Of a stretch of 64,000 bases of DNA, positions 1-64,000 are shown piece after piece (within the stretch, counting starts at the first letter, position 1; every line of letters starts with the position of its first letter). This DNA comes from Salinispora pacifica CNR114 (GTDB lineage Bacteria > Actinomycetota > Actinomycetes > Mycobacteriales > Micromonosporaceae): the NCBI RefSeq assembly GCF_000514775.1, contig NZ_AZWO01000030.1, positions 1 through 64,000 of the forward strand, given 5' to 3'. The position numbers and the translations under genes are program-made. A model generated the notes under the pieces. It worked only from the letters and a program-made list of their open reading frames with translations, was not told the DNA's origin and made no database searches.

Positions 1-267
1 AAGGTCTCGCTGGCCAACGGACTCCTGTACACCTACACCCACCCCTCCGCCGACGAACTGGCGTTCCGTCCCGGCGGCCAGTTGCTTGGACATCCGGACG
101 CGTGGTACCTCACCGCGATCGACGTACACACCGGCGAACGAGTATGGAGCAAACTGGCCGGAGCCGGACCACTTGTCAACAACCACTACGCCCCGATCTC
201 CATCGGACCCGACGGCGCCGCGTACATCGGAGCCGTCGGTGGCCTCATCCGCATCGCTGACAGCTAA
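1..267 (+). CDS. C-terminal fragment of a PQQ-type beta-propeller protein
   Basis: The frame is open from base 1 to a TAA at 265-267, so the N-terminus lies outside the window; 88 residues are visible. The segment reading YLTAIDVHTGERVWS looks like a blade of a PQQ/WD40-like quinoprotein propeller (hydrophobic strand, ALDxxTGxxxW signature). It is followed by PISIGPDGAAYIGAVGGL, which looks like the next blade. Such propellers are usually secreted or lipid-anchored, but no signal region can be seen here. The family call rests on one and a half repeats; the substrate is unknown. Confidence 0.6.
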   Translation, partial: KVSLANGLLYTYTHPSADELAFRPGGQLLGHPDAWYLTAIDVHTGERVWSKLAGAGPLVNNHYAPISIGPDGAAYIGAVGGLIRIADS

Positions 268-280
268 TACCGTAGCGGCA

Positions 281-308
281 GTAGGCGAGTCGATTTCGGC
301 TCGCCTAC
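281..308 (+). terminator. Hairpin terminator after the beta-propeller gene
   Basis: Perfect 9-bp arms GTAGGCGAG / CTCGCCTAC enclose a 10-nt loop that can pair further through CG..CG. It starts 13 bp after the stop codon. There is no long T-run, as is usual in high-GC actinobacteria. Confidence 0.7.
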
Positions 309-531
309 ACGATGGGTCGGGCCCGCGCGGACCTGATTGCCGCTCTCCCCGCCCAGGTGCGGTGCCGGCTGTCCGCCGGCACCGCTCGCGGGATAACTCG
401 GCTACTGCCCCCGAAAAATCCACCCGACGCCCGTGGTAGAACGCTTCCGCAGGGCGGAGCGCCGCTGCCGGAGTGCAATCCCAAGTAGGCGACCGCGCCG
501 ACGGCCAGGAGAGCATGGCCTGCATGTGGAG

Positions 532-855
532 CTACTCCGGCAAGCGTTGCGGTAGCGACGGCCCACCCTTACCCGGGCCGAGCACGAGGGAGGGCCACAT
601 CACACGTGCTACCTGACCGCACCACCCCAGCTCTGGACGTTCCGAGACGTACGTTCCCTTGCCCTGGTGCCCCTCGACCAATCCACGTTCCCGAAGTATG
701 CGCAGCGCAGTTTGGGCAGTGGTGACACTGATCTTGAAGCGGTCGGCGAACTGCGCGTAGGTCGGCAACTTGTCTCCCGGCGCAAACTCACCCGCTCGAA
801 TCTGAGCAGTGATCGAATCCACGACACGAATGTAGTCAGCGGTACGGCGGGACAT
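532..855 (-). CDS. Short GntR-type winged-helix regulator
   Basis: The 107-aa protein has a GntR DNA-binding domain at residues about 8-72: a DSITAQIRAGEFAPGDKLPT entry, the recognition helix around ISVTTAQTALRILRERGL, and the wing GHQGKGTYV. There is no room for an effector-binding domain (usual GntR proteins are 220-250 aa), so it is a DNA-binding-only repressor type. The tail beyond residue 73 has no recognised domain. A second minimal GntR protein lies 191 bp upstream on the same strand. Proteins of this size occur as KorSA-like regulators of actinomycete integrative elements and as stand-alone chromosomal regulators; the sequence does not decide between these. Confidence 0.75.
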   Translation of the reverse strand: MSRRTADYIRVVDSITAQIRAGEFAPGDKLPTYAQFADRFKISVTTAQTALRILRERGLVEGHQGKGTYVSERPELGWCGQVARVMWPSLVLGPGKGGPSLPQRLPE

Positions 856-1046
856 GCGGGGCGTTCCTCGCGTCGTCGCTCTCCGCTAGCAACTACGCGA
901 CCCTGGGCCCTGACTCCGCCCTGGGAACGCGCCATGTCAGCAACTTCGCCCTTGACCGGTCACCTCAATGACAGGCCCCCGCGGCGACCGGGATCAGCGA
1001 AACTTGTCATGGACAGCCCGCGAGAGCTCCGCCCGAACCTAGCACC

Positions 1047-1283
1047 TCAACGATCACTCGCCGGCGGAATGGCCACGAAAACGCCCATTCCCTGCCTACC
1101 CAGTAACTCACCAGACTCAATGAGGATATCGACCGCTTTGCGAACAGTGACCGGACTCGTCTCATATTGGTCCGCAAGCTCCCGCGTGCTGGGCAACTTG
1201 TCACCAGGCTTGAGGATGCCCGCCTTGATCCGAGCACGAAGGTCATCCCGGATGACTCTCCAAAGCGGGACGGCATGAGGCAT
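1047..1283 (-). CDS. Minimal GntR-type winged-helix regulator
   Basis: The longer open frame starts far upstream, but homology-like sequence begins at the ATG at 1281-1283 (MPHAVPLWRVIRDDLRARI), giving 78 aa. Nearly the whole protein is a GntR winged helix: KPGDKLPSTRELADQYETSP, then VTVRKAVDILIESGEL, then the wing GRQGMGVFV. A GAGGT motif lies just before the start. It diverges from the small genes at 1408-1976, and an inverted repeat at 1331-1353 sits between the two starts, which suggests autoregulation. There is no ligand domain. Confidence 0.75.
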   Translation of the reverse strand: MPHAVPLWRVIRDDLRARIKAGILKPGDKLPSTRELADQYETSPVTVRKAVDILIESGELLGRQGMGVFVAIPPASDR

Positions 1284-1330
1284 AACCTCATCTGACCACT
1301 CGCATTTTTGATCATGGTCGACAACCTTGT

Positions 1331-1353
1331 CTTTACCAGCATTGCTTGTAAAG
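1331..1353. promoter_or_regulatory. Candidate operator for the small GntR regulators
   Basis: The inverted repeat CTTTAC-N11-GTAAAG lies in an unusually AT-rich stretch between the divergent starts at 1283 and 1408. A TACTGT hexamer at 1359-1364 could be a -10 element for the rightward gene, although no good -35 element is seen. The spacing and position suit a GntR dimer; binding is inferred. Confidence 0.4.
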
Positions 1354-1407
1354 TGTGCTACTGTCAGCTGCGGATTGAACACGGGCGATAAGAAATGGGG
1401 TAACAGT

Positions 1408-1713
1408 GTGCCTACCCAGGCCGACGACCAGCGGCGGCTGGGCGACCGAGCAGGTGACAGCGCACTCATGCGAGACGTACCCCGGTATTGCTTCCGCCAC
1501 CGCGCTGCTGGGGCGGAGCGGCGAGGTAGCGCAGACGTGCTGGCTCTGGGCGCCGACACCCCGACCACCAAACGCCCGCTCGCGAACGTGCGCGACGCGG
1601 GAAAGGGCCCGGGGCGGGTGCCGGGCTCCGGCCGGTACGCCACGCGCGGACGTGCCGGTCGCCCCCGCCCGCCTCGGCGCCGCCCCCACCCCACCCGACC
1701 TGAGAGGACGTGA
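1408..1713 (+). CDS. Small basic protein of unknown function
   Basis: GTG start at 1408 with GGGG seven bases upstream; 101 aa. The second half is rich in Arg and Pro and has no recognisable domain. Support comes from the ribosome-binding site, strong third-position GC bias, and a GTGA overlap with the next gene at 1710. It could still be a non-coding leader in front of the DivIVA-like gene, since overlapping frames are also open here. Confidence 0.4.
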   Translation: MPTQADDQRRLGDRAGDSALMRDVPRYCFRHRAAGAERRGSADVLALGADTPTTKRPLANVRDAGKGPGRVPGSGRYATRGRAGRPRPPRRRPHPTRPERT

Positions 1714-1976
1714 CCGCCATGATCCACCGAGCCCGACGCCTGTTCTCATCCCAGGTTCGCGCCGCGACCTTCGCCCGGCGGCGGTGGCGCGGCTTAGACC
1801 CCGAGCAGGTGTACGCCTACCTCGACCGCGTCGCCGACGAGCTGGAACGGCTCACCCGGGAAGCGCGCACCGCTCACACCGAGGGTGAGCTGATCCGGCA
1901 GGCGTTGCGGCAGTGGCAGTCCCGACACGCCGACTGCCAGCATGCCGCCACCACGAATGGCCGATGGCACCGCTGA
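1710..1976 (+). CDS. Small DivIVA-domain-like protein
   Basis: 88 aa from a GTG at 1710 (an ATG at 1719 is the alternative; AGAGGA at 1703-1708 could serve either). Residues about 22-55 (FARRRWRGLDPEQVYAYLDR then VADELERLTREARTA) match the DivIVA N-terminal signature, FxxxxRGYDxxxVxxFLxxV..., followed by a short amphipathic helix. Full DivIVA proteins continue into a long coiled coil that is absent here. Related short proteins are frequent in Micromonosporaceae. A role at poles or septa is inferred only from the family. A second, longer DivIVA-domain protein lies at 28572-29318. Confidence 0.6.
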   Translation: MTAMIHRARRLFSSQVRAATFARRRWRGLDPEQVYAYLDRVADELERLTREARTAHTEGELIRQALRQWQSRHADCQHAATTNGRWHR

Positions 1977-2006
1977 GCACGGTGGACCGATCGCACTCGC
2001 GTGCTG

Positions 2007-2909
2007 CTAGGACACGACGTCCTTGCGGGTGAAGCGCCAGAAGGCCAGGCCCCAGAAGAGCGTCGCGTAGCTGATCGCCGAGATCGCTCCCCGGACCACG
2101 TCGTCGGTCTGGATCGGTGTCGACAGCAGACCCAGCCAGGCGGTGCTGTAGTGGGTCGGCAGGAAGGCCCGTAGCACGCCGAGGGCGGTGATCTGGTCGA
2201 GGATGCTGGACAGGATCCAGAGCAGCACCGCCCCGCCGACCGCGCCCAACGCGGCGTCCGTGGACACCGACAGCAGCACGGCCAGACCCGCCACCACCAG
2301 CAGTACGACGGCCAGGTAGCCGAGCACCGCCAGCAGCCGCAACAGCCCCTCCCCCGGCTCCAGCTGGGCGGCGACCGTGCTGCGTAGCGGCCCCCACCCG
2401 TACCGCACGGTGCCGAGCAGCAGCGCGGTGCCGGCGAGCAGGAGCAGCGCCAGCGCCGAGTAGGCGAGCGCCACCAGTAGTTTCACCGCGAGCAGTCGGG
2501 CCCGTGGCACCGGCACGGCGAGCAGGTAGCGCAGGCTGCCCCAGCTCGCCTCGCTGGCCACCGTGTCGCCGCAGAAGAGCGCCACCACGACCACCAGCAG
2601 GAACGACGCGGAGACAAAGAGGGTGAAGAGAGTGAAGTTCAGCCCGCCGGAGGTAGCGAACTCGACCAGGCTGCCGAACTCGCCACGCCCATTGTCGTCG
2701 TCGCCGGAGCCGAACTGGAACGCGATCAGGATGATCAGCGGCAGCAGCACCATGAAGCCCAACGCGAGCTGGGTCCGCCGCCGCGACGCCTGCCGCCGGA
2801 ACTCGGCCCGCAACGGCAGCGTGGCGAAGGGCCGGTAGCCCGCCGCCGCGCCGGACGGGGTGCCGCCGGAGCCTCCCGCGCCGGGCTCGACCGTCGTCTG
2901 CGCCATCAT
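2007..2909 (-). CDS. ABC-2 type exporter permease
   Basis: 300 aa. After a Gly/Ala-rich cytoplasmic start, about six hydrophobic segments follow (for example ALGFMVLLPLIILIAFQF, and LFVSASFLLVVVVALFCGD), ending in a short charged tail; this is the topology of ABC-2 membrane subunits. It overlaps the preceding hydrolase-ATPase gene by 4 bp (ATGA), so the two are translationally coupled and must form one exporter. The phrase GDTVASEASWGSLRYLLAVP is the conserved cytoplasmic coupling region of this permease type. The substrate is unknown. Confidence 0.88.
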   Translation of the reverse strand: MMAQTTVEPGAGGSGGTPSGAAAGYRPFATLPLRAEFRRQASRRRTQLALGFMVLLPLIILIAFQFGSGDDDNGRGEFGSLVEFATSGGLNFTLFTLFVSASFLLVVVVALFCGDTVASEASWGSLRYLLAVPVPRARLLAVKLLVALAYSALALLLLAGTALLLGTVRYGWGPLRSTVAAQLEPGEGLLRLLAVLGYLAVVLLVVAGLAVLLSVSTDAALGAVGGAVLLWILSSILDQITALGVLRAFLPTHYSTAWLGLLSTPIQTDDVVRGAISAISYATLFWGLAFWRFTRKDVVS

Positions 2910-5752
2910 CGATCCCCGCTTCCCCGAGAGTTCTCGCCGACCAGGGCCAGGAACGCGTCCTCCAGGCGCCGCCGGGGCACCACCCGGTCCACCCCGATAC
3001 CGGCCCGCACCAACTCGGCGACCACCTCGCTGCGGGCAGTGCCGTTGGTGTCCACCACGAGCTGCCCGTCGCCGTCGGGCAGCACCGAGACGCCCGCGAG
3101 CCGGTCCAGCACCTCCCGCGCGGCCACCGGGTCGGTGACCTCCAGCAGGACGCTCGGCGACTCGCCGACGATCTCCTCAACCGGGCCGGACGCGACGATC
3201 TGCCCCTTGGTCACCACCACCGCGTGGGTGCACGTCTGCTCCACCTCGGCGAGCAGGTGGCTGGAGACCAGCACCGCCCGGCCACCGGTGGCGTACCGCC
3301 GTAGGACCCGGCGCATCTCGGCGATCTGCGGCGGGTCCAGGCCGTCGGTCGGCTCGTCGAGCACCAGCAGCTCCGGCAGGCCGAGCATCGCCTGCGCGAT
3401 CGCCAGCCGCTGCCGCATGCCGTGGCTGTACGTCCGGACCCTGCGGTACACCGAGGTGCCCAGCCCGGCGATCTCCAACGCCTCGTCGAGGTGCGCGTCG
3501 GCCCACGGCCGCCCGGTCGCCCGCCAGTACGCCTTCAGGTTGTCCAGCCCGGACAGGTGCGGCAGGAAGCCGGGGCCCTCCACCAGGGCTCCGATCCGGG
3601 ACAGCACCGGGGCGCCCGGCACCAGCCGGTGCCCGAAGACGTAGACCTCGCCGGTGGTCGGCTGGGTCAGCCCCATCAAGACCCGTAGCGTGGTGGTCTT
3701 GCCCGCGCCATTCGGGCCGAGCAGGCCCACCACCTGCCCGGGGTGCACCTCGAAGTCGACGTTGGAGACGGCGACGAAGCCGTCCGCGTACTCCTTGCGC
3801 AGTTCCCGGACGGCGAGCGGGACGCCCGCGTACGCCGGGTGGACCCGGCTCTCCCGACGCCGGTGCCGGCGGCGGAGGACGGCGACGACCACGACGAGCC
3901 CGACCACGATCGTGGCGAGCAGCCCGGCGAGCACCCAGCGCCAGACGACGGCGTCGGTGGGGATCGGCTCGCTGGCGACCGTGGGGAGGGTGACCGCCCC
4001 GCCCGCCAGGGCCACACTGTAGACGGCCGGTTCGACCGGGGTGGCGTACGCCTGGTCGGAGGTCGCCACCACGACCCGCAGCCGGTGCCCGGCCTCGATC
4101 CGGCGGACGATCGCCGGCAGCGTGACGGTGACCGGTTCGGCGTCCTCGACGGCCGCCGGTAGCCCCGCCAGCCGGATCGGCGCGACCAACCCGTTCGGTA
4201 GGGTCGCTGACCCATCACCGGCAACGTCGTAGAGCTTGACGAAGAGTACGGCCGTGCCGGTCGGGGACGCGGCCCGGATGGAGATGGTCGGCGCGCCGAC
4301 CACGTCCACCGCCGCCGGCAGCGGCGCGGACTCGAACCGGGCGTGCTGGCCGGGAATGTCCCCGGCGACCCCGTCGAGCAGCGACGAGAGCTCCCCGGCG
4401 AAGGGCACCGACGAGATCGCGGCCGGGTTGCCGGCCGGCGGGTTGGCGATTGACTGGGCCGGACCGCTCACCGACACCGGCTGCTGGCCGGTGCCGGTCA
4501 CGCCCGGGTAGCCGGTGGCGCGGAAGCCGCTGGCGACCAGACCCCGGTCGAGGGCGTCGAACCCGGCGATCCGGGAGAAGGTGAAGTCGTCGGCGGGGGC
4601 CGCGCCCTCGCCCTTGACGTAGTGGTCGAGCCACCGCACGGTCAGGTGCCGTACCCGGTCCCGGTCGGACTTCGGGCCGTCGCCGCCGTCGTGCCCGCCG
4701 GTGAACCAGGCCACCTGGACCGGGGTGCCGGTCGCGGCGACTTCCCGGGCGTTCGCGTCCGCCTCGGCGAGCGGGAAGAGGGTGTCGGCCGCCCCCTGCA
4801 CCAGCAGCGTCGGCGCCTCGATCCGGTCGAGTTGCCCGGCCGGGCTGGAACGGCGCAGCAGTGCGACGGCGGCCGGGTCGGCCCGCCCGGTGGTGGCGAT
4901 CCGCAGGTACGCGGCGCACACGTCGGCGGCGAACCGCCCGCAGGAGGGGTCAACGGCGCCGGCCGTGGTGGCCGCGTTCTCCGGGAGGGAGCCGCCCGGG
5001 ACGGAACCGCCACCGGGGGCAAGGCCGCCGGCCGGGCCGGAGCCACCGAGGGTGGCGGGGCCGGGGTTGCCGCCGCTGCCGAAGAAGAGCCCGGCCCAGC
5101 CCTTCTTGAACACCCCCTGCTCCGGCCCCTCGCCGCTCTGCTCCGGCAGGAAGGAGCGGGCGAGGTCGTTCCAGGTGATCATCGGCACGATCGCGTCGAC
5201 CCGCTGGTCCCGCCCGGCGAGCAGCAGCGCCAGCGCACCGCCGTAGGAGCCGCCGACCACACCCACCCGCGGGTCCCCGGCGGCGTCGGTGACGACCTCC
5301 GGGCGGGCGGCCAGCCAGTCCAGCAGGCGCTGCGCGTCGCGGACCTCGTAGTCCGGGTGGTCCAGGTGGATCTGCCCGCCGCTGCGACCGAAGCCCCGCG
5401 CGGTCCAGGTCAGCACCGCGTACCCGCGGCGGGCGAACTCCTCGGCGTCGGCGCGGACCGACTCCTTGGTGCCGCCGAAGCCGTGCCCGAGCAGCACCGC
5501 CGGCACCGGGGCGTCGGCGGCCGCGGCGGGGGGCAGATACAGCGTGGTGTCCAGCTCGACCGGCTCGTCGCCGCTCGGCCCGGACCGGACGGTGATCAGC
5601 GCCGCCTCGGTGCGCAGGTCCGGCTCGGCGGGCCGGAGGGTCCCGGCGACTCCGGCGGCGAGCAGGACGACGACCACCGCCGCCGCGGCCAGCGCACGCC
5701 GACGGGTGGGCAGGGCGCGCCGGATCCACGCGGCCGGTGACGGCGATCTCAT
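2906..5752 (-). CDS. Alpha/beta hydrolase fused to an ABC transporter ATPase
   Basis: 948 aa from ATG at 5750-5752; an open extension to 5869 encodes only VLSADSP repeats and is not used. Residues 1-30 form an N-terminal membrane anchor (RRRALAAAAVVVVLLAAGVA). Residues about 50-600 are a CocE/X-Pro-dipeptidyl-peptidase-type hydrolase with HGFGG and nucleophile Ser169 in GGSYGG, plus the C-terminal jelly-roll typical of this class. A second membrane helix (WVLAGLLATIVVGLVVVVAV) follows. The last 270 residues are a complete ABC ATPase: Walker A GPNGAGKTTT near residue 679, signature YSHGMRQRLAIA, Walker B LLVLDEPTDGLDP. The hydrolase would lie outside and the ATPase inside. ATGA overlap with the permease gene. 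The substrate is unknown. Confidence 0.85.
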   Translation of the reverse strand: MRSPSPAAWIRRALPTRRRALAAAAVVVVLLAAGVAGTLRPAEPDLRTEAALITVRSGPSGDEPVELDTTLYLPPAAAADAPVPAVLLGHGFGGTKESVRADAEEFARRGYAVLTWTARGFGRSGGQIHLDHPDYEVRDAQRLLDWLAARPEVVTDAAGDPRVGVVGGSYGGALALLLAGRDQRVDAIVPMITWNDLARSFLPEQSGEGPEQGVFKKGWAGLFFGSGGNPGPATLGGSGPAGGLAPGGGSVPGGSLPENAATTAGAVDPSCGRFAADVCAAYLRIATTGRADPAAVALLRRSSPAGQLDRIEAPTLLVQGAADTLFPLAEADANAREVAATGTPVQVAWFTGGHDGGDGPKSDRDRVRHLTVRWLDHYVKGEGAAPADDFTFSRIAGFDALDRGLVASGFRATGYPGVTGTGQQPVSVSGPAQSIANPPAGNPAAISSVPFAGELSSLLDGVAGDIPGQHARFESAPLPAAVDVVGAPTISIRAASPTGTAVLFVKLYDVAGDGSATLPNGLVAPIRLAGLPAAVEDAEPVTVTLPAIVRRIEAGHRLRVVVATSDQAYATPVEPAVYSVALAGGAVTLPTVASEPIPTDAVVWRWVLAGLLATIVVGLVVVVAVLRRRHRRRESRVHPAYAGVPLAVRELRKEYADGFVAVSNVDFEVHPGQVVGLLGPNGAGKTTTLRVLMGLTQPTTGEVYVFGHRLVPGAPVLSRIGALVEGPGFLPHLSGLDNLKAYWRATGRPWADAHLDEALEIAGLGTSVYRRVRTYSHGMRQRLAIAQAMLGLPELLVLDEPTDGLDPPQIAEMRRVLRRYATGGRAVLVSSHLLAEVEQTCTHAVVVTKGQIVASGPVEEIVGESPSVLLEVTDPVAAREVLDRLAGVSVLPDGDGQLVVDTNGTARSEVVAELVRAGIGVDRVVPRRRLEDAFLALVGENSRGSGDR

Positions 5753-5810
5753 GCGGCTCACGCTACGGGGGAAGAGCTGAGGATTGCCTGAGTGAACACA
5801 GAACGCACCA

Positions 5811-5884
5811 CTGTCGGCGGAGAGCACCGGGCTGTCGGCGGAGAGCACCGGGCCGTCGGCGGAGAGCACCGGGCCATCGGCGGG
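5811..5884. repeat. 21-bp tandem repeat upstream of the fusion gene
   Basis: Three full copies and a partial copy of a 21-bp unit (core GTCGGCGGAGAGCACCGGG) begin at 5811, 5832, 5853 and 5874, with one or two base changes between copies. On the minus strand they read in frame as VLSADSP repeats in front of the hydrolase-ATPase gene, between it and the methyltransferase gene. Confidence 0.9.
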
Positions 5885-5912
5885 CTGGGCGCCGGGCCCG
5901 GCGCTGTCGTCG

Positions 5913-6551
5913 TCAGCGGGTGCGGCGGGCGGTGAGCACGGTGTCGTGGATGGTCACCGGCGTGCCGTCGGGGGTGGTGGCGGCGCGCGGGCGGGCGGCC
6001 CGGGTACGCACCTCCCAGTCCCCGGCGGGCAGGTCCTGCGCCAACTCGTCGGCGGTGTAGAACAGGTCGGGCTCCGGCGGTCGGGGCATGGCGGTGTCCA
6101 GGTCGCTGGGGTGGTGCCCGACGATCAGCAGGTGGCCGCCCGGGGCCACCCGGGTGGCGAGAGTGGCGAACACCCGTCGCCGCAGCGCCCCGGAGAAGTG
6201 CAGGTAGGACGTGGTTACCAGGTCGTAGCGGGGGCCGTCGTCGGGCTGCCAGTCGCAAATGTCCGCCCGCTCCCACCGCAGCCGCCCGGCCAGGGAGGCG
6301 GGTACCCGCTCGGCGGCGCGGGCGAGGGCCTGCGCGGAGAAGTCCACACCAGTGACCTGCCAGCCGTTTCCGGCCAGCCAGATCGCGTCCGCACCCTCGC
6401 CGCAGCCCACCTCCAGGGCCGTACCCGGGGTGAGGGGGGCAACCTCCGCGACGAGTACGGGGTTCGGGGCGCCGCTCCACACCGGCCCGGCCTCGCTGTA
6501 TCGCTGGTCCCAGTAGTCAACATTGAAGAGGGCGTCGAAGTCAGTCATCAC
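5913..6551 (-). CDS. Class I SAM-dependent methyltransferase
   Basis: 212 aa. Motif I is LEVGCGEGADAIWLA (residues about 45-59), followed by the acidic motif II VTGVDFSAQALARA, and motif III near RADICDWQP. The N-terminal YWDQRYSE...WSG is typical of the thiopurine/tellurite-resistance-like and UbiE-like small methyltransferases. The protein covers one complete Rossmann domain and nothing else. The substrate cannot be predicted. It lies upstream of the hydrolase-ATPase operon on the same strand but is separated from it by the 21-bp repeats. Confidence 0.85.
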   Translation of the reverse strand: MMTDFDALFNVDYWDQRYSEAGPVWSGAPNPVLVAEVAPLTPGTALEVGCGEGADAIWLAGNGWQVTGVDFSAQALARAAERVPASLAGRLRWERADICDWQPDDGPRYDLVTTSYLHFSGALRRRVFATLATRVAPGGHLLIVGHHPSDLDTAMPRPPEPDLFYTADELAQDLPAGDWEVRTRAARPRAATTPDGTPVTIHDTVLTARRTR

Positions 6552-6779
6552 AGGTTCCTCTCCCGATCACCGGATTACGTGGAAGTGCCACCTTCCGGCA
6601 ACACGACCCGAACACGCAAAGATCTTTGCCAGACTGGCAAGGCTGGAGGGCGGCGAACCCCGCGCCGAAACCGATCGGCAGCTCCACCGCGACCAGGCTG
6701 AACCGGGAACCCGGCCAGGCTGTCGCGCCACCGCGGCGGTTACCGAGACCCCTTCCGCGTACCGGCTAGGGTTCGGTGG

Positions 6780-9110
6780 GTGGGGGGACCAGAACTCGTA
6801 CTCACCGCCAGCCGTCAGCCGGCCGCGCGGGACGCCCGACGGGGCATCGTGCGGCTGCACCCGGAGGTGCTCACCGCGCTCGGGATCCGCCCCGGCGACC
6901 CGGTCCGGCTGGCCGGTCGGCGGGTCACCGCCGCCCGGGCCGAGGCGAGTGAGCCGGAGGCCACCCCCGGGCTGCTGTACGCCGATGACCTGACCCTGGG
7001 CAATCTTGGCCTGCGCGACGGCAGTGAGGTCACCGTCGGCCCCACCCCGGTCACCGCCGCCGCCCGGGTGGTGCTCACCGGCGCACCGCAGGTGGTCGCG
7101 GCCATCTCCCCGGAGCTGCTTCGGCTCGCGCTACTCGGCAAGGTGGTCACCACCGGCGACGATGTCTCGCTGCTGCCGCAGGAGCTGCCACCCCCGGAGG
7201 CGCTGCCCCCGGCGGTGCTGCCCGACCCGGCGTTACGTGGCCTCCTGACGGCGGCCCGGCAGAGCCTGGCCAACCGGGTCGGCTACGCCTGGACCAGCAC
7301 CCTGCTCACCGTCACCGCCGCCGCACCGGCGTCGGCGGCGCTGGTCACGATGGAGACGGCCATCGGGTGGGAGCACGGCCCCGCCACCCATGACCTCGCC
7401 GCCCACGACCCGGCCACCCACGGCCTGGCGACGTCCGGGGCGCTCTCCCCCGCCGAGGGTATACCCCCGCCCCGGGCCGCCGCGCCCACCGGGGCACGGG
7501 ATACCGAGCCGACGGAGACAACCGAGCCGGCGGAGACGACCGACCCAACGGCACCCGCGGTGGAGGAGCTACCCGGGCTGCGCGCCCAGGCCGAGGAGCT
7601 GACCGAGCTGCTCGACCTCGGCTTCCACCACGGTGCGGTGCTGCGCCGACTCGGCACCACGGTGGCGCTCGGGGTGCTCCTCGACGGCCCGGCCGGGTCC
7701 GGCAAGTCCGCGCTCGTGCGCGCGGTCGCCGCCCGGGTCGGTGCGCGCGTTCGGCCGCTCTGGGGGCCGGAGCTCGCCGCGTTGACCAACTCGGCCGCCG
7801 CCGAGCGGCTGCGGGCCGCCGCCGCCGCGGTACGCGTCAACGGACCGGCCATCCTGCTGGTCACCGACGTGGAGGCGCTCGCCCCGGCCGCCGCGCCCGG
7901 CCCGGTGGCCACCGTCTTCCGCCAGGTGGTGGCCGAGACCGTCGCGGCCGGGACCGCCGTCGTCTGCACCACCAGCCGCCTCGACGCCCTGGACCCCGCC
8001 CTGCGTACCCCGGACCTGCTCTCGCTGCGGGTCAGCGTCCCGTTGCCGGACGCCGCCCGGCGCCGGGAGCAGCTCGGGATGCTGACCCGACCGGTGCCGC
8101 TGGCCGAGGACGTACGGCTGGACGAGGTCGCCGCGCGTACGCCCGGCTTCGTCGCCGCCGACCTGGCCGCGCTGGTCCGCGAAGCGGGGGTCCGGGCCGC
8201 CCTGCGGCAGAAGACGGTGGAGCAGCCCCGCATGACGATGGCCGACCTGCACGCGGCGCTGGCGGTGGTCCGCCCGACCACGATGGCCGCGTCGACCTTG
8301 GAGTTGGCGTCGGTGACCCTCGACGACGTGGGGGACCTGGCCGAGGTCAAGCAGACCCTGACCGAGTCGGTGTTGTGGCCCCTCACCTATCCGGACACGT
8401 TCGCGCGGCTGGGGGTGCAGCCGCCCCGCGGGGTGCTGCTCTACGGCCCGCCGGGCTGCGGCAAGACGTACCTGGTGACCGCGTTGGCCGGCTCCGGCCG
8501 GGCGAACGTGCTCTCGGTGAAGGGCGCCGAGCTGCTGTCGAAGTGGGTGGGCGAGAGCGAGCGCGCGGTGCGCGAGCTGTTCCGCCGGGCCCGCGAGGCC
8601 GCGCCGACACTGGTCTTCCTGGACGAGGTGGACGCGCTGGCGCCGATACGCGGCCAGGCCACCGACGGCGGTACGGCCGACCGGGTGGTGGCCGCCCTCC
8701 TCACCGAACTGGACGGCGTGGAGTCCTTACGCAACGTGGTTGTGGTCGGTGCGACCAACCGCCCAGACCTGGTCGACCCGGCCCTCCTGCGCCCCGGCCG
8801 GATGGAACGGCTGGTCTACGTCCCGCCGCCGGACGAGGCGGGCCGCGCGGAGATCCTGCGGGCGGCGTCGCGCACCGTGCCGCTCGCACCGGAGGTGGAC
8901 CTCGGCGCGCTCGCCAGCGACCTGGACGGCTTCTCCGCCGCGGACTGCGCGGCGCTGGTCCGGGAGGCGGCGCTCGCCGCGATGCGCGAATCACTCGCCG
9001 CGGCGACGGTGACCACCGCCCACGTCGCGGTCGCCCGCACCCGCGTACGCCCCTCCCTGGACCCGGCCCAGGTCACCTGGCTGGCCGAGTACGCGAAGAA
9101 ACGTCAGTGA
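6780..9110 (+). CDS. Cdc48/VAT-like double AAA ATPase
   Basis: 776 aa from a GTG start. Residues 1-95 resemble the Cdc48 N-domain double-psi barrel (RGIVRLHPEVLTALGIRPGD). After a Pro/Thr/Glu-rich linker, D1 carries Walker A GPAGSGKSAL near residue 303, but its Walker B reads ILLVTDVEAL, with Val where the catalytic Glu should be. D2 has Walker A GPPGCGKTYL near 556, Walker B VFLDEVDALAP near 612, and sensor/arginine-finger sequence GATNRPDLVDPALLRPGR. D2 therefore looks catalytic and D1 looks like a nucleotide-binding, slow or dead site. It probably unfolds or remodels proteins as a hexamer. The convergent GNAT gene overlaps its 3' end by 7 bp. Confidence 0.9.
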   Translation: MGGPELVLTASRQPAARDARRGIVRLHPEVLTALGIRPGDPVRLAGRRVTAARAEASEPEATPGLLYADDLTLGNLGLRDGSEVTVGPTPVTAAARVVLTGAPQVVAAISPELLRLALLGKVVTTGDDVSLLPQELPPPEALPPAVLPDPALRGLLTAARQSLANRVGYAWTSTLLTVTAAAPASAALVTMETAIGWEHGPATHDLAAHDPATHGLATSGALSPAEGIPPPRAAAPTGARDTEPTETTEPAETTDPTAPAVEELPGLRAQAEELTELLDLGFHHGAVLRRLGTTVALGVLLDGPAGSGKSALVRAVAARVGARVRPLWGPELAALTNSAAAERLRAAAAAVRVNGPAILLVTDVEALAPAAAPGPVATVFRQVVAETVAAGTAVVCTTSRLDALDPALRTPDLLSLRVSVPLPDAARRREQLGMLTRPVPLAEDVRLDEVAARTPGFVAADLAALVREAGVRAALRQKTVEQPRMTMADLHAALAVVRPTTMAASTLELASVTLDDVGDLAEVKQTLTESVLWPLTYPDTFARLGVQPPRGVLLYGPPGCGKTYLVTALAGSGRANVLSVKGAELLSKWVGESERAVRELFRRAREAAPTLVFLDEVDALAPIRGQATDGGTADRVVAALLTELDGVESLRNVVVVGATNRPDLVDPALLRPGRMERLVYVPPPDEAGRAEILRAASRTVPLAPEVDLGALASDLDGFSAADCAALVREAALAAMRESLAAATVTTAHVAVARTRVRPSLDPAQVTWLAEYAKKRQ

Positions 9111-9655
9111 TCCTTCGGCGTGGCGTCCAGCGACAACTCGGCGTGGACCTGGCCGTTCGCTTCGCGCAGCCGCGCGCCGCAGTTGGTGAGCACGGAGAGC
9201 GCACCCCGGTTGTCGGGGGTGGTCGCCGCGACCACCCGGCGCATGCCGGCCGCGGCGGCCTTGTGGAGTAGTTCCCGGAGCGCGGCCGCTCCGATCCCCC
9301 GGCCCCGCGCCGAACGCCCCAGCCACAGCCCGGTTTCGACCGCCTCCGGCTCGTCGCAGCGGGTCATCCGGATCACCCCGACGACCTCGCCGGCGGCGAG
9401 GACGGCGTACATCCGGGTGCGGGTCGGGCCCGGCAACCCGGCGAAGCTGGCCCGGTGGAACTCGCGGAACGCCTCCCGTCGGGCCTGCGACCAGCCGGCC
9501 GGGGCTTCGACCGGCGGCATGACATCGGCCGGATCCGCCTCCGCAGCAGCTACGGAGAGCAACGGTTCGAGGTTGCGTTCACTAACCGGCTCCAACCGCA
9601 CGTCACCCGCCACGTCCGGCAGTCTGCCGGGCTCATCGGCGAGCGTCCAGCTCAA
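9104..9655 (-). CDS. GNAT-family N-acetyltransferase
   Basis: 183 aa in the RimJ/RimL style: a VRLEPVSERNLEPLL opening, EVVGVIRMTRCDEP, and the acetyl-CoA motif A LGRSARGRGIGAAALRELL. The motif B region ATTPDNRGALSVLTNCGAR follows. The open frame starts with TTG; a GTG start a few codons later is possible. The substrate (small amine or protein N-terminus) is not predictable. Confidence 0.85.
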   Translation of the reverse strand: MSWTLADEPGRLPDVAGDVRLEPVSERNLEPLLSVAAAEADPADVMPPVEAPAGWSQARREAFREFHRASFAGLPGPTRTRMYAVLAAGEVVGVIRMTRCDEPEAVETGLWLGRSARGRGIGAAALRELLHKAAAAGMRRVVAATTPDNRGALSVLTNCGARLREANGQVHAELSLDATPKDH

Positions 9656-9829
9656 ACGGGGCGGACTGACGATCCGGACGAAGAGATCGGCCAGTTGGCC
9701 CTACCCGAATCCTCCTCACCCTCCGTTGCTGAATTCTCCGTCCCGCGCCACCGCAGCAGGTAGCGTCAGCACTGGTGGCCCGCCGGGCTTCCGTGGCACG
9801 AGCCGACTTTTGCGACAGGGGGATCGCGG

Positions 9830-10045
9830 ATGTTGCAGCGCCTACACGAGACCGGCCTCCGAGCCGAGCACGCCTACCTCGCGGGTTTCATAAGCATTGG
9901 CCTGTCGTTCGGCAGTTGGTTCCTCTCGAAGCATCTGGAGCGGGCGGGCATGGCCCGCGCCGACCGCTGGGGGATCTTCATCGGCGAGTGGGCTCCGACC
10001 TTCTTCGCCATCGGCAACGGCCTGCGCATGCACGAAAAGCGCTGA
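9830..10045 (+). CDS. Small membrane protein, unknown function
   Basis: 71 aa. The ATG follows AGGGGG at a spacing of nine bases. One hydrophobic stretch (AYLAGFISIGLSFGSWFLS) and a second weaker one (RWGIFIGEWAPTFFAIGNGL) suggest two membrane helices with basic ends. No domain was recognised. High-quality start signals and actinobacterial codon use argue that it is real. Confidence 0.75.
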   Translation: MLQRLHETGLRAEHAYLAGFISIGLSFGSWFLSKHLERAGMARADRWGIFIGEWAPTFFAIGNGLRMHEKR

Positions 10046-10073
10046 CCGCGGGGGCCGGCCGTGGGTCGGCCCC

Positions 10074-10535
10074 TCAGCGACGTCGGTCGCGGGCTCGGGC
10101 CGAGCGCAGGCGACGCAGCCGCCCCACCAGGAGCGGCTCGGCAGCCAGGGCCGCCGGGTTGTCCAGCAACCCGTTCAACAGCTGGTAGTAGCGGGTGGCG
10201 GTGCAGCCGAACCGGTCCCGGATGGCCTGCTCCTTGGCGCCCGGATGCCGCCACCACTGCTGCTCGAAGTCGAGGATGTCCCGCTCTCGCTCGGTCAGTC
10301 CGGCGGTCGAGCCGAGGGCGCCTCCCGGCGCGGCGTCGCCCGACGACGCACCGCCGTCGGCGTCGGCCAACGCACCGCCGTCGACCCCCGCGACGTCCGG
10401 CTCAAGGTCGGCGGAGGCGACGGCCTCCGCCTCGGGCACCGGCCGGGGCGGTGGTACGACGGAGCGCCCGCGCCCGTCGCCAGGTCGCCCGTCGCCGGAG
10501 GGTTCGGCGGCGGTCGGGGCGGTGTCGGGCGGCAT
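10074..10535 (-). CDS. DUF3263 domain protein
   Basis: The chosen ATG at 10533-10535 follows GAGGAGGGTC directly, giving 153 aa; the open frame reaches 10616. The first 75 residues are low-complexity Pro/Gly/Ala/Asp. The C-terminal half (LTERERDILDFEQQWWRHPG, then AKEQAIRDRFGCTATRYYQL) matches DUF3263, a small actinobacterial helical domain that resembles an HTH. Known members have about 80-100 aa, so the disordered N-terminal part is an addition. Function unknown. Confidence 0.85.
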   Translation of the reverse strand: MPPDTAPTAAEPSGDGRPGDGRGRSVVPPPRPVPEAEAVASADLEPDVAGVDGGALADADGGASSGDAAPGGALGSTAGLTERERDILDFEQQWWRHPGAKEQAIRDRFGCTATRYYQLLNGLLDNPAALAAEPLLVGRLRRLRSARARDRRR

Positions 10536-10719
10536 GACCCTCCTCGCGGGGGCGGTCGGCTCGGTACGGCCGACCCGGGAGTGCCTCAGCCTAGTGCGCC
10601 GCTGGGCCAGCCGCACGAGACGGCTGGCCCAGCGGCGGGGCGAGCGGGTTGGCGGGAAGGCTCACCGGACGGCGAGCCGGTCCGGCGGGCGCGGTCCGGG
10701 GGGCGCGGTCCGGCGGGCG

Positions 10720-11733
10720 TCAGGAGATGTCTCGCCGACGTATCGCCCAGCACGCACCGCCGAGGACGAGCACCAGCCCCGCCACGAGCAGCCCGGACGA
10801 GTGCTGCCAGGTGAGGGTCAGGGTCTCCGGTTCGCATGGACCGAAGGGGTTGCTCTGGCACAGTTGCCAGTCCCGGAGGACGACCTCCTTCTCCACCCAG
10901 GCCTGCACGTAGGTGGGGAGCAACCATGCCTCGATGAACTTCGCTTCGGTCAGGCTGAGCAGCACTCCGAGACCGAACTGCCCGACCACCACCACCCCGA
11001 CCGCGCCACCCAGCGCCATCGCGGTGTGCCGGCCGAGCGAGGCCAGCCCGAAGCCGAGAGCAGCGGCGACCAGGGCGAGCACCCCGCCACGCAGGCCGGT
11101 CAGGGCGAAGGACTGCCAGGCACCGGCGGTCATCCCCTCGGTGCTGCCACGCGTGGTGGCGATCAGCCAGAAACTGCCGAACCAGAGCACCGTCGTGGTC
11201 ACCGCCAACGCCAGCAGCCCGGTGAGCAGGGCGGCCAGCTTGGTGAGCAGGACAGTCACCCGCTTCGGCCGCCACAACAGCATGGTCATCATGCCGCCGG
11301 TGTTCCACTCGGCGCCCACGAACGAGGAGCCGACCACGAAACCGACCAGGGCCAGGATCGCCGCGAGCGCGGTCAGCGTCTGGCCGAAGCTGGCCCGAAA
11401 GTCAAAGGTGGTCGGTAGGTACTGTTCCGCCGGGAAGGCGTCCCGGGGTGGGGACGAGATCTGGGAGCAGTCCGCGGGAAAGCGATCCGACTGGTCGCCC
11501 TGGGCCGCCGCCTGCTCGCACCCCGCCCGAATCTCTTCGGTCTGCCGCACCTGCTGCTGCCAGTACTGCTCGGCAGCCACCTCGGCCTTGGCCCAGGCCG
11601 CGTCGTCGATCTTCTGGTTCGACAGGAAGACCCCGACGGCCACGGTTGCCAACACCGCCAGACCCAGCACGGTCGCCCAGCGGGTTAGGCGCCGCAGCAC
11701 CAGCCGGCGTAGTTCCGCACGGTAGAGACTCAC
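10720..11733 (-). CDS. ABC exporter permease subunit
   Basis: 337 aa. The GTG at 11731-11733 is chosen because AGGAGG lies nine bases upstream and because it forms a GTGA overlap with the stop of the ATPase gene. One N-terminal membrane helix (TVLGLAVLATVAVGVFL) precedes an extracytoplasmic loop of about 85 residues with paired cysteines. A cluster of five helices follows (ALAAILALVGFVVGSSFVGA; LLTGLLALAVTTTVLW; and others). The phrase SSFVGAEWNTGGMMTMLLWRP is the cytoplasmic coupling motif of ABC-2-like permeases. It works with the ATPase encoded just upstream; the substrate is unknown. Confidence 0.88.
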   Translation of the reverse strand: MSLYRAELRRLVLRRLTRWATVLGLAVLATVAVGVFLSNQKIDDAAWAKAEVAAEQYWQQQVRQTEEIRAGCEQAAAQGDQSDRFPADCSQISSPPRDAFPAEQYLPTTFDFRASFGQTLTALAAILALVGFVVGSSFVGAEWNTGGMMTMLLWRPKRVTVLLTKLAALLTGLLALAVTTTVLWFGSFWLIATTRGSTEGMTAGAWQSFALTGLRGGVLALVAAALGFGLASLGRHTAMALGGAVGVVVVGQFGLGVLLSLTEAKFIEAWLLPTYVQAWVEKEVVLRDWQLCQSNPFGPCEPETLTLTWQHSSGLLVAGLVLVLGGACWAIRRRDIS

Positions 11734-12734
11734 GCGCCCCACCCTCCTGCGCTGCGCTGACCCACCGTGGCGGGCCGCGCCGACTGGTCGACCTGCCGGC
11801 TTTGGCCGGGGGCCGGCGCGGTGGCGGTCAGCTCAAGGAAGACGCTCTCCAGATCGGCGTCGACCCAGGTCAACTCGCTGACGTACAGGCCCTGACCGGC
11901 GAGGAGGCGGGTCACCATGGCGGATTCCTCCACCCCGGCGAGCAGCAGGTGGTCCGGTTCCCGGGTGACCCGGAACCCAGCCCGGGTCAGCGCCTCACTC
12001 GCGTCCGGCAGGTCGGCCACCGCTTCCAGGCGCACCCGGACGGTGCCGGCCGAGTGGGCCGCCAGCACCTTCTCCACCGGGCCGAACGCGACCCGGCGGC
12101 CCATCGAGATGATCGTGACCGAGTCACAGATCAGTTGGATCTCGGCGAGGATGTGGCTGGAGAGCAGCACCGTGGTGTCCGCTTCGGCCAAGTTCCGCAT
12201 CAACGCCCGCATCTCCCGGATGCCACCCGGGTCGAGCCCGTTGGCGGGCTCATCCAGGATCAGCAGTCGCGGCTCCTTCAGCAGGGCGGAGGCGACGGCC
12301 AGCCGCTGCTTCATGCCGAGTGAGTAGGTCTTCACCCGCTCCCGGGACCGGTCGCGCAGCCCCACCAACTCCAGCACCTCGTCGATCCGGGTGGAGCGGA
12401 CCTGACCCGCGCCGGCCAGCAGGGACAGGGTGTCCCGAGCGGTGAAGTGTGGGAAGAACTGCGGGCTCTCCACGATCGCGCCGACCTGACCGGCGACCGC
12501 GGACAGTTCGGCCGGGACCTCGTGCCCGAGCAGTCTCATCCGGCCGCCATCGGGCCGGATGAGACCGAGCAGCGTACGGAGGGTGGTCGTCTTACCTGAA
12601 CCGTTCGGGCCGAGGAAGCCGTGCACCTGGCCCGCCTCCACCCGCATGTCGAAGCCGTCGAGCGCGTTGCGGGTGCCGCGCCTTCGGCTTCGATAGGACT
12701 TTTGCAGACCTGCTATCTCCAGGACAGCCGTCAA
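11730..12734 (-). CDS. ABC exporter ATP-binding subunit
   Basis: 334 aa. TTG start preceded by GGGGGAGGT at five bases. A full nucleotide-binding domain is present: Walker A GPNGSGKTTT, Q-loop VESPQFFPHF, signature YSLGMKQRLAVASAL, Walker B LLILDEPANGLDP, switch His in LLSSHIL. The C-terminal 70 residues form the small regulatory domain common in DrrA/CcmA-like export ATPases. It is coupled to the permease gene by a 4-bp overlap. The pair could export a lipid, peptide or drug; nothing distinguishes these. Confidence 0.92.
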   Translation of the reverse strand: MTAVLEIAGLQKSYRSRRRGTRNALDGFDMRVEAGQVHGFLGPNGSGKTTTLRTLLGLIRPDGGRMRLLGHEVPAELSAVAGQVGAIVESPQFFPHFTARDTLSLLAGAGQVRSTRIDEVLELVGLRDRSRERVKTYSLGMKQRLAVASALLKEPRLLILDEPANGLDPGGIREMRALMRNLAEADTTVLLSSHILAEIQLICDSVTIISMGRRVAFGPVEKVLAAHSAGTVRVRLEAVADLPDASEALTRAGFRVTREPDHLLLAGVEESAMVTRLLAGQGLYVSELTWVDADLESVFLELTATAPAPGQSRQVDQSARPATVGQRSAGGWGA

Positions 12735-12849
12735 GCTGCACCTCCCCCGTTGGCGGCACTCACGTCACAATACGTGGTACTACCCTTTGCACAATACCCA
12801 ATCCGTGCATCGCGGCGGAAAGCGGCGAAAGAAGAGTTGGTCGTGCGAG

Positions 12850-13635
12850 TCAGGCACAGACCACCCGCACGCCAGCGGCGCGGAAGGCGGCGACCACCTC
12901 GGGCGCCGCACCCGAGTCGGTGACCAGGGTCTCCATCCGGTCCACCGGACAGATCCGGGCAAAGGCGTGGCCACCCAGCTTGGAGGAGTCGGCGATCACC
13001 ACCACCCGCTTCGCCCGCGCCACCATCAGGCTGTTCATCGCCGCTTCCCCCTCGTGGTGGGCGGCGGCACCGAGCTGCGGGTCAACCGCGTCCACCCCGA
13101 GCAGGGCCACATCCAGGGTGACCTCCCGCAGCAGGGCCCCACCCAGCGGGCCGACCAGCTCGAATGACTTGGGTCGCACCACCCCACCGGCCACCACGAC
13201 CTTCATCCGGGACCGCACCAGCAGCTCGTTGGCGATGTTGAGGGCGTTGGTGACCACGGTGAGCTGGGCACCCTCGGCATTGGTGTTCAGATCCGGCCGT
13301 ACGGCCAGCGCTCGTGCCACCTCGGTGCTGGTGGTGCCGCCGTTGAGGCCGACCACCGTGCCCGGGGACACCAGCGCCGCGGCAGCCGCGCCGATCCGCT
13401 GCTTCTCGGCCGAGTGCTTCGCGGACTTGTACCGCAGCGGCAGGTCGTACGAGACGCCGTTGGCGACCGCCCCACCCCGGGTACGCGTGATCATCTGCTG
13501 CTGGGCGAGCTGGTCGAAGTCCCGACGGATGGTGGCCTGCGAGACGGCCAGACGCTCGGCGGCCCCCTCGACACTGACCCGACCGCTGTCGGTCAGCATC
13601 TCAAGCAGGGCGTTCCATCTCGCGTACCGGTCCAC
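12850..13635 (-). CDS. DeoR-family regulator of the amino-sugar operon
   Basis: 261 aa. The N-terminal DeoR HTH is RWNALLEMLTDSGRVSVEGA then AERLAVSQATIRRDFDQLA. The sugar-phosphate sensing domain has the family signatures GLNGGTTSTEVARAL and VTNALNIANELL. It is transcribed away from the SIS-ROK-NagA operon across 186 bp that contain repeated TTGTGCG-type boxes. It probably represses that operon and responds to a phosphorylated sugar intermediate, as AgaR-type regulators do. Confidence 0.88.
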   Translation of the reverse strand: MDRYARWNALLEMLTDSGRVSVEGAAERLAVSQATIRRDFDQLAQQQMITRTRGGAVANGVSYDLPLRYKSAKHSAEKQRIGAAAAALVSPGTVVGLNGGTTSTEVARALAVRPDLNTNAEGAQLTVVTNALNIANELLVRSRMKVVVAGGVVRPKSFELVGPLGGALLREVTLDVALLGVDAVDPQLGAAAHHEGEAAMNSLMVARAKRVVVIADSSKLGGHAFARICPVDRMETLVTDSGAAPEVVAAFRAAGVRVVCA

Positions 13636-13666
13636 CCCGAACCCTCCAGCGGCTGCACGATTGGTG

Positions 13667-13803
13667 ATTGTGCGTGCACACTAGTGCGCGAAACTAGGTA
13701 AAGGCAACGCCGGTTCTGCTCGATCCTCGGCCTGGTTGCCACCGCCACCCGAATCGGCGCACAATAGCGCGCGAAAGCCGGGCCTAACGAGCCAAATTGC
13801 GCA
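13667..13803. promoter_or_regulatory. Candidate DeoR operators in the divergent promoter region
   Basis: ATTGTGCG at 13667-13674 is matched by its inverse CGCACAAT at 13758-13765, and a related AATTGCGCACG lies at 13794-13804, 18 bp before the SIS gene. Three similar boxes across 140 bp fit the looped multi-site repression known for DeoR-family proteins. Ownership by the adjacent regulator is inferred. Confidence 0.5.
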
Positions 13804-13821
13804 CGTTCTGGAGAACCCCTG

Positions 13822-14748
13822 ATGTCGTACGTCGACATGGAGATCGCGACTCAACCCGACTGCTGGCGGACCGCGGCACGGCTGGCCACCTCGGTAGCCG
13901 AGCTGCCCCAGCCCGGCGAGCGAGTCGCCGTCGTCGGATGCGGCACCTCCTGGTTCATGGCGATGGCCTACGCCGCCCGCCGCGAGCACGTCGGCCACGG
14001 CGAGACCGACGCCTTCCAGGCCAGTGAATTTCCCACCGGCCGCCGCTACGACCGGCTGATCGCGATCACCCGCTCCGGCACCACCACCGAGGTGACCGAG
14101 CTGCTCGCCGCGCTCCGCGGAGTGCTGCCCACCACCGTCCTGGTCGGTGACCCCGCCGCCCTCGCCGCCGATCTGGCCGACGCCACGGTGCCGTTGGCCT
14201 TCGCCGACGAACGCGCGGTGGTGCAGACCCGATTCGCGACGACCGCGCTGGCCCTGCTCCGCGCCCACCTGGGCGACAACATCCCCGCGCTCTCCGCCGA
14301 CGCCGAGGTGGCGGTACGCGCCCCCCTACCGATCGACCCCGCCCAGATCGAACAGGTCACCTTCCTCGGCCGGGGGTGGACCGTCGGATTGGCCCACGAG
14401 GCGGCGCTGAAGTGCCGCGAGGCCGCCACCTTCTGGGCCGAGGCCTACCCAGCCATGGACTACCGGCACGGCCCGATCTCCGTCGCCGCACCGGGCCGAC
14501 TGGTCTGGGCCTTCGGTGACCTGCCCGCGGGGCTTGCGGAGGATGTGGCGGCCACCGGTGCCGCCTTCGTCCACAGCCGCACCCACGGGTGCCGCAGCGT
14601 GATCGGAAACTGGGCCGCCGGTCGCACACCGCTGGACCCGATGGCCGACCTGATCCTGGCGCAGCGCTTCGCCGTCACGCTCGCCACCAGCCGTCGCCTC
14701 GACCCCGACGCGCCGCGGCACCTCGCCCGCTCCGTGGTGCTGGCATGA
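13822..14748 (+). CDS. SIS-domain sugar isomerase/deaminase (amino-sugar phosphate)
   Basis: 308 aa with two SIS subdomains. The first has VAVVGCGTSWFMAMAYAARR and the phosphosugar loop ITRSGTTTEVTEL. The second has FLGRGWTVGLAHEAALKCRE and YRHGPISVAAPGR. This layout matches the isomerase half of GlmS and the NagB-II/AgaS glucosamine-6-phosphate or galactosamine-6-phosphate deaminases. In an operon with NagA the natural role is deamination of glucosamine-6-phosphate to fructose-6-phosphate. A GGAGAA ribosome-binding site precedes the ATG, and the stop overlaps the kinase start (ATGA). Confidence 0.85.
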   Translation: MSYVDMEIATQPDCWRTAARLATSVAELPQPGERVAVVGCGTSWFMAMAYAARREHVGHGETDAFQASEFPTGRRYDRLIAITRSGTTTEVTELLAALRGVLPTTVLVGDPAALAADLADATVPLAFADERAVVQTRFATTALALLRAHLGDNIPALSADAEVAVRAPLPIDPAQIEQVTFLGRGWTVGLAHEAALKCREAATFWAEAYPAMDYRHGPISVAAPGRLVWAFGDLPAGLAEDVAATGAAFVHSRTHGCRSVIGNWAAGRTPLDPMADLILAQRFAVTLATSRRLDPDAPRHLARSVVLA

Positions 14749-15722
14749 GCAGCGGGGAGCCGGGCGGGAAGCTGAGCGCTCCGGACGGCGCACCCGACCG
14801 GAAGCAGGTCGTGGTCGCGATCGATGTCGGCGGCAGCGGAATGAAGTGTGCCCTGGTCCACCGAGACGGCACCGCCGCGCGCACCGAACACCACCCGACC
14901 CAGGCCGCCCGTGGTTCGGCGGCCGTGGTCGACACCATCCTCGACGTGGCCGACGGCCTGGCGGACACCGCCCGCCGCGAAGGGCTCACTCCGGTGGCGC
15001 TCGGCCTCGCCGTCCCCGGCGTCATCGACGAAGCAGCGGGGGTGGCGATCTGGTCGTCCAACGTCGGCTTCCGCGACGTGCCGCTGCGGGCCCTGGCCAC
15101 GACCCGGCTCGGGATACCGGCGGTGCTCGGCCATGACGTCCGCGTCGGCGGCATCGCCGAAGCGCGCCTCGGCGCCGGCCAGAACGACCGACACGTCCTC
15201 TTCGTCGCCATCGGCACCGGCATCGCCGCCGCCCATGTGATCGACGGAACGGCTGCCGCCGGCGCGCACGGCGCTGCCGGGGAGCTCGGCCACATCCTGG
15301 TCCGTCCCGGCGGTCCGCGCTGCGGCTGCGGGCAGGCCGGTTGTCTGGAGGCGGTCGCGTCCGCCGCAGCGGTCGCCCGCCGCTACGCGGAGCTGACCGG
15401 CAGCACACCAGGGCCGAGCGCGGCCGAGGTGGCCGCCCGCGCCGCCGCCGGCGATCGGCTGGCCCAGCAGGTCTGGACGGAGGCGGTCGCGGCCCTCGCC
15501 GACGGGCTCGCCACCGGCCAGGCGCTCTTCGACGTCGAGACGGTCGTGCTCGGCGGCGGGCTGGCCCGGGCCGGCGCCCAACTGCTCGACCCGCTGCGGG
15601 CCGCGCTGCACGACCGGATGACCTTCCACCGCGAGCCACGGCTGGTCCCGGCGGCCCTCGGCGCCGAGGCGGGCTGCCTCGGCGCCGCCCTACTCGCCCT
15701 CGACAGCCTGGAGAAGCGATGA
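14745..15722 (+). CDS. ROK-family sugar kinase
   Basis: 325 aa from the ATG at 14745, which overlaps the upstream stop; the open frame to 14589 lies inside the SIS gene. The ATP-binding motif is AIDVGGSGMKCALV near residue 23. The ROK signature and zinc site are GELGHILVRPGG and RCGCGQAGCLEAVAS. Family members phosphorylate glucose, N-acetylglucosamine or N-acetylmannosamine; between a GlcN-6-P-type SIS protein and NagA, N-acetylglucosamine kinase is the likely role. The stop overlaps the nagA start (ATGA). Confidence 0.88.
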   Translation: MSSGEPGGKLSAPDGAPDRKQVVVAIDVGGSGMKCALVHRDGTAARTEHHPTQAARGSAAVVDTILDVADGLADTARREGLTPVALGLAVPGVIDEAAGVAIWSSNVGFRDVPLRALATTRLGIPAVLGHDVRVGGIAEARLGAGQNDRHVLFVAIGTGIAAAHVIDGTAAAGAHGAAGELGHILVRPGGPRCGCGQAGCLEAVASAAAVARRYAELTGSTPGPSAAEVAARAAAGDRLAQQVWTEAVAALADGLATGQALFDVETVVLGGGLARAGAQLLDPLRAALHDRMTFHREPRLVPAALGAEAGCLGAALLALDSLEKR

Positions 15723-16828
15723 CGGTACGGGTGACCGGTAGGGTGGTGACCCCCGCCGGGGTGATCCGCCAGGGCTGCGTAGAGATCAACAACGAGCAGA
15801 TCACCGCGGTCGCCGAGTACCCGTCCGGGCGGGACGGGCACTGGATCCTCCCCGGGTTCGTGGACATCCACACCCACGGCGGCGGTGGACACACCTTCAC
15901 CACCGGAGACCCCGACGAGGCCCGGGCCGCCACCGGCTTCCACCTCCGGCACGGCACCACCACCCTGCTGGCCAGCCTGGTGAGTTCGCCGTTCGAGCTG
16001 ATGCGCGCCGCCACCACCGCCTATCGGCCACTGGTCGCCGAGGGGGTGCTCGCCGGGATTCACTTCGAGGGCCCGTACCTCTCCGCGGCCCGTTGCGGGG
16101 CGCAGAACCCGGCGTACCTGCGCGACCCCTCCACCGCGGAGCTGACCGAGCTGCTGCAGCTGGGCCAGGGGACGATCCGGATGGTCACCCTCGCCCCGGA
16201 GCGCGAGGGAGCGACCGCGGCGATCAAGCTCCTCGCCGCCCAGGGCGTGGTCGCGGCGATCGGCCACACCGATGCCACGTACCAGCAGACCCAGGCCGCC
16301 GTCGCCGCCGGCGCGAGCGTCGCCACCCACCTGTTCAACGCGATGCGCCCGGTGCACCACCGGGAGCCGGGGCCGGTGATCGCCCTGCTGGAAGCTCCCA
16401 CCGTGGTCTGCGAACTGGTCGCCGACGGAGTACACCTACACGACGGAATGCTCGCCTTCGCCACCACCACCGCCGGTGTGGAGCGGACCGCCCTGGTCAC
16501 CGACGCGATGGCCGCCGCCGGCCAGCCCGACGGCGAGTACGAGCTGGGCGGACAGCGGGTCACGGTGACTGCCGGCGTGGCCCGGCTCGCCAGCGACGGG
16601 CCGGTCGCCGGCAGCACGCTGACGATGGATGCCGCCTTCCGGAACGCGGTCGCCACCGGGGTCGCCGTCCCGGAGGCCGCCCGGATGGTGGCCACCACGC
16701 CCGCCCGGGCGATCGGTCTCGGCGATCGGGTCGGCGCCCTCCAGCCGGGTCTCCGAGCGGACCTGGTGGTGCTCGGAGACGACCTGAACGTCGTCCGGGT
16801 GATGCGCGCCGGCACCTGGCTGGACTGA
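15719..16828 (+). CDS. nagA: N-acetylglucosamine-6-phosphate deacetylase
   Basis: 369 aa, family-typical length, from the ATG overlapping the kinase stop. It removes acetate from GlcNAc-6-P in the cytoplasm. The amidohydrolase metal site starts at DIHTHGGGG, though NagA uses fewer of these ligands. HFEGPYLSAARCGAQNP, IGHTDATYQQ, ATHLFNAMRPVHHREPG and the catalytic Asp in LVTDAMAAAG are all NagA signatures. It is the third gene of the operon: kinase, deacetylase and deaminase together take N-acetylglucosamine to fructose-6-phosphate. Confidence 0.95.
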   Translation: MTVRVTGRVVTPAGVIRQGCVEINNEQITAVAEYPSGRDGHWILPGFVDIHTHGGGGHTFTTGDPDEARAATGFHLRHGTTTLLASLVSSPFELMRAATTAYRPLVAEGVLAGIHFEGPYLSAARCGAQNPAYLRDPSTAELTELLQLGQGTIRMVTLAPEREGATAAIKLLAAQGVVAAIGHTDATYQQTQAAVAAGASVATHLFNAMRPVHHREPGPVIALLEAPTVVCELVADGVHLHDGMLAFATTTAGVERTALVTDAMAAAGQPDGEYELGGQRVTVTAGVARLASDGPVAGSTLTMDAAFRNAVATGVAVPEAARMVATTPARAIGLGDRVGALQPGLRADLVVLGDDLNVVRVMRAGTWLD

Positions 16829-16865
16829 CCGGGCCGCGTCGGTCCACGGCGGCGCGCGCCGCCAG

Positions 16866-18077
16866 TCAGCCCGGGGGCGAGATCTCCACCCCGAGCACCG
16901 CCTGCTCGTCGGGGCGGTGCGCCAGCACGTCCCCGAGGTACGACTGCACCGCCGGGGCCATGCCGACGTCCCGGCCGGCCCGCTGGGAGAGCAGCCACTT
17001 GTGCTCGATGATCTGCGCGAAGATCTCCTGGGGTTCCAGCTTGCGGCGCAGGTGCGCTGGCACGGCGCGGACCACCGGCTCGAAGACCTCGGTCAGCCAG
17101 CGGTGTGCCGCCTGCTGCTCATCGACCAGGTCGCTCTCGGCCCGGTAGGCGTCCAGGTCGTTGAGGAGCCGACGCGCCTGGTTCTCCTCCGCGTCCAGAC
17201 CGGTGAGGCGAAGCAGCCGCCGGGTGTGGTAGCCGGCGTCCACCACCTTCGGCCGCACCAGATACCGCCCGTTGTCGATCGTCGACACGGCGATCTCGGC
17301 CACGTCGAAACCCAGCTCGTTGAGCCCGCGGATCCGGCCCTCGATGTCGTGCCGAGCCTCCCGCTCGATCTGCTGCTCGTAGGTGATCTCATGCCACAGC
17401 CGCTCGTACCGCTGTACGACCTCCTCGCACACCACGGCCGGGTCGATCGACTCGTGCAGCAGCCCGGCCGCCTGTAGATCCAACGCCTCACCGAAGATGT
17501 TCACCCGGGCGATCTCCAGGTCCTCACCGCGCTGCCCGTTCGACAACGAGCGGTGCAGCACCCCGGTCTCCGCGTCCACCAGGTAGGCCGCGAACGCGCC
17601 CGCGTCCCGACGGAAGAGGGTGTTCGACAGCGAGCAGTCGCCCCAGAAGAAGCCGGTCAGGTGCATCCGGACCAGCAGCGCGGCCAACGCGTCGAGGAGT
17701 CGCTCCATCGTCTCCGGCCGCAGCGTGTGCGAGAAGAGCGCCCGGTAGGGCAGGGAGAACTGGAGGTGCCGGGTGATCAACACCGGGTCCAGCGGTTCCC
17801 CGGCTTCGGTCTGCCGGTCGGCGACGATCGCCACCGCCTCCACCGTTGGGAAGTCGATCCGTTCCAGGGCCCGCAGCAGGTCGTACTCCCGCTCGGCCAC
17901 CCGCTCGCCGGTCTCCTTGACCGCGTACACGTAGCCGCCGAGCCGAACGAACCGGACCACGTGCCGAGAGATGCCCTGCGGCAGCGCCACCAGGTGCTGC
18001 GCCGGCCACTCCACCAGCGGGGTCGACCAGGGCAGGTCGAGTAGCGCCGGGTCTACGAGAGCCGAGGTGATCCGCAC
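16866..18077 (-). CDS. DUF4032 / kinase-like fold protein
   Basis: 403 aa. It resembles the actinobacterial DUF4032 family, whose N-terminal half has a lipopolysaccharide-kinase/InaA-like fold. YVYAVKETGERVAEREYDLLRAL provides a Lys-Glu pair, and MHLTGFFWGDCSLSNTL resembles a kinase catalytic loop (HxxG(x)xWGDxxxxN). AYLVDAETG is a possible metal-binding DxE/DFG position. The C-terminal 200 residues are helical (EEVVQRYERLWHEITYEQQI). It could be a small-molecule or protein kinase; the true substrate is unknown. It is convergent with nagA. Confidence 0.8.
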   Translation of the reverse strand: MRITSALVDPALLDLPWSTPLVEWPAQHLVALPQGISRHVVRFVRLGGYVYAVKETGERVAEREYDLLRALERIDFPTVEAVAIVADRQTEAGEPLDPVLITRHLQFSLPYRALFSHTLRPETMERLLDALAALLVRMHLTGFFWGDCSLSNTLFRRDAGAFAAYLVDAETGVLHRSLSNGQRGEDLEIARVNIFGEALDLQAAGLLHESIDPAVVCEEVVQRYERLWHEITYEQQIEREARHDIEGRIRGLNELGFDVAEIAVSTIDNGRYLVRPKVVDAGYHTRRLLRLTGLDAEENQARRLLNDLDAYRAESDLVDEQQAAHRWLTEVFEPVVRAVPAHLRRKLEPQEIFAQIIEHKWLLSQRAGRDVGMAPAVQSYLGDVLAHRPDEQAVLGVEISPPG

Positions 18078-18182
18078 GCACTCCAGTTTGCGCCCTCACC
18101 CGCCGGAACGCCTCCCCGCGTGGTTTGGCACACAGCCACCCGAACCGGGCCGGGGGCCGAACGGGCCGGTAGCGTGGCCGAG

Positions 18183-18956
18183 ATGCGGCAGGCAATGACC
18201 CGGTGGCGAGCGGTACGGCTCCGGCCGGTCCGCCCGGCCGGCTGGTGGTTCGACGGGCTGCTCCTCGCCGGTCTGGTGGCCCTGACCACCGCCCTCGCCG
18301 CCGACCACCTCTTCGGCCTCGACCGGGCGGTGGCCGACTGGTCGGACGCGCACCGCCCGGCCGCCGCGTACTGGGCCGCCCTCATCCTCAACTACCTCGG
18401 CCAGGGCGGCCCACTGACCCTGACCGCCGTCGGGCTCGGCGTTCTGCTCGCCGTACGACTCCGCTCCGCCCGCCCACTGCTGCCACCGGTCGCCGGGTTC
18501 ATCCTGATCAACCTTGTCGTCGGCGGACTCAAGGTGACGACGGCCCGGCCCGCGCCCAGCGCGAGCGGGAAAGAGCCCTTCCTCGCGCCGGAGCAGACTC
18601 TGCCGCTCTTCCAGCACGAGTTGGCGCTGCAGTTCACCCGCTCCTACCCGTCCGGGCACGTCGTCAACACGATCATCTGGTGGGGCGTGATCGTCCTGCT
18701 CCTCGCCCGGTTGCTGGAGACATACGGGCGCACGTTGCCACCTCGGCTCGCCGTCGCGGCGCGGGTCGTCCCGCCCCTGGTGGTGTTCGCCACGACCATG
18801 TACCTGGGCTGGCACTGGCTGACGGACTCGATCGCCGGGCTGCTCCTCGGCCTCCTGCTGGACCGGGTGCTGCACCGGGTGCCCTGGGATGACGTGCCGC
18901 TGCCCCGGCGGATCGACCAGGACCGTCGGCGGCGGACCTCCGAGCGCGCGAACTGA
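18183..18956 (+). CDS. PAP2-family membrane phosphatase
   Basis: 257 aa from ATG at 18183; the open frame runs further upstream without support. Five or six membrane helices are visible. The acid-phosphatase motifs are KVTTARPAP (a variant of KxxxxxxRP), YPSGHVVN (motif 2, with the acid-base His) and MYLGWHWLTDSIAG (motif 3, nucleophile His and partner Asp). Such enzymes dephosphorylate lipid pyrophosphates, including undecaprenyl-PP, or phosphatidic acid at the outer face of the membrane. The C-terminal tail is basic. Substrate not determined. Confidence 0.85.
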   Translation: MRQAMTRWRAVRLRPVRPAGWWFDGLLLAGLVALTTALAADHLFGLDRAVADWSDAHRPAAAYWAALILNYLGQGGPLTLTAVGLGVLLAVRLRSARPLLPPVAGFILINLVVGGLKVTTARPAPSASGKEPFLAPEQTLPLFQHELALQFTRSYPSGHVVNTIIWWGVIVLLLARLLETYGRTLPPRLAVAARVVPPLVVFATTMYLGWHWLTDSIAGLLLGLLLDRVLHRVPWDDVPLPRRIDQDRRRRTSERAN

Positions 18957-19046
18957 CTCGGACCGCTGTCGCGTGGGTCGAGGGCGTGGAGCTGCTCAAC
19001 ACCCGAGTGACATCGCCTATTGTGTCCGCTTCTGGGAGCTTCGACG

Positions 19047-19052
19047 TATAAT
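19047..19052 (+). promoter_or_regulatory. -10 element of the carbonic anhydrase gene
   Basis: A perfect TATAAT in a locally AT-rich stretch 57 bp before the carbonic anhydrase start. TTGTGT 21 bp upstream is too far for a standard -35 element, so recognition may depend mainly on the -10 element. Confidence 0.5.
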
Positions 19053-19074
19053 TCCCCTGGTCAAGGGTGAGAGT

Positions 19075-19104
19075 ATGGCTATGAATAAGTTCAGGGGAAA
19101 TTAA
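19075..19104 (+). CDS. Nine-codon leader ORF coupled to carbonic anhydrase
   Basis: ATG at 19075 encodes MAMNKFRGN and stops at TAA 19102-19104, which overlaps the ATG of the carbonic anhydrase gene as TAATG. GGTGAGAG precedes it as a ribosome-binding site, and the anhydrase's own AGGGGA lies inside this ORF. The layout points to translational coupling or leader control; it may also be coincidence in a short UTR. Confidence 0.4.
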   Translation: MAMNKFRGN

Positions 19105-19838
19105 TGAATAGAGTGGTACGCCCGAATCGGCGGGCGTTGCTCTCCAGCGCGCTCGTCGGCACGGTGGCCGCGCTCGCGGGCTGCTCATCGACGGAGGCGC
19201 AGACGCCAACGACCAGCGCCTCCCCCGAAGCGCCACCCACCACACCCAAGGCAGCACTCGAACGGCTGATGGAGGGCAACCAGCGGTGGGCACAAGGCGA
19301 CCCGCAGGCCCCCAACCGGGACCCGGCCCGGCGTCAGGCCGTAGCCCAAGAGCAGAAGCCCTTCGCGGCGGTCCTCTCCTGCATTGACTCGCGAGTGCCA
19401 CCGGAGCTCATCTTCGACGTCGGCCTGGGCGACCTCTTCGTGACGCGCACCGGCGGCGAGGCGGTTGGCCCGGTGGTCACCGGTTCTGTCGAATTCGGGC
19501 CCCTGACCAGCGGCACTCCGCTCATCGTCGTCCTCGGTCACCAACGTTGCGGCGCCATCAAGGCGGCGTACGCCTCCCTTCATGACGGCGAAACGCTGCC
19601 CGGCAACCTGCCGGAGGTCGTCACCGCCCTGCAGCCGGCGTACGAACAGGTAGCCGCCGCGGAGGGCAACGACCCGATCGATGCCATGATCCGTGCCCAG
19701 ATCGAGTTGGCCGCGAACGGCCTGCGTTCCAGCCCGGACCTCGGCCCACTCGTGGCGAAGCAGGACCTCGCCATCGTCGGCGCCTATTACTCCCTCGACA
19801 CCGGTGCCGTCGAGGTCCTCAGCGGCGCACCCTCCTGA
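19104..19838 (+). CDS. Exported beta-carbonic anhydrase lipoprotein
   Basis: 244 aa. The signal sequence has a twin-arginine-like NRRALLSS and a lipobox LAGC with Cys27, so the enzyme should be anchored outside the membrane. The catalytic domain has Cys93-x-Asp95-x-Arg97 (CIDSR) and HQRC (His146, Cys149), the zinc site of beta-class carbonic anhydrases, plus VTRTGGEAVGPVVTGSVEFG. It interconverts CO2 and bicarbonate. Secreted beta-class enzymes with a Tat-like lipoprotein signal are known in actinobacteria. AGGGGA lies five bases before the ATG. The gene stands alone. Confidence 0.92.
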   Translation: MNRVVRPNRRALLSSALVGTVAALAGCSSTEAQTPTTSASPEAPPTTPKAALERLMEGNQRWAQGDPQAPNRDPARRQAVAQEQKPFAAVLSCIDSRVPPELIFDVGLGDLFVTRTGGEAVGPVVTGSVEFGPLTSGTPLIVVLGHQRCGAIKAAYASLHDGETLPGNLPEVVTALQPAYEQVAAAEGNDPIDAMIRAQIELAANGLRSSPDLGPLVAKQDLAIVGAYYSLDTGAVEVLSGAPS

Positions 19839-19931
19839 CCAGCCGAACGGTGACCGAACAACACTGGCCCCGGCCTGCGGCATGGGCATCAGGGGCTTCT
19901 CCCTGGTGCTGGCGCCCTTCCGAGATCTGGG

Positions 19932-21896
19932 CTAATCGGCAGGGTCGGGTTGTTGACCAACCGAACCGTCCTGCTCCCCCGCTCGGGGCAGGGGCGGGCC
20001 GCCCGGGGGCAGTACGGCCTCCGGAGACGAGCCACCCGGGGGCAGTACGGCCTCCGGAGACGAGCCACCCGGCGGCAGTGCGGCCCCCGGGAACGAGCCA
20101 CCCGGGGGCAGTGCGGCCTCCGGAGACGAGCCGGCCGGGGGTCCGGGAACCTCTGCATCGAGCGGGCCGGCCGCACGGAGCAGGGCGTTCAGCCCGGCCC
20201 GGCGGGCAACCACCGTCAACCGGTCCCCGGCCATGATCACTAGCCGGTGGTCGAACTCCCACTCGTACCGCTGGCCGGAGCGGGCATGGGCGAGGAGCCG
20301 GACGCTCCCCGCGCGACCAACGGCGGCGAGCGGCTGACCTTCGAGTGCGGAGCCGGCGGCTACCGGGACCTCGGTGACCAACAGGGCGTGCCGGCCAACC
20401 GAGATGGTGGCGATGACGGCACGGTCCAGCAGGGCGCCGGCGAACGACGGCGCCGCCAGGTACGACACGCTCCGCGAGACACCGATACCGAAGGACCGTT
20501 GGACGCGCTCGGCGAAATGCCCATCAAAGAGCCGCAGCACCACCTGAACATCGTCGTTGAGAGAGCGGGCGGTCAGCGCGGCCCGCAGGTTCACCCCGTC
20601 GTCGGTGGAGACCACGACGAGGGCCTGGCAGGTAGCTACCGAGGCGGCACGCAGGGTCTCCTCGGCGGAGGCGTCCCCCACCACCAGCGGCACACCGAGC
20701 CGCCGGGCCAGCGACGCACCGCGCGCCTCCGGGTTCTTGTCGATAGCGACCACCTCGACGCCGAAGTCGCGGAGTTGGGCGGTCACCCGCATCCCGATGT
20801 TGCCGAGGCCGACCACGACCACGTGCCCGGCACGGTCGGTCAGGGGCCGCCCGGAGTGCAGCGCCAGCCGGGCGTTGACGAGACCGTCCACCACCACAGC
20901 GGTGATCAACGGAATCAGGGCCAGCCCGGAGAGATTGAGGACCACCTGGAGGACCTGTTCGCCGAGCGGCTTGGCGGCGTCCGGGTCCTGCCCGCTCAGG
21001 GCGGTGACCAGGGTCAGGTAGAGCGCCTCCCCCCAGCTCACCTCGGCGGTGCTGGCGTAGAGGCCGCCGAGCACGACGATCACCGCCAGCAGCACCAACA
21101 CGGCGATGCCGATCCGACGGGTGGCGAAGCCGCGGACCGCCCGGAGCAGCATCGTGGCCGGCCGGCGCCACCGCCGGGCCCGGCGCAGTCGGCGTGCTGC
21201 CACCTCGGTTCCCGGTGGCGTACCGGCCGCCCCGGCGAGCACCACGTCGGCGGCGGTCGCGTCCGCGGGCAGGACCCGAACCTCCCGCGGATCGCGGGTA
21301 TCCGCCACCGGGCAGACGATGTCCTCGTCGCGAAGATCGACGCGGCGGGCCACATAGAGGGTCCGGCCGCCGTGTCGGAAGTGAGCCGGCGCGACCTCAC
21401 CCAGCGCGGCGGCGACAAAGGCAGGGGCCGCCATCGCGGCGTCGGAGAGCACCGCCGAGTCGGGGAAGATCTGTCGCACCCCGTTGGCCAGGCTGGTGTT
21501 GAACATCCGCACCACCAACCGCAGGCTCGGCTGGACCTCCTGTGCGCAGAGCGCGGCGTGCATGTTGCCCACATCGTCTTGGTGCAGCAACGCCAAACCC
21601 TCGGCCCGGTCCAGCCGGGCCTCGCGAAACGTCACCTCGTCGAGCCGGTCAGCCCGGATGACCTCGATGCCGTCGAGATCTCGACCGTCCGGGCTGTCCG
21701 TCCGCTGCCGCCTGGGCACCACCAGCGTGATCCGGATCCGGGTCAGCTGCGGCTCGGTGCCGAGCAGTGACTTGACCACCCAGTACGCCAGGGCGTCGTG
21801 GCCACAGACCACGTAGTGGGTCCAGGGGTCGTTGTTGCCTCGGAGCCGCCGCCCGGTCCACCACGCACGATCGAAGGGCCCCGTCATGTGGCGCAT
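19932..21896 (-). CDS. Two-RCK ion-channel-like NAD-binding protein
   Basis: 654 aa from the ATG at 21896 (an ATG at 21887 and a GTG at 21935 are alternatives; none has a clear ribosome-binding site). The first TrkA-N/RCK domain (HYVVCGHDALAYWVVKSLL) is followed by a membrane pair (IGIAVLVLLAVIVVLGGLY; VVLNLSGLALIPLITAVVV) with a pore-like loop SWGEALYLTLVTALSGQDPD. The second RCK domain begins GHVVVVGLGNIGMRVTAQL. This resembles CASTOR/POLLUX-type or Kch-like channels, but TVGYGD is missing from the pore loop, so K+ selectivity is doubtful. The tail is an 11-residue Pro/Gly repeat. Confidence 0.8.
   Translation of the reverse strand: MRHMTGPFDRAWWTGRRLRGNNDPWTHYVVCGHDALAYWVVKSLLGTEPQLTRIRITLVVPRRQRTDSPDGRDLDGIEVIRADRLDEVTFREARLDRAEGLALLHQDDVGNMHAALCAQEVQPSLRLVVRMFNTSLANGVRQIFPDSAVLSDAAMAAPAFVAAALGEVAPAHFRHGGRTLYVARRVDLRDEDIVCPVADTRDPREVRVLPADATAADVVLAGAAGTPPGTEVAARRLRRARRWRRPATMLLRAVRGFATRRIGIAVLVLLAVIVVLGGLYASTAEVSWGEALYLTLVTALSGQDPDAAKPLGEQVLQVVLNLSGLALIPLITAVVVDGLVNARLALHSGRPLTDRAGHVVVVGLGNIGMRVTAQLRDFGVEVVAIDKNPEARGASLARRLGVPLVVGDASAEETLRAASVATCQALVVVSTDDGVNLRAALTARSLNDDVQVVLRLFDGHFAERVQRSFGIGVSRSVSYLAAPSFAGALLDRAVIATISVGRHALLVTEVPVAAGSALEGQPLAAVGRAGSVRLLAHARSGQRYEWEFDHRLVIMAGDRLTVVARRAGLNALLRAAGPLDAEVPGPPAGSSPEAALPPGGSFPGAALPPGGSSPEAVLPPGGSSPEAVLPPGGPPLPRAGEQDGSVGQQPDPAD
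20002..20133. repeat. Four 33-bp tandem repeats in the channel gene
   Basis: Four adjacent 33-bp units start at 20002, 20035, 20068 and 20101; the first two are identical, the third and fourth have substitutions. In frame on the minus strand each encodes an 11-residue block of the type PPGGSSPEAVL, forming a flexible C-terminal tail. Since 33 is a multiple of three, copy number can change without a frameshift. Confidence 0.92.
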
Positions 21897-22000
21897 CGTA
21901 GACAGCCGGCACCCCTCGCGCAGCCCATCGATCACGATCGTGACGGATCAGTAGCGCGAGTCCAATCTCCACCCCGGTCCGACTCCGGCAAACTGGGACG

Positions 22001-23527
22001 ATGACGCTGTCGCAACTGGCGGGTCGGCTGCTCGGCGTCCGCGAGCAGGTGGTGGAGCAGGGCGGTGGGGGCCCGTCGCGCGTACCGCGCCCCGCACCGA
22101 CCGTGGTGGTCGGCGGCGGAATCGCCGGCATGTCCGCAGCGGTGGTGCTGGCCGAACGGGGAGTGCCGGTCACCGTCCTGGAGGCCGCCCCCACCATCGG
22201 CGGACGGCTCGGCGCGTGGCCGGAGGCGTCGCCCGACGGCACCCGGACCAACGAACACGGGTTCCACGCCTTCTTCCGCCAGTACTACAACTGGCGAAAC
22301 ATCCTCCGCCGGGTCGACCCGACGCTGGGCTTCCTCCGGCAGATCCCGCGCTACCCGGTCCTGTCCGCGCGCTGGCCGACCGAGGAGTTCGGCAAGCTGC
22401 CGCCCGCGGCGCCAGCGAACCTGCTCGCCCTTCTGCTCCGCAGCCCCAGCCTGCGCCTGCGGGACCTACGCGCGATGAACCGAGACGCCGCGCTGCCGTT
22501 GCTCAGCTACGACCCGATCCAGACGTACGCCGAGTTCGACGACACCACCGCCGACGCCCTGCTCACCTCGCTCCGGCTGCCGGACCGAGCCCGGGCGATG
22601 CTCTTTGAGGTCTTCTCCCACTCGTTCTTCAACCACGAAGCGGAGATGTCCGCCGCCGAAATGATCGCCCAGTTCCACTTCTACCTGCTGGGCAACCCGG
22701 AAGGGCTGGCCTTCGACTGCCCCACGGCGGACTACGCGACCTCGATCTGGCAGCCCCTCACCCGGCACCTCGAACAACACGGCGGCCGGATCATCACCGA
22801 GGCCGCGGCCACCGGGCTGCACCGCGACGCCGCCGGCTGGCAGGTGGTGAGCGCCGCCGGCGCGTACGAGGCCCGGCACGTCGTGCTCGCCGTCGACCCA
22901 CCGGCCCTCGCGGCGCTGGTCGCGGCCTCCCCCATCCTCGCCGAAGCCGCCCCCGACCTGGTAGCGCGAATGCCCGCGTTCGGCCGACCCGGTCCGCCGT
23001 ACGCGGTGGCCCGCTACTGGTGTGCCGGGGATGTGGATCCCGGGCGGGCCGTCTTCAGCGGGGTCTCCCGGCAGCCCACCCTCGACTCGGTGACGCTCTA
23101 CCACCGGCTGGAGGCGGAGTCCCGCCGCTGGGCGGCGCGCAACGGCGGCGCGGTGGTCGAGTTGCACGCGTACGCCTGCGAGCCGGACGTGCCCGCCGAG
23201 GAACTGGCCGAACGGATGTGGCGCGAGCTGAGGCCCCTCTGGCCGGAGGCGGGGCGGCTGCGGATCCGTGAGCTGCGGGCCCGGGTGGAGGCCCAGGCGC
23301 CCGCGTTCCCGCCCGGCGGCCACGCGGAGCGGCCCGGCGTCCGCACCGACGCCGCCCGGCTCTACCTGGCCGGCGACGGCATCCGCACCGACTTCCCCAG
23401 TGCGCTGATGGAGCGCTCCGCCGCCACCGGCATCCTCGCGGCCAACCACATCCTGCGGGACGAGGGCGGCGCGACCGAGCCGGTCCACTCGATCCGCCCT
23501 CGGGGCCTGCTCGCCCGAGGGCACTGA
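22001..23527 (+). CDS. CrtU-like FAD-dependent oxidoreductase
   Basis: 508 aa. The dinucleotide-binding motif is VVVGGGIAGMSAAVVLAERG and then VLEAAPTIGGRLGAW, near residue 30. NEHGFHAFFRQYYNWRNILR is a hallmark of the carotenoid-desaturase/isorenieratene-synthase (CrtU) group, and the C-terminal FAD motif is LYLAGDGIRTDFPSALMERS. CrtU converts beta-ionone ends of carotenoids to aromatic rings. No other carotenoid gene is in the window, so the pathway role is uncertain. Other members of this superfamily act on different isoprenoids. Confidence 0.72.
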   Translation: MTLSQLAGRLLGVREQVVEQGGGGPSRVPRPAPTVVVGGGIAGMSAAVVLAERGVPVTVLEAAPTIGGRLGAWPEASPDGTRTNEHGFHAFFRQYYNWRNILRRVDPTLGFLRQIPRYPVLSARWPTEEFGKLPPAAPANLLALLLRSPSLRLRDLRAMNRDAALPLLSYDPIQTYAEFDDTTADALLTSLRLPDRARAMLFEVFSHSFFNHEAEMSAAEMIAQFHFYLLGNPEGLAFDCPTADYATSIWQPLTRHLEQHGGRIITEAAATGLHRDAAGWQVVSAAGAYEARHVVLAVDPPALAALVAASPILAEAAPDLVARMPAFGRPGPPYAVARYWCAGDVDPGRAVFSGVSRQPTLDSVTLYHRLEAESRRWAARNGGAVVELHAYACEPDVPAEELAERMWRELRPLWPEAGRLRIRELRARVEAQAPAFPPGGHAERPGVRTDAARLYLAGDGIRTDFPSALMERSAATGILAANHILRDEGGATEPVHSIRPRGLLARGH

Positions 23528-23549
23528 TCGGGCGGGGGCGCCCAAGCCG

Positions 23550-24341
23550 CTACCCGGTGCCGCCCGTTTCGCCGGGCCCCACCTCGGGCGGGGACCACGG
23601 AAAGCGGGCCGGTCGGCGCTCGTTGGCCGCCGCCACGCCCTCCCGGGCCTCCCCGCTGGCCCGCACCTGCCCGTGCCACCAGGCGATCCGGTTGTCGTCC
23701 GCCCGCCCGTCGATGATTTCCTTGGCCGCCCTGACGCTGAGCTGAGACCGCGCGGTCACCGCGGCGGTAACCGCACCGACCCGGGCCGAGAGGGCGGCGG
23801 CGGGCAGCACCTCGTCCACCAGACCAACCCGGAGCGCCCGCTCGGCGTCGATCAGCTCCGCCGTGAAGAGCAGAGCCTTCGCCGTGGACGGCCCGACCAG
23901 TCGGGCCAGCCGGTGGGTGGTGGGCGCCGGATAGACCAGGCCGAGCCGGGCCGGAGGTACGCCGAAGCGCGCGTCGGCGGCGGCGAGCCGCAGATCGCAG
24001 GCGACGGCGAGTTGACACCCACCACCGACGCAGGCGCCCCGAATCGCGGCGACTGTCGGCTTGGCGAAGTCGACGAGCCGCTCCTCGGCCGTGACGGCGA
24101 TACTGGCGTCACCGGCGTCCAGCAGCTCGTCCAGGTCACCGAGGTCCGCGCCGGCGCAGAAGGTGCCGTCGGCTCCGGTGAGCACCAGGGCCCGTACCGC
24201 CGGGTCAGCCTCCAGCTGATCGAGCATCCCCGGTAGTCGTCGCCACATCGCCGGGGTCATCGCGTTTCGCCGGGCCGGATTATGGATCACCACGGTCGCC
24301 ACCGGACCGGCCACCTCGACAAGCAGTTCCGCGTCCGCCAC
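23550..24341 (-). CDS. Enoyl-CoA hydratase/isomerase family protein
   Basis: 263 aa from the GTG at 24339-24341, preceded by GGAGGG at nine bases; the frame is open to 24425. The length matches the crotonase family. IHNPARRNAMTPAMWRRL, the oxyanion-hole segment LTGADGTFCAGADLGDLDEL and RGACVGGGCQLAVACDLRLA are all present. Glu/Asp catalytic positions are less clear (GVPPARLGLVYPAPTTHRLA), so hydratase versus isomerase or hydrolase activity is open. It acts on acyl-CoA in the cytoplasm. Confidence 0.88.
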   Translation of the reverse strand: MADAELLVEVAGPVATVVIHNPARRNAMTPAMWRRLPGMLDQLEADPAVRALVLTGADGTFCAGADLGDLDELLDAGDASIAVTAEERLVDFAKPTVAAIRGACVGGGCQLAVACDLRLAAADARFGVPPARLGLVYPAPTTHRLARLVGPSTAKALLFTAELIDAERALRVGLVDEVLPAAALSARVGAVTAAVTARSQLSVRAAKEIIDGRADDNRIAWWHGQVRASGEAREGVAAANERRPARFPWSPPEVGPGETGGTG

Positions 24342-24458
24342 CGCCACTCTCCCTCCGGTCCGTGTCGCCGCGGTGACGATATCGACGCAGCCGCCGCCCC
24401 GCCCCATCTCGGTGACGCCGGTCACGGTCTGGCGGCTCTTCCCCGCCGGTGGTTCTCC

Positions 24459-24929
24459 CTAGCCGGTGGCGCGATCAGAGCGGGGCCAGACGTATTCCAG
24501 ATCGATCGGGATGTCCCCAAACTGGGGGCGATAGTGCTCGGGGTCCTTGCGCAGCAGCGACGAACGGTGGCTCAGGTGCAGGTCGTCGCGGCCCAACCAG
24601 GGCGGTAGCTCACCGGCGTCAGCCAGCTCGGCCTGGGTGCGTACGATACGCCCGCCCCGGGCGGCGGCGAAGTCGGTGACGAGCGTCGCGGCACAGGTGT
24701 CGGCTCGGCCCGACTCGCACCAGACCGCGCACACGTCCAACCCGTACCGGGTCAGCGCCTCCTCGTAGCCGGCCCACATCTTCACCGCCGGATGGTGTCG
24801 CCAGCCGTAACCCGGACGGGTCAGCCCCCGCAGCACCTGTATCGCCTCCACCCGCTGCTTACCGAGCCGACGTTGGTCCAGCGCGGCCGCGCTGGCCAGG
24901 AAGTCGGGGTACGGAAGGAACGTCTGCAT
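24459..24929 (-). CDS. Pyrimidine-dimer glycosylase-like protein (MSMEG_6728 type)
   Basis: 156 aa. MQTFLPYPDFLASAAALDQR, then RLGKQRVEAIQVL and YGWRHHPAVKMW, are the conserved blocks of an actinobacterial family related to T4 endonuclease V-type pyrimidine-dimer glycosylases (Pyr_excise superfamily). The near N-terminal position of the conserved block fits the family, in which the N-terminal residue is catalytic, although here it is Met-Gln-Thr. DNA repair activity is inferred from the family; none is shown. Confidence 0.75.
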   Translation of the reverse strand: MQTFLPYPDFLASAAALDQRRLGKQRVEAIQVLRGLTRPGYGWRHHPAVKMWAGYEEALTRYGLDVCAVWCESGRADTCAATLVTDFAAARGGRIVRTQAELADAGELPPWLGRDDLHLSHRSSLLRKDPEHYRPQFGDIPIDLEYVWPRSDRATG

Positions 24930-25138
24930 CCTGGTTACCTACCCGCCACCGCACCCGACAATCCTCCGGCAGCGGGCAGCACGGCGGCGGCGCGGCGGGC
25001 GACGAAGCGACGGGGTTCGCTGACGTTATAGTCGATCCACCACAACGTCAGAACGCCCACCCAGTCCATCCTGGCTCGCCGGCAGGGATGCCAGCACTTC
25101 GACGCGCCGAGCCGGACGGACACCGCACAGGGGAACGC

Positions 25139-26308
25139 ATGGCCGTCTACAGTGCTCGACAGCTCCACGGCTTGCGAATCATCGTCACCGGCGGCGGCAC
25201 CGGGGGGCACACCTATCCGGCACTGACGACCATCCGAACGCTCCGCGCCCGCCTCGCCGAAACCGGCGCCGAGCCCGACATTCTCTGGGTCGGCGTCGAG
25301 CAGGGACTGGAGGCGAGGATCGCCCGGCAGGAGGGCCTACCCTTCCGCGCCATCACCACCGGAAAGTTACGGCGGTCCCCCAACCGTCAGGAGCTGTGGC
25401 GCAACATCACCGACGCGTTCCGGATTCCGATCGGCGTACTGCAGGCCATGGCGACCGTACTGCGGGTCCGGCCGCACGTGGTCCTCTCCACCGGCGGCTA
25501 CGTCTCCGTCCCGATCGGTCTGGCCGCCTGGCTGGCCCGGCGCCCCCTGGTCATGCACGAGCAAACCCTCAACCTGGGCCTGGCCAACCGGATTCTCGCC
25601 CTGGTCGCCCGCCGGGTGCTGCTAAGCCACACCTCCTCGTTGCCGAACCTGTCGAAGCGAGCGCAGGCCAGAGCGGTGGTCACCGGCAACCCGGTCCGCC
25701 CCGACATGCTCACCGGAGACCCGGCTGCCGGCCGTGCCGCCTACGGACTGGAGCCGCACCTGCCACTGGTCTTCGTCACCGGCGGGGCGCAGGGCGCGGT
25801 GCAGGTAAACCAGATGATCGCCGAGGTCCTCCCCGATGTCCTGCAACGCTGCCAGGTGCTGCACCAGTGCGGGGAACACAGCCTGGACCGCATGCGACAG
25901 GTCGCCGCGCAGTTACCGCCGCACCTACAGGCCCGCTACCGCGTCGTGGACTATATCCATGGGCAACTGCCCGACGTGCTCGCCGCCGCCGACATCGTGG
26001 TCGCGCGCAGTGGCGCCGGCACAGTAGCCGAGCTGACCGCGTTGGGCCGACCGGCAATCCTGATCCCACTCGTGCCGACCTCCGGCGATGAGCAGCGGCA
26101 GACCGCCCGGCACCTCGCCGCGGCCGGCGCGGCGCGGATGCTCACCGGCGGCGATGCCACCGGCGCCGCGCTCCGCGCCGAACTCTTGACGTTGCTGGAC
26201 GACGCGCAGCGTCGTCACGCCCTGGCGGAGGCCGCCCGCCGCCACGGCCGGCCAGACGCTGCTGCCGCCGCCGTCACCGAGCTGATCGACGCCGCCCGCC
26301 GCGGCTGA
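25139..26308 (+). CDS. MurG-like glycosyltransferase (stand-alone paralogue)
   Basis: 389 aa from ATG at 25139 with GGGGA five bases upstream. The N-terminal GT28 domain has VTGGGTGGHTYPALTTIRTL and HVVLSTGGYVSVPIG. The C-terminal UDP-sugar domain has VFVTGGAQGAVQVNQMI and ARSGAGTVAELTALGRPAI. This is the MurG pattern (UDP-GlcNAc to lipid I), but no division or cell-wall genes surround it, and MurG normally sits in the dcw cluster. It may be a second MurG or a glycosyltransferase with another acceptor. Confidence 0.85.
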   Translation: MAVYSARQLHGLRIIVTGGGTGGHTYPALTTIRTLRARLAETGAEPDILWVGVEQGLEARIARQEGLPFRAITTGKLRRSPNRQELWRNITDAFRIPIGVLQAMATVLRVRPHVVLSTGGYVSVPIGLAAWLARRPLVMHEQTLNLGLANRILALVARRVLLSHTSSLPNLSKRAQARAVVTGNPVRPDMLTGDPAAGRAAYGLEPHLPLVFVTGGAQGAVQVNQMIAEVLPDVLQRCQVLHQCGEHSLDRMRQVAAQLPPHLQARYRVVDYIHGQLPDVLAAADIVVARSGAGTVAELTALGRPAILIPLVPTSGDEQRQTARHLAAAGAARMLTGGDATGAALRAELLTLLDDAQRRHALAEAARRHGRPDAAAAAVTELIDAARRG

Positions 26309-26309
26309 C

Positions 26310-26485
26310 GCACCGCGCTTCGCGATCGCCGCGCAGTCGGCGGCCCTGGCCGGTTCCGAGGCCCCAGCCGGCCAGGATTTCGGCGAATCCGGCGCGGCTC
26401 ACCCCAGGCCGCTCCGCGAACGCGGCATCCCCGATCGCATCCACCCCTGGGTGGTGGATACGAGACCGCCCGCATGGTCGCAGCC
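26310..26485 (-). pseudogene. Decayed copy of the NADH-dehydrogenase-like gene
   Basis: Bases 26412-26440 are identical over 29 bp to 29748-29776 in the intact gene at 29409-30587, and 26460-26478 matches 29789-29807 exactly. On the minus strand the fragment reads DAIGDAAFAERPG, as in the intact gene, but frameshifts follow (a later stretch still resembles the QAADAIAARL segment in another frame). The rest of the gene is missing. Orientation is the same as that of the intact copy 3.3 kb away. Confidence 0.75.
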
Positions 26486-26760
26486 CACCCGGCCGCACCG
26501 GTCACCGCCTGGCCGCACCGGCCCGGGGACCCCCAGGCGAGGCCGGGCAGCCACCCGTACCACCACCTCCGCAGCGACCAGGCACCAGAAAGACCCTCAG
26601 CTCAGAAACCACCGACCAAACATGCAAAAGCCCTGCCCACAGCGGCCGGTATTTCGGCTCCATCCAAGGCCAGCGGCATCGGCTAAACGAAGAGTTTTGT
26701 CCGCATTTATGACGTAGACACGTCTGGTCGGCTGCGACTATCGTCGCTGGAGCAGATCGA
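26486..26760. other. Gene-free spacer before the hemoglobin operon
   Basis: No convincing coding frame or RNA. The left part is GC-rich and the right part (26590-26760) is lower in GC than the rest of the window, which fits a promoter-proximal or transferred segment. Confidence 0.5.
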
Positions 26761-26797
26761 TCAACACAAAGCAAGTGTTGACGACAAACGCAACACC
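26761..26797. promoter_or_regulatory. Three-half-site operator upstream of the hemoglobin genes
   Basis: TCAACAC (26761-26767), inverse GTGTTGA (26775-26781) and CAACACC (26791-26797) form two overlapping inverted repeats that share the middle half-site. The middle half-site contains TTGACG (26778-26783), a plausible -35 element, so a bound regulator would block or position RNA polymerase. It lies 175 bp before the truncated hemoglobin start. The regulator is unknown; the sites do not look like known NsrR or Rex consensus sequences. Confidence 0.5.
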
Positions 26798-26971
26798 TGC
26801 TAAGTGGTGCCGTGGCAGTTCACGGTGGCGCTACTCAAACTGCCAGGCAAGCAAATTCCAAACAACGGGGAACGGCCGCAGTGCGTGCGCAGGACCTGGT
26901 GGTGCCGCGCCCCAACACCTCCCTGCCGGCACCCGTCCGGTCCCGCGAAGTCTGAGACTGAAGGCGGATAT

Positions 26972-27388
26972 ATGACCACAACAACGCAGCCCGAAAATGC
27001 CGAGTCGATGTACGACCGGATTGGCGGCGCGTCAACCGTGACGCGAGTCGTGGACCGGCTCTACACGCTGATCCTGGACGACTCGCTGCTGCGTCCGACC
27101 TTCCACGACAAGGACCTGGTCCCACTCAAACGGCACATGACTGCGTTGCTGTCACAGGTCCTCGGCGGCCCCAAGGCCTACACCGGTCAGGATCTTGCCA
27201 CAGTGCACCAACCACTTGCCATAACGGATGCGCAGTATCGCTCGGTCGCCGACTACCTGCTCGCATGCCTTTACATCGAACATGCTCCCGCCGATGTGCT
27301 CGCGGCAATGGTCGAGACCCTTACCACGCTACAAGCCACCATCGTAAGCGCCGATTCCGATCCCGCACCGGTTGGTTCGCCGACGTGA
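26972..27388 (+). CDS. Truncated hemoglobin, group I type
   Basis: 138 aa from ATG 26972, preceded by AAGGCGGA. SMYDRIGGASTVTRVVDRLY is the trHbN start, with the B10 Tyr at the end of that stretch. FHDKDLVPLKRHMTALLSQV covers the CD-E region, LGGPKAYTGQDL follows, and the proximal haem ligand is the His in ATVHQPL. Group I proteins typically oxidise nitric oxide to nitrate with bound oxygen. A C-terminal tail of about 15 residues is unstructured. The stop overlaps the flavohemoglobin start (GTGA), so the two are translated together. Confidence 0.92.
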   Translation: MTTTTQPENAESMYDRIGGASTVTRVVDRLYTLILDDSLLRPTFHDKDLVPLKRHMTALLSQVLGGPKAYTGQDLATVHQPLAITDAQYRSVADYLLACLYIEHAPADVLAAMVETLTTLQATIVSADSDPAPVGSPT

Positions 27389-28575
27389 CAGTGGAGCCTG
27401 ACCGGCTACAAGCGTCGTGGGCGCGGGTTGTCGCGCATGGTGATGCGGTGCCGGCCTACTTCTACGCGGCTTTGTTCACGCGTAACCCGCAGCTGCGACA
27501 ACTCTTCCCGGCGTCCATGGCGGGCCAACGGGATCGGCTGGTCACCGCGCTTGGACGCATTGTCGCCGGTGTTGGTCAGCCAGACGTGATGTTGCCTTTC
27601 GCACGCGGGCTCGGCCGCGACCACCGACGCTTCGACGTTCGTCCCGAGCACTACCCGCCCGTTGGGGAGGCGCTACTGGCCACCCTCAGCCAGTTCCTCG
27701 GCCCGGACTGGGACGCCGACCTGGCCGCCGGGTGGACTGAGGCGTACGGCCTCGTCGCGCAGGTCATGTGTGATGCCGCGGCGGAGGCCACCCGCAACGA
27801 GCCCCCGTACTGGAAAGCGCTGGTTGTCGAACACGAACGCCGGGGCCTGGATGTGGCGGTGGTCCGACTGCAGGTGGACCAGCCCGTGCCCTACTGGTAC
27901 CTGCCGGGTCAGTCCTGCGCGATCGAGGTGCCGACACGGCTTCGCCTCTGGCGGTACTACTCCCCGGCGAACATTCCGCGCCGCGATGGGTTGGTTGAGC
28001 TACACGTGAAGGCCGTACCAGGTGGGGAGGTCTCCACCGCCATCGTGCAGTCGCTGCGCGTCGGCGACGAGACCCGCGTCGGCGCGCCCATCGGGCACAG
28101 CCTGACCCTGGACCCGGACTCCGGTCGGGATCTCCTGCTGCTCGCCGGCGGCACCGGCCTGGCTCCGCTGAAGGCACTCACCGAACAACTCGCCGCCGAG
28201 GGCGGCCGACGACGAGTCACCCTCGTCGTCGGCGGTCGCACGAGTGGCGACCTCTACGACCTACCCGCCCTGGAATCCATGGCGCAGCAGATGCCCTGGT
28301 TGACCGTCGTCCCCACCCTGTCCCACGATGCCCACGCCGCCGGCGTTCACCGTGGCACCGCCGTGGACGTCGCACTACGCATGGGCCGCTGGGACACGCA
28401 CGACATCTACGTCTGCGGTCCAGCCGAAATGGTCGCCACCAGCCGCGAGCGTCTCGCCGAGGCTGGTATCGCCCCGCAACAGATTCGAAGCGAGGACGGT
28501 ACCAACGACCCCTACCGCCCCGACTCCGTAGCCACCGTCACGGTGGCCGACCGCGCCGAGGTGTACGCACGATGA
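27385..28575 (+). CDS. Flavohemoglobin (NO dioxygenase type)
   Basis: 396 aa from the GTG at 27385 that overlaps the trHb stop. Residues 1-135 are a globin: B10 Tyr in YFYAALFTRNP and proximal His in GRDHRRFDVRPEHY. Residues 150-260 bind FAD (WRYYSPAN for RxYS). The NAD module has LLLLAGGTGLAPLKAL and IYVCGPAEMVATS. It is slightly shorter than E. coli Hmp (396 aa) only in loops and looks complete. It converts NO plus O2 to nitrate using NAD(P)H. Its stop overlaps the DivIVA-protein start (ATGA). Confidence 0.92.
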   Translation: MTVEPDRLQASWARVVAHGDAVPAYFYAALFTRNPQLRQLFPASMAGQRDRLVTALGRIVAGVGQPDVMLPFARGLGRDHRRFDVRPEHYPPVGEALLATLSQFLGPDWDADLAAGWTEAYGLVAQVMCDAAAEATRNEPPYWKALVVEHERRGLDVAVVRLQVDQPVPYWYLPGQSCAIEVPTRLRLWRYYSPANIPRRDGLVELHVKAVPGGEVSTAIVQSLRVGDETRVGAPIGHSLTLDPDSGRDLLLLAGGTGLAPLKALTEQLAAEGGRRRVTLVVGGRTSGDLYDLPALESMAQQMPWLTVVPTLSHDAHAAGVHRGTAVDVALRMGRWDTHDIYVCGPAEMVATSRERLAEAGIAPQQIRSEDGTNDPYRPDSVATVTVADRAEVYAR

Positions 28576-29318
28576 ACACCGCCAACCACACCCGCGACGA
28601 GCCTAAACTCGGGCTGGAACAAGCCCTACCTCGCGGATGGCAACCGCTGTCCCCGGAACACGTCCGGGGACAGCGGTTCCGCGAGACCGCACTCGGTCGC
28701 CGTGGCTACCGCCCGGACGAGGTCGAGGCATTCCTCGCCCGAATGGCCGAGGAGGTGCAACGGTGGACCACCATCCACGCCCGCGACCTCGCGGAAATCA
28801 ACCGGCTGCGCGACTTCTTCCGCAACCAGAACATCGACACCGAACCCGCCCGCCAACGCGCCTTCTCCAGCGAGGCGATCAACATCCTGGCCACCGCCCA
28901 GCAACAGGCCGACCAACTCATCGCCGATGCCAAAACCCACGCCCGCAGCATGCAGACCGACGCGCGTAGCCAGGCCGAACGCGTCGTCGTCGAGGCACGC
29001 CGCGAGGCGGAAGCAGCCGCTCACGCCTACCGCGTCCGCGCAGGTCAGCAATACTCCGCCGACCGCGAACAGGTCGAACGCCTCGCCGCCATCGCACGAA
29101 ACATCCTCGCCGCAGTCGCCGGCGCCACCAGCCAACTCGATGGCGCCACCAGCCAACTCGATGGCGCCAGCGCCCAGATCCGGGCCGTGGGCGACGCCTT
29201 CAGCGCCGAACTGACCAAGTTGGTCGGTCCCCCAATCGCCGCACCCGAACGCGCCGCCATACCGGACCATCCCACAGCCACCGGCATCCAACCCGCCCGC
29301 GGACAGACGCACCGGTAG
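28572..29318 (+). CDS. DivIVA-domain coiled-coil protein
   Basis: 248 aa. Residues about 25-70 contain the DivIVA lipid-binding signature (RFRETALGRRGYRPDEVEAF, then LARMAEEVQRW). A long Ala/Glu/Arg-rich coiled coil follows (residues 95-190), with a duplicated GATSQLD heptad near 185-199 and a disordered tail. ATGA overlap with the flavohemoglobin gene makes it the third gene of that operon. DivIVA proteins mark curved membranes, poles and septa. Why one is coupled to NO-handling globins is not explained by known biology. Confidence 0.88.
   Translation: MNTANHTRDEPKLGLEQALPRGWQPLSPEHVRGQRFRETALGRRGYRPDEVEAFLARMAEEVQRWTTIHARDLAEINRLRDFFRNQNIDTEPARQRAFSSEAINILATAQQQADQLIADAKTHARSMQTDARSQAERVVVEARREAEAAAHAYRVRAGQQYSADREQVERLAAIARNILAAVAGATSQLDGATSQLDGASAQIRAVGDAFSAELTKLVGPPIAAPERAAIPDHPTATGIQPARGQTHR
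28642..28678. repeat. 16-bp perfect hairpin inside the DivIVA-protein gene
   Basis: Arms AACCGCTGTCCCCGGA (28642-28657) and TCCGGGGACAGCGGTT (28663-28678) pair perfectly around a 5-nt loop. It lies 70 bp into the coding region, just after codon 23. A stem this long and perfect is unusual inside a coding sequence. Confidence 0.9.
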
Positions 29319-29408
29319 CCAAAGCGCCACGAACCCCCAACGACCCACCACGCCGTAGGCCGCACCGAGAGCCGGGTGACCGGGCACCGGTGGTCTGTTT
29401 CGCACAGC

Positions 29409-30587
29409 TCAGCGCAATGCGTACGGCCCGCTCAGGCTGGTGCGGTAACGGCGGGTCGGCAGCAGCAACGTGGGGTGGCGGACGCTCCAGGCCGCTCCCT
29501 TGCAGACCGTTTCCTTGTACCGGGCTGCCATCCTTCCGGCGAGGAAAGACGACTTGGCGCGGTCATCGGCGGTCACGAACTGGATGAGCCCGTCCCGCCG
29601 GCCGAGACTGACGCACTGGTTGAAGTAGCGGAACGCGAGTTTCGGCACCTCCCGGCCGGTCAGGCGCGCAGCGATCGCGTCGGCGGCCTGCCACCCCATC
29701 GGAATCCCGGTGGCGCAGGACATCCGGAGCGGCTTACCCCCAGGCCCCTCCGCGAACGCGGCATCCCCGATCGCATACACCTCGGGGTACGAGACCGCCC
29801 GCATGGTGGCATCCACCCGAATCTGTCCAGTCTCGGCAAGCTCAAGGGGCGTGGCGGCGGCGATGGGGTGAACGGCGAAGCCCGCCGTCCAGACAGTCAC
29901 CTGAGCCGGAATGGTTCGGGCGTCGCCGGTGACCGCGCTGGCCGCGTCGACCCCGGCGATGTTCGTGTGCTCGTGCACGGTGATGCCGAGCCGGTCGCAA
30001 ACACGTCGTAGGTGACGCCGTGCCCCGACGTCCAGCCAGTCACCGAGGCCGCCGCGGGCGGCGATCGCGACGGCGAGGTCCGGCCGCGCCTCGGCGATCT
30101 CGGTGGCAGCTTCGAGGCCGGTCAGCCCACCTCCAACGACCAGAATGTTCCCGCCGGCGCCGAGGCGGACCAGGCGGTCGCGCAGCCGCAGCGCGGACTC
30201 CCTTCCAGCGATGTTGTAGGCGTGCGCGGCGACACCGGGAACCCCGTGGTCAGTACCGGTGCTACCGAGGGCGTAGACGAGGGTGTCGTAGCTGATCTCG
30301 TCCGCGCCCTGCTGGTCCACCAACGTGACGATCTTGTGGTCGAGGTCAACCGCGGTGACTCGCCCCAGGAGTAGCCGCACGTCCGTACCCGCGTAGATGT
30401 CACGCAGTCGGCGGTGGGCGAGGCGCTGTCCGGTCGCGAGTTGGTGCAGCCGGACCCGCTCGACGAACTCGGCCTCGGCGTTGACGACAGTGATCTCGAC
30501 GCTGTCGGGGTGCAGCCGCCGGGCGAGACGTCCGGCGGCGGCGGTTCCGGCGTATCCGGCCCCGAGGACGACGATGCGGTGCTTCAT
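29409..30587 (-). CDS. NAD(P)H dehydrogenase-like FAD flavoprotein (NDH-2 fold)
   Basis: 392 aa. The FAD motif is RIVVLGAGYAGTAAAGRLAR at the N-terminus, followed by LVYALGSTG, a second Rossmann motif NILVVGGGLTGLEAATEIAE for NAD(P)H, and the C-terminal FAD contact VYAIGDAAFAEGPGGKPLRM. There is no CxxC disulphide, so this is an NDH-2-like quinone or other acceptor reductase. The sigma-factor gene lies 81 bp upstream on the same strand. A decayed copy lies at 26310-26485. Confidence 0.88.
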   Translation of the reverse strand: MKHRIVVLGAGYAGTAAAGRLARRLHPDSVEITVVNAEAEFVERVRLHQLATGQRLAHRRLRDIYAGTDVRLLLGRVTAVDLDHKIVTLVDQQGADEISYDTLVYALGSTGTDHGVPGVAAHAYNIAGRESALRLRDRLVRLGAGGNILVVGGGLTGLEAATEIAEARPDLAVAIAARGGLGDWLDVGARRHLRRVCDRLGITVHEHTNIAGVDAASAVTGDARTIPAQVTVWTAGFAVHPIAAATPLELAETGQIRVDATMRAVSYPEVYAIGDAAFAEGPGGKPLRMSCATGIPMGWQAADAIAARLTGREVPKLAFRYFNQCVSLGRRDGLIQFVTADDRAKSSFLAGRMAARYKETVCKGAAWSVRHPTLLLPTRRYRTSLSGPYALR

Positions 30588-30668
30588 GATCTCACTCCTG
30601 TCTCGATGCGTCCGCTTCCTGAACCGGACAGCGACGCGGTTACTGACAGGAGTTCGCCGTGAGCTGGG

Positions 30669-31613
30669 TCACCAGGCTTCGATGAGCGGTTCGCCGGGCT
30701 CGGCCGCGGACCAGCGGTGGGTGGCGCGGACAAGCTTGTCGGGGTTGACCTGGGTATGGATGGCCGCGATGCCCTCCCCGGTCAGGTGCAGGGACATGAC
30801 GGCGACGACCCGGTCGTCGAGCACGACCACCACCGCGGGCCCGCCGTTGACGACGCCGGCATAGACAGCAGGTCGGCCGCCGATCCGGTCTCGTTTGACT
30901 TTGGTGGGAACGAGGAGACCGCGCAGGAACCGCGCCACCGCCAGCGCGCCGGCGACCGGCGTGGTCCGGGCCGGAACCTTGCCACCACCGTCGCCGACGC
31001 TCGTCGCGTCCGCGGTCAGGAGCTCGACGAGCCGCCGAACCTCCCCACTGGTGGCGGCCACAAGGAACTCCTCGACGACCTTCCGCGTGCTGGTCGCGTC
31101 CACCTCCGCCCGGACCCGGTCGGTGCTGATGTGCTGCTTCGCCCGCCGGTAGATCTGTTGGCAGTTCGACTCGGTGAGGTCGAGGAACTCGGCGATCTCA
31201 CCGTGCGAGTAACCGAACGCCGCCCGGAGCACGTACACCACCCGCTCGTTGGCCGAGAGCCGCTCCAGCAGGACGAGCACCGCCATCGAGACCGACTCCC
31301 GCTGCTCCACGGTGTCGACCGGGCCGAGCATCGGGTCTCCGGGGAGCAACGGCTCGGGCAGCCAGGTGCCCACGTACCTCTCGCGCCGGGCGCGCGCCGA
31401 GGTGAGCTGGTTGAGACAGAGGTTGGTGAGCACCTTCGTCAGCCACGCCTCGGGCGTCCGAACCACGGTCCGGTCGGTGGCCTGCCACCGGAGAAACGTC
31501 TCCTGGACCGCGTCCTCGGCGTCGCTCGCCGAACCGAGCAGCCGGTAGGCGATCGCCTCCAACCGAGCCCTGGAGTGCTCGAACAGCTCGACCTCGTGCG
31601 AACGCAGCGGCAT
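30669..31613 (-). CDS. ECF41-type sigma factor (SigJ-like)
   Basis: 314 aa from ATG 31611-31613. Region 2 is ARLEAIAYRLLGSASDAEDA then VQETFLRW; region 4 is RVVYVLRAAFGYSHGEIAEF then LDLTESNCQQIYRRAK. The C-terminal SnoaL-like domain carries the three features that define ECF41 factors: WLPEP in the linker, DGGGK, and NPDKL near the end. In this group the fused domain replaces an anti-sigma factor, and neighbouring oxidoreductase genes are the usual targets. That fits the flavoprotein gene immediately downstream. Confidence 0.92.
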   Translation of the reverse strand: MPLRSHEVELFEHSRARLEAIAYRLLGSASDAEDAVQETFLRWQATDRTVVRTPEAWLTKVLTNLCLNQLTSARARRERYVGTWLPEPLLPGDPMLGPVDTVEQRESVSMAVLVLLERLSANERVVYVLRAAFGYSHGEIAEFLDLTESNCQQIYRRAKQHISTDRVRAEVDATSTRKVVEEFLVAATSGEVRRLVELLTADATSVGDGGGKVPARTTPVAGALAVARFLRGLLVPTKVKRDRIGGRPAVYAGVVNGGPAVVVVLDDRVVAVMSLHLTGEGIAAIHTQVNPDKLVRATHRWSAAEPGEPLIEAW

Positions 31614-31793
31614 GACCCGACAGTAGCCACACGGCCCCCGAGGCACCACGGCTCGGCTCGGCCCGCCGGTAGCGTCGGTGACCTGCGCCACGGCGCCGGT
31701 CTGGTCGCCCGGGATGCCGAGCGACGGTGCCGGTCTGGTCGCCCGGGGTGCCGAGCGACGACCGGTGTCGGACCGCCGTGTCAGGCTGGACCC

Positions 31794-32093
31794 GTGATCG
31801 TCACCTTCGAGGCCGAGCTGTGGGGCTGGAGTGCCCGGCGGGCGGACAGTTGGACCTTCGTCAGCCTCCCCATCGACCTGTCGGAGGAGATCCGGGAGCT
31901 GTCCGGACCGCCACGGCGTGGCTTCGGCTCGCTGCGGGTCCGGGTCACGGTCGGTGGCAGCACCTGGGCGACCTCAATTTTTCCGGACAAGCAGCGAAGC
32001 TGCTACGTGCTGCCCGTCAAACGAGCTGTCCGCGAGGCGGAAAGCATCGAGGCCGGCGACGTCACCGCCGTGAGCCTGGAACTCCTCGGATAG
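31794..32093 (+). CDS. DUF1905 domain protein
   Basis: 99 aa from GTG 31794. It covers the whole DUF1905 domain: VTFEAELWGWSARRADSWTF, LPIDLSEEIREL, GFGSLRVRVTVGGSTW, TSIFPDKQRSCYVLPVKRAV. These are small beta-barrel proteins of unknown function, often adjacent to or fused with YdeI-type domains. The N-terminal part of the longer open frame is antisense to the sigma-factor gene and is not coding. Confidence 0.9.
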   Translation: MIVTFEAELWGWSARRADSWTFVSLPIDLSEEIRELSGPPRRGFGSLRVRVTVGGSTWATSIFPDKQRSCYVLPVKRAVREAESIEAGDVTAVSLELLG

Positions 32094-32142
32094 GAGAACC
32101 CGCCCGGACCGGAGCGCCGCGCCGCCACTGGCGTACGGCAGG

Positions 32143-34368
32143 ATGGCCGACGTGACCGCTGCCCCCCGTCCCGCCCTGGCGACGCTCGAGGCGGTGCTGG
32201 AGCGGCTCACGTACGTCAACGAGGAGACCGGCTACACCGTGGCCCGGGTCGCCACCGACCGCAGTGGGGATCTGTTGACGGTGGTGGGCGCGCTGCTGGG
32301 CGCGCAGCCGGGGGAGAGCCTACGGCTGCACGGGCGCTGGTCCTCGCACCCCAGGTACGGCCGACAGTTCGAGGTCGACACCTACACCACGGTCTTGCCG
32401 GCCACGATCCAGGGCATTCAGCGCTACCTCGGCTCGGGCTTGGTGAAGGGCATCGGACCGGTGTTCGCCGAGCGGATCGTCGCCCATTTCGGCCTGGAGA
32501 CGCTGCGGATCATCGAGGAGGAGCCGGCCCGGCTGGTGGAGGTGCCGGGGCTGGGCCCGAAACGCACGGCGAAGATCACCGCGGCGTGGGAGGAACAGAA
32601 GGCGATCAAAGAGGTCATGGTCTTCCTCCAGGGCGTCGGTGTCTCGACCTCGCTGGCGGTACGGATCTACAAGCAGTACGGCGACGCCGCCACCGATGTG
32701 GTCACGAAGGAGCCGTACCGGCTGGCGGCCGATGTGTGGGGCATCGGCTTCAAAACCGCCGACACCATCGCCCGGTCGGTCGGTATCCCGCACGACAGCC
32801 CGCAACGGGTCATGGCCGGGTTGCAGTACACGCTCTCCGAGGCCACCGACAACGGCCACTGTTACCTCCCCGAACCGGAGCTGGTCGCGGACGCGACGAA
32901 GATCCTCGACGTGCCGGCCGACCTCGTCACCCGTTGCCTGGACGACCTGGTCGCCGAGGAGGGCGTGGTCCGTGAGTCACTGCCGGGCGGCGACGCGGAG
33001 CCGGTCCGGGCGGTGTACCTGGTGCCGTTCCACCGGGCGGAGCGGTCTCTCGCCACCAGCCTGCTCCGCCTGCTCGGCGATGGGGCTGATCGGTTGCCAC
33101 ACTTCGCGGGCGTCGACTGGGACAAGGCTCTGACCTGGCTGAAGGCGCGTACCGGCAACGACCTCGCCCCGGAGCAGGAGCAGGCGGTCCGGCTCGCGCT
33201 GACCTCGAAGGTCGCGGTGCTGACCGGCGGGCCGGGGTGCGGCAAGAGCTTCACTGTCCGTTCGATCGTCGAGCTGGCCGCCGCCAAGAAAGCCAAGGTC
33301 ACGCTGGTGGCCCCGACCGGGCGGGCCGCCAAGCGCCTCTCCGAGCTGACCGGGCACCCCGCCGCCACGGTGCACCGCCTGTTGCAGCTACGCCCGGGCG
33401 GGGATGCCTCCTACGACCGGGACAACCCCCTCGACGTTGACCTGCTGGTCGTGGACGAGGCCTCGATGCTCGACCTCATCCTGGCCAACAAGCTCGTCAA
33501 GGCCGTACCACCCGGCGCACACCTGCTGCTGGTCGGCGACGTCGACCAGCTTCCCTCCGTCGGCGCCGGCGAGGTGTTGCGCGATCTGCTCGCCGCTCCC
33601 ACCATTCCGCGGGTGCGGTTGACCCAGATCTTCCGCCAGGCCGCCCAGTCCGGCGTCGTCACCAACGCGCACCGGATCAACGCCGGCCGCCCGCCCCTGC
33701 TCCAGGGCCTGCCGGATTTCTTCCTCTTCGCCTGCGACGACACGGAGGCCACCGCCGACCTTACCGTCGATGTCGCCTGCTCCCGGATCCCCGCCAAGTT
33801 CCGCCTGGATCCCCGCCGGGACGTGCAGGTCCTCACCCCCATGCACCGCGGCCCCGCCGGCTCGGGAGCGCTGAACACCCTGCTCCAGCAACGACTCACC
33901 CCGCATCGGGAGGAGCAGCCGGAGCGGCGTGCCGGCGGGCGGGTGTTCCGCATCGGCGACAAAGTCACCCAAATTCGTAACAACTACGACAAGGGGCAGG
34001 CGGGGGTCTTCAACGGCACCCTCGGCATCGTCACCCAGCTCTCGACCGAGGAGCAGACCCTGACCGTCCGCACCGACGAGGACGAGAGCATCGACTACGA
34101 CTTCGACGAGCTGGACGAGCTGGCGCACGCCTACGCCATGACCATCCACCGCTCGCAGGGCTCCGAATACCCGGCCGTCGTCATCCCGCTGACCACCAGC
34201 GCCTGGATGATGCTGCAACGCAACCTGCTCTACACCGCGGTCACCCGCGCCAAACAGCTCGTTGTTCTGGTCGGCTCCCGCCGGGCCCTCGCCGCCGCGG
34301 TCCGTACCGTCGGCGCCGGTCGCCGGCACACCGCCCTCAACCACCGACTCGCCACCACCACGCCCTGA
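32143..34368 (+). CDS. recD2: RecD2-type ATP-dependent 5'-3' DNA helicase
   Basis: 741 aa, family-typical. The N-terminal OB-like part (TYVNEETGYTVARVATDRSG) and helix-hairpin-helix region (SGLVKGIGPVFAERIVAHFG) come before the motor. Walker A is LTGGPGCGKSFT near residue 360, motif II is LLVVDEASMLD, and the C-terminal SH3-containing 2A/2B domain ends with AMTIHRSQGSEYP and YTAVTRAKQLVVLVG. Without RecB/RecC, RecD2 works alone in repair of stalled forks or mismatches. Confidence 0.95.
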   Translation: MADVTAAPRPALATLEAVLERLTYVNEETGYTVARVATDRSGDLLTVVGALLGAQPGESLRLHGRWSSHPRYGRQFEVDTYTTVLPATIQGIQRYLGSGLVKGIGPVFAERIVAHFGLETLRIIEEEPARLVEVPGLGPKRTAKITAAWEEQKAIKEVMVFLQGVGVSTSLAVRIYKQYGDAATDVVTKEPYRLAADVWGIGFKTADTIARSVGIPHDSPQRVMAGLQYTLSEATDNGHCYLPEPELVADATKILDVPADLVTRCLDDLVAEEGVVRESLPGGDAEPVRAVYLVPFHRAERSLATSLLRLLGDGADRLPHFAGVDWDKALTWLKARTGNDLAPEQEQAVRLALTSKVAVLTGGPGCGKSFTVRSIVELAAAKKAKVTLVAPTGRAAKRLSELTGHPAATVHRLLQLRPGGDASYDRDNPLDVDLLVVDEASMLDLILANKLVKAVPPGAHLLLVGDVDQLPSVGAGEVLRDLLAAPTIPRVRLTQIFRQAAQSGVVTNAHRINAGRPPLLQGLPDFFLFACDDTEATADLTVDVACSRIPAKFRLDPRRDVQVLTPMHRGPAGSGALNTLLQQRLTPHREEQPERRAGGRVFRIGDKVTQIRNNYDKGQAGVFNGTLGIVTQLSTEEQTLTVRTDEDESIDYDFDELDELAHAYAMTIHRSQGSEYPAVVIPLTTSAWMMLQRNLLYTAVTRAKQLVVLVGSRRALAAAVRTVGAGRRHTALNHRLATTTP

Positions 34369-34392
34369 TCGGCGGGGAACACCGGGCCGGGA

Positions 34393-34430
34393 CGAGAACA
34401 GGCCCCGGGCGTTCCCGGGGCCTGTTCTCG
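34393..34430. terminator. Bidirectional terminator between recD2 and 5'-nucleotidase
   Basis: Perfect 17-bp arms CGAGAACAGGCCCCGGG / CCCGGGGCCTGTTCTCG with a 4-nt CGTT loop, placed between two convergent genes 24 bp after the recD2 stop. Confidence 0.88.
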
Positions 34431-34445
34431 CTGGGAAGCGGGGCG

Positions 34446-36149
34446 TCAGCGGCCGGCCTCCCCGGTGGTACGGATCCGGTCCAGTGCCGGGGCGGAGACC
34501 GGCGAGGTCTCGGTCAGGTACGCGACCAGCGCGTCCAGGTCGATCTGGCCGGTGGCCGGGTTGGTGCCCTCGGTGAGGACGGAGAAGCCGTCGCCCCCGC
34601 CGGCCAGGAAGTTGTTCACCGTGACCCGGTAGGTGCCGTCGGTCTCCACCGGCACGTCGGCGAAGGTCAGGCTGCCGCGGACCACACGCGTGCCGGCGCA
34701 GGGGTCATCCGCCGGGGCGGTGCCGCCGGCCGGATCGACGACGTACCGGACCGTGGCCGACGGGTAGAGCACCCGCTCGGTGACGAACTGCTGCTCCAGC
34801 AGGCAGTAGAGCTGCTCGCCGGTGAGGTCGAGGGTCACCAGGTTGTTGGTGAACGGTTGGGTGGTGAACGCCTCCTCGTAGGTGACCGGGCCGGCGTCGA
34901 GGTCGGCCCGGACACCGCCCGGGTTCATGAACGCGGCGACCGCGTTCTGGTCCCCCTCGCTGGCCCAGAGCTGGGCGTCGGCGATCAGGTTCCCGAGCGG
35001 GGACTCCCCGCGGACGGTGTCGAAGAGGGTCTCCTGCGTCCGGGTGATCGCCTCGGTGGTCTCGCCGACCTCCCGGCCGGCGACCGGGCCGAGGACGGTC
35101 TGGTACCGGTCGATCAGCGCGGTCTGGGCCGGGTCCTCGGCGACGTCCCGGGTGACCACCAGGTTCTCGGCGGTGGCCCGCAGCACGTCCCCGGTCCGCC
35201 GATCGATCTTCAGGTCGATGTCGGTGATCAGCCGGCCGTACGAGCTGGCGCTGGTCACCAGCTTGTTGTTGACCTCGCAGTTGTACGCCTGGTGGGTGTG
35301 CCCGCTGACGACGACGTCGATGGACCGGTCCATCCGGTTGACGATGTCGACCACCGGGCCGGTGAAGTCGACGCAGTCGTTGATGCCACCGGCGCCGGCC
35401 TGGTTTCCGCCCTCGTGCAGCAGCACCACGATGGTCTCCACGCCCTTACGGCGCAGTTCCCGCGCGTACCGGTTGGCGGTCCGCGCCTCGTCGGCGAAGG
35501 TCAGGCCGGCGACGCCGTCCGGGCTGACGATGTCCGGCGTGCCCTCGAGGGTCATTCCGATGAAACCGATCTTGACGCCCTGCACCCGGTGGATCGCGTA
35601 CGGGGGCAGCAGCGGCTCGCCGGTCTCGGTCACGAAGGAGTTCGCGGCGAGGTACTGGAAGTCGGCGCCCCGGTACGGGGTGCCGTCGGCGCAGCCGTCG
35701 ACCGGGTGGCAGCCGCCGTGCTGAATCCGCAGCAGCTCGTCGGAGCCCTCGTCGAACTCGTGGTTGCCGACGCTCGCGTAGTCGAGCCCGGCCTGCGACA
35801 ACGCCTCAATGGTCGGCTCGTCGTGGAAGGCCGCCGACAGCAGCGGCGAGGCGCCGATCAGGTCCCCGGCGGCGACCGTGATGGTGTTCTTCTTCTTGCT
35901 GGCCTTACGCAGCTCGGCCAGGTGGGTCGCCAGGTACTCGACCCCGCCGGCGGGCTGGCCCTCGATCGTGCCGCTGGAGCCACCGGGCGGCTCCAGATTG
36001 CCGTGGAAGTCGTTCAGCGCGAGCAGCGTGACGTCGACCGGCTTCCGGCCGGCGTCCGCCGCTTCAGGGGTGGTCGCGACCGCGCCGAAGGCGGCCACAG
36101 CGAGCGCGGTCAGGCCGATTGCGGCCCGACGCATCCCAGGGATGGACAT
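34446..36149 (-). CDS. Secreted bifunctional metallophosphatase/5'-nucleotidase
   Basis: 567 aa. A Sec signal (RRAAIGLTALAVAAFGAVA) ends near residue 28. The metallophosphatase domain has LLALNDFHGNLEPPGG, GDLIGASPLLS, YASVGNHEFDEG and VVSGHTHQAYNCE (all five metal motifs of the UshA family). The C-terminal nucleotidase domain has FMNPGGVRADLDAGPVTYEEA and VNNFLAGGGDGFSVL. GAGGAG precedes the ATG by four bases. It frees phosphate and nucleosides from nucleotides outside the cell. No cell-wall anchor is seen. Confidence 0.94.
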   Translation of the reverse strand: MSIPGMRRAAIGLTALAVAAFGAVATTPEAADAGRKPVDVTLLALNDFHGNLEPPGGSSGTIEGQPAGGVEYLATHLAELRKASKKKNTITVAAGDLIGASPLLSAAFHDEPTIEALSQAGLDYASVGNHEFDEGSDELLRIQHGGCHPVDGCADGTPYRGADFQYLAANSFVTETGEPLLPPYAIHRVQGVKIGFIGMTLEGTPDIVSPDGVAGLTFADEARTANRYARELRRKGVETIVVLLHEGGNQAGAGGINDCVDFTGPVVDIVNRMDRSIDVVVSGHTHQAYNCEVNNKLVTSASSYGRLITDIDLKIDRRTGDVLRATAENLVVTRDVAEDPAQTALIDRYQTVLGPVAGREVGETTEAITRTQETLFDTVRGESPLGNLIADAQLWASEGDQNAVAAFMNPGGVRADLDAGPVTYEEAFTTQPFTNNLVTLDLTGEQLYCLLEQQFVTERVLYPSATVRYVVDPAGGTAPADDPCAGTRVVRGSLTFADVPVETDGTYRVTVNNFLAGGGDGFSVLTEGTNPATGQIDLDALVAYLTETSPVSAPALDRIRTTGEAGR

Positions 36150-36436
36150 GGAACTCCTCGTGGAACCGGCGCGGAAACATCCGGGCTAGGCACGCCCACC
36201 ATTTCGCGCCATCGGCAGGATTCAGACACCGGCGGCGACGGGTACGCCACCAGCACCGACACCAGCCTCTCATCGCTCCCGCCACCAGTCGACCGGGCGG
36301 TAGACCACAGCTTCAACAACAGTGGGTAGCCCGCTGGCCCGCCGTATCGAGCAGACCGGGGTGTCGCGACCGGCTGGCTACCCTGGTACCCGGCACCGGC
36401 AGCGGCCGGTCACCTCCGACCCGGGACAACACGCGA
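36150..36436. other. Spacer between divergent nucleotidase and GGDEF genes
   Basis: 287 bp holding both upstream regions. No clear -10/-35 pair, repeat or small gene was recognised. Confidence 0.4.
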
Positions 36437-37858
36437 GTGGATCACGATCAAATCATCTGTGCCGGCACGGCCCGCCTGCCGATGGCGTCGACCGTCGCCC
36501 AGGCGTGTCAGTGGACCGTCGCCACCCTGGCCCAGTCCACCCCGGCCGCCGTCTCGGTGCTGCTGGAGGTCCATGACCGGCTCCGGTGCATCGCGGCCAC
36601 CGGGTCGTGGCAGGTCTTCTCGACCGTCCCGCCGGCTACCGGCGTCGTCGGTCAGGTGCACACCACCGGCCGCCCCGCGGTCATCACCGACCTCGGCGCG
36701 GACCCGGATCGCCTCCCGGTCCGCCCCGACGCCACCGGTGAGGTCTGCGTACCGGTGCCGGGGCCGGCGGGGCGACCCGTCGGCGTCCTCGACCTGATCT
36801 GGAGCCAACCGGCGGACCTGACGGCGTGGCGGGACACCGCCGAACGCCTCGCGGAACAGCTCGGCGCGCGGATCGCCGCGCTCGGCGGACCGCCGGCGGA
36901 GACCCGGAGCGAGGAGCTGTTGCGGCACGCCGCCGCGCTGGCCGCCGCCGACACCGAGCGGGAGCTGCGACATGCGGCGTGCACGGCCGCGCGGGACGTC
37001 TCGACGCTCTCCACCGCCGTTATGGTGCTCGCCGGGCAGCCGGGGCCCCGGCTGTGCGCGCCGACCACCCGCCCCGACGAGTTGGAGGCCCGGGTCCGGG
37101 CCGCGCTCTCCGCGGCCGGCCCGGAGGCGCTGGGGCGGATGGTCGACCTGGCCCACCGCTACGGCGCCGGTTACACCCTCGGTGAGACCGAACCGCCGGC
37201 GACCGACGACCACGCTCCGCTGACCCGGGCCGGGGTCCGCACGCTGGTGGCGGTACCGGTCCGCGCAACCGACGACATCGGGCTACTGCTGGTCGCCGAC
37301 GCGCGGCGGCTCCGCCCCGACCCGACCACCGTCAACCTGCTGGAGCTGCTCGCCAGCCAGACCGGAAGCGCCCTGGACCGGCTCCGGACCGTGGCCCGGC
37401 TCCGCGAGCGGGCCAGCTCCGACCCGTTGACCGGGTTGCGGCATACCGGGCCGTTCGGGGAGCGGATCGCGGCGGCCACCCCCGGGCGTACCGCCCTGCT
37501 CGCGATCGACGTGGACGGCTTCAAGACCGTCAACGACACGTACGGCCACCAGGCCGGTGACCGGCTGCTGGTGGGGCTGGCGCGGGCGTTGGAGGGCGCG
37601 TTGCGCCAGGGCGACGAGCTGTACCGGACCGGTGGCGACGAATTCGCGGCGGTGATCGAGGTGAACCGCCCCGAGGAGGCCCTCCGGGTCGCCGAACGCC
37701 TCACCGCGGCGGCGCGCCGGATCGGCCGCACCGTCAGCGTGGGCGTCGCCCTCCCGTACCCGGACGAGCCCGCCGGCCACGCCCTCCACCGCGCCGACCA
37801 GGCGCTCTACCGGGTGAAACGGGAGGGCCGCGACGGCGTACGCCTGGCCGCCGCCTGA
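36437..37858 (+). CDS. GAF-GGDEF diguanylate cyclase
   Basis: 473 aa from GTG 36437, chosen because the preceding frame is Arg/His-rich and overlaps the divergent gene. Two GAF-like sensor regions (VGQVHTTGRPAVITDLGADP, about 70-130; and 215-320) precede a GGDEF domain with DPLTGLRHTGPFGERI, AIDVDGFKTVNDTYGHQAGD and the intact active-site loop YRTGGDEFAAVI. The allosteric RxxD I-site (RQGD) sits five residues before GGDEF. It should make cyclic di-GMP with product inhibition. No membrane helices, so it is cytosolic. Confidence 0.9.
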   Translation: MDHDQIICAGTARLPMASTVAQACQWTVATLAQSTPAAVSVLLEVHDRLRCIAATGSWQVFSTVPPATGVVGQVHTTGRPAVITDLGADPDRLPVRPDATGEVCVPVPGPAGRPVGVLDLIWSQPADLTAWRDTAERLAEQLGARIAALGGPPAETRSEELLRHAAALAAADTERELRHAACTAARDVSTLSTAVMVLAGQPGPRLCAPTTRPDELEARVRAALSAAGPEALGRMVDLAHRYGAGYTLGETEPPATDDHAPLTRAGVRTLVAVPVRATDDIGLLLVADARRLRPDPTTVNLLELLASQTGSALDRLRTVARLRERASSDPLTGLRHTGPFGERIAAATPGRTALLAIDVDGFKTVNDTYGHQAGDRLLVGLARALEGALRQGDELYRTGGDEFAAVIEVNRPEEALRVAERLTAAARRIGRTVSVGVALPYPDEPAGHALHRADQALYRVKREGRDGVRLAAA

Positions 37859-37862
37859 AACG

Positions 37863-38924
37863 TCAACGCCGGGTCAGTTCGCCGGCCAGGAGTTCGGCGA
37901 TCTGCGCCGCGTTCAGGGCGGCGCCCTTGCGGAGGTTGTCCCCGGTCACGAAGAAGTCGAGCGCGCGGGGGTCGTCCAGGGCACGGCGGAGGCGACCGAC
38001 CCAGGACGGGTCGGTGCCGACGGCGTCGATCGGCATGGGGAACTCACCGGCCGCCGGTTCGTCGACCAGAATCACGCCGGGTGCGTTGCGCAGCACCTCA
38101 CCGGCCCCCTCGGCGTCCACCTCGGTGCCGAAGACGGCGTGCACCGCCACCGAGTGCCCGGTGACCACGGGTACCCGGACGCAGGTGGCGGTGACCTTCA
38201 GATCGGGCAGGTCGAGGATTTTGCGCGAATCGTTACGCAGGGTCACCTCTTCGGAGGACCATCCGCCGTCGCTGAGCACCCCGGCCCAGGGCACCACGTT
38301 CAGTGCGAGGGGTGCAGGGAAGGGGCCAAGGTCGTCCCCGACCGCCTGCCGGACATCTCCGGGACGGGAGCCGAGCTCCCGGTCTCCAACGATCTTGACG
38401 AGCTGGCGGTGCAGAGTGTCCACCCCGGCCTGCCCGACATCGGATGCCGCCTGGTAGGACGAGAGCACCAGCTCCCGCAGGCCGTACTCGCGGTGCAGTG
38501 GCGCCACCGCGACGATCATGGCGGTGGTCGTGCAGGTCGCGTTGGCGACGATGCCCCTCGGCCGGTTCCGGACCTGCTCCGGGTTGATCTCGGGGACCAC
38601 CAACGGAACATCGTGTTCGGTACGAAACACGGCGGTGTTGTCCACCACGACGGCGCCCCGGTCGACCGCGGTCGGCGCCCACTGGGCCGAGACCGCGTCC
38701 GGAACGTCGAATATCGCCACGTCAACGCCGTCGAAGACCTCCGGGGTGAGCGCCTGAACGGTCAGCTCCTCGCCCCGGCAACACACCGGCTGCCCGACCG
38801 ACCGGGGAGAGGCGACGAGTCGGATCTCGCCCCAGACGTTCCGCCGGCCGGTGAGCAACTCACACAGGATGGTGCCAACCGCGCCCGTCGCCCCGACCAC
38901 AGCCAGGGTGGGCTGCGACGCCAT
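37863..38924 (-). CDS. asd: Aspartate-semialdehyde dehydrogenase
   Basis: 353 aa. NADP motif VVGATGAVGTILCELL, the catalytic Cys in VANATCTTTAMIVAVAPLH, and the substrate site VRVPVVTGHSVAVH. It reduces aspartyl phosphate to aspartate semialdehyde for lysine/DAP, threonine and methionine synthesis. It lies 3 bp after the aspartokinase stop in the same operon. The convergent GGDEF gene ends 4 bp away. Confidence 0.96.
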   Translation of the reverse strand: MASQPTLAVVGATGAVGTILCELLTGRRNVWGEIRLVASPRSVGQPVCCRGEELTVQALTPEVFDGVDVAIFDVPDAVSAQWAPTAVDRGAVVVDNTAVFRTEHDVPLVVPEINPEQVRNRPRGIVANATCTTTAMIVAVAPLHREYGLRELVLSSYQAASDVGQAGVDTLHRQLVKIVGDRELGSRPGDVRQAVGDDLGPFPAPLALNVVPWAGVLSDGGWSSEEVTLRNDSRKILDLPDLKVTATCVRVPVVTGHSVAVHAVFGTEVDAEGAGEVLRNAPGVILVDEPAAGEFPMPIDAVGTDPSWVGRLRRALDDPRALDFFVTGDNLRKGAALNAAQIAELLAGELTRR

Positions 38925-38927
38925 GGG

Positions 38928-40193
38928 CTACCGCCCCGTCCCTGCGTACACAACCGCCTCGGTGTCACCACCGAGCTCGAAGGCGTCGTGGATGGCGCGC
39001 ACGGCGTTGTCCAGGTCGGTGTCGCGGCACACCACCGAGACCCGGATCTCCGACGTGGAGATCATCTCGATGTTCACGCCGGCCTGGCCGAGGGCGGCGA
39101 AGAAGCCGGCCGCCACGCCCGGGTGGGAACGCATTCCGGCACCGATCAGCGAGACCTTGCCGACGTGGTCGTCGTAGAGCAGCCCCTTGAACTTGACGCT
39201 GTCCTGGATCTTGCTGAGCGCGGCCATGGCGGTGGGGCCGTCGGTCTTGGGCAGGGTGAACGAGATGTCCGTCCGGCCGGTGCCCTCGGTGGAGACGTTC
39301 TGCACGATCATGTCTATGTTGATCTCCGCACCGGCGACGGTGTCGAAGATCCGCGCGGCCGCACCCGGCTCGTCGGGCACCCCGACGATCGTGATCTTGG
39401 CTTCGCTGCGGTCGTGGGCGACTCCGGTGATCAACGCCTGTTCCACGGGAAGGTCCTCCATCGATCCGGTGACCATCGTGCCGGTGCTGGTCGAGTATGA
39501 CGAACGGACGTGGACCGGCAACCCCGCCCGGCGGGCGTACTCCACGGCGCGCAGCGCCAGAATCTTGGCGCCGCAGGCGGCGAGCTCCAGCATCTCCTCG
39601 TAGGTGATCTGTCGGATGTGCCGGGCGTCCGGCACGATCCGCGGATCGGCGCTGAAGACGCCGTCAACGTCGCTGTAAATCTCGCACACATCGGCGTTGA
39701 GCGCGGCGGCGAGAGCCACGGCGGTGGTATCCGAGCCACCCCGCCCCAGAGTGGTGACGTCCTTGGTGTCCTGCGACACGCCCTGGAAGCCGGCGACGAT
39801 GACCACCGCGCCCTCGTCCAGGGCACCCTTGAGCCGCCCCGGCGTGACGTCGATGATCCGGGCCCGACCGTGCACCGAGGTGGTGATGACCCCGGCCTGC
39901 GAGCCGGTGAACGACCGCGCCTCGTACCCCAGGTTGTGGATCGCCATCGCGAGCAGCGCCATCGAGATGCGCTCCCCGGCGGTGAGCAGCATGTCCAGCT
40001 CCCGACCGGGCGGCAGCGGACTGACTTGGTTGGCGAGATCGGTCAACTCGTCGGTGGTGTCGCCCATGGCGGAGACCACCACCACCACGTCGTCGCCGGC
40101 CTTACGGGCGGCGACGATCCGCTCGGCCACCCGCTTGATCCGCTCGGCGTTGTCGACGGAGGATCCGCCGTACTTCTGCACCACGAGTGCCAC
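38928..40193 (-). CDS. lysC: Aspartokinase
   Basis: 421 aa from the GTG at 40191-40193 (GGGAGGGGAG nine bases upstream); the open frame extends to a TTG at 40214. [20 protein letters not shown] is the aspartokinase start, [20 protein letters not shown] the substrate region, and two ACT domains follow ([39 protein letters not shown]). This is the actinobacterial type with feedback control by lysine plus threonine, often with an internal start making a separate regulatory subunit. It forms an operon with asd. Confidence 0.95.
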
Positions 40194-40231
40194 GACGGCG
40201 CACTCCCCTCCCAAGTGACCCTGAGCGTGCC

Positions 40232-40258
40232 GACGCCGCCGACGGAGCCGGCGGCGTC
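40232..40258. promoter_or_regulatory. Hairpin in the aspartokinase 5' region
   Basis: Arms GACGCCGCCG (40232-40241) and CGGCGGCGTC (40249-40258) around a 7-nt loop, 40 bp before the aspartokinase start on the minus strand. It could be a terminator-like leader element for the asd operon or the end of the upstream region of leuA. There is no lysine-riboswitch-like sequence around it. Confidence 0.5.
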
Positions 40259-40506
40259 ATGTCAAGACGCCCTCAGGGTATCCGGCGGACCACCCGGCCG
40301 CGTCGGGTGATCCCAGCATCCGGCCCCGAGCGCCGGGACGCTCCGGACAGCGGACCGTTACGGGTACCTTTTCCCACATTTAACCGCCGCCAACCGCACC
40401 GTCGTACCAGCGAGCTCGACCTTCCCGCTGACCTGTTGCTGGCCACCCGACTGCGACTCCCGTCTCACAGTCCGGGCGATCCTTCCCAGATCCACTTCCC
40501 GCCACG

Positions 40507-40512
40507 TAGGGT
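40507..40512 (+). promoter_or_regulatory. -10 element upstream of the leuA leader
   Basis: TAGGGT fits the actinobacterial TANNNT -10 pattern. It ends nine bases before the ATG of the leader peptide at 40522, so transcription would begin at or within a few bases of that ATG, giving a leaderless mRNA. No clear -35 element. Confidence 0.5.
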
Positions 40513-40521
40513 GACGCTGTC

Positions 40522-40566
40522 ATGTGGCAGCCGTTGCTTCTCCTTGGTCGCCGCGGCGAGGCCTGA
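40522..40566 (+). CDS. Leucine leader peptide of leuA
   Basis: ATG at 40522 encodes MWQPLLLLGRRGEA and stops at TGA 40564-40566. Four consecutive leucine codons (TTG CTT CTC CTT) include rare-in-high-GC CTT and TTG. It ends inside the left arm of a strong hairpin and lies 109 bp before leuA. This is the layout of ribosome-mediated attenuation, proposed earlier for leuA of actinobacteria by comparative analysis. The start may be leaderless. Confidence 0.75.
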   Translation: MWQPLLLLGRRGEA

Positions 40567-40586
40567 CGGCCGGCACCTCGCCGCGG
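40551..40586 (+). promoter_or_regulatory. Attenuator hairpin of leuA
   Basis: CCGCGGCGAGG (40551-40561) pairs perfectly with CCTCGCCGCGG (40576-40586) across a 14-nt loop. The left arm overlaps the last codons of the leader peptide, so ribosome position decides whether it forms. CGCGG in the right arm can alternatively pair with CCGCG near 40593. No long U-run follows. Confidence 0.6.
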
Positions 40587-40647
40587 GGTCGAACCGCGCC
40601 GCCCGCTCCGACCCATTCTTCGGCGCCTCGCCGACCTCGACTGCTGA

Positions 40648-42429
<1,782 letters not shown>

Positions 42430-42442
42430 GGCACCCAAGGCC

Positions 42443-42600
42443 CGGCCCGGGTTGGCCTCCACCGAGGTTCACCCGGGACCCAGTCCGGGTTGGCCTCCAC
42501 CGAGGTTCACCCGGGACTCAGTCCGGTTGGCCTCCACCCGAGGTCAACCCGGGGCCCGGCCCGGTTTGACTCCACCCGAGGGCAAACCCGGGCCCGGCCG
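42443..42600. repeat. Four approximately 38-bp palindromic tandem repeats after leuA
   Basis: Units with the core GTTGGCCTCCACC start at 42451, 42489, 42526 and (diverged) 42564. Each contains an inverted pair CCGGGT...ACCCGG with an inner CCTC-cacc-GAGG stem, so each can fold. They lie between the leuA stop and the convergent MFS gene, where they could act as terminators. Spacing is 38, 37 and 38 bp. Confidence 0.88.
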
Positions 42601-42649
42601 CCTGCCGGCCGTACCGGCCGACCTCAGTCGGCCGGTACGGCCGGAGCCG

Positions 42650-44146
42650 TCAAGAAGCCATCCCCTTCTCCGACCCGGTGGCGGCCGGCAGGGACTGGCA
42701 GGGCTGCGACGGTGGCGGCGCCCGGCGCGGACGGCGTACGAAGACCACGGCCAGCGCCGCCCCGATCAGCAGCAGCCCGGCGCACCAGGCCAGCGCGCCC
42801 CGGTAGGCGGCGGTCAACTCGTCCGGCCGTTCATACTCGGTGCCGGAGAGGCCGACCAGCAAGGGCAGTGCGGCCACCGCGAGTAGCCCCCCGGCGCGCG
42901 AGGCCGCATTGTTGAAGCCACTCGCCACTCCGGCGAAGCGATCCGCGACGGCGGCCAGCACCGAGGCCGTCAACGGCGCCACCACCAGGGCCAGCCCGAA
43001 CCCGAAGAGAAACACCCCGGGCAGCACGTCCCGCCAATAGGACGCCTCCGCCCCGACCTCACGGAGCAGGACAAGCCCGACCGCGGACACCACCGGCCCC
43101 ACGGTCAACGGCAGGCGGGGCCCGATCCGAGTCGCCAGATCACCGGCGAGCGGTGAGCCGACCAGCAGCAGCACGGTCACCGGCAGCAGCGCGACGCCGG
43201 TGGCCAGCGCCGACCAGCCGGCCACGTTCTGAAGAAAAACGGCGACGAAGAAGGTGAACCCACTGAGCGCCGCGTAGATCACCACAGTGAAGATGTTCAG
43301 CACGGAGAAGATCCGGCTGCTGAACAGCCCGGTCGGCAGCATCGCGGTCTCCCCCCGACGTCGCTCGACCAGCACGAAGGCCACCGAAGCGAAGACCCCG
43401 GCCGCGGCGGCGAGCAACACCGATACCGACGTCGCACCCCGAGCCGGTGCGTCGATCAGCGCGAACGTGATCCCGGCCAGGGCGACCGCCCCCAGCACCG
43501 TGCCGAGCACGTCGAACCGCCGCCGGCCCGACCCCTTGGTCCTGGTACGCGAGGCGCTCTCGTCGCGACTCTCCGGCACCCAGCGCAGGGCGGCCAGCAG
43601 CACCAACACGGCCAGCGGCACGTTCAGGAAGAAGATCCATCGCCAGGAGAACTGGTCGATCAGCCAGCCGCCGACGAAGGGGCCGAGCGCGGTGGAGACG
43701 CCGGAGAAGCCGGCCCAGGCGCCGATCGCCCGCCCCCGGTCGTCCGGGTGGAAGCTGGCCTGTAGGACCGACAGGGAACCGGGGGTGAGCAGGGCCGCTC
43801 CGGCGCCCTGCAGGAGCCGGGCCGCGATGAGCTGCCCGGTGTCCTGGGCCAGCCCACACAGCACCGACGCCACGGTGAACCACACCACCCCGAGCAGGAA
43901 GACCCGCCGTCGGCCGAACCGGTCCCCGAGCGCGCCACCGAGCAGTACGAACGCCGCGAGCATCAGCAGGTAGCCATTGACCGTCCACTGCAGATCCGAG
44001 ACGGTGGCGTCGAGGTCCGCGCCAAGGCGGGGCAGGGCAACGTTGACCACGGTCCCATCGAGAAAGACCATGCCGGAGGCGAGCACCGCGGCGAGTAGCG
44101 TGCCGGCCCCCGCCGGGGTACCCAGCCGAAGGGAGGGTGTAGTCAT
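42650..44146 (-). CDS. MFS drug exporter, DHA2 (14-TM) family
   Basis: 498 aa from ATG 44144-44146; the frame is open to 44239. Motif SGMVFLDGTVVNVALPRLGA in helix 1, YLLMLAAFVLLGGALGDRFG followed by RRRVF (motif A), and LLQGAGAALLTPGSLSVLQA (motif of the EmrB/QacA group). About 14 membrane helices with a long central loop. A proton-driven exporter; drug specificity unknown. It is divergent from the HNH nuclease gene. Confidence 0.9.
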   Translation of the reverse strand: MTTPSLRLGTPAGAGTLLAAVLASGMVFLDGTVVNVALPRLGADLDATVSDLQWTVNGYLLMLAAFVLLGGALGDRFGRRRVFLLGVVWFTVASVLCGLAQDTGQLIAARLLQGAGAALLTPGSLSVLQASFHPDDRGRAIGAWAGFSGVSTALGPFVGGWLIDQFSWRWIFFLNVPLAVLVLLAALRWVPESRDESASRTRTKGSGRRRFDVLGTVLGAVALAGITFALIDAPARGATSVSVLLAAAAGVFASVAFVLVERRRGETAMLPTGLFSSRIFSVLNIFTVVIYAALSGFTFFVAVFLQNVAGWSALATGVALLPVTVLLLVGSPLAGDLATRIGPRLPLTVGPVVSAVGLVLLREVGAEASYWRDVLPGVFLFGFGLALVVAPLTASVLAAVADRFAGVASGFNNAASRAGGLLAVAALPLLVGLSGTEYERPDELTAAYRGALAWCAGLLLIGAALAVVFVRRPRRAPPPSQPCQSLPAATGSEKGMAS

Positions 44147-44248
44147 GGCCCCAAGGTTGCCCCGACTCGATCTCGAAGCGGCTACGAAACGCCGAAACGG
44201 CCCGCCGAGATGCTGGGCGAGAGCCCTGGAACCCGCCAAGCTAGAGCG

Positions 44249-44899
44249 GTGTCGTCTCTGCGTACCAGATCCGGACCGCTACTCGCGACAGTGCTGGCGC
44301 TCGGCTTGGCCGGCTGCGTCCCGGCCACCACACCGGAGCCGACGCCCACCAGCGACGGTGGGAGCGCGATGGAGAAGCTGGCCGAGCTGACGGTGGCCAG
44401 CGCCGGCTCGATGAAGGGCTACAGCCGCGACCGCTTCCCCCACTGGCGGGGCACCGGCAAGAACTGCGACGTCCGGGACACCGTGCTCGCGCGCGACGGA
44501 GAGAGCATCAAGCTCTCCGGCTGCAACGTGGTCGGTGGGCGCTGGGAGAGCGTCTATGACGGCCTGGTCCTCACCGACCCCTCCGAGGTCGATGTTGACC
44601 ACATGGTCCCGTTGGCAAACGCCTGGCGATCCGGGGCCGACCGGTGGACCGACGCGAAGCGGGGTGACTTCGCCAACGACACCCGGCTGCCGCACCTCTT
44701 CGCGGTTTCCCGCACCGCCAACCGGTCGAAGGGTGATCAGGATCCATCCCAGTGGCGACCGGCGAACCGGTCATACTGGTGCCGCTACGCCGAAAGCTGG
44801 GTCACGGTGAAACATCACTGGCAGCTGTCGGTGAACACCGACGAGAAGACCGCGCTGGCCGACATGTTGGCGGGCTGCACCGGGGGGAGCCGATCGTGA
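44249..44899 (+). CDS. Secreted lipoprotein HNH nuclease (DUF1524)
   Basis: 216 aa from GTG 44249 (ATG 44210 would add 13 residues). A signal sequence LLATVLALGLAGC ends in a lipobox, so the enzyme is anchored outside the cell. The DUF1524/HNH domain has VLARDGESIKLSGCNVVGGR, the catalytic VDVDHMVPLANAWRSGADRW (DHxVPL), and the second half RTANRSKGDQDPSQWRP. It is likely an extracellular DNase used for nutrient recovery or competition. GTGA overlap with the next gene. Confidence 0.85.
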   Translation: MSSLRTRSGPLLATVLALGLAGCVPATTPEPTPTSDGGSAMEKLAELTVASAGSMKGYSRDRFPHWRGTGKNCDVRDTVLARDGESIKLSGCNVVGGRWESVYDGLVLTDPSEVDVDHMVPLANAWRSGADRWTDAKRGDFANDTRLPHLFAVSRTANRSKGDQDPSQWRPANRSYWCRYAESWVTVKHHWQLSVNTDEKTALADMLAGCTGGSRS

Positions 44900-45348
44900 C
44901 CAGCACCGGGACTGACCCGACACCGCACCGGCTCCCGGGAGCCGACAACGACGTGACCGGTGGTTCCGCCCCGGGCAGCGCCGGGATGACGGCCGACGGC
45001 GCTGCCGGTGCCGCGGTACCCGGCGCCGGGATGAGCGCGGAGACCACCGGCGCCCCGGCGGGCGGCACTCCCGGCTCCGGGATGCGGGCCGACGGCGGAT
45101 CCCAGGTCTGCAGCGCGGACATCGTCCCCGGGCCGGGCGGGGTGATGACCGACGAGGTCGGTGTGATCACCGGCGAGCTGACGCTCCGCACCGAGTACCT
45201 CGACGGTCAGGTCACCCTGCGAGTGCAGTACCGCGAGGCCGACGAGTGGTATGTCGTGACCGGCGGACGGGTGATGCTGCCCGACCCGGCCGGCCTCGGA
45301 GCGGTACACGCGATCGCCGTCGCCCTGCTCCACCGCCCCGACGGCTGA
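44896..45348 (+). CDS. Uncharacterised protein with Gly/Ala-rich repeats
   Basis: 150 aa from GTG 44896, overlapping the nuclease stop. Residues 20-75 are imperfect GM(T/S/R)A-type repeats (APGSAGMTADGAAG; VPGAGMSAETTGAP; TPGSGMRADGGS). Residues 85-150 look like a small folded beta domain (TGELTLRTEYLDGQVTLRVQ). No signal peptide. The folded part could be an immunity or accessory protein for the secreted nuclease, inferred only from the coupling. Confidence 0.65.
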   Translation: MTSTGTDPTPHRLPGADNDVTGGSAPGSAGMTADGAAGAAVPGAGMSAETTGAPAGGTPGSGMRADGGSQVCSADIVPGPGGVMTDEVGVITGELTLRTEYLDGQVTLRVQYREADEWYVVTGGRVMLPDPAGLGAVHAIAVALLHRPDG

Positions 45349-45401
45349 GCCGAGCCGCGGTAACAGCCGGTCCTGGCTGCCCGCGACCCGGCTTCGACGG
45401 C

Positions 45402-46517
45402 TCAGCCGTCGGCGGAATCCGCCTTCGCGGTCGGGGCCGGGATCGATACCGGCTCCGGAACCGCGTCACCGTCGGACGCCCGGGTGGCTCCCGCCCCGGC
45501 GTGGCCCGGACGAAGTTCCCCGCTGGCGATCTGCTCGGCCCAGTGGCAGGCCACCCGGCTGCCGCCGATGTCGCGCAGCACCGGCCGTTCGTCGGCGCAG
45601 CGCGTCGGCTGGGCCCACGGACAGCGGGTGTGGAATCGGCAGCCCGCCGGCGGGTTGGCTGGCGAGGGCAGGTCCCCGGCGAGCAGGATCCGCTCCCGGC
45701 GGTCCTCCACATCCGGGTCCGGCACCGGCACCGCCGACATGAGCGCCCGGGTGTACGGGTGCAGCGGCTCGGTGTAGAGCCGGTCGCTCGGGGCCTCCTC
45801 CACCAGAGCGCCGAGGTACATGACGCCGACGATGTCGGAGATGTGCCGGACGACGGCCAGATCGTGCGCGATCACCAGATAGGTGAGACCGAGGCTCTCC
45901 TGCAGTTCGTCGAGGAGGTTGACCACCTGCGCCTGGATCGACACGTCCAGGGCGGACACCGGCTCGTCGGCGACGATCAGCTCCGGACCGAGGACCACCG
46001 CCCGGGCGATCCCGATCCGCTGCCGCTGCCCGCCGGAGAACTCGTGCGGGTAACGGGACAGCGCCCACCGGGGCAGCCCCACCTTGTCGAGCGCCGCCCC
46101 GATGATCGCGCGTCGCTCGTCCCGGTTGCCGCCGATGCCGTGGGTCTGCAAACCCTCGGTGAGGATCGACTCGACATTCTGCCGTGGGTCCAGGCTGGAC
46201 ATCGGATCCTGGAAAATCATCTGCATCCGACGACGCATGGCGCGCAGCCGGGCCGGCGGCAGCGTGGTCAGCTCGACACCGTCGAAGACGACCTCGCCGC
46301 CGGTGGGCGCGGTCAGCTGGAGCAGCGCCCGGCCGAGCGTCGACTTCCCGCAGCCGGACTCGCCCACCAGGCCGTAGGTCTTGCCGCGGGGAATCCGCAG
46401 GTCGACCCCGTCGACCGCCTTCACGTGGCCGATCGTGCGATCGAAGAGCACCCCCCGCTTGATCGGAAAGTGCACCTTCAGGTCACGGACCTCGACGAGG
46501 ATCTCGTTGTCAGTCAC
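45402..46517 (-). CDS. Peptide ABC importer ATPase, DppF/OppF type
   Basis: 371 aa from GTG 46515-46517, overlapping the DppD-type gene by 8 bp; the open frame is longer. [20 protein letters not shown] (Walker A), [35 protein letters not shown]. The C-terminal OppF extension with [12 protein letters not shown] and the FeS-like [15 protein letters not shown] cysteines is typical. It is the last gene of the five-gene operon. Substrate class: oligopeptide/dipeptide or nickel. Confidence 0.93.
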
Positions 46518-47568
46518 GGGTCTTCTCCTCGTTGGGCTCCGGGCTCGACGCCCCGGGCTGGTCGGCCGGACCGGCCTGGGCCGGGACGGCACCGGGCAAC
46601 GGCACCGGGTCGACACAGCGGTAGGTACGGCCGTCGTAGGTGCGTACCAGCGGCGGCGTCTCGTCGAGGCAGGCGTCCACCCGCCGGGAGCAGCGCGGAG
46701 CGAACGCACAGCCCTCCGACCAGGACAGCACGTCGCGTACCGAGCCGGGGATCGGGTTCAGCGGCTCGCCACGTCCACTGTCCAGGCGGGGCACCGAACC
46801 GAGCAGACCCGCGGTGTACGGGTGCCGTGGTTCCCGGAAGAGGGGACGTCGACGGGCGGTCTCGACCACCCGACCCGCGTACAGCACGTTGATGCTGTCA
46901 CACATGCCGGCGACCACCCCCAGATCGTGGGTGATCATGACCAGTGCGGTGCCGGAGTCGTGGACCAACTCCTTGAGCAGCTCCAGGATCTGCGCCTGGA
47001 TGGTGACGTCCAGCGCGGTGGTCGGCTCGTCGGCGATCAGCAGCCGGGGACGGCAGGCGACCGCCATCGCGATCAACGCCCGTTGCCGCATCCCACCGGA
47101 GAGCTGGTGCGGATACTCCTTGAGCCGCCGGTTCGGATCCGGGATGCCGACCCGGTCCAGCAACCCGGCCGCTTCCCTGCGTGCCGCGCCACCCGTCATT
47201 CCCCGGTGACGGGCCAACACCTCGGTCACCTGCAACCCGATCGGGATCACCGGATTCAGCGAGGAGAGCGGATCCTGGAAGATCATCGCTACGTCCCGAC
47301 CGCGGATGTCCCGCCGGGCGCGGTCGTCGAGTCCGAGCAGGTCGGTTCCGTCGAAGACCGCCTTGCCGCCGATCCGGGTGCCCGGATGCCGAGGCAGCAG
47401 ACCCATGATCGCCATCGAGGTGACGCTCTTGCCGCAGCCGGACTCACCGACCAGACCGACGACCTCACCGGTGTCGACCGAGAAGGAGACCCCGTCCACC
47501 GCGCGCACCGTACGCTGCCCACGCCGGGCGAACGTGACGCTCAGGTCATCCACTTCGAGCAGCGCCAT
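46510..47568 (-). CDS. Peptide ABC importer ATPase, DppD/OppD type
   Basis: 352 aa from ATG 47566-47568. [20 protein letters not shown], the Q-loop [32 protein letters not shown] and [20 protein letters not shown]. The C-terminal cysteine motif [17 protein letters not shown] and [15 protein letters not shown] match OppD. It pairs with the DppF-type subunit as a heterodimeric ATPase. Confidence 0.93.
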
Positions 47569-47635
47569 TACCGGCCCTCCGTTCGCACCTGCGGGGCTCG
47601 CGAACCCGTTTCTCGGGCTACACACATGGCGGGAC

Positions 47636-48598
47636 CTACTTCCGCAGCTTCGGGTCGAGGGCCTCACGCATCGCCTCACCGAGCAGGGTGAAGCCGAGCG
47701 CGGTGATGATGATCGCCACCGCCGGGAAGATCGCCAGTGCGGGTCGAATGCCGAGGTACGGCTGGGCGTCGGCGAGCATGACGCCCCACTCGGGCTGCGC
47801 CGTGTCCGGGTTGCCGAGGCCGAGGAACGAGAGCGCGGCGGCCTCGATGATCGCGGTGGCCAGGGTCAGCGTGGCCTGCACGATAACCGGAGCCAGCGAG
47901 TTCGGCACGATGTGCGTCAGCGCGATCTTCGGCTTCCGGACGCCGAGTGAGGTGGCCGCGAGCACGTAGTCGCTGTTGGCCTGCGCGATCATCGAGACCC
48001 GCAGCAGCCGGGCGAAGACCGGCACCGACACCATGCCGACCGCGATCATGACGGTGCTGAGGCTCGCCCCGAGCAGGGCGGCGATGCTGACCGCGAGCAG
48101 GAGGCTGGGCAGCGCCAGCATCATGTCGATGACGCGCATGAGCGCGTTGTCGACCGCGCGCCCCCAGCGGCCCCCCAGACCGGCGGCCGCGCCGGCGATC
48201 CCGCCGATCAGGGCGCCCACGGTCAGTCCGATCAGCGTGGCGACCACGCCGACCAGCAGCGTCTGTCGAGCCCCGACGATCATCCGGCTGAAGACGTCCC
48301 GGCCCTGGTGGTCGTAGCCGAACCAGTGCTCGGCGGAGGCGCCGGGGATGATGCCCTGCCCCGACTTCACCAGGCCCTCGCGAATCCCGATGGTGTCCTT
48401 CGGCTCGTAGGGGACGAAGAACGGGCCGACCAGCGCCACCAGGACGAAGGCCGTCAGAATGACGGCGCCGATGATGGCGGCGGGGTTCCGCCGCAGCCGC
48501 CGGAACGCCTCCTGCCAGAGGCTGACCCCCCGCTCGTCGTCCCGGTTCACCAACTCGGCGAGCCGATCCAACCGCTCCTTTCTACCTGTCATCGTCAT
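47636..48598 (-). CDS. Peptide ABC importer permease, DppC type
   Basis: 320 aa. N-terminal helix IIGAVILTAFVLVALVGPFF after a cytoplasmic leader, then five more helices. EAA loop around SLGVRKPKIALTHIVPNSLA and GVMLADAQPYL are typical DppC positions. Its start overlaps the DppB-type stop by 4 bp. Confidence 0.93.
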   Translation of the reverse strand: MTMTGRKERLDRLAELVNRDDERGVSLWQEAFRRLRRNPAAIIGAVILTAFVLVALVGPFFVPYEPKDTIGIREGLVKSGQGIIPGASAEHWFGYDHQGRDVFSRMIVGARQTLLVGVVATLIGLTVGALIGGIAGAAAGLGGRWGRAVDNALMRVIDMMLALPSLLLAVSIAALLGASLSTVMIAVGMVSVPVFARLLRVSMIAQANSDYVLAATSLGVRKPKIALTHIVPNSLAPVIVQATLTLATAIIEAAALSFLGLGNPDTAQPEWGVMLADAQPYLGIRPALAIFPAVAIIITALGFTLLGEAMREALDPKLRK

Positions 48599-49599
48599 CG
48601 GACCCTCACCCTCGGGTCGATCAGGCTGTAGGAGAGGTCAACCAGGAGGTTCACCAGCACGTACACCACCGATATGATCATGATGAAGCCCAGCAGCACC
48701 GGGTAGTCACGATGGTTGATCGCCTCGTAGATGAAGGCCCCGATGCCGGTGAACGCGAAGACGGTCTCGGTCAGCACGGCACCGGAGAGCAGCCCCCCGG
48801 TGAGCAGGCCGATCGAGGTGACCACCGGCAACAGCGAGTTGCGCAGCACATGCCGGCCCCGCACGGTCCGCTCGGTCAGCCCCTTCGCCTCGGCGGTCCG
48901 GACGAAGTCCTCGTTGAGCACCTCCAACACACTCGCCCGGGTGATCCGGACGATGATCGCCAACGGGATGCTGGCCAGGGCGATCCCCGGCAGCACCAGA
49001 TGCCAGAGCGCGTCCGCGGCGGCATCCCACTCCCGGGTCATCAGCCCGTCGAGGACGAAGAAGTTCGTGATCCGGGTCGCGTCGAGGGTCGGATCCTGTC
49101 GGCCGCTGGACGGGAACCAGCCCAGGTTCTCCGAGAAGATCGCCTTCAGGACGTAGGCCAGGAAGAAGATAGGGACGCAGATCCCGACCAGCGATCCGCC
49201 GACCGAGAGATGGTCGAGGAGCTGGCCCCGACGGCGGGCGGCGAGGTAGCCGAGGGGAATGCCGACCCCGATCGCGATCACCAGGGCGGTGATCGTCAAC
49301 TCGACGGTGCCGGGGAAACGCTCCAGGAACTCTTCGACCACCGGGCGCTTGGTCGACGACGAGGTGCCCAGGTCCAGGCGGAGGAGCCGCTGCACGAAGC
49401 GGCCGTACTGGACCAGGATCGGCTCGTCGAGACCCATGCTGCGGCGAATCGCCGCGCGCATCTCGGGGGTGCCACGCTCGCCGAGGATGGCGTCCTCGGG
49501 GCCGCCCGGTAGGCGACGGACCCAGATGAAGAGCAGGAGCGAAAGCCCGAACAGCGTTGGTATCAGCTGGAGCAGGCGTCTGACGATAAACCGGAACAC
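48595..49599 (-). CDS. Peptide ABC importer permease, DppB type
   Basis: 334 aa. MFRFIVRRLLQLIPTLFGLS is the standard start of DppB, with about six helices. The EAA loop reads EDFVRTAEAKGLTERTVRGR then HVLRNSLLPV. The C-terminus GFIMIISVVYVLVNLLVDLS then YSLIDPRVRV is canonical. It is separated from the binding-protein gene by a strong hairpin. Confidence 0.94.
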   Translation of the reverse strand: MFRFIVRRLLQLIPTLFGLSLLLFIWVRRLPGGPEDAILGERGTPEMRAAIRRSMGLDEPILVQYGRFVQRLLRLDLGTSSSTKRPVVEEFLERFPGTVELTITALVIAIGVGIPLGYLAARRRGQLLDHLSVGGSLVGICVPIFFLAYVLKAIFSENLGWFPSSGRQDPTLDATRITNFFVLDGLMTREWDAAADALWHLVLPGIALASIPLAIIVRITRASVLEVLNEDFVRTAEAKGLTERTVRGRHVLRNSLLPVVTSIGLLTGGLLSGAVLTETVFAFTGIGAFIYEAINHRDYPVLLGFIMIISVVYVLVNLLVDLSYSLIDPRVRVR

Positions 49600-49627
49600 G
49601 ATGCCTCAGAAGGGTGCGGAGGGGCGC

Positions 49628-49658
49628 GGGCGGGCGCTGTGCAGCACAGCGCCCGCCC
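49628..49658 (-). terminator. Hairpin between binding-protein and permease genes
   Basis: Perfect 14-bp arms GGGCGGGCGCTGTG / CACAGCGCCCGCCC with a 3-nt loop. Placed directly after the binding-protein gene, it can act as a partial terminator and 3' stabiliser, the usual way to make more binding protein than permease. Confidence 0.8.
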
Positions 49659-49674
49659 GGTTTCTTGCCTTAGA

Positions 49675-51336
49675 TCAGGACTTGAACTCAGCGTTGGCGA
49701 ACCGCTCGTCGGTGAGCGGGCTGGCCGTGATGCCGGTCACGTCCTTGCCGAACACGATCGCCGGCGGTGAGTGCGAGATCGGCACCCCGGGCAGGAAGTC
49801 CATGATGGTCTTGTTCACACCCTTGTACTTCTCCACCCGTTCCGCCTTGTCGGCGGTGGAGTCGGCGTCCTGGAGCTGTTCGAAGAGGGCCGGGTTGTCG
49901 AAGCCCCACTCGTCCTTCTGCCGGTCGAAGAAGATACCGATGAAGTTGTAGGCGTCGCCGTAGTCGCCGGTCCAGCCGAGGAAGTGCAGGTCGTGCTCGC
50001 TACCGGAGGTGGTGGCGTTGATGTAGTCCGGGGTCCACTTCAGCGGGATCGGCTCGACCGTGATGCCAGCCGCCTGGAGGTCCGCCGAGACCAGCTCGAA
50101 GAGATCCTTCGGGTTCGGCATGTACGGACGGGTGACCTCGGTCGGGTAGTGGAACCGCAGCGTCAGGTCCGTCGCGTCGGCCTCGGCCAGCAACTGCTTG
50201 GCCTTGTCGACGTCGTAGTCGTAGGTGGTGACGTCGCCGTTCCAACCCTCGACCGTGTCCGGGAAGAAGTTCGTCGCGACCTTCGCGCCCGGGGGCAGCT
50301 TCGAGTCGACCAGGGCCTGCCGGTTGATCGCGTGGGCGATCGCCTGCCGGACCTTGAGGTCGGCCAGCTTCGGGTTCCCCTCCTGGTTCATGGCCAGGTA
50401 GAGGATGTTGAACGCCGGCCGGGTCAGGAGATTGAAGCCCTCGCTCTTCAACGGCTCGACATCAGCCGGCCCGACCAGGTCGTAGCCGTCGATGTCGCCG
50501 GAGCTCAGCGCCTGCTTGCGCGCGTTCTCATCCGGGATGGTCCGGAAGATGAGGTTCTTTAGCTTGGCCTTTTCGCCCCAGTAGTCGTCGTTGCGCTCGA
50601 TGGTGAGCGACTTGTTGGCGATGTCCCAGGACTTGAACTTGAAGGGTCCGGTGCCGGTCGGGTACTTGGTCGCGTACTCGGGGTACTGGACGTCGTCCGC
50701 GGTGCCGCCGATGTTGTCCGCGTCGTACTTCTCCAGCGCCGTCGGGCTGTGGATGGAGAACGACGGCAACATCAGGGCGGCCGGGATCTTGCTGGAGACC
50801 CGGCTGAAGGTCAGGTCGACCGTGGTGGCGTCCTTGGCGGTGCAGGACTTGAAGAGGCTCTCCGAGAGCCCTTCGTCCTCGTTCTGGGCGAAGCCCTGCA
50901 TCACGTCCTGCCAGTACGCGGTCACGTCCGGGCTCTGCATGAGGCCCGTGGCGTTGTACCAGCGATTGAAGTTGACGCAGACGGCCTCGGCGTTGAAGTC
51001 GGTGCCATCGTGGAACTTCACGCCCGAGCGAAGCTTGAAGGTCCAGGTGGTGCCCGCCTCATCCGGAGTCCAGGACTCAGCCAGACCCGGGCTCACCTTG
51101 GTGCCGCCCTCCTCGGGGCGGACCAGGGTCTCAAAGACCTGACGGGCCACCCGCAGCGACTCACCGTCGCTGGCGAAGCTCGGGTCGAGCACCTTCGGGT
51201 CAGAGGCGACACCGAAGACAAGGGTGTCATTGTTACTACCGCCGGAATCCTCGCGGTCGCTCTCGGCGCAGCCGGCTACCGCGAGGGCCGCGACCGCGAC
51301 GGCCGCGACAGCAGCCTTCGGCCTGGATGCACGCAT
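49675..51336 (-). CDS. Peptide ABC importer substrate-binding lipoprotein
   Basis: 553 aa. Signal AAVAAVAVAALAVAGC with the lipobox at AGC. SBP family 5: VFETLVRPEEGGTKVSPGLA, ESWTPDEAGTTWTFKLRSGV, KFHDGTDFNAEAVCVNFNRW, VRQAIAHAINRQALVDSKLP. It captures peptides or a similar ligand outside the membrane and hands them to the permeases. First gene of the operon; ligand not predictable. Confidence 0.94.
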   Translation of the reverse strand: MRASRPKAAVAAVAVAALAVAGCAESDREDSGGSNNDTLVFGVASDPKVLDPSFASDGESLRVARQVFETLVRPEEGGTKVSPGLAESWTPDEAGTTWTFKLRSGVKFHDGTDFNAEAVCVNFNRWYNATGLMQSPDVTAYWQDVMQGFAQNEDEGLSESLFKSCTAKDATTVDLTFSRVSSKIPAALMLPSFSIHSPTALEKYDADNIGGTADDVQYPEYATKYPTGTGPFKFKSWDIANKSLTIERNDDYWGEKAKLKNLIFRTIPDENARKQALSSGDIDGYDLVGPADVEPLKSEGFNLLTRPAFNILYLAMNQEGNPKLADLKVRQAIAHAINRQALVDSKLPPGAKVATNFFPDTVEGWNGDVTTYDYDVDKAKQLLAEADATDLTLRFHYPTEVTRPYMPNPKDLFELVSADLQAAGITVEPIPLKWTPDYINATTSGSEHDLHFLGWTGDYGDAYNFIGIFFDRQKDEWGFDNPALFEQLQDADSTADKAERVEKYKGVNKTIMDFLPGVPISHSPPAIVFGKDVTGITASPLTDERFANAEFKS

Positions 51337-51372
51337 GGGTGCTTCACCTCGTCCTTGTGGATACGGACAACG

Positions 51373-51390
51373 CGGTGACCGGGGTCACCG
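51373..51390. promoter_or_regulatory. Palindrome in the peptide-importer promoter region
   Basis: CGGTGACC and GGTCACCG are separated by GG. The element lies 37 bp before the binding-protein start and 10 bp downstream of a TATGGT (-10-like, minus strand, at 51400-51405), a position suitable for a repressor operator. The regulator is unknown. Confidence 0.45.
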
Positions 51391-51405
51391 ATGGCGGGAA
51401 CCATA

Positions 51406-51647
51406 GCCGGCCGGCCAACGGTGCGGAAACTGCTAGGTGGACAGTCGATGTCGGATCGCGACTTTTCCCCACCCAGGCCGAAGGATCGAAGGAAAAAAGA
51501 AGAACTTTCCGAATGATCGGTGGCCGTGATGCGAAACTGTTACATCATCCCAGCCCTGGGGGCCTCAGCTGTTAGATCAATACGACCCCCGTTGATGCGT
51601 GACCAACAAGGCCCAGACCGTTGGCCCGGGTGCCAGCGGCGCCTGGT
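51406..51647. other. Upstream region of the peptide importer, no gene
   Basis: No coding frame with support. AAAAAAGAAGAA-type lower-GC sequence near 51490-51510 fits a promoter region for the minus-strand importer operon. Confidence 0.4.
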
Positions 51648-51720
51648 TGGCACCCCCGGGGGCGCCCATGGCCCCCCGAGGGATGCCCGTGGGCCCAGGC
51701 CGTTGGCCCCCGGGGTGCCA
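51648..51720. terminator. Large imperfect inverted repeat downstream of recR
   Basis: TGGCACCCCCGGGG at 51648-51661 pairs with a CCCCGGGGTGCCA segment ending at 51720, across an interior that itself contains complementary GC blocks. It starts 9 bp after the recR stop and probably ends the dnaX-ybaB-recR transcript. A partial direct copy of its right half lies at 51618-51637. Confidence 0.6.
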
Positions 51721-51728
51721 GCCGGAGC

Positions 51729-52322
51729 TCAGACCGTCCGGCGCCCCTCGAAGGCACGACCGAGAGTGATCTCGTCGGCGTACTCCAGGTCACCGCCGAC
51801 CGGCAGGCCACTGGCCAACCGGGTCACGGCGATGCCCATCGGCTTCACCATCAACGCCAGATAGGTGGCGGTCGCCTCACCCTCGGTGTTCGGGTCGGTG
51901 GCCAAGATCAGCTCCCGCACCGCGCCACCGCCCAGCCGGGTCAGCAACTCCCGGACGCGCAGATTGTCCGGCCCGATCCCCTCCAGTGGGTTGATCGCGC
52001 CACCGAGGACGTGGTAGCGGCCGCGGAACTCACCGGTCCGCTCGATCGCCACCACGTCCTTCGGCTCCTCCACCACGCAGAGCACCTCATCGGTACGGCG
52101 TGGATCGCGACAGATCCGACACTGCTCGGACTCGGCCACGTTGTAGCAACTGGTGCAGAAACGCACCAGCTCCTTGACCTTGCGCAACGCGCCGGCCAAC
52201 CGGTTGATGTCGGCCGGATCCGCGGACAGGACGTGAAAAGCGATCCGCTGGGCGCTCTTCGGGCCAACGCCCGGCAGCCGGCCCAGCTCGTCAATCAGGT
52301 CCTGGATGGCGCCCTCGTACAT
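51729..52322 (-). CDS. recR: Recombination mediator protein RecR
   Basis: 197 aa, full length. [20 protein letters not shown] is the HhH region, [17 protein letters not shown] the zinc finger, and the Toprim domain has [20 protein letters not shown] and [18 protein letters not shown]. It loads RecA with RecF/RecO at gaps. It follows ybaB by 7 bp. Confidence 0.96.
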
Positions 52323-52329
52323 CGTCGGC

Positions 52330-52662
52330 TCAGAAACCGGGCATGCCGAGGCCGCCCATGCCGCCGGCCACCGGCCCCATCTTCTGGTCGGTCAGCTCCC
52401 GGGCCGCCTCGCCGGCGTTCCGCACGGCCGCGACCACCAGATCCTCCAGGGTCTCGACATCCTCCGGATCGACCGCCTTGGGGTCGATGGTGACCGACTT
52501 GAGCTCGCCGGTGCCGGCGACGGTCGCGGTGACCAGGCCACCACCCGCGGCACCGGTCAGCTCCGCCTCGGCCAGCTCGGCCTGCGCCTGGGCGATCTGC
52601 TGCTGCATCTTCTGCGCCTGCTTCAGCATCTGCTGCATGTTCGGCTGTCCACCTGGGCGCAC
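52330..52662 (-). CDS. YbaB/EbfC nucleoid-associated protein
   Basis: 110 aa from GTG 52660-52662, preceded by GAGGAG at six bases; the open frame runs further to 52704. [20 protein letters not shown], then [20 protein letters not shown] and [16 protein letters not shown]-binding dimer that usually lies between dnaX and recR, as here. Confidence 0.95.
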
Positions 52663-52763
52663 GAACGACTCCTCACTCATCGACTTGCTGCTAACTCTGC
52701 TCACTGCTTACTGCTCACTGGCCTTGCTCACGGGTGCTACTCCCCGCCAGCAGCACCGCCGAC

Positions 52764-55253
52764 CTAACGGGACTCAACCTCGTCGATCCGCTCCGCGCCG
52801 AACGCCTCGCGGAGCAGCCGCACCGCCTGCTCCTCACTGGACTGACGGGCGGTCCGCTCATCAATCACCTCGTCCAGCGGCTCGTCCCCCGGATCGAACC
52901 CCTCATGCACCACCGCGGAAGCCGTACCACCACGCGGCGCACCGTCGTAGTCCGGATCGTACGGCGGCTCGCCGGCCCAGTCCGGCTCCGCTATCCGTCG
53001 CGACGGAGCGGAGGAGCGCTGCGACCGCCCCCCGCCGGCAGCCGCCGCCCGGGCAGCGGCGATCGCACTACTCGCCGGGGAACCGCTCGTCACGGACGGC
53101 CGGGATGCGGCCGCAGGCGCCGCCGCACCCGCGCCGGAGACCCGGCCACCACCGGCAGCCGACCCCGCCGACCCTGCTGCTGACGGAGCCGGTCCCGCTG
53201 CTGGTCCTGCCGACGGAGCCGTGGCGGCCGCCCCTGCCCCCCCTGGACGGGCGGTCGCAGGCCACTCCTCGGCCGCGCTGCCGACCGGCTCGGGCGGGGC
53301 AGCAGCCCCGCCGGGGCGCGCCGGCTCTGGCCACTCCTGCTCCTCGGCGGACCCGGCGGGGTGCCGGGCCGCACCATCAGCCGCCCCGCCGCCGGCCGCC
53401 CCGCCGCCGGCCGACGAGCGGGTCGGAGCGGCTGGAGCCGGCTCCGGCCGAGCCGGCGCGGCCGCAGGCCGGGCCGGGCTGCCGGCGCGGGCCCCGGCAG
53501 CGGGTCCGCCGACCCGCTCACCGGCCACCTCGCACCTGATCTGCCAGCGCTCGCCCAGCTCCTCGTGGAGGGACTCGATAAGCAGATCCGGCTCGTTGGC
53601 GAGCGCCTGGGCGTGAAACGGATACCGGAAGGCCAGCACGAGGGTCTGACCGTCGACCTCGTGGACCGTCGCCTCCCGCGCCCAGGCAGCGGCCTTCTTG
53701 CTCTTGCGACCCACCAGGCCGACCACCTCCGACCAGCGCCGCCGTACCGCGGCCGCGTCGAGTGGGCCCGGGCCGGTCGTACCCGGCCGGGGCGGCTCGG
53801 GCGTGGCCGGGTCGGGCATGACCGCCGGCCGGGGGGAGGTACGGCGAGCATCGTCGGACGCGGCCGGACCAGCCGGGCCCGCCGTACTCGCGGACGTCGC
53901 GGTAGCCGCCGGGCGAGGCGGGGAGTCGGCTGCCGGCGCGGAAGACGGGCCGGCAGCCGGTGTGGAAGGCGTACCAACTGCCGGGGCAGGGGCCGCCGGC
54001 ACGGGAGACGAGCCAGTAGTCGGCGGGGCAGGGGCAGCCAGCGTGGCGGAAGTCGGCGCGGGGGCAGCGGCCGGTGGGGCACCGGCACCGGCGGCCGTGA
54101 GTCGACGCTCCAGAGTTTCGAGGCGTTGCAGGAGGCCAACGGTCGAGTCATCGGCACCGGGCAACAGCAGCCGGGCGCAGATCAGCTCCAGCAGCAGCCG
54201 GGGGGCGGTGGCACCCCGCATCTCGACCAGGCCGTCGTGCACGATGTCGGCGCACCGGGACAGGGTGCCCGGCCCAAGCCGCTGCGCCTGGGCGGTCATC
54301 CGCTCGATCTGGTCAGCCGGGCCATCCACCAGGCCCTTCGGCGCGGCGTCCGGCACCCGCTGGAGGATGATCAGGTCACGCAGGCGCTCCAGCAGGTCAG
54401 CGGCGAACCGACGCGGGTCGTGGCCGGCGCCGACGATCCGGTCAACGGTGGCGTACGCCGCCGCACCGTCCCCCGCGGCGAGCGCGTCGCACATCTCGTC
54501 GATCAGCGCCGAGTCGGTGACACCGAGCAGCGCGGCGGCCCGGGCGTAGGTGACGCCCTCCGGGCCGGCCCCGGCGATGAGCTGGTCGAGCACCGAGAGA
54601 CTGTCCCGGGCGCTGCCGCCACCGGCGCGCACGACGAGGGGGAAGACCGCCGGCTCAACCTGGACCCCCTCGGCCTGGCAGAGCTGTTCCAGGTAGGGCC
54701 GGAGCACCTTCGGCGGGATCAGCCGGAACGGGTAGTGGTGGGTCCGCGACTTGATCGTGCCGAGGACCTTCTCCGGCTCGGTGGTGGCGAAGATGAACTT
54801 GACGTACTCCGGGGGCTCCTCGACCAGCTTAAGCAGCGCGTTGAAGCCGGCCGACGAGACCATGTGCGCCTCGTCGATGACGTAGATCTTGAAGCGGCTC
54901 TGCGCGGGCGCGAAGAACGCCTTCTCGCGCAGCTCCCGCGCGTCGTCAACACCGCCGTGACTGGCCGCGTCGATCTCGATGACATCGATCGAACCGGCAC
55001 CATCGGTAGCCAACGCCCGACAGGAGGGGCAGGTCCCACAGGGCTCCGGGGTCGGGCCATGCTCGCAGTTCAGCGACCGGGCCAGGATGCGGGCACTGGA
55101 GGTCTTGCCACAGCCACGCGGCCCAGAGAAGAGGTACGCGTGATTGAGCCGCCCGCTGCGCAGCGCCTGCGACAACGGCTCGGTGACGTGCTCCTGCCCG
55201 ATAACCTCGGCGAAGGTACGTGGCCGGTACTTGCGGTAGAGCGCCAGCGCCAC
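52764..55253 (-). CDS. dnaX: DNA polymerase III subunits gamma/tau
   Basis: 829 aa from GTG 55251-55253 (AGGAGG nine bases upstream); the frame is open to 55415 into the SRP RNA side. LYRKYRPRTFAEVIGQEHVT, Walker A SGPRGCGKTSSARILARSLN at about residue 44, zinc cysteines CEHGP...CGTCPSC, Walker B VIDEAHMVSSAGFNALLKLV, and SRC-like GGSARDSLSVLDQLIAGAG. Residues about 430-560 and 630-780 are Ala/Pro/Gly-rich linkers around a tau-like C-terminal domain. The clamp-loader ATPase of the replisome. Confidence 0.95.
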   Translation of the reverse strand: MALALYRKYRPRTFAEVIGQEHVTEPLSQALRSGRLNHAYLFSGPRGCGKTSSARILARSLNCEHGPTPEPCGTCPSCRALATDGAGSIDVIEIDAASHGGVDDARELREKAFFAPAQSRFKIYVIDEAHMVSSAGFNALLKLVEEPPEYVKFIFATTEPEKVLGTIKSRTHHYPFRLIPPKVLRPYLEQLCQAEGVQVEPAVFPLVVRAGGGSARDSLSVLDQLIAGAGPEGVTYARAAALLGVTDSALIDEMCDALAAGDGAAAYATVDRIVGAGHDPRRFAADLLERLRDLIILQRVPDAAPKGLVDGPADQIERMTAQAQRLGPGTLSRCADIVHDGLVEMRGATAPRLLLELICARLLLPGADDSTVGLLQRLETLERRLTAAGAGAPPAAAPAPTSATLAAPAPPTTGSSPVPAAPAPAVGTPSTPAAGPSSAPAADSPPRPAATATSASTAGPAGPAASDDARRTSPRPAVMPDPATPEPPRPGTTGPGPLDAAAVRRRWSEVVGLVGRKSKKAAAWAREATVHEVDGQTLVLAFRYPFHAQALANEPDLLIESLHEELGERWQIRCEVAGERVGGPAAGARAGSPARPAAAPARPEPAPAAPTRSSAGGGAAGGGAADGAARHPAGSAEEQEWPEPARPGGAAAPPEPVGSAAEEWPATARPGGAGAAATAPSAGPAAGPAPSAAGSAGSAAGGGRVSGAGAAAPAAASRPSVTSGSPASSAIAAARAAAAGGGRSQRSSAPSRRIAEPDWAGEPPYDPDYDGAPRGGTASAVVHEGFDPGDEPLDEVIDERTARQSSEEQAVRLLREAFGAERIDEVESR

Positions 55254-55420
55254 AGCGTCCCGCCTCCTCTCGACCGAGCCATTCTGCGCCGGTCCGGCCC
55301 GGGTGACCACCCGCCCCGCTGGCCCCGGGGCAAGGAAGGAGCCGGATTGACGCCCGCTTAACAGAAGGAGCCTTTGCTGACAAGGCAGCTCAGCGGCAGG
55401 CGCCGACGGCGGCACCGAAA

Positions 55421-55512
55421 GGCCCCCCGTGCACCCGCCAGAGCCCGCTTATCCTTGCTGCCTTCCGGCCCTGGGGAGGTTCACGAGATGCACGCCGCAC
55501 GGGGGGTGCAGA
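55421..55512 (-). ncRNA. ffs: Signal recognition particle RNA (small, 4.5S type)
   Basis: On the minus strand the sequence contains GGGCCGGAAGGCAGCAAGG, the conserved apical GGAA tetraloop and asymmetric internal loop bound by Ffh. The flanks CACCCCCCGTGC and GGGTGCACGGGGGG close the long hairpin. Ends are approximate. Its place next to dnaX is conserved in many Gram-positive bacteria. Confidence 0.85.
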
Positions 55513-55589
55513 CAGCCTACCCGACCGAGTGTCGATCACCGGGGGGTGGTGGGGTGGGCACCCCCGACCGGACCTGTATCCTGTTCGGC

Positions 55590-55674
55590 GGAGGATTCGC
55601 CTAGAGGCCTAGGGCGCACGCTTGGAAAGCGTGTTGGGTTCACACCCTCACGAGTTCGAATCTCGTATCCTCCG
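55590..55674 (+). tRNA. tRNA-Ser (anticodon GGA)
   Basis: Acceptor arms GGAGGAT / ATCCTCC with discriminator G, D arm GCCTAGAGGC, anticodon stem CACGC/GCGTG with loop TTGGAAA (GGA at 55624-55626), a long class II variable arm, and T arm GAGTTCGAATCTC. No CCA is encoded. Its 3' end is the probable insertion site of the integrative element that follows. Confidence 0.97.
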
Positions 55675-55695
55675 CTCGCCTGAGCAGGAAAACAA

Positions 55696-55726
55696 CAGGG
55701 CCGGCCCCCACGGGGGACCGGCCCTG
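55696..55726. terminator. Terminator between tRNA-Ser and integrase
   Basis: CAGGGCCGGCCCCC pairs with GGGGGACCGGCCCTG (one bulged A) around AC. It sits 21 bp after the tRNA and can serve both the tRNA and the convergent integrase gene. Confidence 0.8.
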
Positions 55727-55728
55727 AG

Positions 55729-55765
55729 TCGTCTCTACAGTCGCTCTCGTCTCAGTTGTCGTCTC
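55729..55765. repeat. Three TCGTCTC direct repeats next to the integrase gene
   Basis: TCGTCTC occurs at 55729-55735, 55747-55753 and 55759-55765 between the tRNA-side terminator and the end of the integrase gene. Spaced short direct repeats at this position could be arm-type integrase binding sites; this is inference. Confidence 0.4.
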
Positions 55766-55772
55766 ACTTGCC

Positions 55773-57029
55773 CTATTCCGGCTCGTCGGACGGCGGCTCG
55801 GTAGCCGGCTCCCCCGACCCGCTCGGCGGGTCACCCCAGAGCATTCCGCCGAGTTGCTGCGCGATGTCCCGGCGTACCTGGTCGGTCATGTGCTGGTACC
55901 GAACGGCCATCGCTGAGTTGGACCAGCCCATGATGCCCATCACGGCGCGGCCGGAGACACCGAGAACCAGGAGCACGGTGGCGGCAGTGTGCCGAGCGTC
56001 GTGCAGCCGGCCGTCCCGCACTCCGGCGAGCTTGAGAAGCCGTTTCCACTCGTCGTAGTCCGTCGCCTGGTGGATCGCCTCGCCGGTCGGCGAGGCGAAT
56101 ACCCATCCTTCGTCCTGCCAGAGTTGCGCAGCGATGTCGCGCTCGGCGTCCTGTTCTTTCCGGTGCCGCCGCAGCAGGTCGACCAGGGCATCCGGCAGGC
56201 CGATGGAGCGGCGGCCGGCACGGGATTTCGTGTCCGCCGCAACCGGCCGCTCGTTCACCCGCTCGGGGCATTGACCGGGCAACTCCTGTTCGCACTTCCC
56301 ATCGCAGCCATGCCGCCATTTCGGCCGAAGCAATGCGCGGCGCACGGTCAACGATCCGTTGTCCAAATCCACGTCCGGCCATTTCAGGCCGAGCGCTTCA
56401 CCCTGACGCAGGCCGAGCGCCAGGGCCACCGCCCACCGGGCGCTGTTCCGCCGGGACGCTGCCGCACGCAGGATTGCCTGTACCTCCGGCACGGAGTACG
56501 GCTGCACCTCGGAATCCGGCAGGCGGGGCGGCTTGGCCAGCGCGGCAGGATTCCGGGCGAGATGGCCACGGCGGACCGCCTCGCCGAGTGCCGTGCGGAT
56601 AGTCCGGTGCGCCTGGTGGGCGGTGCCGGCCGCGCTGCCGTTGGCCATCATTCGGACGTACAGCCGTTCCAGGTGTTCCGGCTCCAGGCGGTCAAGGCGG
56701 TGGGCACCGACGCCGGGAGTTAGATGCCGACGAACGGCGACCCGGTAGCCGTCGAGCGTGTTCGTACGGACTACTGGGCCGGCGATGTTCTCGACCCAAT
56801 GCGTTAGCCACTTCTCGACTGTCCAGCGGCTTCCCGGCTTCCGAACCGTGCCGTTGTCGCGCTCCCGTTCCAGGGCACGAACCTTGCGGATTACCTCGGC
56901 CTCGGTCTTCGCCTGAACGTGCCGCCGGTCGGGCCTGCCGTCGTCCTTGACGCCGACGGTTACCCGGCCGTGCCAGTAGCCGTCACCGCCCTTGTAGATG
57001 CTGGATGCGCCGTTCGGCTTTCTTCCCAC
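55773..57029 (-). CDS. Tyrosine recombinase integrase
   Basis: 418 aa. N-terminal arm/AP2-like part (SSIYKGGDGYWHGRVTVGVK), core-binding domain (VEKWLTHWVENIAGPVVRTN), and catalytic domain with Arg in ALGLRQGEALGLKW, His-x-x-Arg in LHDARHTAATVLLVLG, and the Tyr in MGWSNSAMAVRYQHM. It lies 99 bp from the tRNA-Ser with its 3' end towards it, as in pSAM2-type elements. An insertion of Cys/His-containing sequence (HGCDGKCEQELPGQCPE) before the second catalytic block is notable. Confidence 0.95.
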   Translation of the reverse strand: MGRKPNGASSIYKGGDGYWHGRVTVGVKDDGRPDRRHVQAKTEAEVIRKVRALERERDNGTVRKPGSRWTVEKWLTHWVENIAGPVVRTNTLDGYRVAVRRHLTPGVGAHRLDRLEPEHLERLYVRMMANGSAAGTAHQAHRTIRTALGEAVRRGHLARNPAALAKPPRLPDSEVQPYSVPEVQAILRAAASRRNSARWAVALALGLRQGEALGLKWPDVDLDNGSLTVRRALLRPKWRHGCDGKCEQELPGQCPERVNERPVAADTKSRAGRRSIGLPDALVDLLRRHRKEQDAERDIAAQLWQDEGWVFASPTGEAIHQATDYDEWKRLLKLAGVRDGRLHDARHTAATVLLVLGVSGRAVMGIMGWSNSAMAVRYQHMTDQVRRDIAQQLGGMLWGDPPSGSGEPATEPPSDEPE

Positions 57030-57044
57030 TCGTCGGGCCTTTCG

Positions 57045-57257
57045 TCAGGCGGCGTGGTTGAGTTGCGTCGGGTTGGACAGGAGGTTCTGTACGTACTCGT
57101 CAAGGCAGAAGGTGGGAACTCGACGCAGACGGCCGATGGTGACGGTGCGAATCTGGCCCGTCTTGATCAGGGCATACATAGTGGTACGGCCGACGCCGAG
57201 ACGCTCTGCGGCCTGCTCGATAGTCAGAACCAGGTAATGGTCGGGGGTGGTGGTCAT
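57045..57257 (-). CDS. Excisionase (MerR-type helix-turn-helix)
   Basis: 70 aa. LTIEQAAERLGVGRTTMYAL then IKTGQIRTVTIGRLRRVP is the Xis-type winged helix that bends att DNA for excision. It ends 15 bp before the integrase start and overlaps the stop of the small upstream gene (ATGA), so small protein, xis and int form one transcript. Confidence 0.92.
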   Translation of the reverse strand: MTTTPDHYLVLTIEQAAERLGVGRTTMYALIKTGQIRTVTIGRLRRVPTFCLDEYVQNLLSNPTQLNHAA

Positions 57258-57421
57258 GGGCGGGGGTCCTCCCTCGGGGTGGCGTGGAGGTAGATGCGCT
57301 GGAACATCGGGGGACGGTGGTCGGGGGAGGGCCGGCTGATCTGCCGGATGTGCAGCACCTGGGTGATGGCGGTGAGTGCTGTGGCTGTTTCAGCGGATGT
57401 GCCGTGCAGCCTGATTCGCAT
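57254..57421 (-). CDS. 55-residue conserved element protein
   Basis: ATG at 57419-57421 preceded by GGAAGG eight bases upstream; the stop overlaps the xis start (ATGA). The protein begins MRIRLHGTSAETATALTAIT and contains MFQRIYLHAT. These segments resemble GTAAELDAITAVL and YRIYLRLTIAA in the 90-aa protein at 59711-59983, so the two are paralogues. Function unknown. The ATGA coupling and paralogy support it despite its size. Confidence 0.75.
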   Translation of the reverse strand: MRIRLHGTSAETATALTAITQVLHIRQISRPSPDHRPPMFQRIYLHATPREDPRP

Positions 57422-57497
57422 GGTGAGCGCCTTCCGGCCGGTGTGGGTCGCGTGTGGAGGATCGGTCGAGCGGTGCGGCAGTGGGGCGTAGAGCGGC

Positions 57498-57580
57498 CCG
57501 CTGAGAGCGCCGTAGGGCCAAGATCTGTGGTGTCTTGGTGTGAAGGGGTGGGTCCGCCTCGCTTCAGGGGCTCTCAGCGG
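57498..57580. repeat. Spaced 11-bp inverted repeat in the element's intergenic region
   Basis: CCGCTGAGAGC (57498-57508) and GCTCTCAGCGG (57570-57580) match perfectly across 61 bp in the gene-free stretch 57422-57637 upstream of the xis operon. No gene was found in this stretch. A regulator or replication function is possible. Confidence 0.6.
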
Positions 57581-57637
57581 GTGGCGTGAGTGGCTGTTTG
57601 CTTGCGCGTGTCGGTGAGGGTGTGCGGGGGTGAAGGT

Positions 57638-57714
57638 GGCCTGCCAGAACCGCCAGAACTGCCAGAACCTGTGAGGGGTGGGGGTTGTGGCGGTTGTGGC
57701 GGTTCTGGCAGGCC
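57638..57714. repeat. Long inverted repeat built from GCCAGAAC units
   Basis: The arms 57638-57659 and 57693-57714 match at 21 of 22 positions. The left side holds three consecutive GCCAGAAC units at 10-bp steps, the right side the inverse (GTTCTGGC and a GTTGTGGC variant). It begins 3 bp after the DUF3987-gene stop. It could be a terminator or iteron-like replication site. Confidence 0.8.
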
Positions 57715-57716
57715 GG

Positions 57717-59666
57717 TTACGCCGTCTGTCGGGGTAGTTCTCGGACGGGTGCGGTGGGTTGGTGTATGTGGGGGTGCACTAGGTAGGTCGGGGAGGGTGG
57801 TCGGCCTCCGGTTCGGGGACGCTCTGGTGTTTCTGTCTGTCGGAGGTAGCCGTGTGATTCGAGGGCTGCCAGTGGTGCGTCGAAGTCTGCGGCGGTGGGT
57901 AGCTGGGCCGATTTGAGTGCGCGGAACGCCTCGCGTTTGGTGAAGGTGGTCGCCCCGGTGCGTTCGATCCATGCGGCGATGTGTCGGGCGTTGTGGGTGG
58001 CTTTGTCGGCGCCCATGTCGGAGAATGCGGCGAGGGCGTGGGCGGCGAAGTACTCTCCGAGCAGCGCGGCCTGGTCGATGGTGTCGGCGGTGACGGGCTT
58101 GCCCCATCCGTCGCGCAGGTGTTCGGCGAGGTGGATCAGTCCGGCGATGCGGACGATGGCGCCGGTGTATTTGCTGCCCCAGTCCACGACGTGTCCCCAT
58201 GCGCCTCCAGGTGCGAGACGTGGCTCTATCTGACACTCGATTTCCAGTACTCTCTCGTTTGCCTCTGGGGTGAGCGGGAGGACGGCGGGGTCGGTCCACT
58301 CGGCGAGGGTCGTCACCATCGCGCCGAGGTTGGTCGCGTAGGTGGTGGCGACGGATTCGGGTACCGGGTCTGCTCCGGGCTTTCGCCGGCCCACGGTGTT
58401 CTCGGGCAGGCTGAACAAGATTCTCGCCAACAGTCCTTTGCCTCGGAAGCCGGGCATCCCGGCGAGGTCTCGAAGTACCTCGGGTTGCAACGCCAGACCG
58501 AGGGTGAGCGCGGGATGTTTGATGTGTTCGGGGTCGCGGGATCGGCGGTTGACCCGCATCATGTCTCCGGCGTGTCCTTTCAAGAACACTTCCAGGTTTG
58601 GGGTGCCGCTGTATCTCCCGGCGATGGTGGCGAAGATCCCGCCCTCAGGTGAGAGAACGGCGAGGCGTCCGCCTTGCTCGGCGAGTAGTGACGCGGCTTC
58701 TTCGCTGGTCACGTCATCGGCGATCAGTTGCGGTAGGACAGGGACGGTTACGGCATCGGCGTGCATCGCGGCGGCGGTGGCTTCGGCGAGCAGGGTGTCT
58801 CGGCCGGAGGCATCGGCGTTCGCGGCGGCGAGGGCGGTCTTCTCAGCGGCTTTGCTGGCGACTCGGGCAGATAGCTCCGCTTCCACGATCGCGGGTTTGG
58901 TGCGTTCCACCATGATCTGCTCAGCGGCCAACAGCGGGGCGGTCATGGCGGCGAACACGGCCGACTTTCGACTGCCCGGCGGGAGGGCAACGACAGTAAA
59001 CAGGTTGGTCGGCTCCCGCCATGATCCTCTTACTTCTACTTCGGCGCGGCCTCCGGCGGCGGTGGACAGGGCGGCCAGGGCGATGCATCCGGCCAGGTCG
59101 ACGGGGGTTTGGGTGAACTCGGCGACGCCGTGCACCATCTCGGCGACCCAGGCGGGTAGGGCGTGGCTGGGGAAGTCGGGTAGGTGTCGGTGGTCGCCGA
59201 GCGGGATTAGCGGCGGCCATTGCGCGCCGTCTGAGGCTTGGTCGAGTATCGCCCGGCCGGCAGCGACGAGGTCGGCTACGTCGGTGCCGGCCTCGGCGCG
59301 TTGGGCGAGGTAGGTGCCGAGGTCGGCGACCTGGCGGCGGCGGGCGTGTTCGACCACGATCCGCGCGTAATGCGGGGCGTTCGCGGCGGTGGGCACGGTG
59401 GCGATGAGGGTGTGCAGGTATGGGGCTCCACCCACCATGCCCAGGTCGCCGACCTCGGCGAGGCGGCCAGCTACCGCGATCGGGTCGATCGGCTGTGCGG
59501 CGGCGTGCATGTGGCACAGCGTTTCCCAGAGTCGGGTGTGTGCGGGCCGGTAGAAGTCGGCCGGGGTGAGGGTGGTGGCTAGGTCGGCGACCACCCCGGG
59601 GGCGAGTAGAGCGGCACCGATCACGGCCTGTTCGGCCGTGAGGTCGTGTGTGGGTGGTCGAGTCAT
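57717..59666 (-). CDS. DnaB-N plus DUF3987 protein, candidate replication protein of the element
   Basis: 649 aa. Residues 1-110 match the DnaB helicase N-terminal domain (LTAEQAVIGAALLAPGVVAD; ADFYRPAHTRLWETLCHMHA). The rest resembles YfjI/DUF3987 proteins of mobile elements, with a P-loop-like ALPPGSRKSAVFAAM near residue 230 (Arg in place of the usual Gly before Lys-Ser) and SPEGGIFATIAGRYSGTPNL. It has no DnaB helicase core. Known element replication proteins (RepSA, RepAM, prim-pol) are not otherwise visible, so this is the best replication candidate; it may also be an accessory ATPase. Confidence 0.75.
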   Translation of the reverse strand: MTRPPTHDLTAEQAVIGAALLAPGVVADLATTLTPADFYRPAHTRLWETLCHMHAAAQPIDPIAVAGRLAEVGDLGMVGGAPYLHTLIATVPTAANAPHYARIVVEHARRRQVADLGTYLAQRAEAGTDVADLVAAGRAILDQASDGAQWPPLIPLGDHRHLPDFPSHALPAWVAEMVHGVAEFTQTPVDLAGCIALAALSTAAGGRAEVEVRGSWREPTNLFTVVALPPGSRKSAVFAAMTAPLLAAEQIMVERTKPAIVEAELSARVASKAAEKTALAAANADASGRDTLLAEATAAAMHADAVTVPVLPQLIADDVTSEEAASLLAEQGGRLAVLSPEGGIFATIAGRYSGTPNLEVFLKGHAGDMMRVNRRSRDPEHIKHPALTLGLALQPEVLRDLAGMPGFRGKGLLARILFSLPENTVGRRKPGADPVPESVATTYATNLGAMVTTLAEWTDPAVLPLTPEANERVLEIECQIEPRLAPGGAWGHVVDWGSKYTGAIVRIAGLIHLAEHLRDGWGKPVTADTIDQAALLGEYFAAHALAAFSDMGADKATHNARHIAAWIERTGATTFTKREAFRALKSAQLPTAADFDAPLAALESHGYLRQTETPERPRTGGRPPSPTYLVHPHIHQPTAPVRELPRQTA

Positions 59667-59710
59667 AAGCCACCTCCAAGAGCGAATTCGGGAAAGCGGA
59701 GCGGGCGGGG

Positions 59711-59983
59711 TTAGACGGCGCGGCGGCGAGCGCGGGCAGCGTCCAGGTCAAGGACTGCTGCCTCGTGAGTCGCCGGTCGACGAGACGCGGGTCCAGGTGC
59801 GGGTGCGGCGATGGTGAGGCGCAGGTAGATGCGGTATCGGCCGGTGTCGGCTCCCGCCAGGCGGTGCCGCGTACCGCTGTGGATGATCTGTCCGGCGGCG
59901 GTCAGGACGGCGGTGATGGCGTCCAGTTCAGCTGCCGTGCCGGTCGCCCACATTTCCGCTCCGACCAGGCGGGATGCGGTCAT
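59711..59983 (-). CDS. 90-aa conserved element protein
   Basis: Its first 55 residues (GTAAELDAITAVLTAAGQI, YRIYLRLTIAAP) resemble the 55-aa protein at 57254-57421. The tail HEAAVLDLDAARARRRAV resembles VVDLDAARSRRQSAA near the N-terminus of the TraB-like protein, suggesting a shared interaction peptide. The start overlaps the upstream stop. Function unknown. Confidence 0.72.
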   Translation of the reverse strand: MTASRLVGAEMWATGTAAELDAITAVLTAAGQIIHSGTRHRLAGADTGRYRIYLRLTIAAPAPGPASRRPATHEAAVLDLDAARARRRAV

Positions 59984-60279
59984 CAGCTACCCCTCTCGGC
60001 CGGGTTCGTGTGGCGATGCGTGTCCTGGGCCGCTCGGGCGCCGAGTTCCAGGTACCAGAGGGTGACCAGGGAGCGCAGGTCGCGCGTTTCGGCTTGGCCG
60101 ATGAGGTCGCGGGCCATGTTCAGCAGTGAGTTCCGTAGTCCCTGGTCGCCGGCGGCCTCGGCACGCCGCCGGGCGGCGTCGATGTCCAGCAGTCGTTTGG
60201 CGAGGAGGTCGACTCGCTGCCGCTGGCTGTCCGGGCGGTGCAGGTCGTCGAGCATGTGGGCACGTGGATGTGCGGTCAT
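59983..60279 (-). CDS. 98-aa helical element protein
   Basis: Predicted mostly helical (QRVDLLAKRLLDIDAARRRA; LRNSLLNMARDLIGQAETRD). No domain recognised. An internal ATG at residue 9 is an alternative start. Coupled to the next gene by a one-base overlap of stop and start. Confidence 0.65.
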   Translation of the reverse strand: MTAHPRAHMLDDLHRPDSQRQRVDLLAKRLLDIDAARRRAEAAGDQGLRNSLLNMARDLIGQAETRDLRSLVTLWYLELGARAAQDTHRHTNPAERGS

Positions 60280-60324
60280 GAGTAGGGCCCGTTCGTGCGA
60301 GGTGGGTGGATGGCGTGAGGGCGG

Positions 60325-60609
60325 CTACCGTCCGGGTCGGGGTCGCGCCGCGATGGCGGCACGGGTGACGGCGTGGCGTAGGTCGCTGAGTAGTCCGACT
60401 AGCTGGCGGCGGGCGGGTAGGTGGCCCGGGGCGAGCGCGACGCGAATGCGTACCTCGGCGTGTTCGCGGCCGTTGTCGGCGCGTACACGTACGAGTACGG
60501 CGCGAGCGCGGCCGGGCAGGTCGATCACGATTTCGGTGGAGCGGTGCTCGCCGAGGTTGCAGCGGTGCCCGCGTGCGCACCATCCGGTGTGCCCGTCGCG
60601 GCGGTTCAT
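60325..60609 (-). CDS. Element protein with CARGHRCNLGEHRS zinc-like motif
   Basis: 94 aa. CARGHRCNLGEHRS contains Cys, His, Cys and His placed like a small metal site. The remainder is a beta-rich stretch (VIDLPGRARAVLVRVRADNG) and a basic helix. Related motif proteins are common in actinomycete integrative elements. ATGA overlap with the upstream gene. Function unknown. Confidence 0.75.
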   Translation of the reverse strand: MNRRDGHTGWCARGHRCNLGEHRSTEIVIDLPGRARAVLVRVRADNGREHAEVRIRVALAPGHLPARRQLVGLLSDLRHAVTRAAIAARPRPGR

Positions 60610-60857
60610 CGCTTGCCTGCCTGGTACTCATCCTTGATGTGGTTGATGACGTGCCGGCCGACGCGCAGCCGTAGCCCGGTGCCCGCGCAGCGGCGGCACT
60701 CCCGCCCGGCGCGGCTGACCGGGGAGCGCTTGCGGCCGGTGCCGTGGCAGGTGCGACAGCGTCCGAACGGGACGGCCACGCACGCGGCGAGGTAACCGAG
60801 CGTGAGCAGGACGAGGGTGAGGCAGGGGGCGGTGGCTAGCAGGGTGCGGGGGGTCAT
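60606..60857 (-). CDS. Membrane-anchored CxxC-G-G zinc-motif protein
   Basis: 83 aa. An N-terminal membrane helix (LTLVLLTLGYLAACVAVPF) is followed by two DnaJ-like half sites, CRTCHGTG and CRRCAGTG, which together can bind one zinc. A short basic tail ends the protein. Widespread next to transfer genes of such elements; role unknown. Confidence 0.78.
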   Translation of the reverse strand: MTPRTLLATAPCLTLVLLTLGYLAACVAVPFGRCRTCHGTGRKRSPVSRAGRECRRCAGTGLRLRVGRHVINHIKDEYQAGKR

Positions 60858-60901
60858 GACAGCCTCCAGGGCCGGTTTCGGGGTGTGTTCGGTGGAGGCC
60901 G

Positions 60902-60989
60902 CTAGATTCCTAGCGTCCTGATCAGGGTTCGGATGCCGTCCTAGGGGTGGTCCTAGGTCTAGGAGGTGCCTGCTCCTAGACCTAGGACC
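60902..60989. promoter_or_regulatory. CTAG-rich repeat cluster with 17-bp perfect palindrome
   Basis: Seven CTAG tetranucleotides lie in 88 bp. The core is a perfect inverted repeat GGTCCTAGGTCTAGGAG (60949-60965) / CTCCTAGACCTAGGACC (60973-60989) with a 7-nt loop, ten bases after the TraB-like stop. It may be a terminator, a repressor site for the small-gene operon, or the cis-acting transfer locus. Confidence 0.7.
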
Positions 60990-60998
60990 GATCGCGGG

Positions 60999-63188
60999 TT
61001 AGCTCGCGTCCCGTTTGCGGTTACGCTCTGCGATGGCGGCGATGATGGCGGCGCGTTCGAAGCCGCCGCGGTTGGCGCCCCTGCCGGTGTCCGGGTCGGT
61101 GCCCCACGTCTGGCCGACCTTCACGCCGAACGGCTTGAGGGCCACGGTCACCTGCTCGGCGTCCCACCCCCCGTACACATCCGGGCGAAGCTCGGCCAAG
61201 CGGGCGGCGACGGTGCGGCACCACACCTTGGCCTCACTCGCGGGCACGACGGCGGCGATGTCTTCCAACAGGTTGAACGACAGTGCCGGGGCGGTAGCGG
61301 GCTGCTCGCCGAGCGCGTGCCCGGTCAGCCGTCCAGCACTCTCGCGGGCGGCGCGAGCGCGGGCCGCGATCCGCTCGGCGAGGGGTCCGTCGATGTTGAC
61401 GGTGGTGGTAATGCGGGCGTCGGCTCCCTCACCGACGAAGTAGCCGGTGCCCTTGTCGGTCCAGGCGAACATCGTGGCGCGGATGCCCTGCTTGTACTGC
61501 GAGGTGCCGAGCACCATGTCGTTCTCGGTCTGCCCCATCACTTTCAAGCAGAACCGGGTCGAGGCGTTCGCCGAGATGCCGGTGGGCAGGCTCTTGGCGT
61601 CCGGCCGCTGGGTGGCGAACACGGGGATGATCCCGAGCGCCGGACCACGCTTGACCAGGTCGGTGGAGATGGCCTCCAACTCTTTGCCGTACTCGGGGTG
61701 CTCGAACCACTTCTGGCACTCGTCCACCCCGATGACCAGTGGGTGCAGGCCGAGCGACTTCTTCGACGCCAGCTCTGGGGTGACCTTGTTTTCCGGGCAC
61801 AGGTCGCGGGGAAGGTCGCGGATCACCTTCGCGCGGCGGCGCAACTCCTCGCGTAGCTCCCGCATACCGGTCACCGCGTACTCGATGTCGTCGTCTTCCT
61901 CCCCGGCGCGGTAGCGGTGCGCGACCCGCTCCAACGCCGATAGGTCACCGGTGCCCTTGAGGTCGTAGGCGTGGATCTCTGCACGCGGATCGAGCGCGGC
62001 GATCAGCAGCACCTCCCGCAACGCGAACGTCTTGCCCATACGCGGGATGGAACCGATGACCATCGCCATGAACATCAACGTGAGATCGACCCACCGGCCG
62101 CGCGGGTCGGTGCCGAACGGCTGCGGCCGGAACAGATCCACCGTGCCGCCCTTGAGCAGCGGCCACGCCGGCTTACGCGCCTTGGACATGTCCTGATCGC
62201 CCACCCACAGCACCAGCCGGCCGGGGTGCACCTCGGGCTGTCCCTCCGGCCACACGCAGCCCAGCGGCCGGGACAGGCCAGCGGCGAGCTTTTCCCGCTT
62301 CTCGATGACCTCGGTGGCGGTGACACCGTTGGGCAGCTCCACATCCGCGCGCCAGCCGGGGCCGTCACGGGTGATCGGGGCAGGGAACCAGTCCTTGCCC
62401 CGGTCGCCCTTGGAGATGGCTTGGTTGATGCCGGTGATGCCGAGGTTGCCCAACGCGCGCACCACCACATCCGAGGTCAACTTTTGGACCTTCGGCACCA
62501 TGACGGCGGTGTCGAGCAGCGGCTTGTCCGCCGGACGGCCCAACGCGCCGAGCGCGGCCAGCAGCGCGGCGAGGGTGGCGTAACGAGCCTCGGCCGGGGC
62601 AAGCGCGTAGGCGATACCCAGCGCCGGAAGCACGCCCAGCACCACGGCAGCGGTAACGAACCCGCGCCACCGCACCCGCTGGTCCCGCAACCGCGACACC
62701 TTCAGGTACAGCTCGGCGTCGCCCTTGTCTGCCAACACCTGCCGCACGTGCTCGCCCTGCAGGTCGAACAACCACCGACCCCACCCCGTCAGGATGCGGT
62801 ACGCGCCTCGTGGGGCGCGCCACGCCAGCTTCCCGGCGTACTTCGGGCTACGGGTCAGGTGATAGGTGCCAGCGTGGAACAGGTGACCGACCGTCCACCG
62901 GGCCGCGTCGCGCAGCTCGGCACGGGAGCGCAGCCACGCCGGCACGATCGGTCGACGCTTCGCGTCCTGCAACCCGGCCACGGTGAACTGCGGGGACCGC
63001 TGCGCAACAGGCGAGTCAACCAGTCGCGGGCCGACGGTGGCCTCGGCCGGGTCGTTGTCGGGGGCCGCGGACTGACGGCGGGACCGGGCCGCGTCCAGGT
63101 CGACCACCTCGGCATCCGGGCCAGAAGCCGTCAGATCACGCTCGGCGGCCTGCCAGTCGAAACGGTCATCGTCTCGGGGGGAAGTCAT
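60999..63188 (-). CDS. FtsK/TraB-like conjugative DNA translocase
   Basis: 729 aa. After a disordered N-terminal 60 residues come two membrane helices near 175-220 (FVTAAVVLGVLPALGIAYAL; TLAALLAALGALG). The motor domain has Walker A VIGSIPRMGKTFALREVLLI near residue 370, Walker B HPLVIGVDECQKWFEHPEYG, and FATQRPDAKSLPTGISANAS, as in FtsK/SpoIIIE. The C-terminal 90 residues form a possible winged helix (LEDIAAVVPASEAKVWCRTV). Such proteins move double-stranded plasmid DNA between mycelial cells without relaxase, recognising a clt sequence. Confidence 0.92.
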   Translation of the reverse strand: MTSPRDDDRFDWQAAERDLTASGPDAEVVDLDAARSRRQSAAPDNDPAEATVGPRLVDSPVAQRSPQFTVAGLQDAKRRPIVPAWLRSRAELRDAARWTVGHLFHAGTYHLTRSPKYAGKLAWRAPRGAYRILTGWGRWLFDLQGEHVRQVLADKGDAELYLKVSRLRDQRVRWRGFVTAAVVLGVLPALGIAYALAPAEARYATLAALLAALGALGRPADKPLLDTAVMVPKVQKLTSDVVVRALGNLGITGINQAISKGDRGKDWFPAPITRDGPGWRADVELPNGVTATEVIEKREKLAAGLSRPLGCVWPEGQPEVHPGRLVLWVGDQDMSKARKPAWPLLKGGTVDLFRPQPFGTDPRGRWVDLTLMFMAMVIGSIPRMGKTFALREVLLIAALDPRAEIHAYDLKGTGDLSALERVAHRYRAGEEDDDIEYAVTGMRELREELRRRAKVIRDLPRDLCPENKVTPELASKKSLGLHPLVIGVDECQKWFEHPEYGKELEAISTDLVKRGPALGIIPVFATQRPDAKSLPTGISANASTRFCLKVMGQTENDMVLGTSQYKQGIRATMFAWTDKGTGYFVGEGADARITTTVNIDGPLAERIAARARAARESAGRLTGHALGEQPATAPALSFNLLEDIAAVVPASEAKVWCRTVAARLAELRPDVYGGWDAEQVTVALKPFGVKVGQTWGTDPDTGRGANRGGFERAAIIAAIAERNRKRDAS

Positions 63189-63305
63189 GATGGGGATTCC
63201 TCCAACGGTCTACGGATCAGCAGGGGAACCGGCGGCACGGCGCAGGTTGGGAAGCCAGGGGCCGTGCCGCCGGGGGTTAGTTGGCCGGGCGGCGTGCGCA
63301 GGTCG

Positions 63306-63476
63306 TCAGCGCTTCACGATCCGTGCGGTAGAGCCCTGGGGGTACCCGCCCGTCTTCTCCACGCTGTCCTTGATCCGCTCGGCGTCGGCCAGGTCGCGCG
63401 CATCCGTGGCCCACATGCACTTGCGGCCCCGGTTGTTCTCCGTCGCGACTACGTAGTACGAGTCCTTCTTCGCCAT
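63306..63476 (-). CDS. 56-aa small element protein
   Basis: ATG 63474-63476 follows AAGGAGA at five bases; upstream codons of the longer open frame are not used. MAKKDSYYVVATENNRGRKC, WATDARDLADAERI. No domain recognised; likely a small folded alpha/beta protein. It lies 117 bp upstream of the TraB-like gene. Confidence 0.75.
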   Translation of the reverse strand: MAKKDSYYVVATENNRGRKCMWATDARDLADAERIKDSVEKTGGYPQGSTARIVKR

Positions 63477-63565
63477 GGGGTTCTCCTTCGTCTGGTCGCC
63501 CGGGTGGCGGCCACCGCACCCCACCGGACCAGCAATGGCCCGGTGGGAACGGAAGCGGCCAGGGC

Positions 63566-63724
63566 TTAGCGGCGGGGACGGCGGGCAAGTCGGTCAGCGG
63601 CGGACTGACCGCGACTGCCGGCGGGAAGCCGGGCCTCACGGGTAGCGGTTACCGCGATGGAGGGGCAGTAGCCGCAGCGGCCGGTGTTCTTACAGGTGCA
63701 GGCCGGGGGCGTATTCTTGGCCAT
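63566..63724 (-). CDS. 52-aa cysteine-rich element protein
   Basis: ATG 63722-63724 with CAGGAG ten bases upstream. The first 20 residues, MAKNTPPACTCKNTGRCGYC, place four cysteines for one zinc. The rest is basic (GQSAADRLARRPRR). It may bind nucleic acid; nothing specific can be said. Confidence 0.68.
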   Translation of the reverse strand: MAKNTPPACTCKNTGRCGYCPSIAVTATREARLPAGSRGQSAADRLARRPRR

Positions 63725-63803
63725 CCGGATCGGACTCCTGTCCGTGAAGGGGCCGGCGGCACAGCGTGGTTTTCCAGGCCTTGGGCTGTGTCGCCGGGCG
63801 AAC

Positions 63804-64000
63804 TTAGGCGACGGCGTGCAGGTCGGGTCGCCAGCCGTTGACGGCGGTGGCGATGCGGTAGGCGCGGGTCTTGTCGCCTCGGCCGCCCATCACGCGGCGG
63901 TAGATGGCGTAGCCGTTCGGGTCGGTGTGGAGATCCCCGCTGGTGATGGCGTGCCGGACGGCGTCCAGAAGTTTCCGGTCGTCGGCGGAAAGCTCGACCA
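63804..64000 (-). CDS. Partial element protein of unknown function
   Basis: The minus-strand frame is open from the window edge to TAA at 63804-63806; 64 residues are visible. VELSADDRKLLDAVRHAITS and DPNGYAIYRRVMGGRGDKTR then AYRIATAVNGWRPDLHAVA. Codon use fits a real gene. The N-terminus is outside the window. No domain recognised. Confidence 0.65.
   Translation of the reverse strand, partial: VELSADDRKLLDAVRHAITSGDLHTDPNGYAIYRRVMGGRGDKTRAYRIATAVNGWRPDLHAVA

Follow-up and report, generated by a model that had tools for sequence, protein, structure and literature searches.

In the loci examined, a flavohaemoglobin gene and a gene for a DivIVA-like protein form a constant pair: the two usually overlap, the flavohaemoglobins fall in one clade, and the haem protein encoded in front of them varies. 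Bacterial nitric oxide (NO) defence is mostly pictured as the work of soluble enzymes. Our results point to an NO-handling unit of haemoglobin and DivIVA, possibly membrane-anchored and so far undescribed; our searches of the open-licence PMC literature turned up no paper that links DivIVA with a globin. The one paper with both flavohaemoglobin and DivIVA names the former in its reference list, and papers on NO synthase with DivIVA seem unrelated. A pairing that apparently arose once and takes different haem partners, NO synthase among them, suggests a spatial organisation of NO chemistry in many actinobacteria.

A three-gene operon in Salinispora pacifica

The window, a stretch of 64,000 nucleotides from Salinispora pacifica CNR114, carries on its + strand genes for a group I truncated haemoglobin (trHb; 26972..27388, ATG start, 138 aa), a flavohaemoglobin of the DivIVA-coupled clade (fHb; 27385..28575, GTG start, 396 aa), and a DivIVA-domain coiled-coil protein with a Wag31-like N-terminal domain (28572..29318, ATG start, 248 aa). 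The first-pass annotation had described the three genes as joined by 4-bp overlaps, and the coordinates confirm this: the trHb stop and fHb start share GTGA (27385..27388, + strand), and the fHb stop and DivIVA start share ATGA (28572..28575, + strand). An SD-like GAAGG (26960-26964) stands ahead of the trHb ATG. Between 26200 and 29500, the sole sigma-70-like promoter match is a weak one (9/12) upstream of trHb at 26715..26744 on the + strand, which by itself does not indicate function, and the single + strand terminator-like site (29379-29391) lies past the operon end; such sites are about equally frequent in shuffled sequence (three found on both strands of this interval, shuffle mean 1.9). 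An upstream alignment of Micromonospora and relatives has a conserved promoter-like stretch, and no regulator was identified for it in that alignment. Salinispora, where the operon occupies a different locus, probably obtained it by horizontal acquisition.

The window fHb combines Globin (53.1 bits), FAD_binding_6 (50.4 bits), and NAD_binding_1 (56.9 bits) domains in one chain, all above their Pfam cut-offs, and aligns with 3ozu over residues 9-368 (E 2.4e-28); TyrB10, GlnE7, HisF8, and TyrG5 are all present. It thus has the domain order and haem-pocket residues of the Hmp NO dioxygenases (3ozu, 1cqx, 1gvh), but differs from them in its constant DivIVA-like neighbour and in scoring far under the cut-off of the NCBIfam equivalog for the NO-inducible flavohaemoprotein Hmp (130.3 versus 432 bits). 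The Hmp C-terminus ends in ECFGP, and this ending is absent from the window fHb. Judged by sequence, the protein is a divergent relative of flavohaemoglobin type and not an Hmp orthologue. In HGbRL (3wfw), to judge by its name, an fHb-type globin is likewise joined to another kind of domain, but there by fusion to Roadblock/LC7, whereas the DivIVA-type partner here has its own gene.

The third protein exceeds the cut-offs of both PF05103 (39.3 bits, cut-off 28) and TIGR03544 (33.5 bits, cut-off 22) and matches 6lfa at E 4.8e-4; the N-terminus of its AlphaFold model fits 6lfa with an rmsd of 1.3 over 58 columns, but with a Foldseek E of 0.29. Its N-terminal domain and membrane tip (L, R, R; one hydrophobic and two basic residues) resemble those of the Wag31/DivIVA polar scaffolds (6lfa). 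Unlike Wag31, it is encoded with haem enzymes and falls outside the Wag31 equivalog NF050102 (44.5 bits, cut-off 260), and the genome's own Wag31 is encoded separately, on contig 35. The trHb (PF01152, 64 bits, cut-off 21) has the HbN chains of group I (1idr, 2gkn) as its closest solved relatives (E 7.4e-14), with which it shares TyrB10, LeuE7, and the proximal HisF8. It differs from HbN in its adjoining flavohaemoglobin gene and at E11, where Met replaces the Gln of HbN; among 79 operon trHbs this position is Leu in 62 and Gln in 10.

Conservation of the flavohaemoglobin-DivIVA pair

A search for conserved neighbourhoods, which the first-pass annotation had proposed, returned a DivIVA-like gene directly downstream of fHb in all of the best 80 named loci among the matches listed, which were ranked by fHb similarity alone and span seven named families plus MAGs; the DivIVA-like profile behind such counts was lenient and had been iterated on downstream ORFs. 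The gene order thus recurs widely and is not unique to this genome. The fHb scan yielded at least 441 further confirmed loci beyond those kept. Neighbours were identified by homology search; the gene caller handles antisense ORFs and GTG starts poorly, and its score favours high GC3, which biases a GC3 mean upwards. GTGA or ATGA encloses the fHb stop in 123 of 127 DivIVA-coupled loci, as against 3 of the 33 in which no DivIVA gene was detected. Our table of 160 loci includes 11 pairs with identical fHb and omits the same-genus trios L076, L078, L079, and L080 as well as two matches (L109, L116).

An fHb tree was built from 103 of the 160 rows, with Micromonospora, Actinomadura, and unnamed trHb-type rows limited in number and very long or cut sequences dropped. 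A branch with 100/100 support splits 30 uncoupled rows (27 different sequences) from 71 coupled rows and two uncoupled exceptions: one whose contig ends 115 bp after fHb (L151), and one in which an OrfB_IS605/TnpB gene is inserted (G056), the sole interruption of the pair seen in the coupled clade. No DivIVA-like ORF starts within 400 bp after fHb in any of the 29 uncoupled tree rows with downstream sequence (L093 has only 70 bp). Adjacency by chance, conceivable because DivIVA genes are common, was rejected on these figures, none of 29 uncoupled rows versus 80 of 80 named loci. The pairing seems to have arisen once.

The adjacency could also reflect co-regulation only, the operon encoding a soluble NO dioxygenase and the DivIVA-like product having its role in another process, such as envelope stress, and making no contact with the globins. 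Many DivIVA-domain genes do lie away from globins: none of 20 loci of other short DivIVA-domain matches had a globin within about 3.5 kb, although this control is weak, and attests only that such genes exist, because its loci were picked as not already seen beside fHb. Co-regulation is harder to reconcile with a pair that is confined to one clade and present across the seven families of the 80 loci above while its upstream partner differs by branch, and that Salinispora keeps at a different locus; we regard it as rather improbable. Across 20 loci, pairwise distances are correlated among the three genes (r 0.91-0.94), to which shared ancestry contributes too.

The DivIVA character of the downstream protein is likewise widespread. 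All 23 proteins sampled, that of the window and those of 22 loci from the named 80, match both PF05103 and TIGR03544 at E 0.001, and one protein from a same-genus trio lies just below the Pfam DivIVA cut-off (26.1 versus 28). A Wag31-like tip of a hydrophobic and two basic residues is found in 67 of the 80 named loci; in the other 13 (Geodermatophilaceae, Nonomuraea), and in G320 and G363, the two basic residues are not both retained. The tip residues matched here are those mutated in Wag31 in the preprint PMC12393619, in which a Wag31 tip mutant is reported still to reach the septum; placement need not, then, depend on the tip by itself.

The variable upstream gene

The trHb of the window is one of several solutions for the first gene of the operon. 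Among the best 80 named loci this gene encodes a group I trHb in 49, a single-domain globin in 17 (every one from Actinomadura), and Hmp in 3, with nothing recognised in the other 11; 66 of the 80 thus have a haem protein that carries no reductase domain in this position. A long match had hinted at a trHb fused within the Actinomadura fHb; this was rejected, the globin being a separate single-domain gene. The distance from the upstream stop to the fHb start (starts hand-chosen throughout) does not exceed 7 bp in 81 of 83 loci of trHb type, 15 of 17 with a single-domain globin, and 11 of 11 with an NO synthase (NOS), and 27-78 bp in four loci of Hmp type. By the same hand-chosen starts, the 4-bp overlap of trHb and fHb in the window is atypical (7 of 83 trHb-type loci), a 2-bp gap being found in 61 of 83. 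The set of trHb, fHb, and DivIVA that the first-pass annotation had singled out therefore holds in part: fHb and DivIVA are constant, but trHb can be replaced by a single-domain globin, Hmp, NO synthase, or nothing recognised. A comparable linkage of a trHb gene to an FNR-type reductase is the bicistronic operon of GlbN and ferredoxin reductase, discussed together with FNR-like electron donors of trHb in parts of the review PMC3820574; in contrast to the operon here, those parts mention neither a globin on the reductase nor DivIVA.

In 11 relatives from the same genus the NO synthase gene immediately precedes fHb (the NO synthase of L092 is over the PF02898 cut-off at 416 bits), whereas the window's genome gave no NOS match. 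The downstream coiled-coil protein of this type lacks the DivIVA signature, the one scored reaching 15 against the Pfam DivIVA cut-off of 28, and has lost the membrane tip in 10 of 10 cases. This upstream NOS could indicate that fHb chiefly feeds electrons to its haem partner and converts NO to nitrate to be assimilated or used in chemistry, while DivIVA keeps the relay together. A related case is SyNOS, a globin-NOS fusion of Synechococcus PCC 7335 that is reported to mobilise nitrogen from arginine to nitrate (PMC6104048); it links NO synthesis to a globin, as may also happen in the NOS-type operons, but unlike them does so in one fused polypeptide, which includes a reductase domain. We nevertheless consider this nitrate or nitration module quite improbable: besides the absence of a NOS match in the window's genome, the partner is a trHb or single-domain globin, not an NO-making enzyme, in the 66 named loci counted above, and no fHb of this kind lies near NOS in 13 examined out of 15 other NOS-bearing genomes. 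NOS is not generally linked to such an fHb.

A proposed DivIVA-scaffolded NO dioxygenase

We give an even chance to the reading that the actinobacterial operon of haem protein, flavohaemoglobin, and DivIVA encodes a DivIVA-scaffolded NO-dioxygenase unit. The fHb would act as an NAD(P)H-driven NO dioxygenase, converting NO and O2 to nitrate, and its FAD/NAD module may also re-reduce the upstream haem protein where that protein does not itself include a reductase. The DivIVA-domain protein would oligomerise through its coiled coil, and its N-terminal tip would anchor the enzymes at the membrane, poles, or septa. NO would then be destroyed at its site of entry or production or, with an NO synthase, handled there; the NOS-type coiled coil would scaffold without a canonical tip. 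A relay from fHb to the upstream haem protein is not essential, because no upstream partner was recognised in 11 of the 80 named loci and S. oceanensis, which has no trHb, keeps fHb and DivIVA. That both globins detoxify NO, as the first-pass annotation assumed, is what their families would predict. Its suggestion that the coiled coil localises the globins gains indirect support from the DivIVA domain, the widespread tip, and the correlated divergence; in the NOS type the DivIVA signature itself has vanished. More tentatively, in a reading we consider less likely than not, the assembly may be a dedicated cytoskeleton-type scaffold, a polar or membrane assembly of the DivIVA family around fHb into which differing haem partners (NO scavenger, NO synthase) are plugged for spatially confined NO metabolism.

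The haem proteins could instead be sensors of NO, O2, or redox state that act on polar growth, septation, or cell-wall synthesis by way of the DivIVA-like partner, with NO removal secondary. Partners in division and cell-wall formation converge on proteins with a DivIVA domain (PMC12393619), and degenerate fHb paralogues without the haem-ligand residues persist in the genus, followed by a mini-DivIVA in 14 of 60 cases and preceded by a trHb-like gene in 20 of 60 (from single-sequence searches, perhaps undercounts). The link between flavin module and DivIVA can thus outlive haem chemistry, although only some of these paralogues belong to the system. Catalysis, however, predicts what is seen in the coupled fHbs outside four degenerate ones, where TyrB10, GlnE7, and HisF8 are retained in 123 of 123 (TyrG5 in 122 of 123), and the window DivIVA protein is no orthologue of Wag31, which the genome encodes separately. 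We consider sensing unlikely.

Some carriers, among them Micromonospora and Salinispora, are genetically tractable, which makes a spatial organisation of NO chemistry testable. Several carrier actinobacteria are filamentous antibiotic producers. Many actinobacteria of soil and sea keep the gene for fHb, which probably destroys NO, tied to the DivIVA-type gene, in most cases with a second haem protein encoded ahead of the two.

Gene order and conservation of the flavohaemoglobin-DivIVA pair

The operon consists of three forward-strand genes with Pfam scores over the cut-off (for fHb, those of every domain): a group I truncated haemoglobin (trHb, 26972-27388), a flavohaemoglobin with a GTG start (fHb, 27385-28575), and a DivIVA-domain protein (28572-29318). 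The first-pass annotation had described these genes as coupled by overlaps, and the sequence bears this out, with GTGA at the first junction and ATGA at the second; it had also considered the combination possibly undescribed, and our searches of the open-licence PMC literature turned up no coupling of a globin, flavohaemoglobin, or NO synthase (NOS) with DivIVA. The component proteins belong to known families: among solved structures, trHb is closest to HbN (E 7.4e-14), fHb to the flavohaemoproteins 3ozu, 1cqx, and 1gvh (E 2.4e-28 to 3.5e-26), and the DivIVA-domain protein to 6lfa, the N-terminal domain of Wag31 (E 4.8e-4). In the AlphaFold model of the latter (mean pLDDT 74.8, pTM 0.41, from an alignment of 23 sequences), the N-terminus superposes on 6lfa with an rmsd of 1.3 across 58 columns, for which Foldseek gives a probability of 1.00 but an E of 0.29, and long helices follow. 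A perfect 21-bp tandem repeat of 2.3 copies in its gene (29121-29169) encodes a repeated GATSQLD segment. The same genome encodes a Wag31 of its own, one further trHb-family gene, and four more fHb matches, two covering the reductase part only. Elsewhere in the window, a solitary 88-aa mini-DivIVA protein (1710-1976, forward strand; PF05103, 30.0 bits) lies near ORFs that look GntR-like by eye.

Coupling of fHb to a DivIVA-like gene just downstream is widespread but rare. In the best 80 of at least 521 loci confirmed when an fHb alignment was used to scan GTDB species genomes (the named set), a DivIVA-like ORF follows in 80/80, its domain beginning 18-251 bp past the fHb stop. These loci come from Salinispora, Micromonospora, Verrucosispora, Plantactinospora, Actinocatenispora, Actinorhabdospora, Prauserella, Allonocardiopsis, Actinomadura, Nonomuraea, Streptomyces (one), Modestobacter, Blastococcus, Geodermatophilus, and Mumia. 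Across the phylum, 24 of 396 evenly drawn genomes have an fHb match at E 1e-50, and the downstream gene is present in 4 of the 24 (the window's genome, G012 with a NOS-type operon, G320, and G363), a count in which G141 and G341 have too little downstream sequence and G420 and G456 are left out. Among 60 same-genus relatives, 42 carry trHb-fHb-DivIVA, 10 a NOS-type operon alone, and 8 showed no fHb of the operon's clade, their best fHb matches being paralogues; one of the 42 (G056) has both operon types.

The coupled fHbs form a single clade. In an LG+C20 tree of 103 rows (99 different sequences), a 100/100 branch splits 30 uncoupled rows, one of which (L093) has just 70 bp of downstream sequence, from 73 others, 71 of them coupled. 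The two exceptions are a locus whose contig ends 115 bp past fHb (L151) and one in G056 (L229) with an OrfB_IS605/TnpB gene (3872-5155) between fHb and the coiled-coil gene. Across the 160 loci of the gene-order table underlying the tree, drawn from overlapping sets and therefore including 11 pairs with identical fHb, GTGA or ATGA embeds the fHb stop in 123 of 127 coupled loci versus 3 of 33 uncoupled, and in 91 of the 127 the DivIVA reading frame runs on uninterrupted from a start at -4. Pairwise distances over 20 loci correlate strongly (fHb-DivIVA 0.94, fHb-trHb 0.92, trHb-DivIVA 0.91; 0/2000 permutations for each), in part because of common descent.

Haem-pocket residues are conserved as well. 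TyrB10, GlnE7, and HisF8 are invariant in 123/123 coupled fHbs (duplicates included, four degenerate ones excluded), TyrG5 differs in 1/123, and TyrB10 and HisF8 are retained in 79/79 operon trHbs. The DivIVA tip, in the N-terminal domain, comprises a hydrophobic and two basic residues in 67/80 named loci, the other 13 being from Geodermatophilaceae and Nonomuraea. The corresponding Wag31 residues are I18/K20/R21, and a preprint (PMC12393619) reports that Wag31 mutated there still reached the septum.

An exchangeable first gene

The gene directly before fHb is variable: of the named set, the best 80 of at least 521 loci, 49 have trHb there, 17 (all from Actinomadura) have a single-domain globin, and 3 have Hmp, whereas no such gene was recognised in 11. 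In 11 same-genus genomes (L090-L092, L136-L143), comprising the 10 relatives above and G056, where it lies beside the trHb-type copy, the gene is a NOS oxygenase (PF02898; 416 bits for one). The three NOS-type loci for which long flanks were analysed (L090-L092) have neighbours in common with the trHb-fHb-DivIVA loci. The downstream partner in the NOS type is a coiled coil tied by profile to the DivIVA-like family (PF05103 just 15 bits), with the tip lost in 10/10. NOS occurs in 26 of 101 genomes searched; for 13 of the 15 NOS genomes lacking the operon, the NOS surroundings were examined, and no fHb of the operon's kind was seen in any. A partial NOS match in G050 (L216, about 2973-3431; about 160/455 residues) is possibly a decayed NOS-type operon.

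With start codons of our choosing, no more than 7 bp separate the first gene's stop from the start of fHb in 81/83 trHb, 15/17 single-domain globin, and 11/11 NOS loci, and the gap is 27 or 28 bp in the remaining four; the window's trHb-fHb overlap is unusual (7/83 trHb-type loci), a 2-bp gap being found in 61/83. In the four Hmp-type loci, the only type whose first gene has its own reductase, the gap is 27-78 bp. Since the gap is short after the genes of reductase-less proteins and wider after Hmp, the former proteins may be supplied with electrons by fHb. PMC3820574 discusses an operon that pairs trHb with a ferredoxin reductase, as well as electron donors of the FNR type. Upstream of trHb (for example, in L240, L254, and L271), a conserved TGTCGGGAATCCGAT followed by CACGCTAT-GTCCG resembles a promoter or operator.

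Origin of the Salinispora copy

The closest named record among the best 80 of at least 521 loci is Salinispora oceanensis (fHb 94% identical), which groups with the window in the fHb tree (100/99); degenerate same-genus paralogues adjoin this pair (99/90), and a groundwater MAG is more distant (90/92, not starred). The window's GTDB genus includes species named Micromonospora, and some same-genus relatives carry the fHb of named Micromonospora loci. Glycine-dehydrogenase-like genes (family F3) occur in 12 of 21 same-genus long-flank loci, several operons lying near F3 and a MerR-like gene, as identified by eye; the window's copy is beside neither. G042 has counterparts of the window's flanks (matching at 89% and 85%) but lacks the 3.1 kb between them, apart from short matches of 55 bp and 65 bp; other genes occupy the place, of which one encodes an ABM domain and another has a cupin match under the cut-off. 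GC3 of the trHb, fHb, and DivIVA genes is 0.725, 0.803, and 0.794, whereas 44 window ORFs from a GC3-favouring caller average 0.872 (sd 0.056). From the differing neighbours, the segment missing in G042, and these GC3 values, we infer that Salinispora probably acquired the operon horizontally. Next to the operon lie convergent genes for an FAD/NAD oxidoreductase and a sigma factor of the SigJ type (29409-31691, reverse strand); G042 keeps them too, beside the different insert. In S. oceanensis (L230, about 4850-5000), trHb seems to have been lost, because fHb is preceded by just a short ORF resembling, by eye, the trHb start; fHb and DivIVA are intact.

Possible roles and degenerate paralogues

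In the mechanism we propose, fHb would act as an NO dioxygenase, the first gene's product would be a second haem catalyst supplied with electrons by fHb, and the DivIVA-domain protein would be an oligomeric anchor holding a putative complex at the membrane or pole; we give the whole scheme an even chance. As a less probable alternative, the haem proteins may sense NO, O2, or redox state and signal via the DivIVA-like partner to growth or division, a reading kept alive by same-genus fHb paralogues, in some of which the flavin module-DivIVA link seems to persist without haem ligands. Among 60 such degenerate loci (20 as given by the search and 40 that we chose from its further matches), TyrB10 is present in 0, an aligned HisF8 in 6, and the FAD arginine in all 60. 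A trHb-like gene was detected before 20 of them, with HisF8 in 0/20, and a mini-DivIVA after 14. Such neighbours around fHbs lacking haem ligands suggest that the link can outlive haem chemistry. At E 1e-75, the paralogue family is matched in 85 of 151 genomes but not in that of the window. Downstream partners in the degenerate family (L144-L147, L321-L380) are various, some resembling GNAT acetyltransferases by eye.
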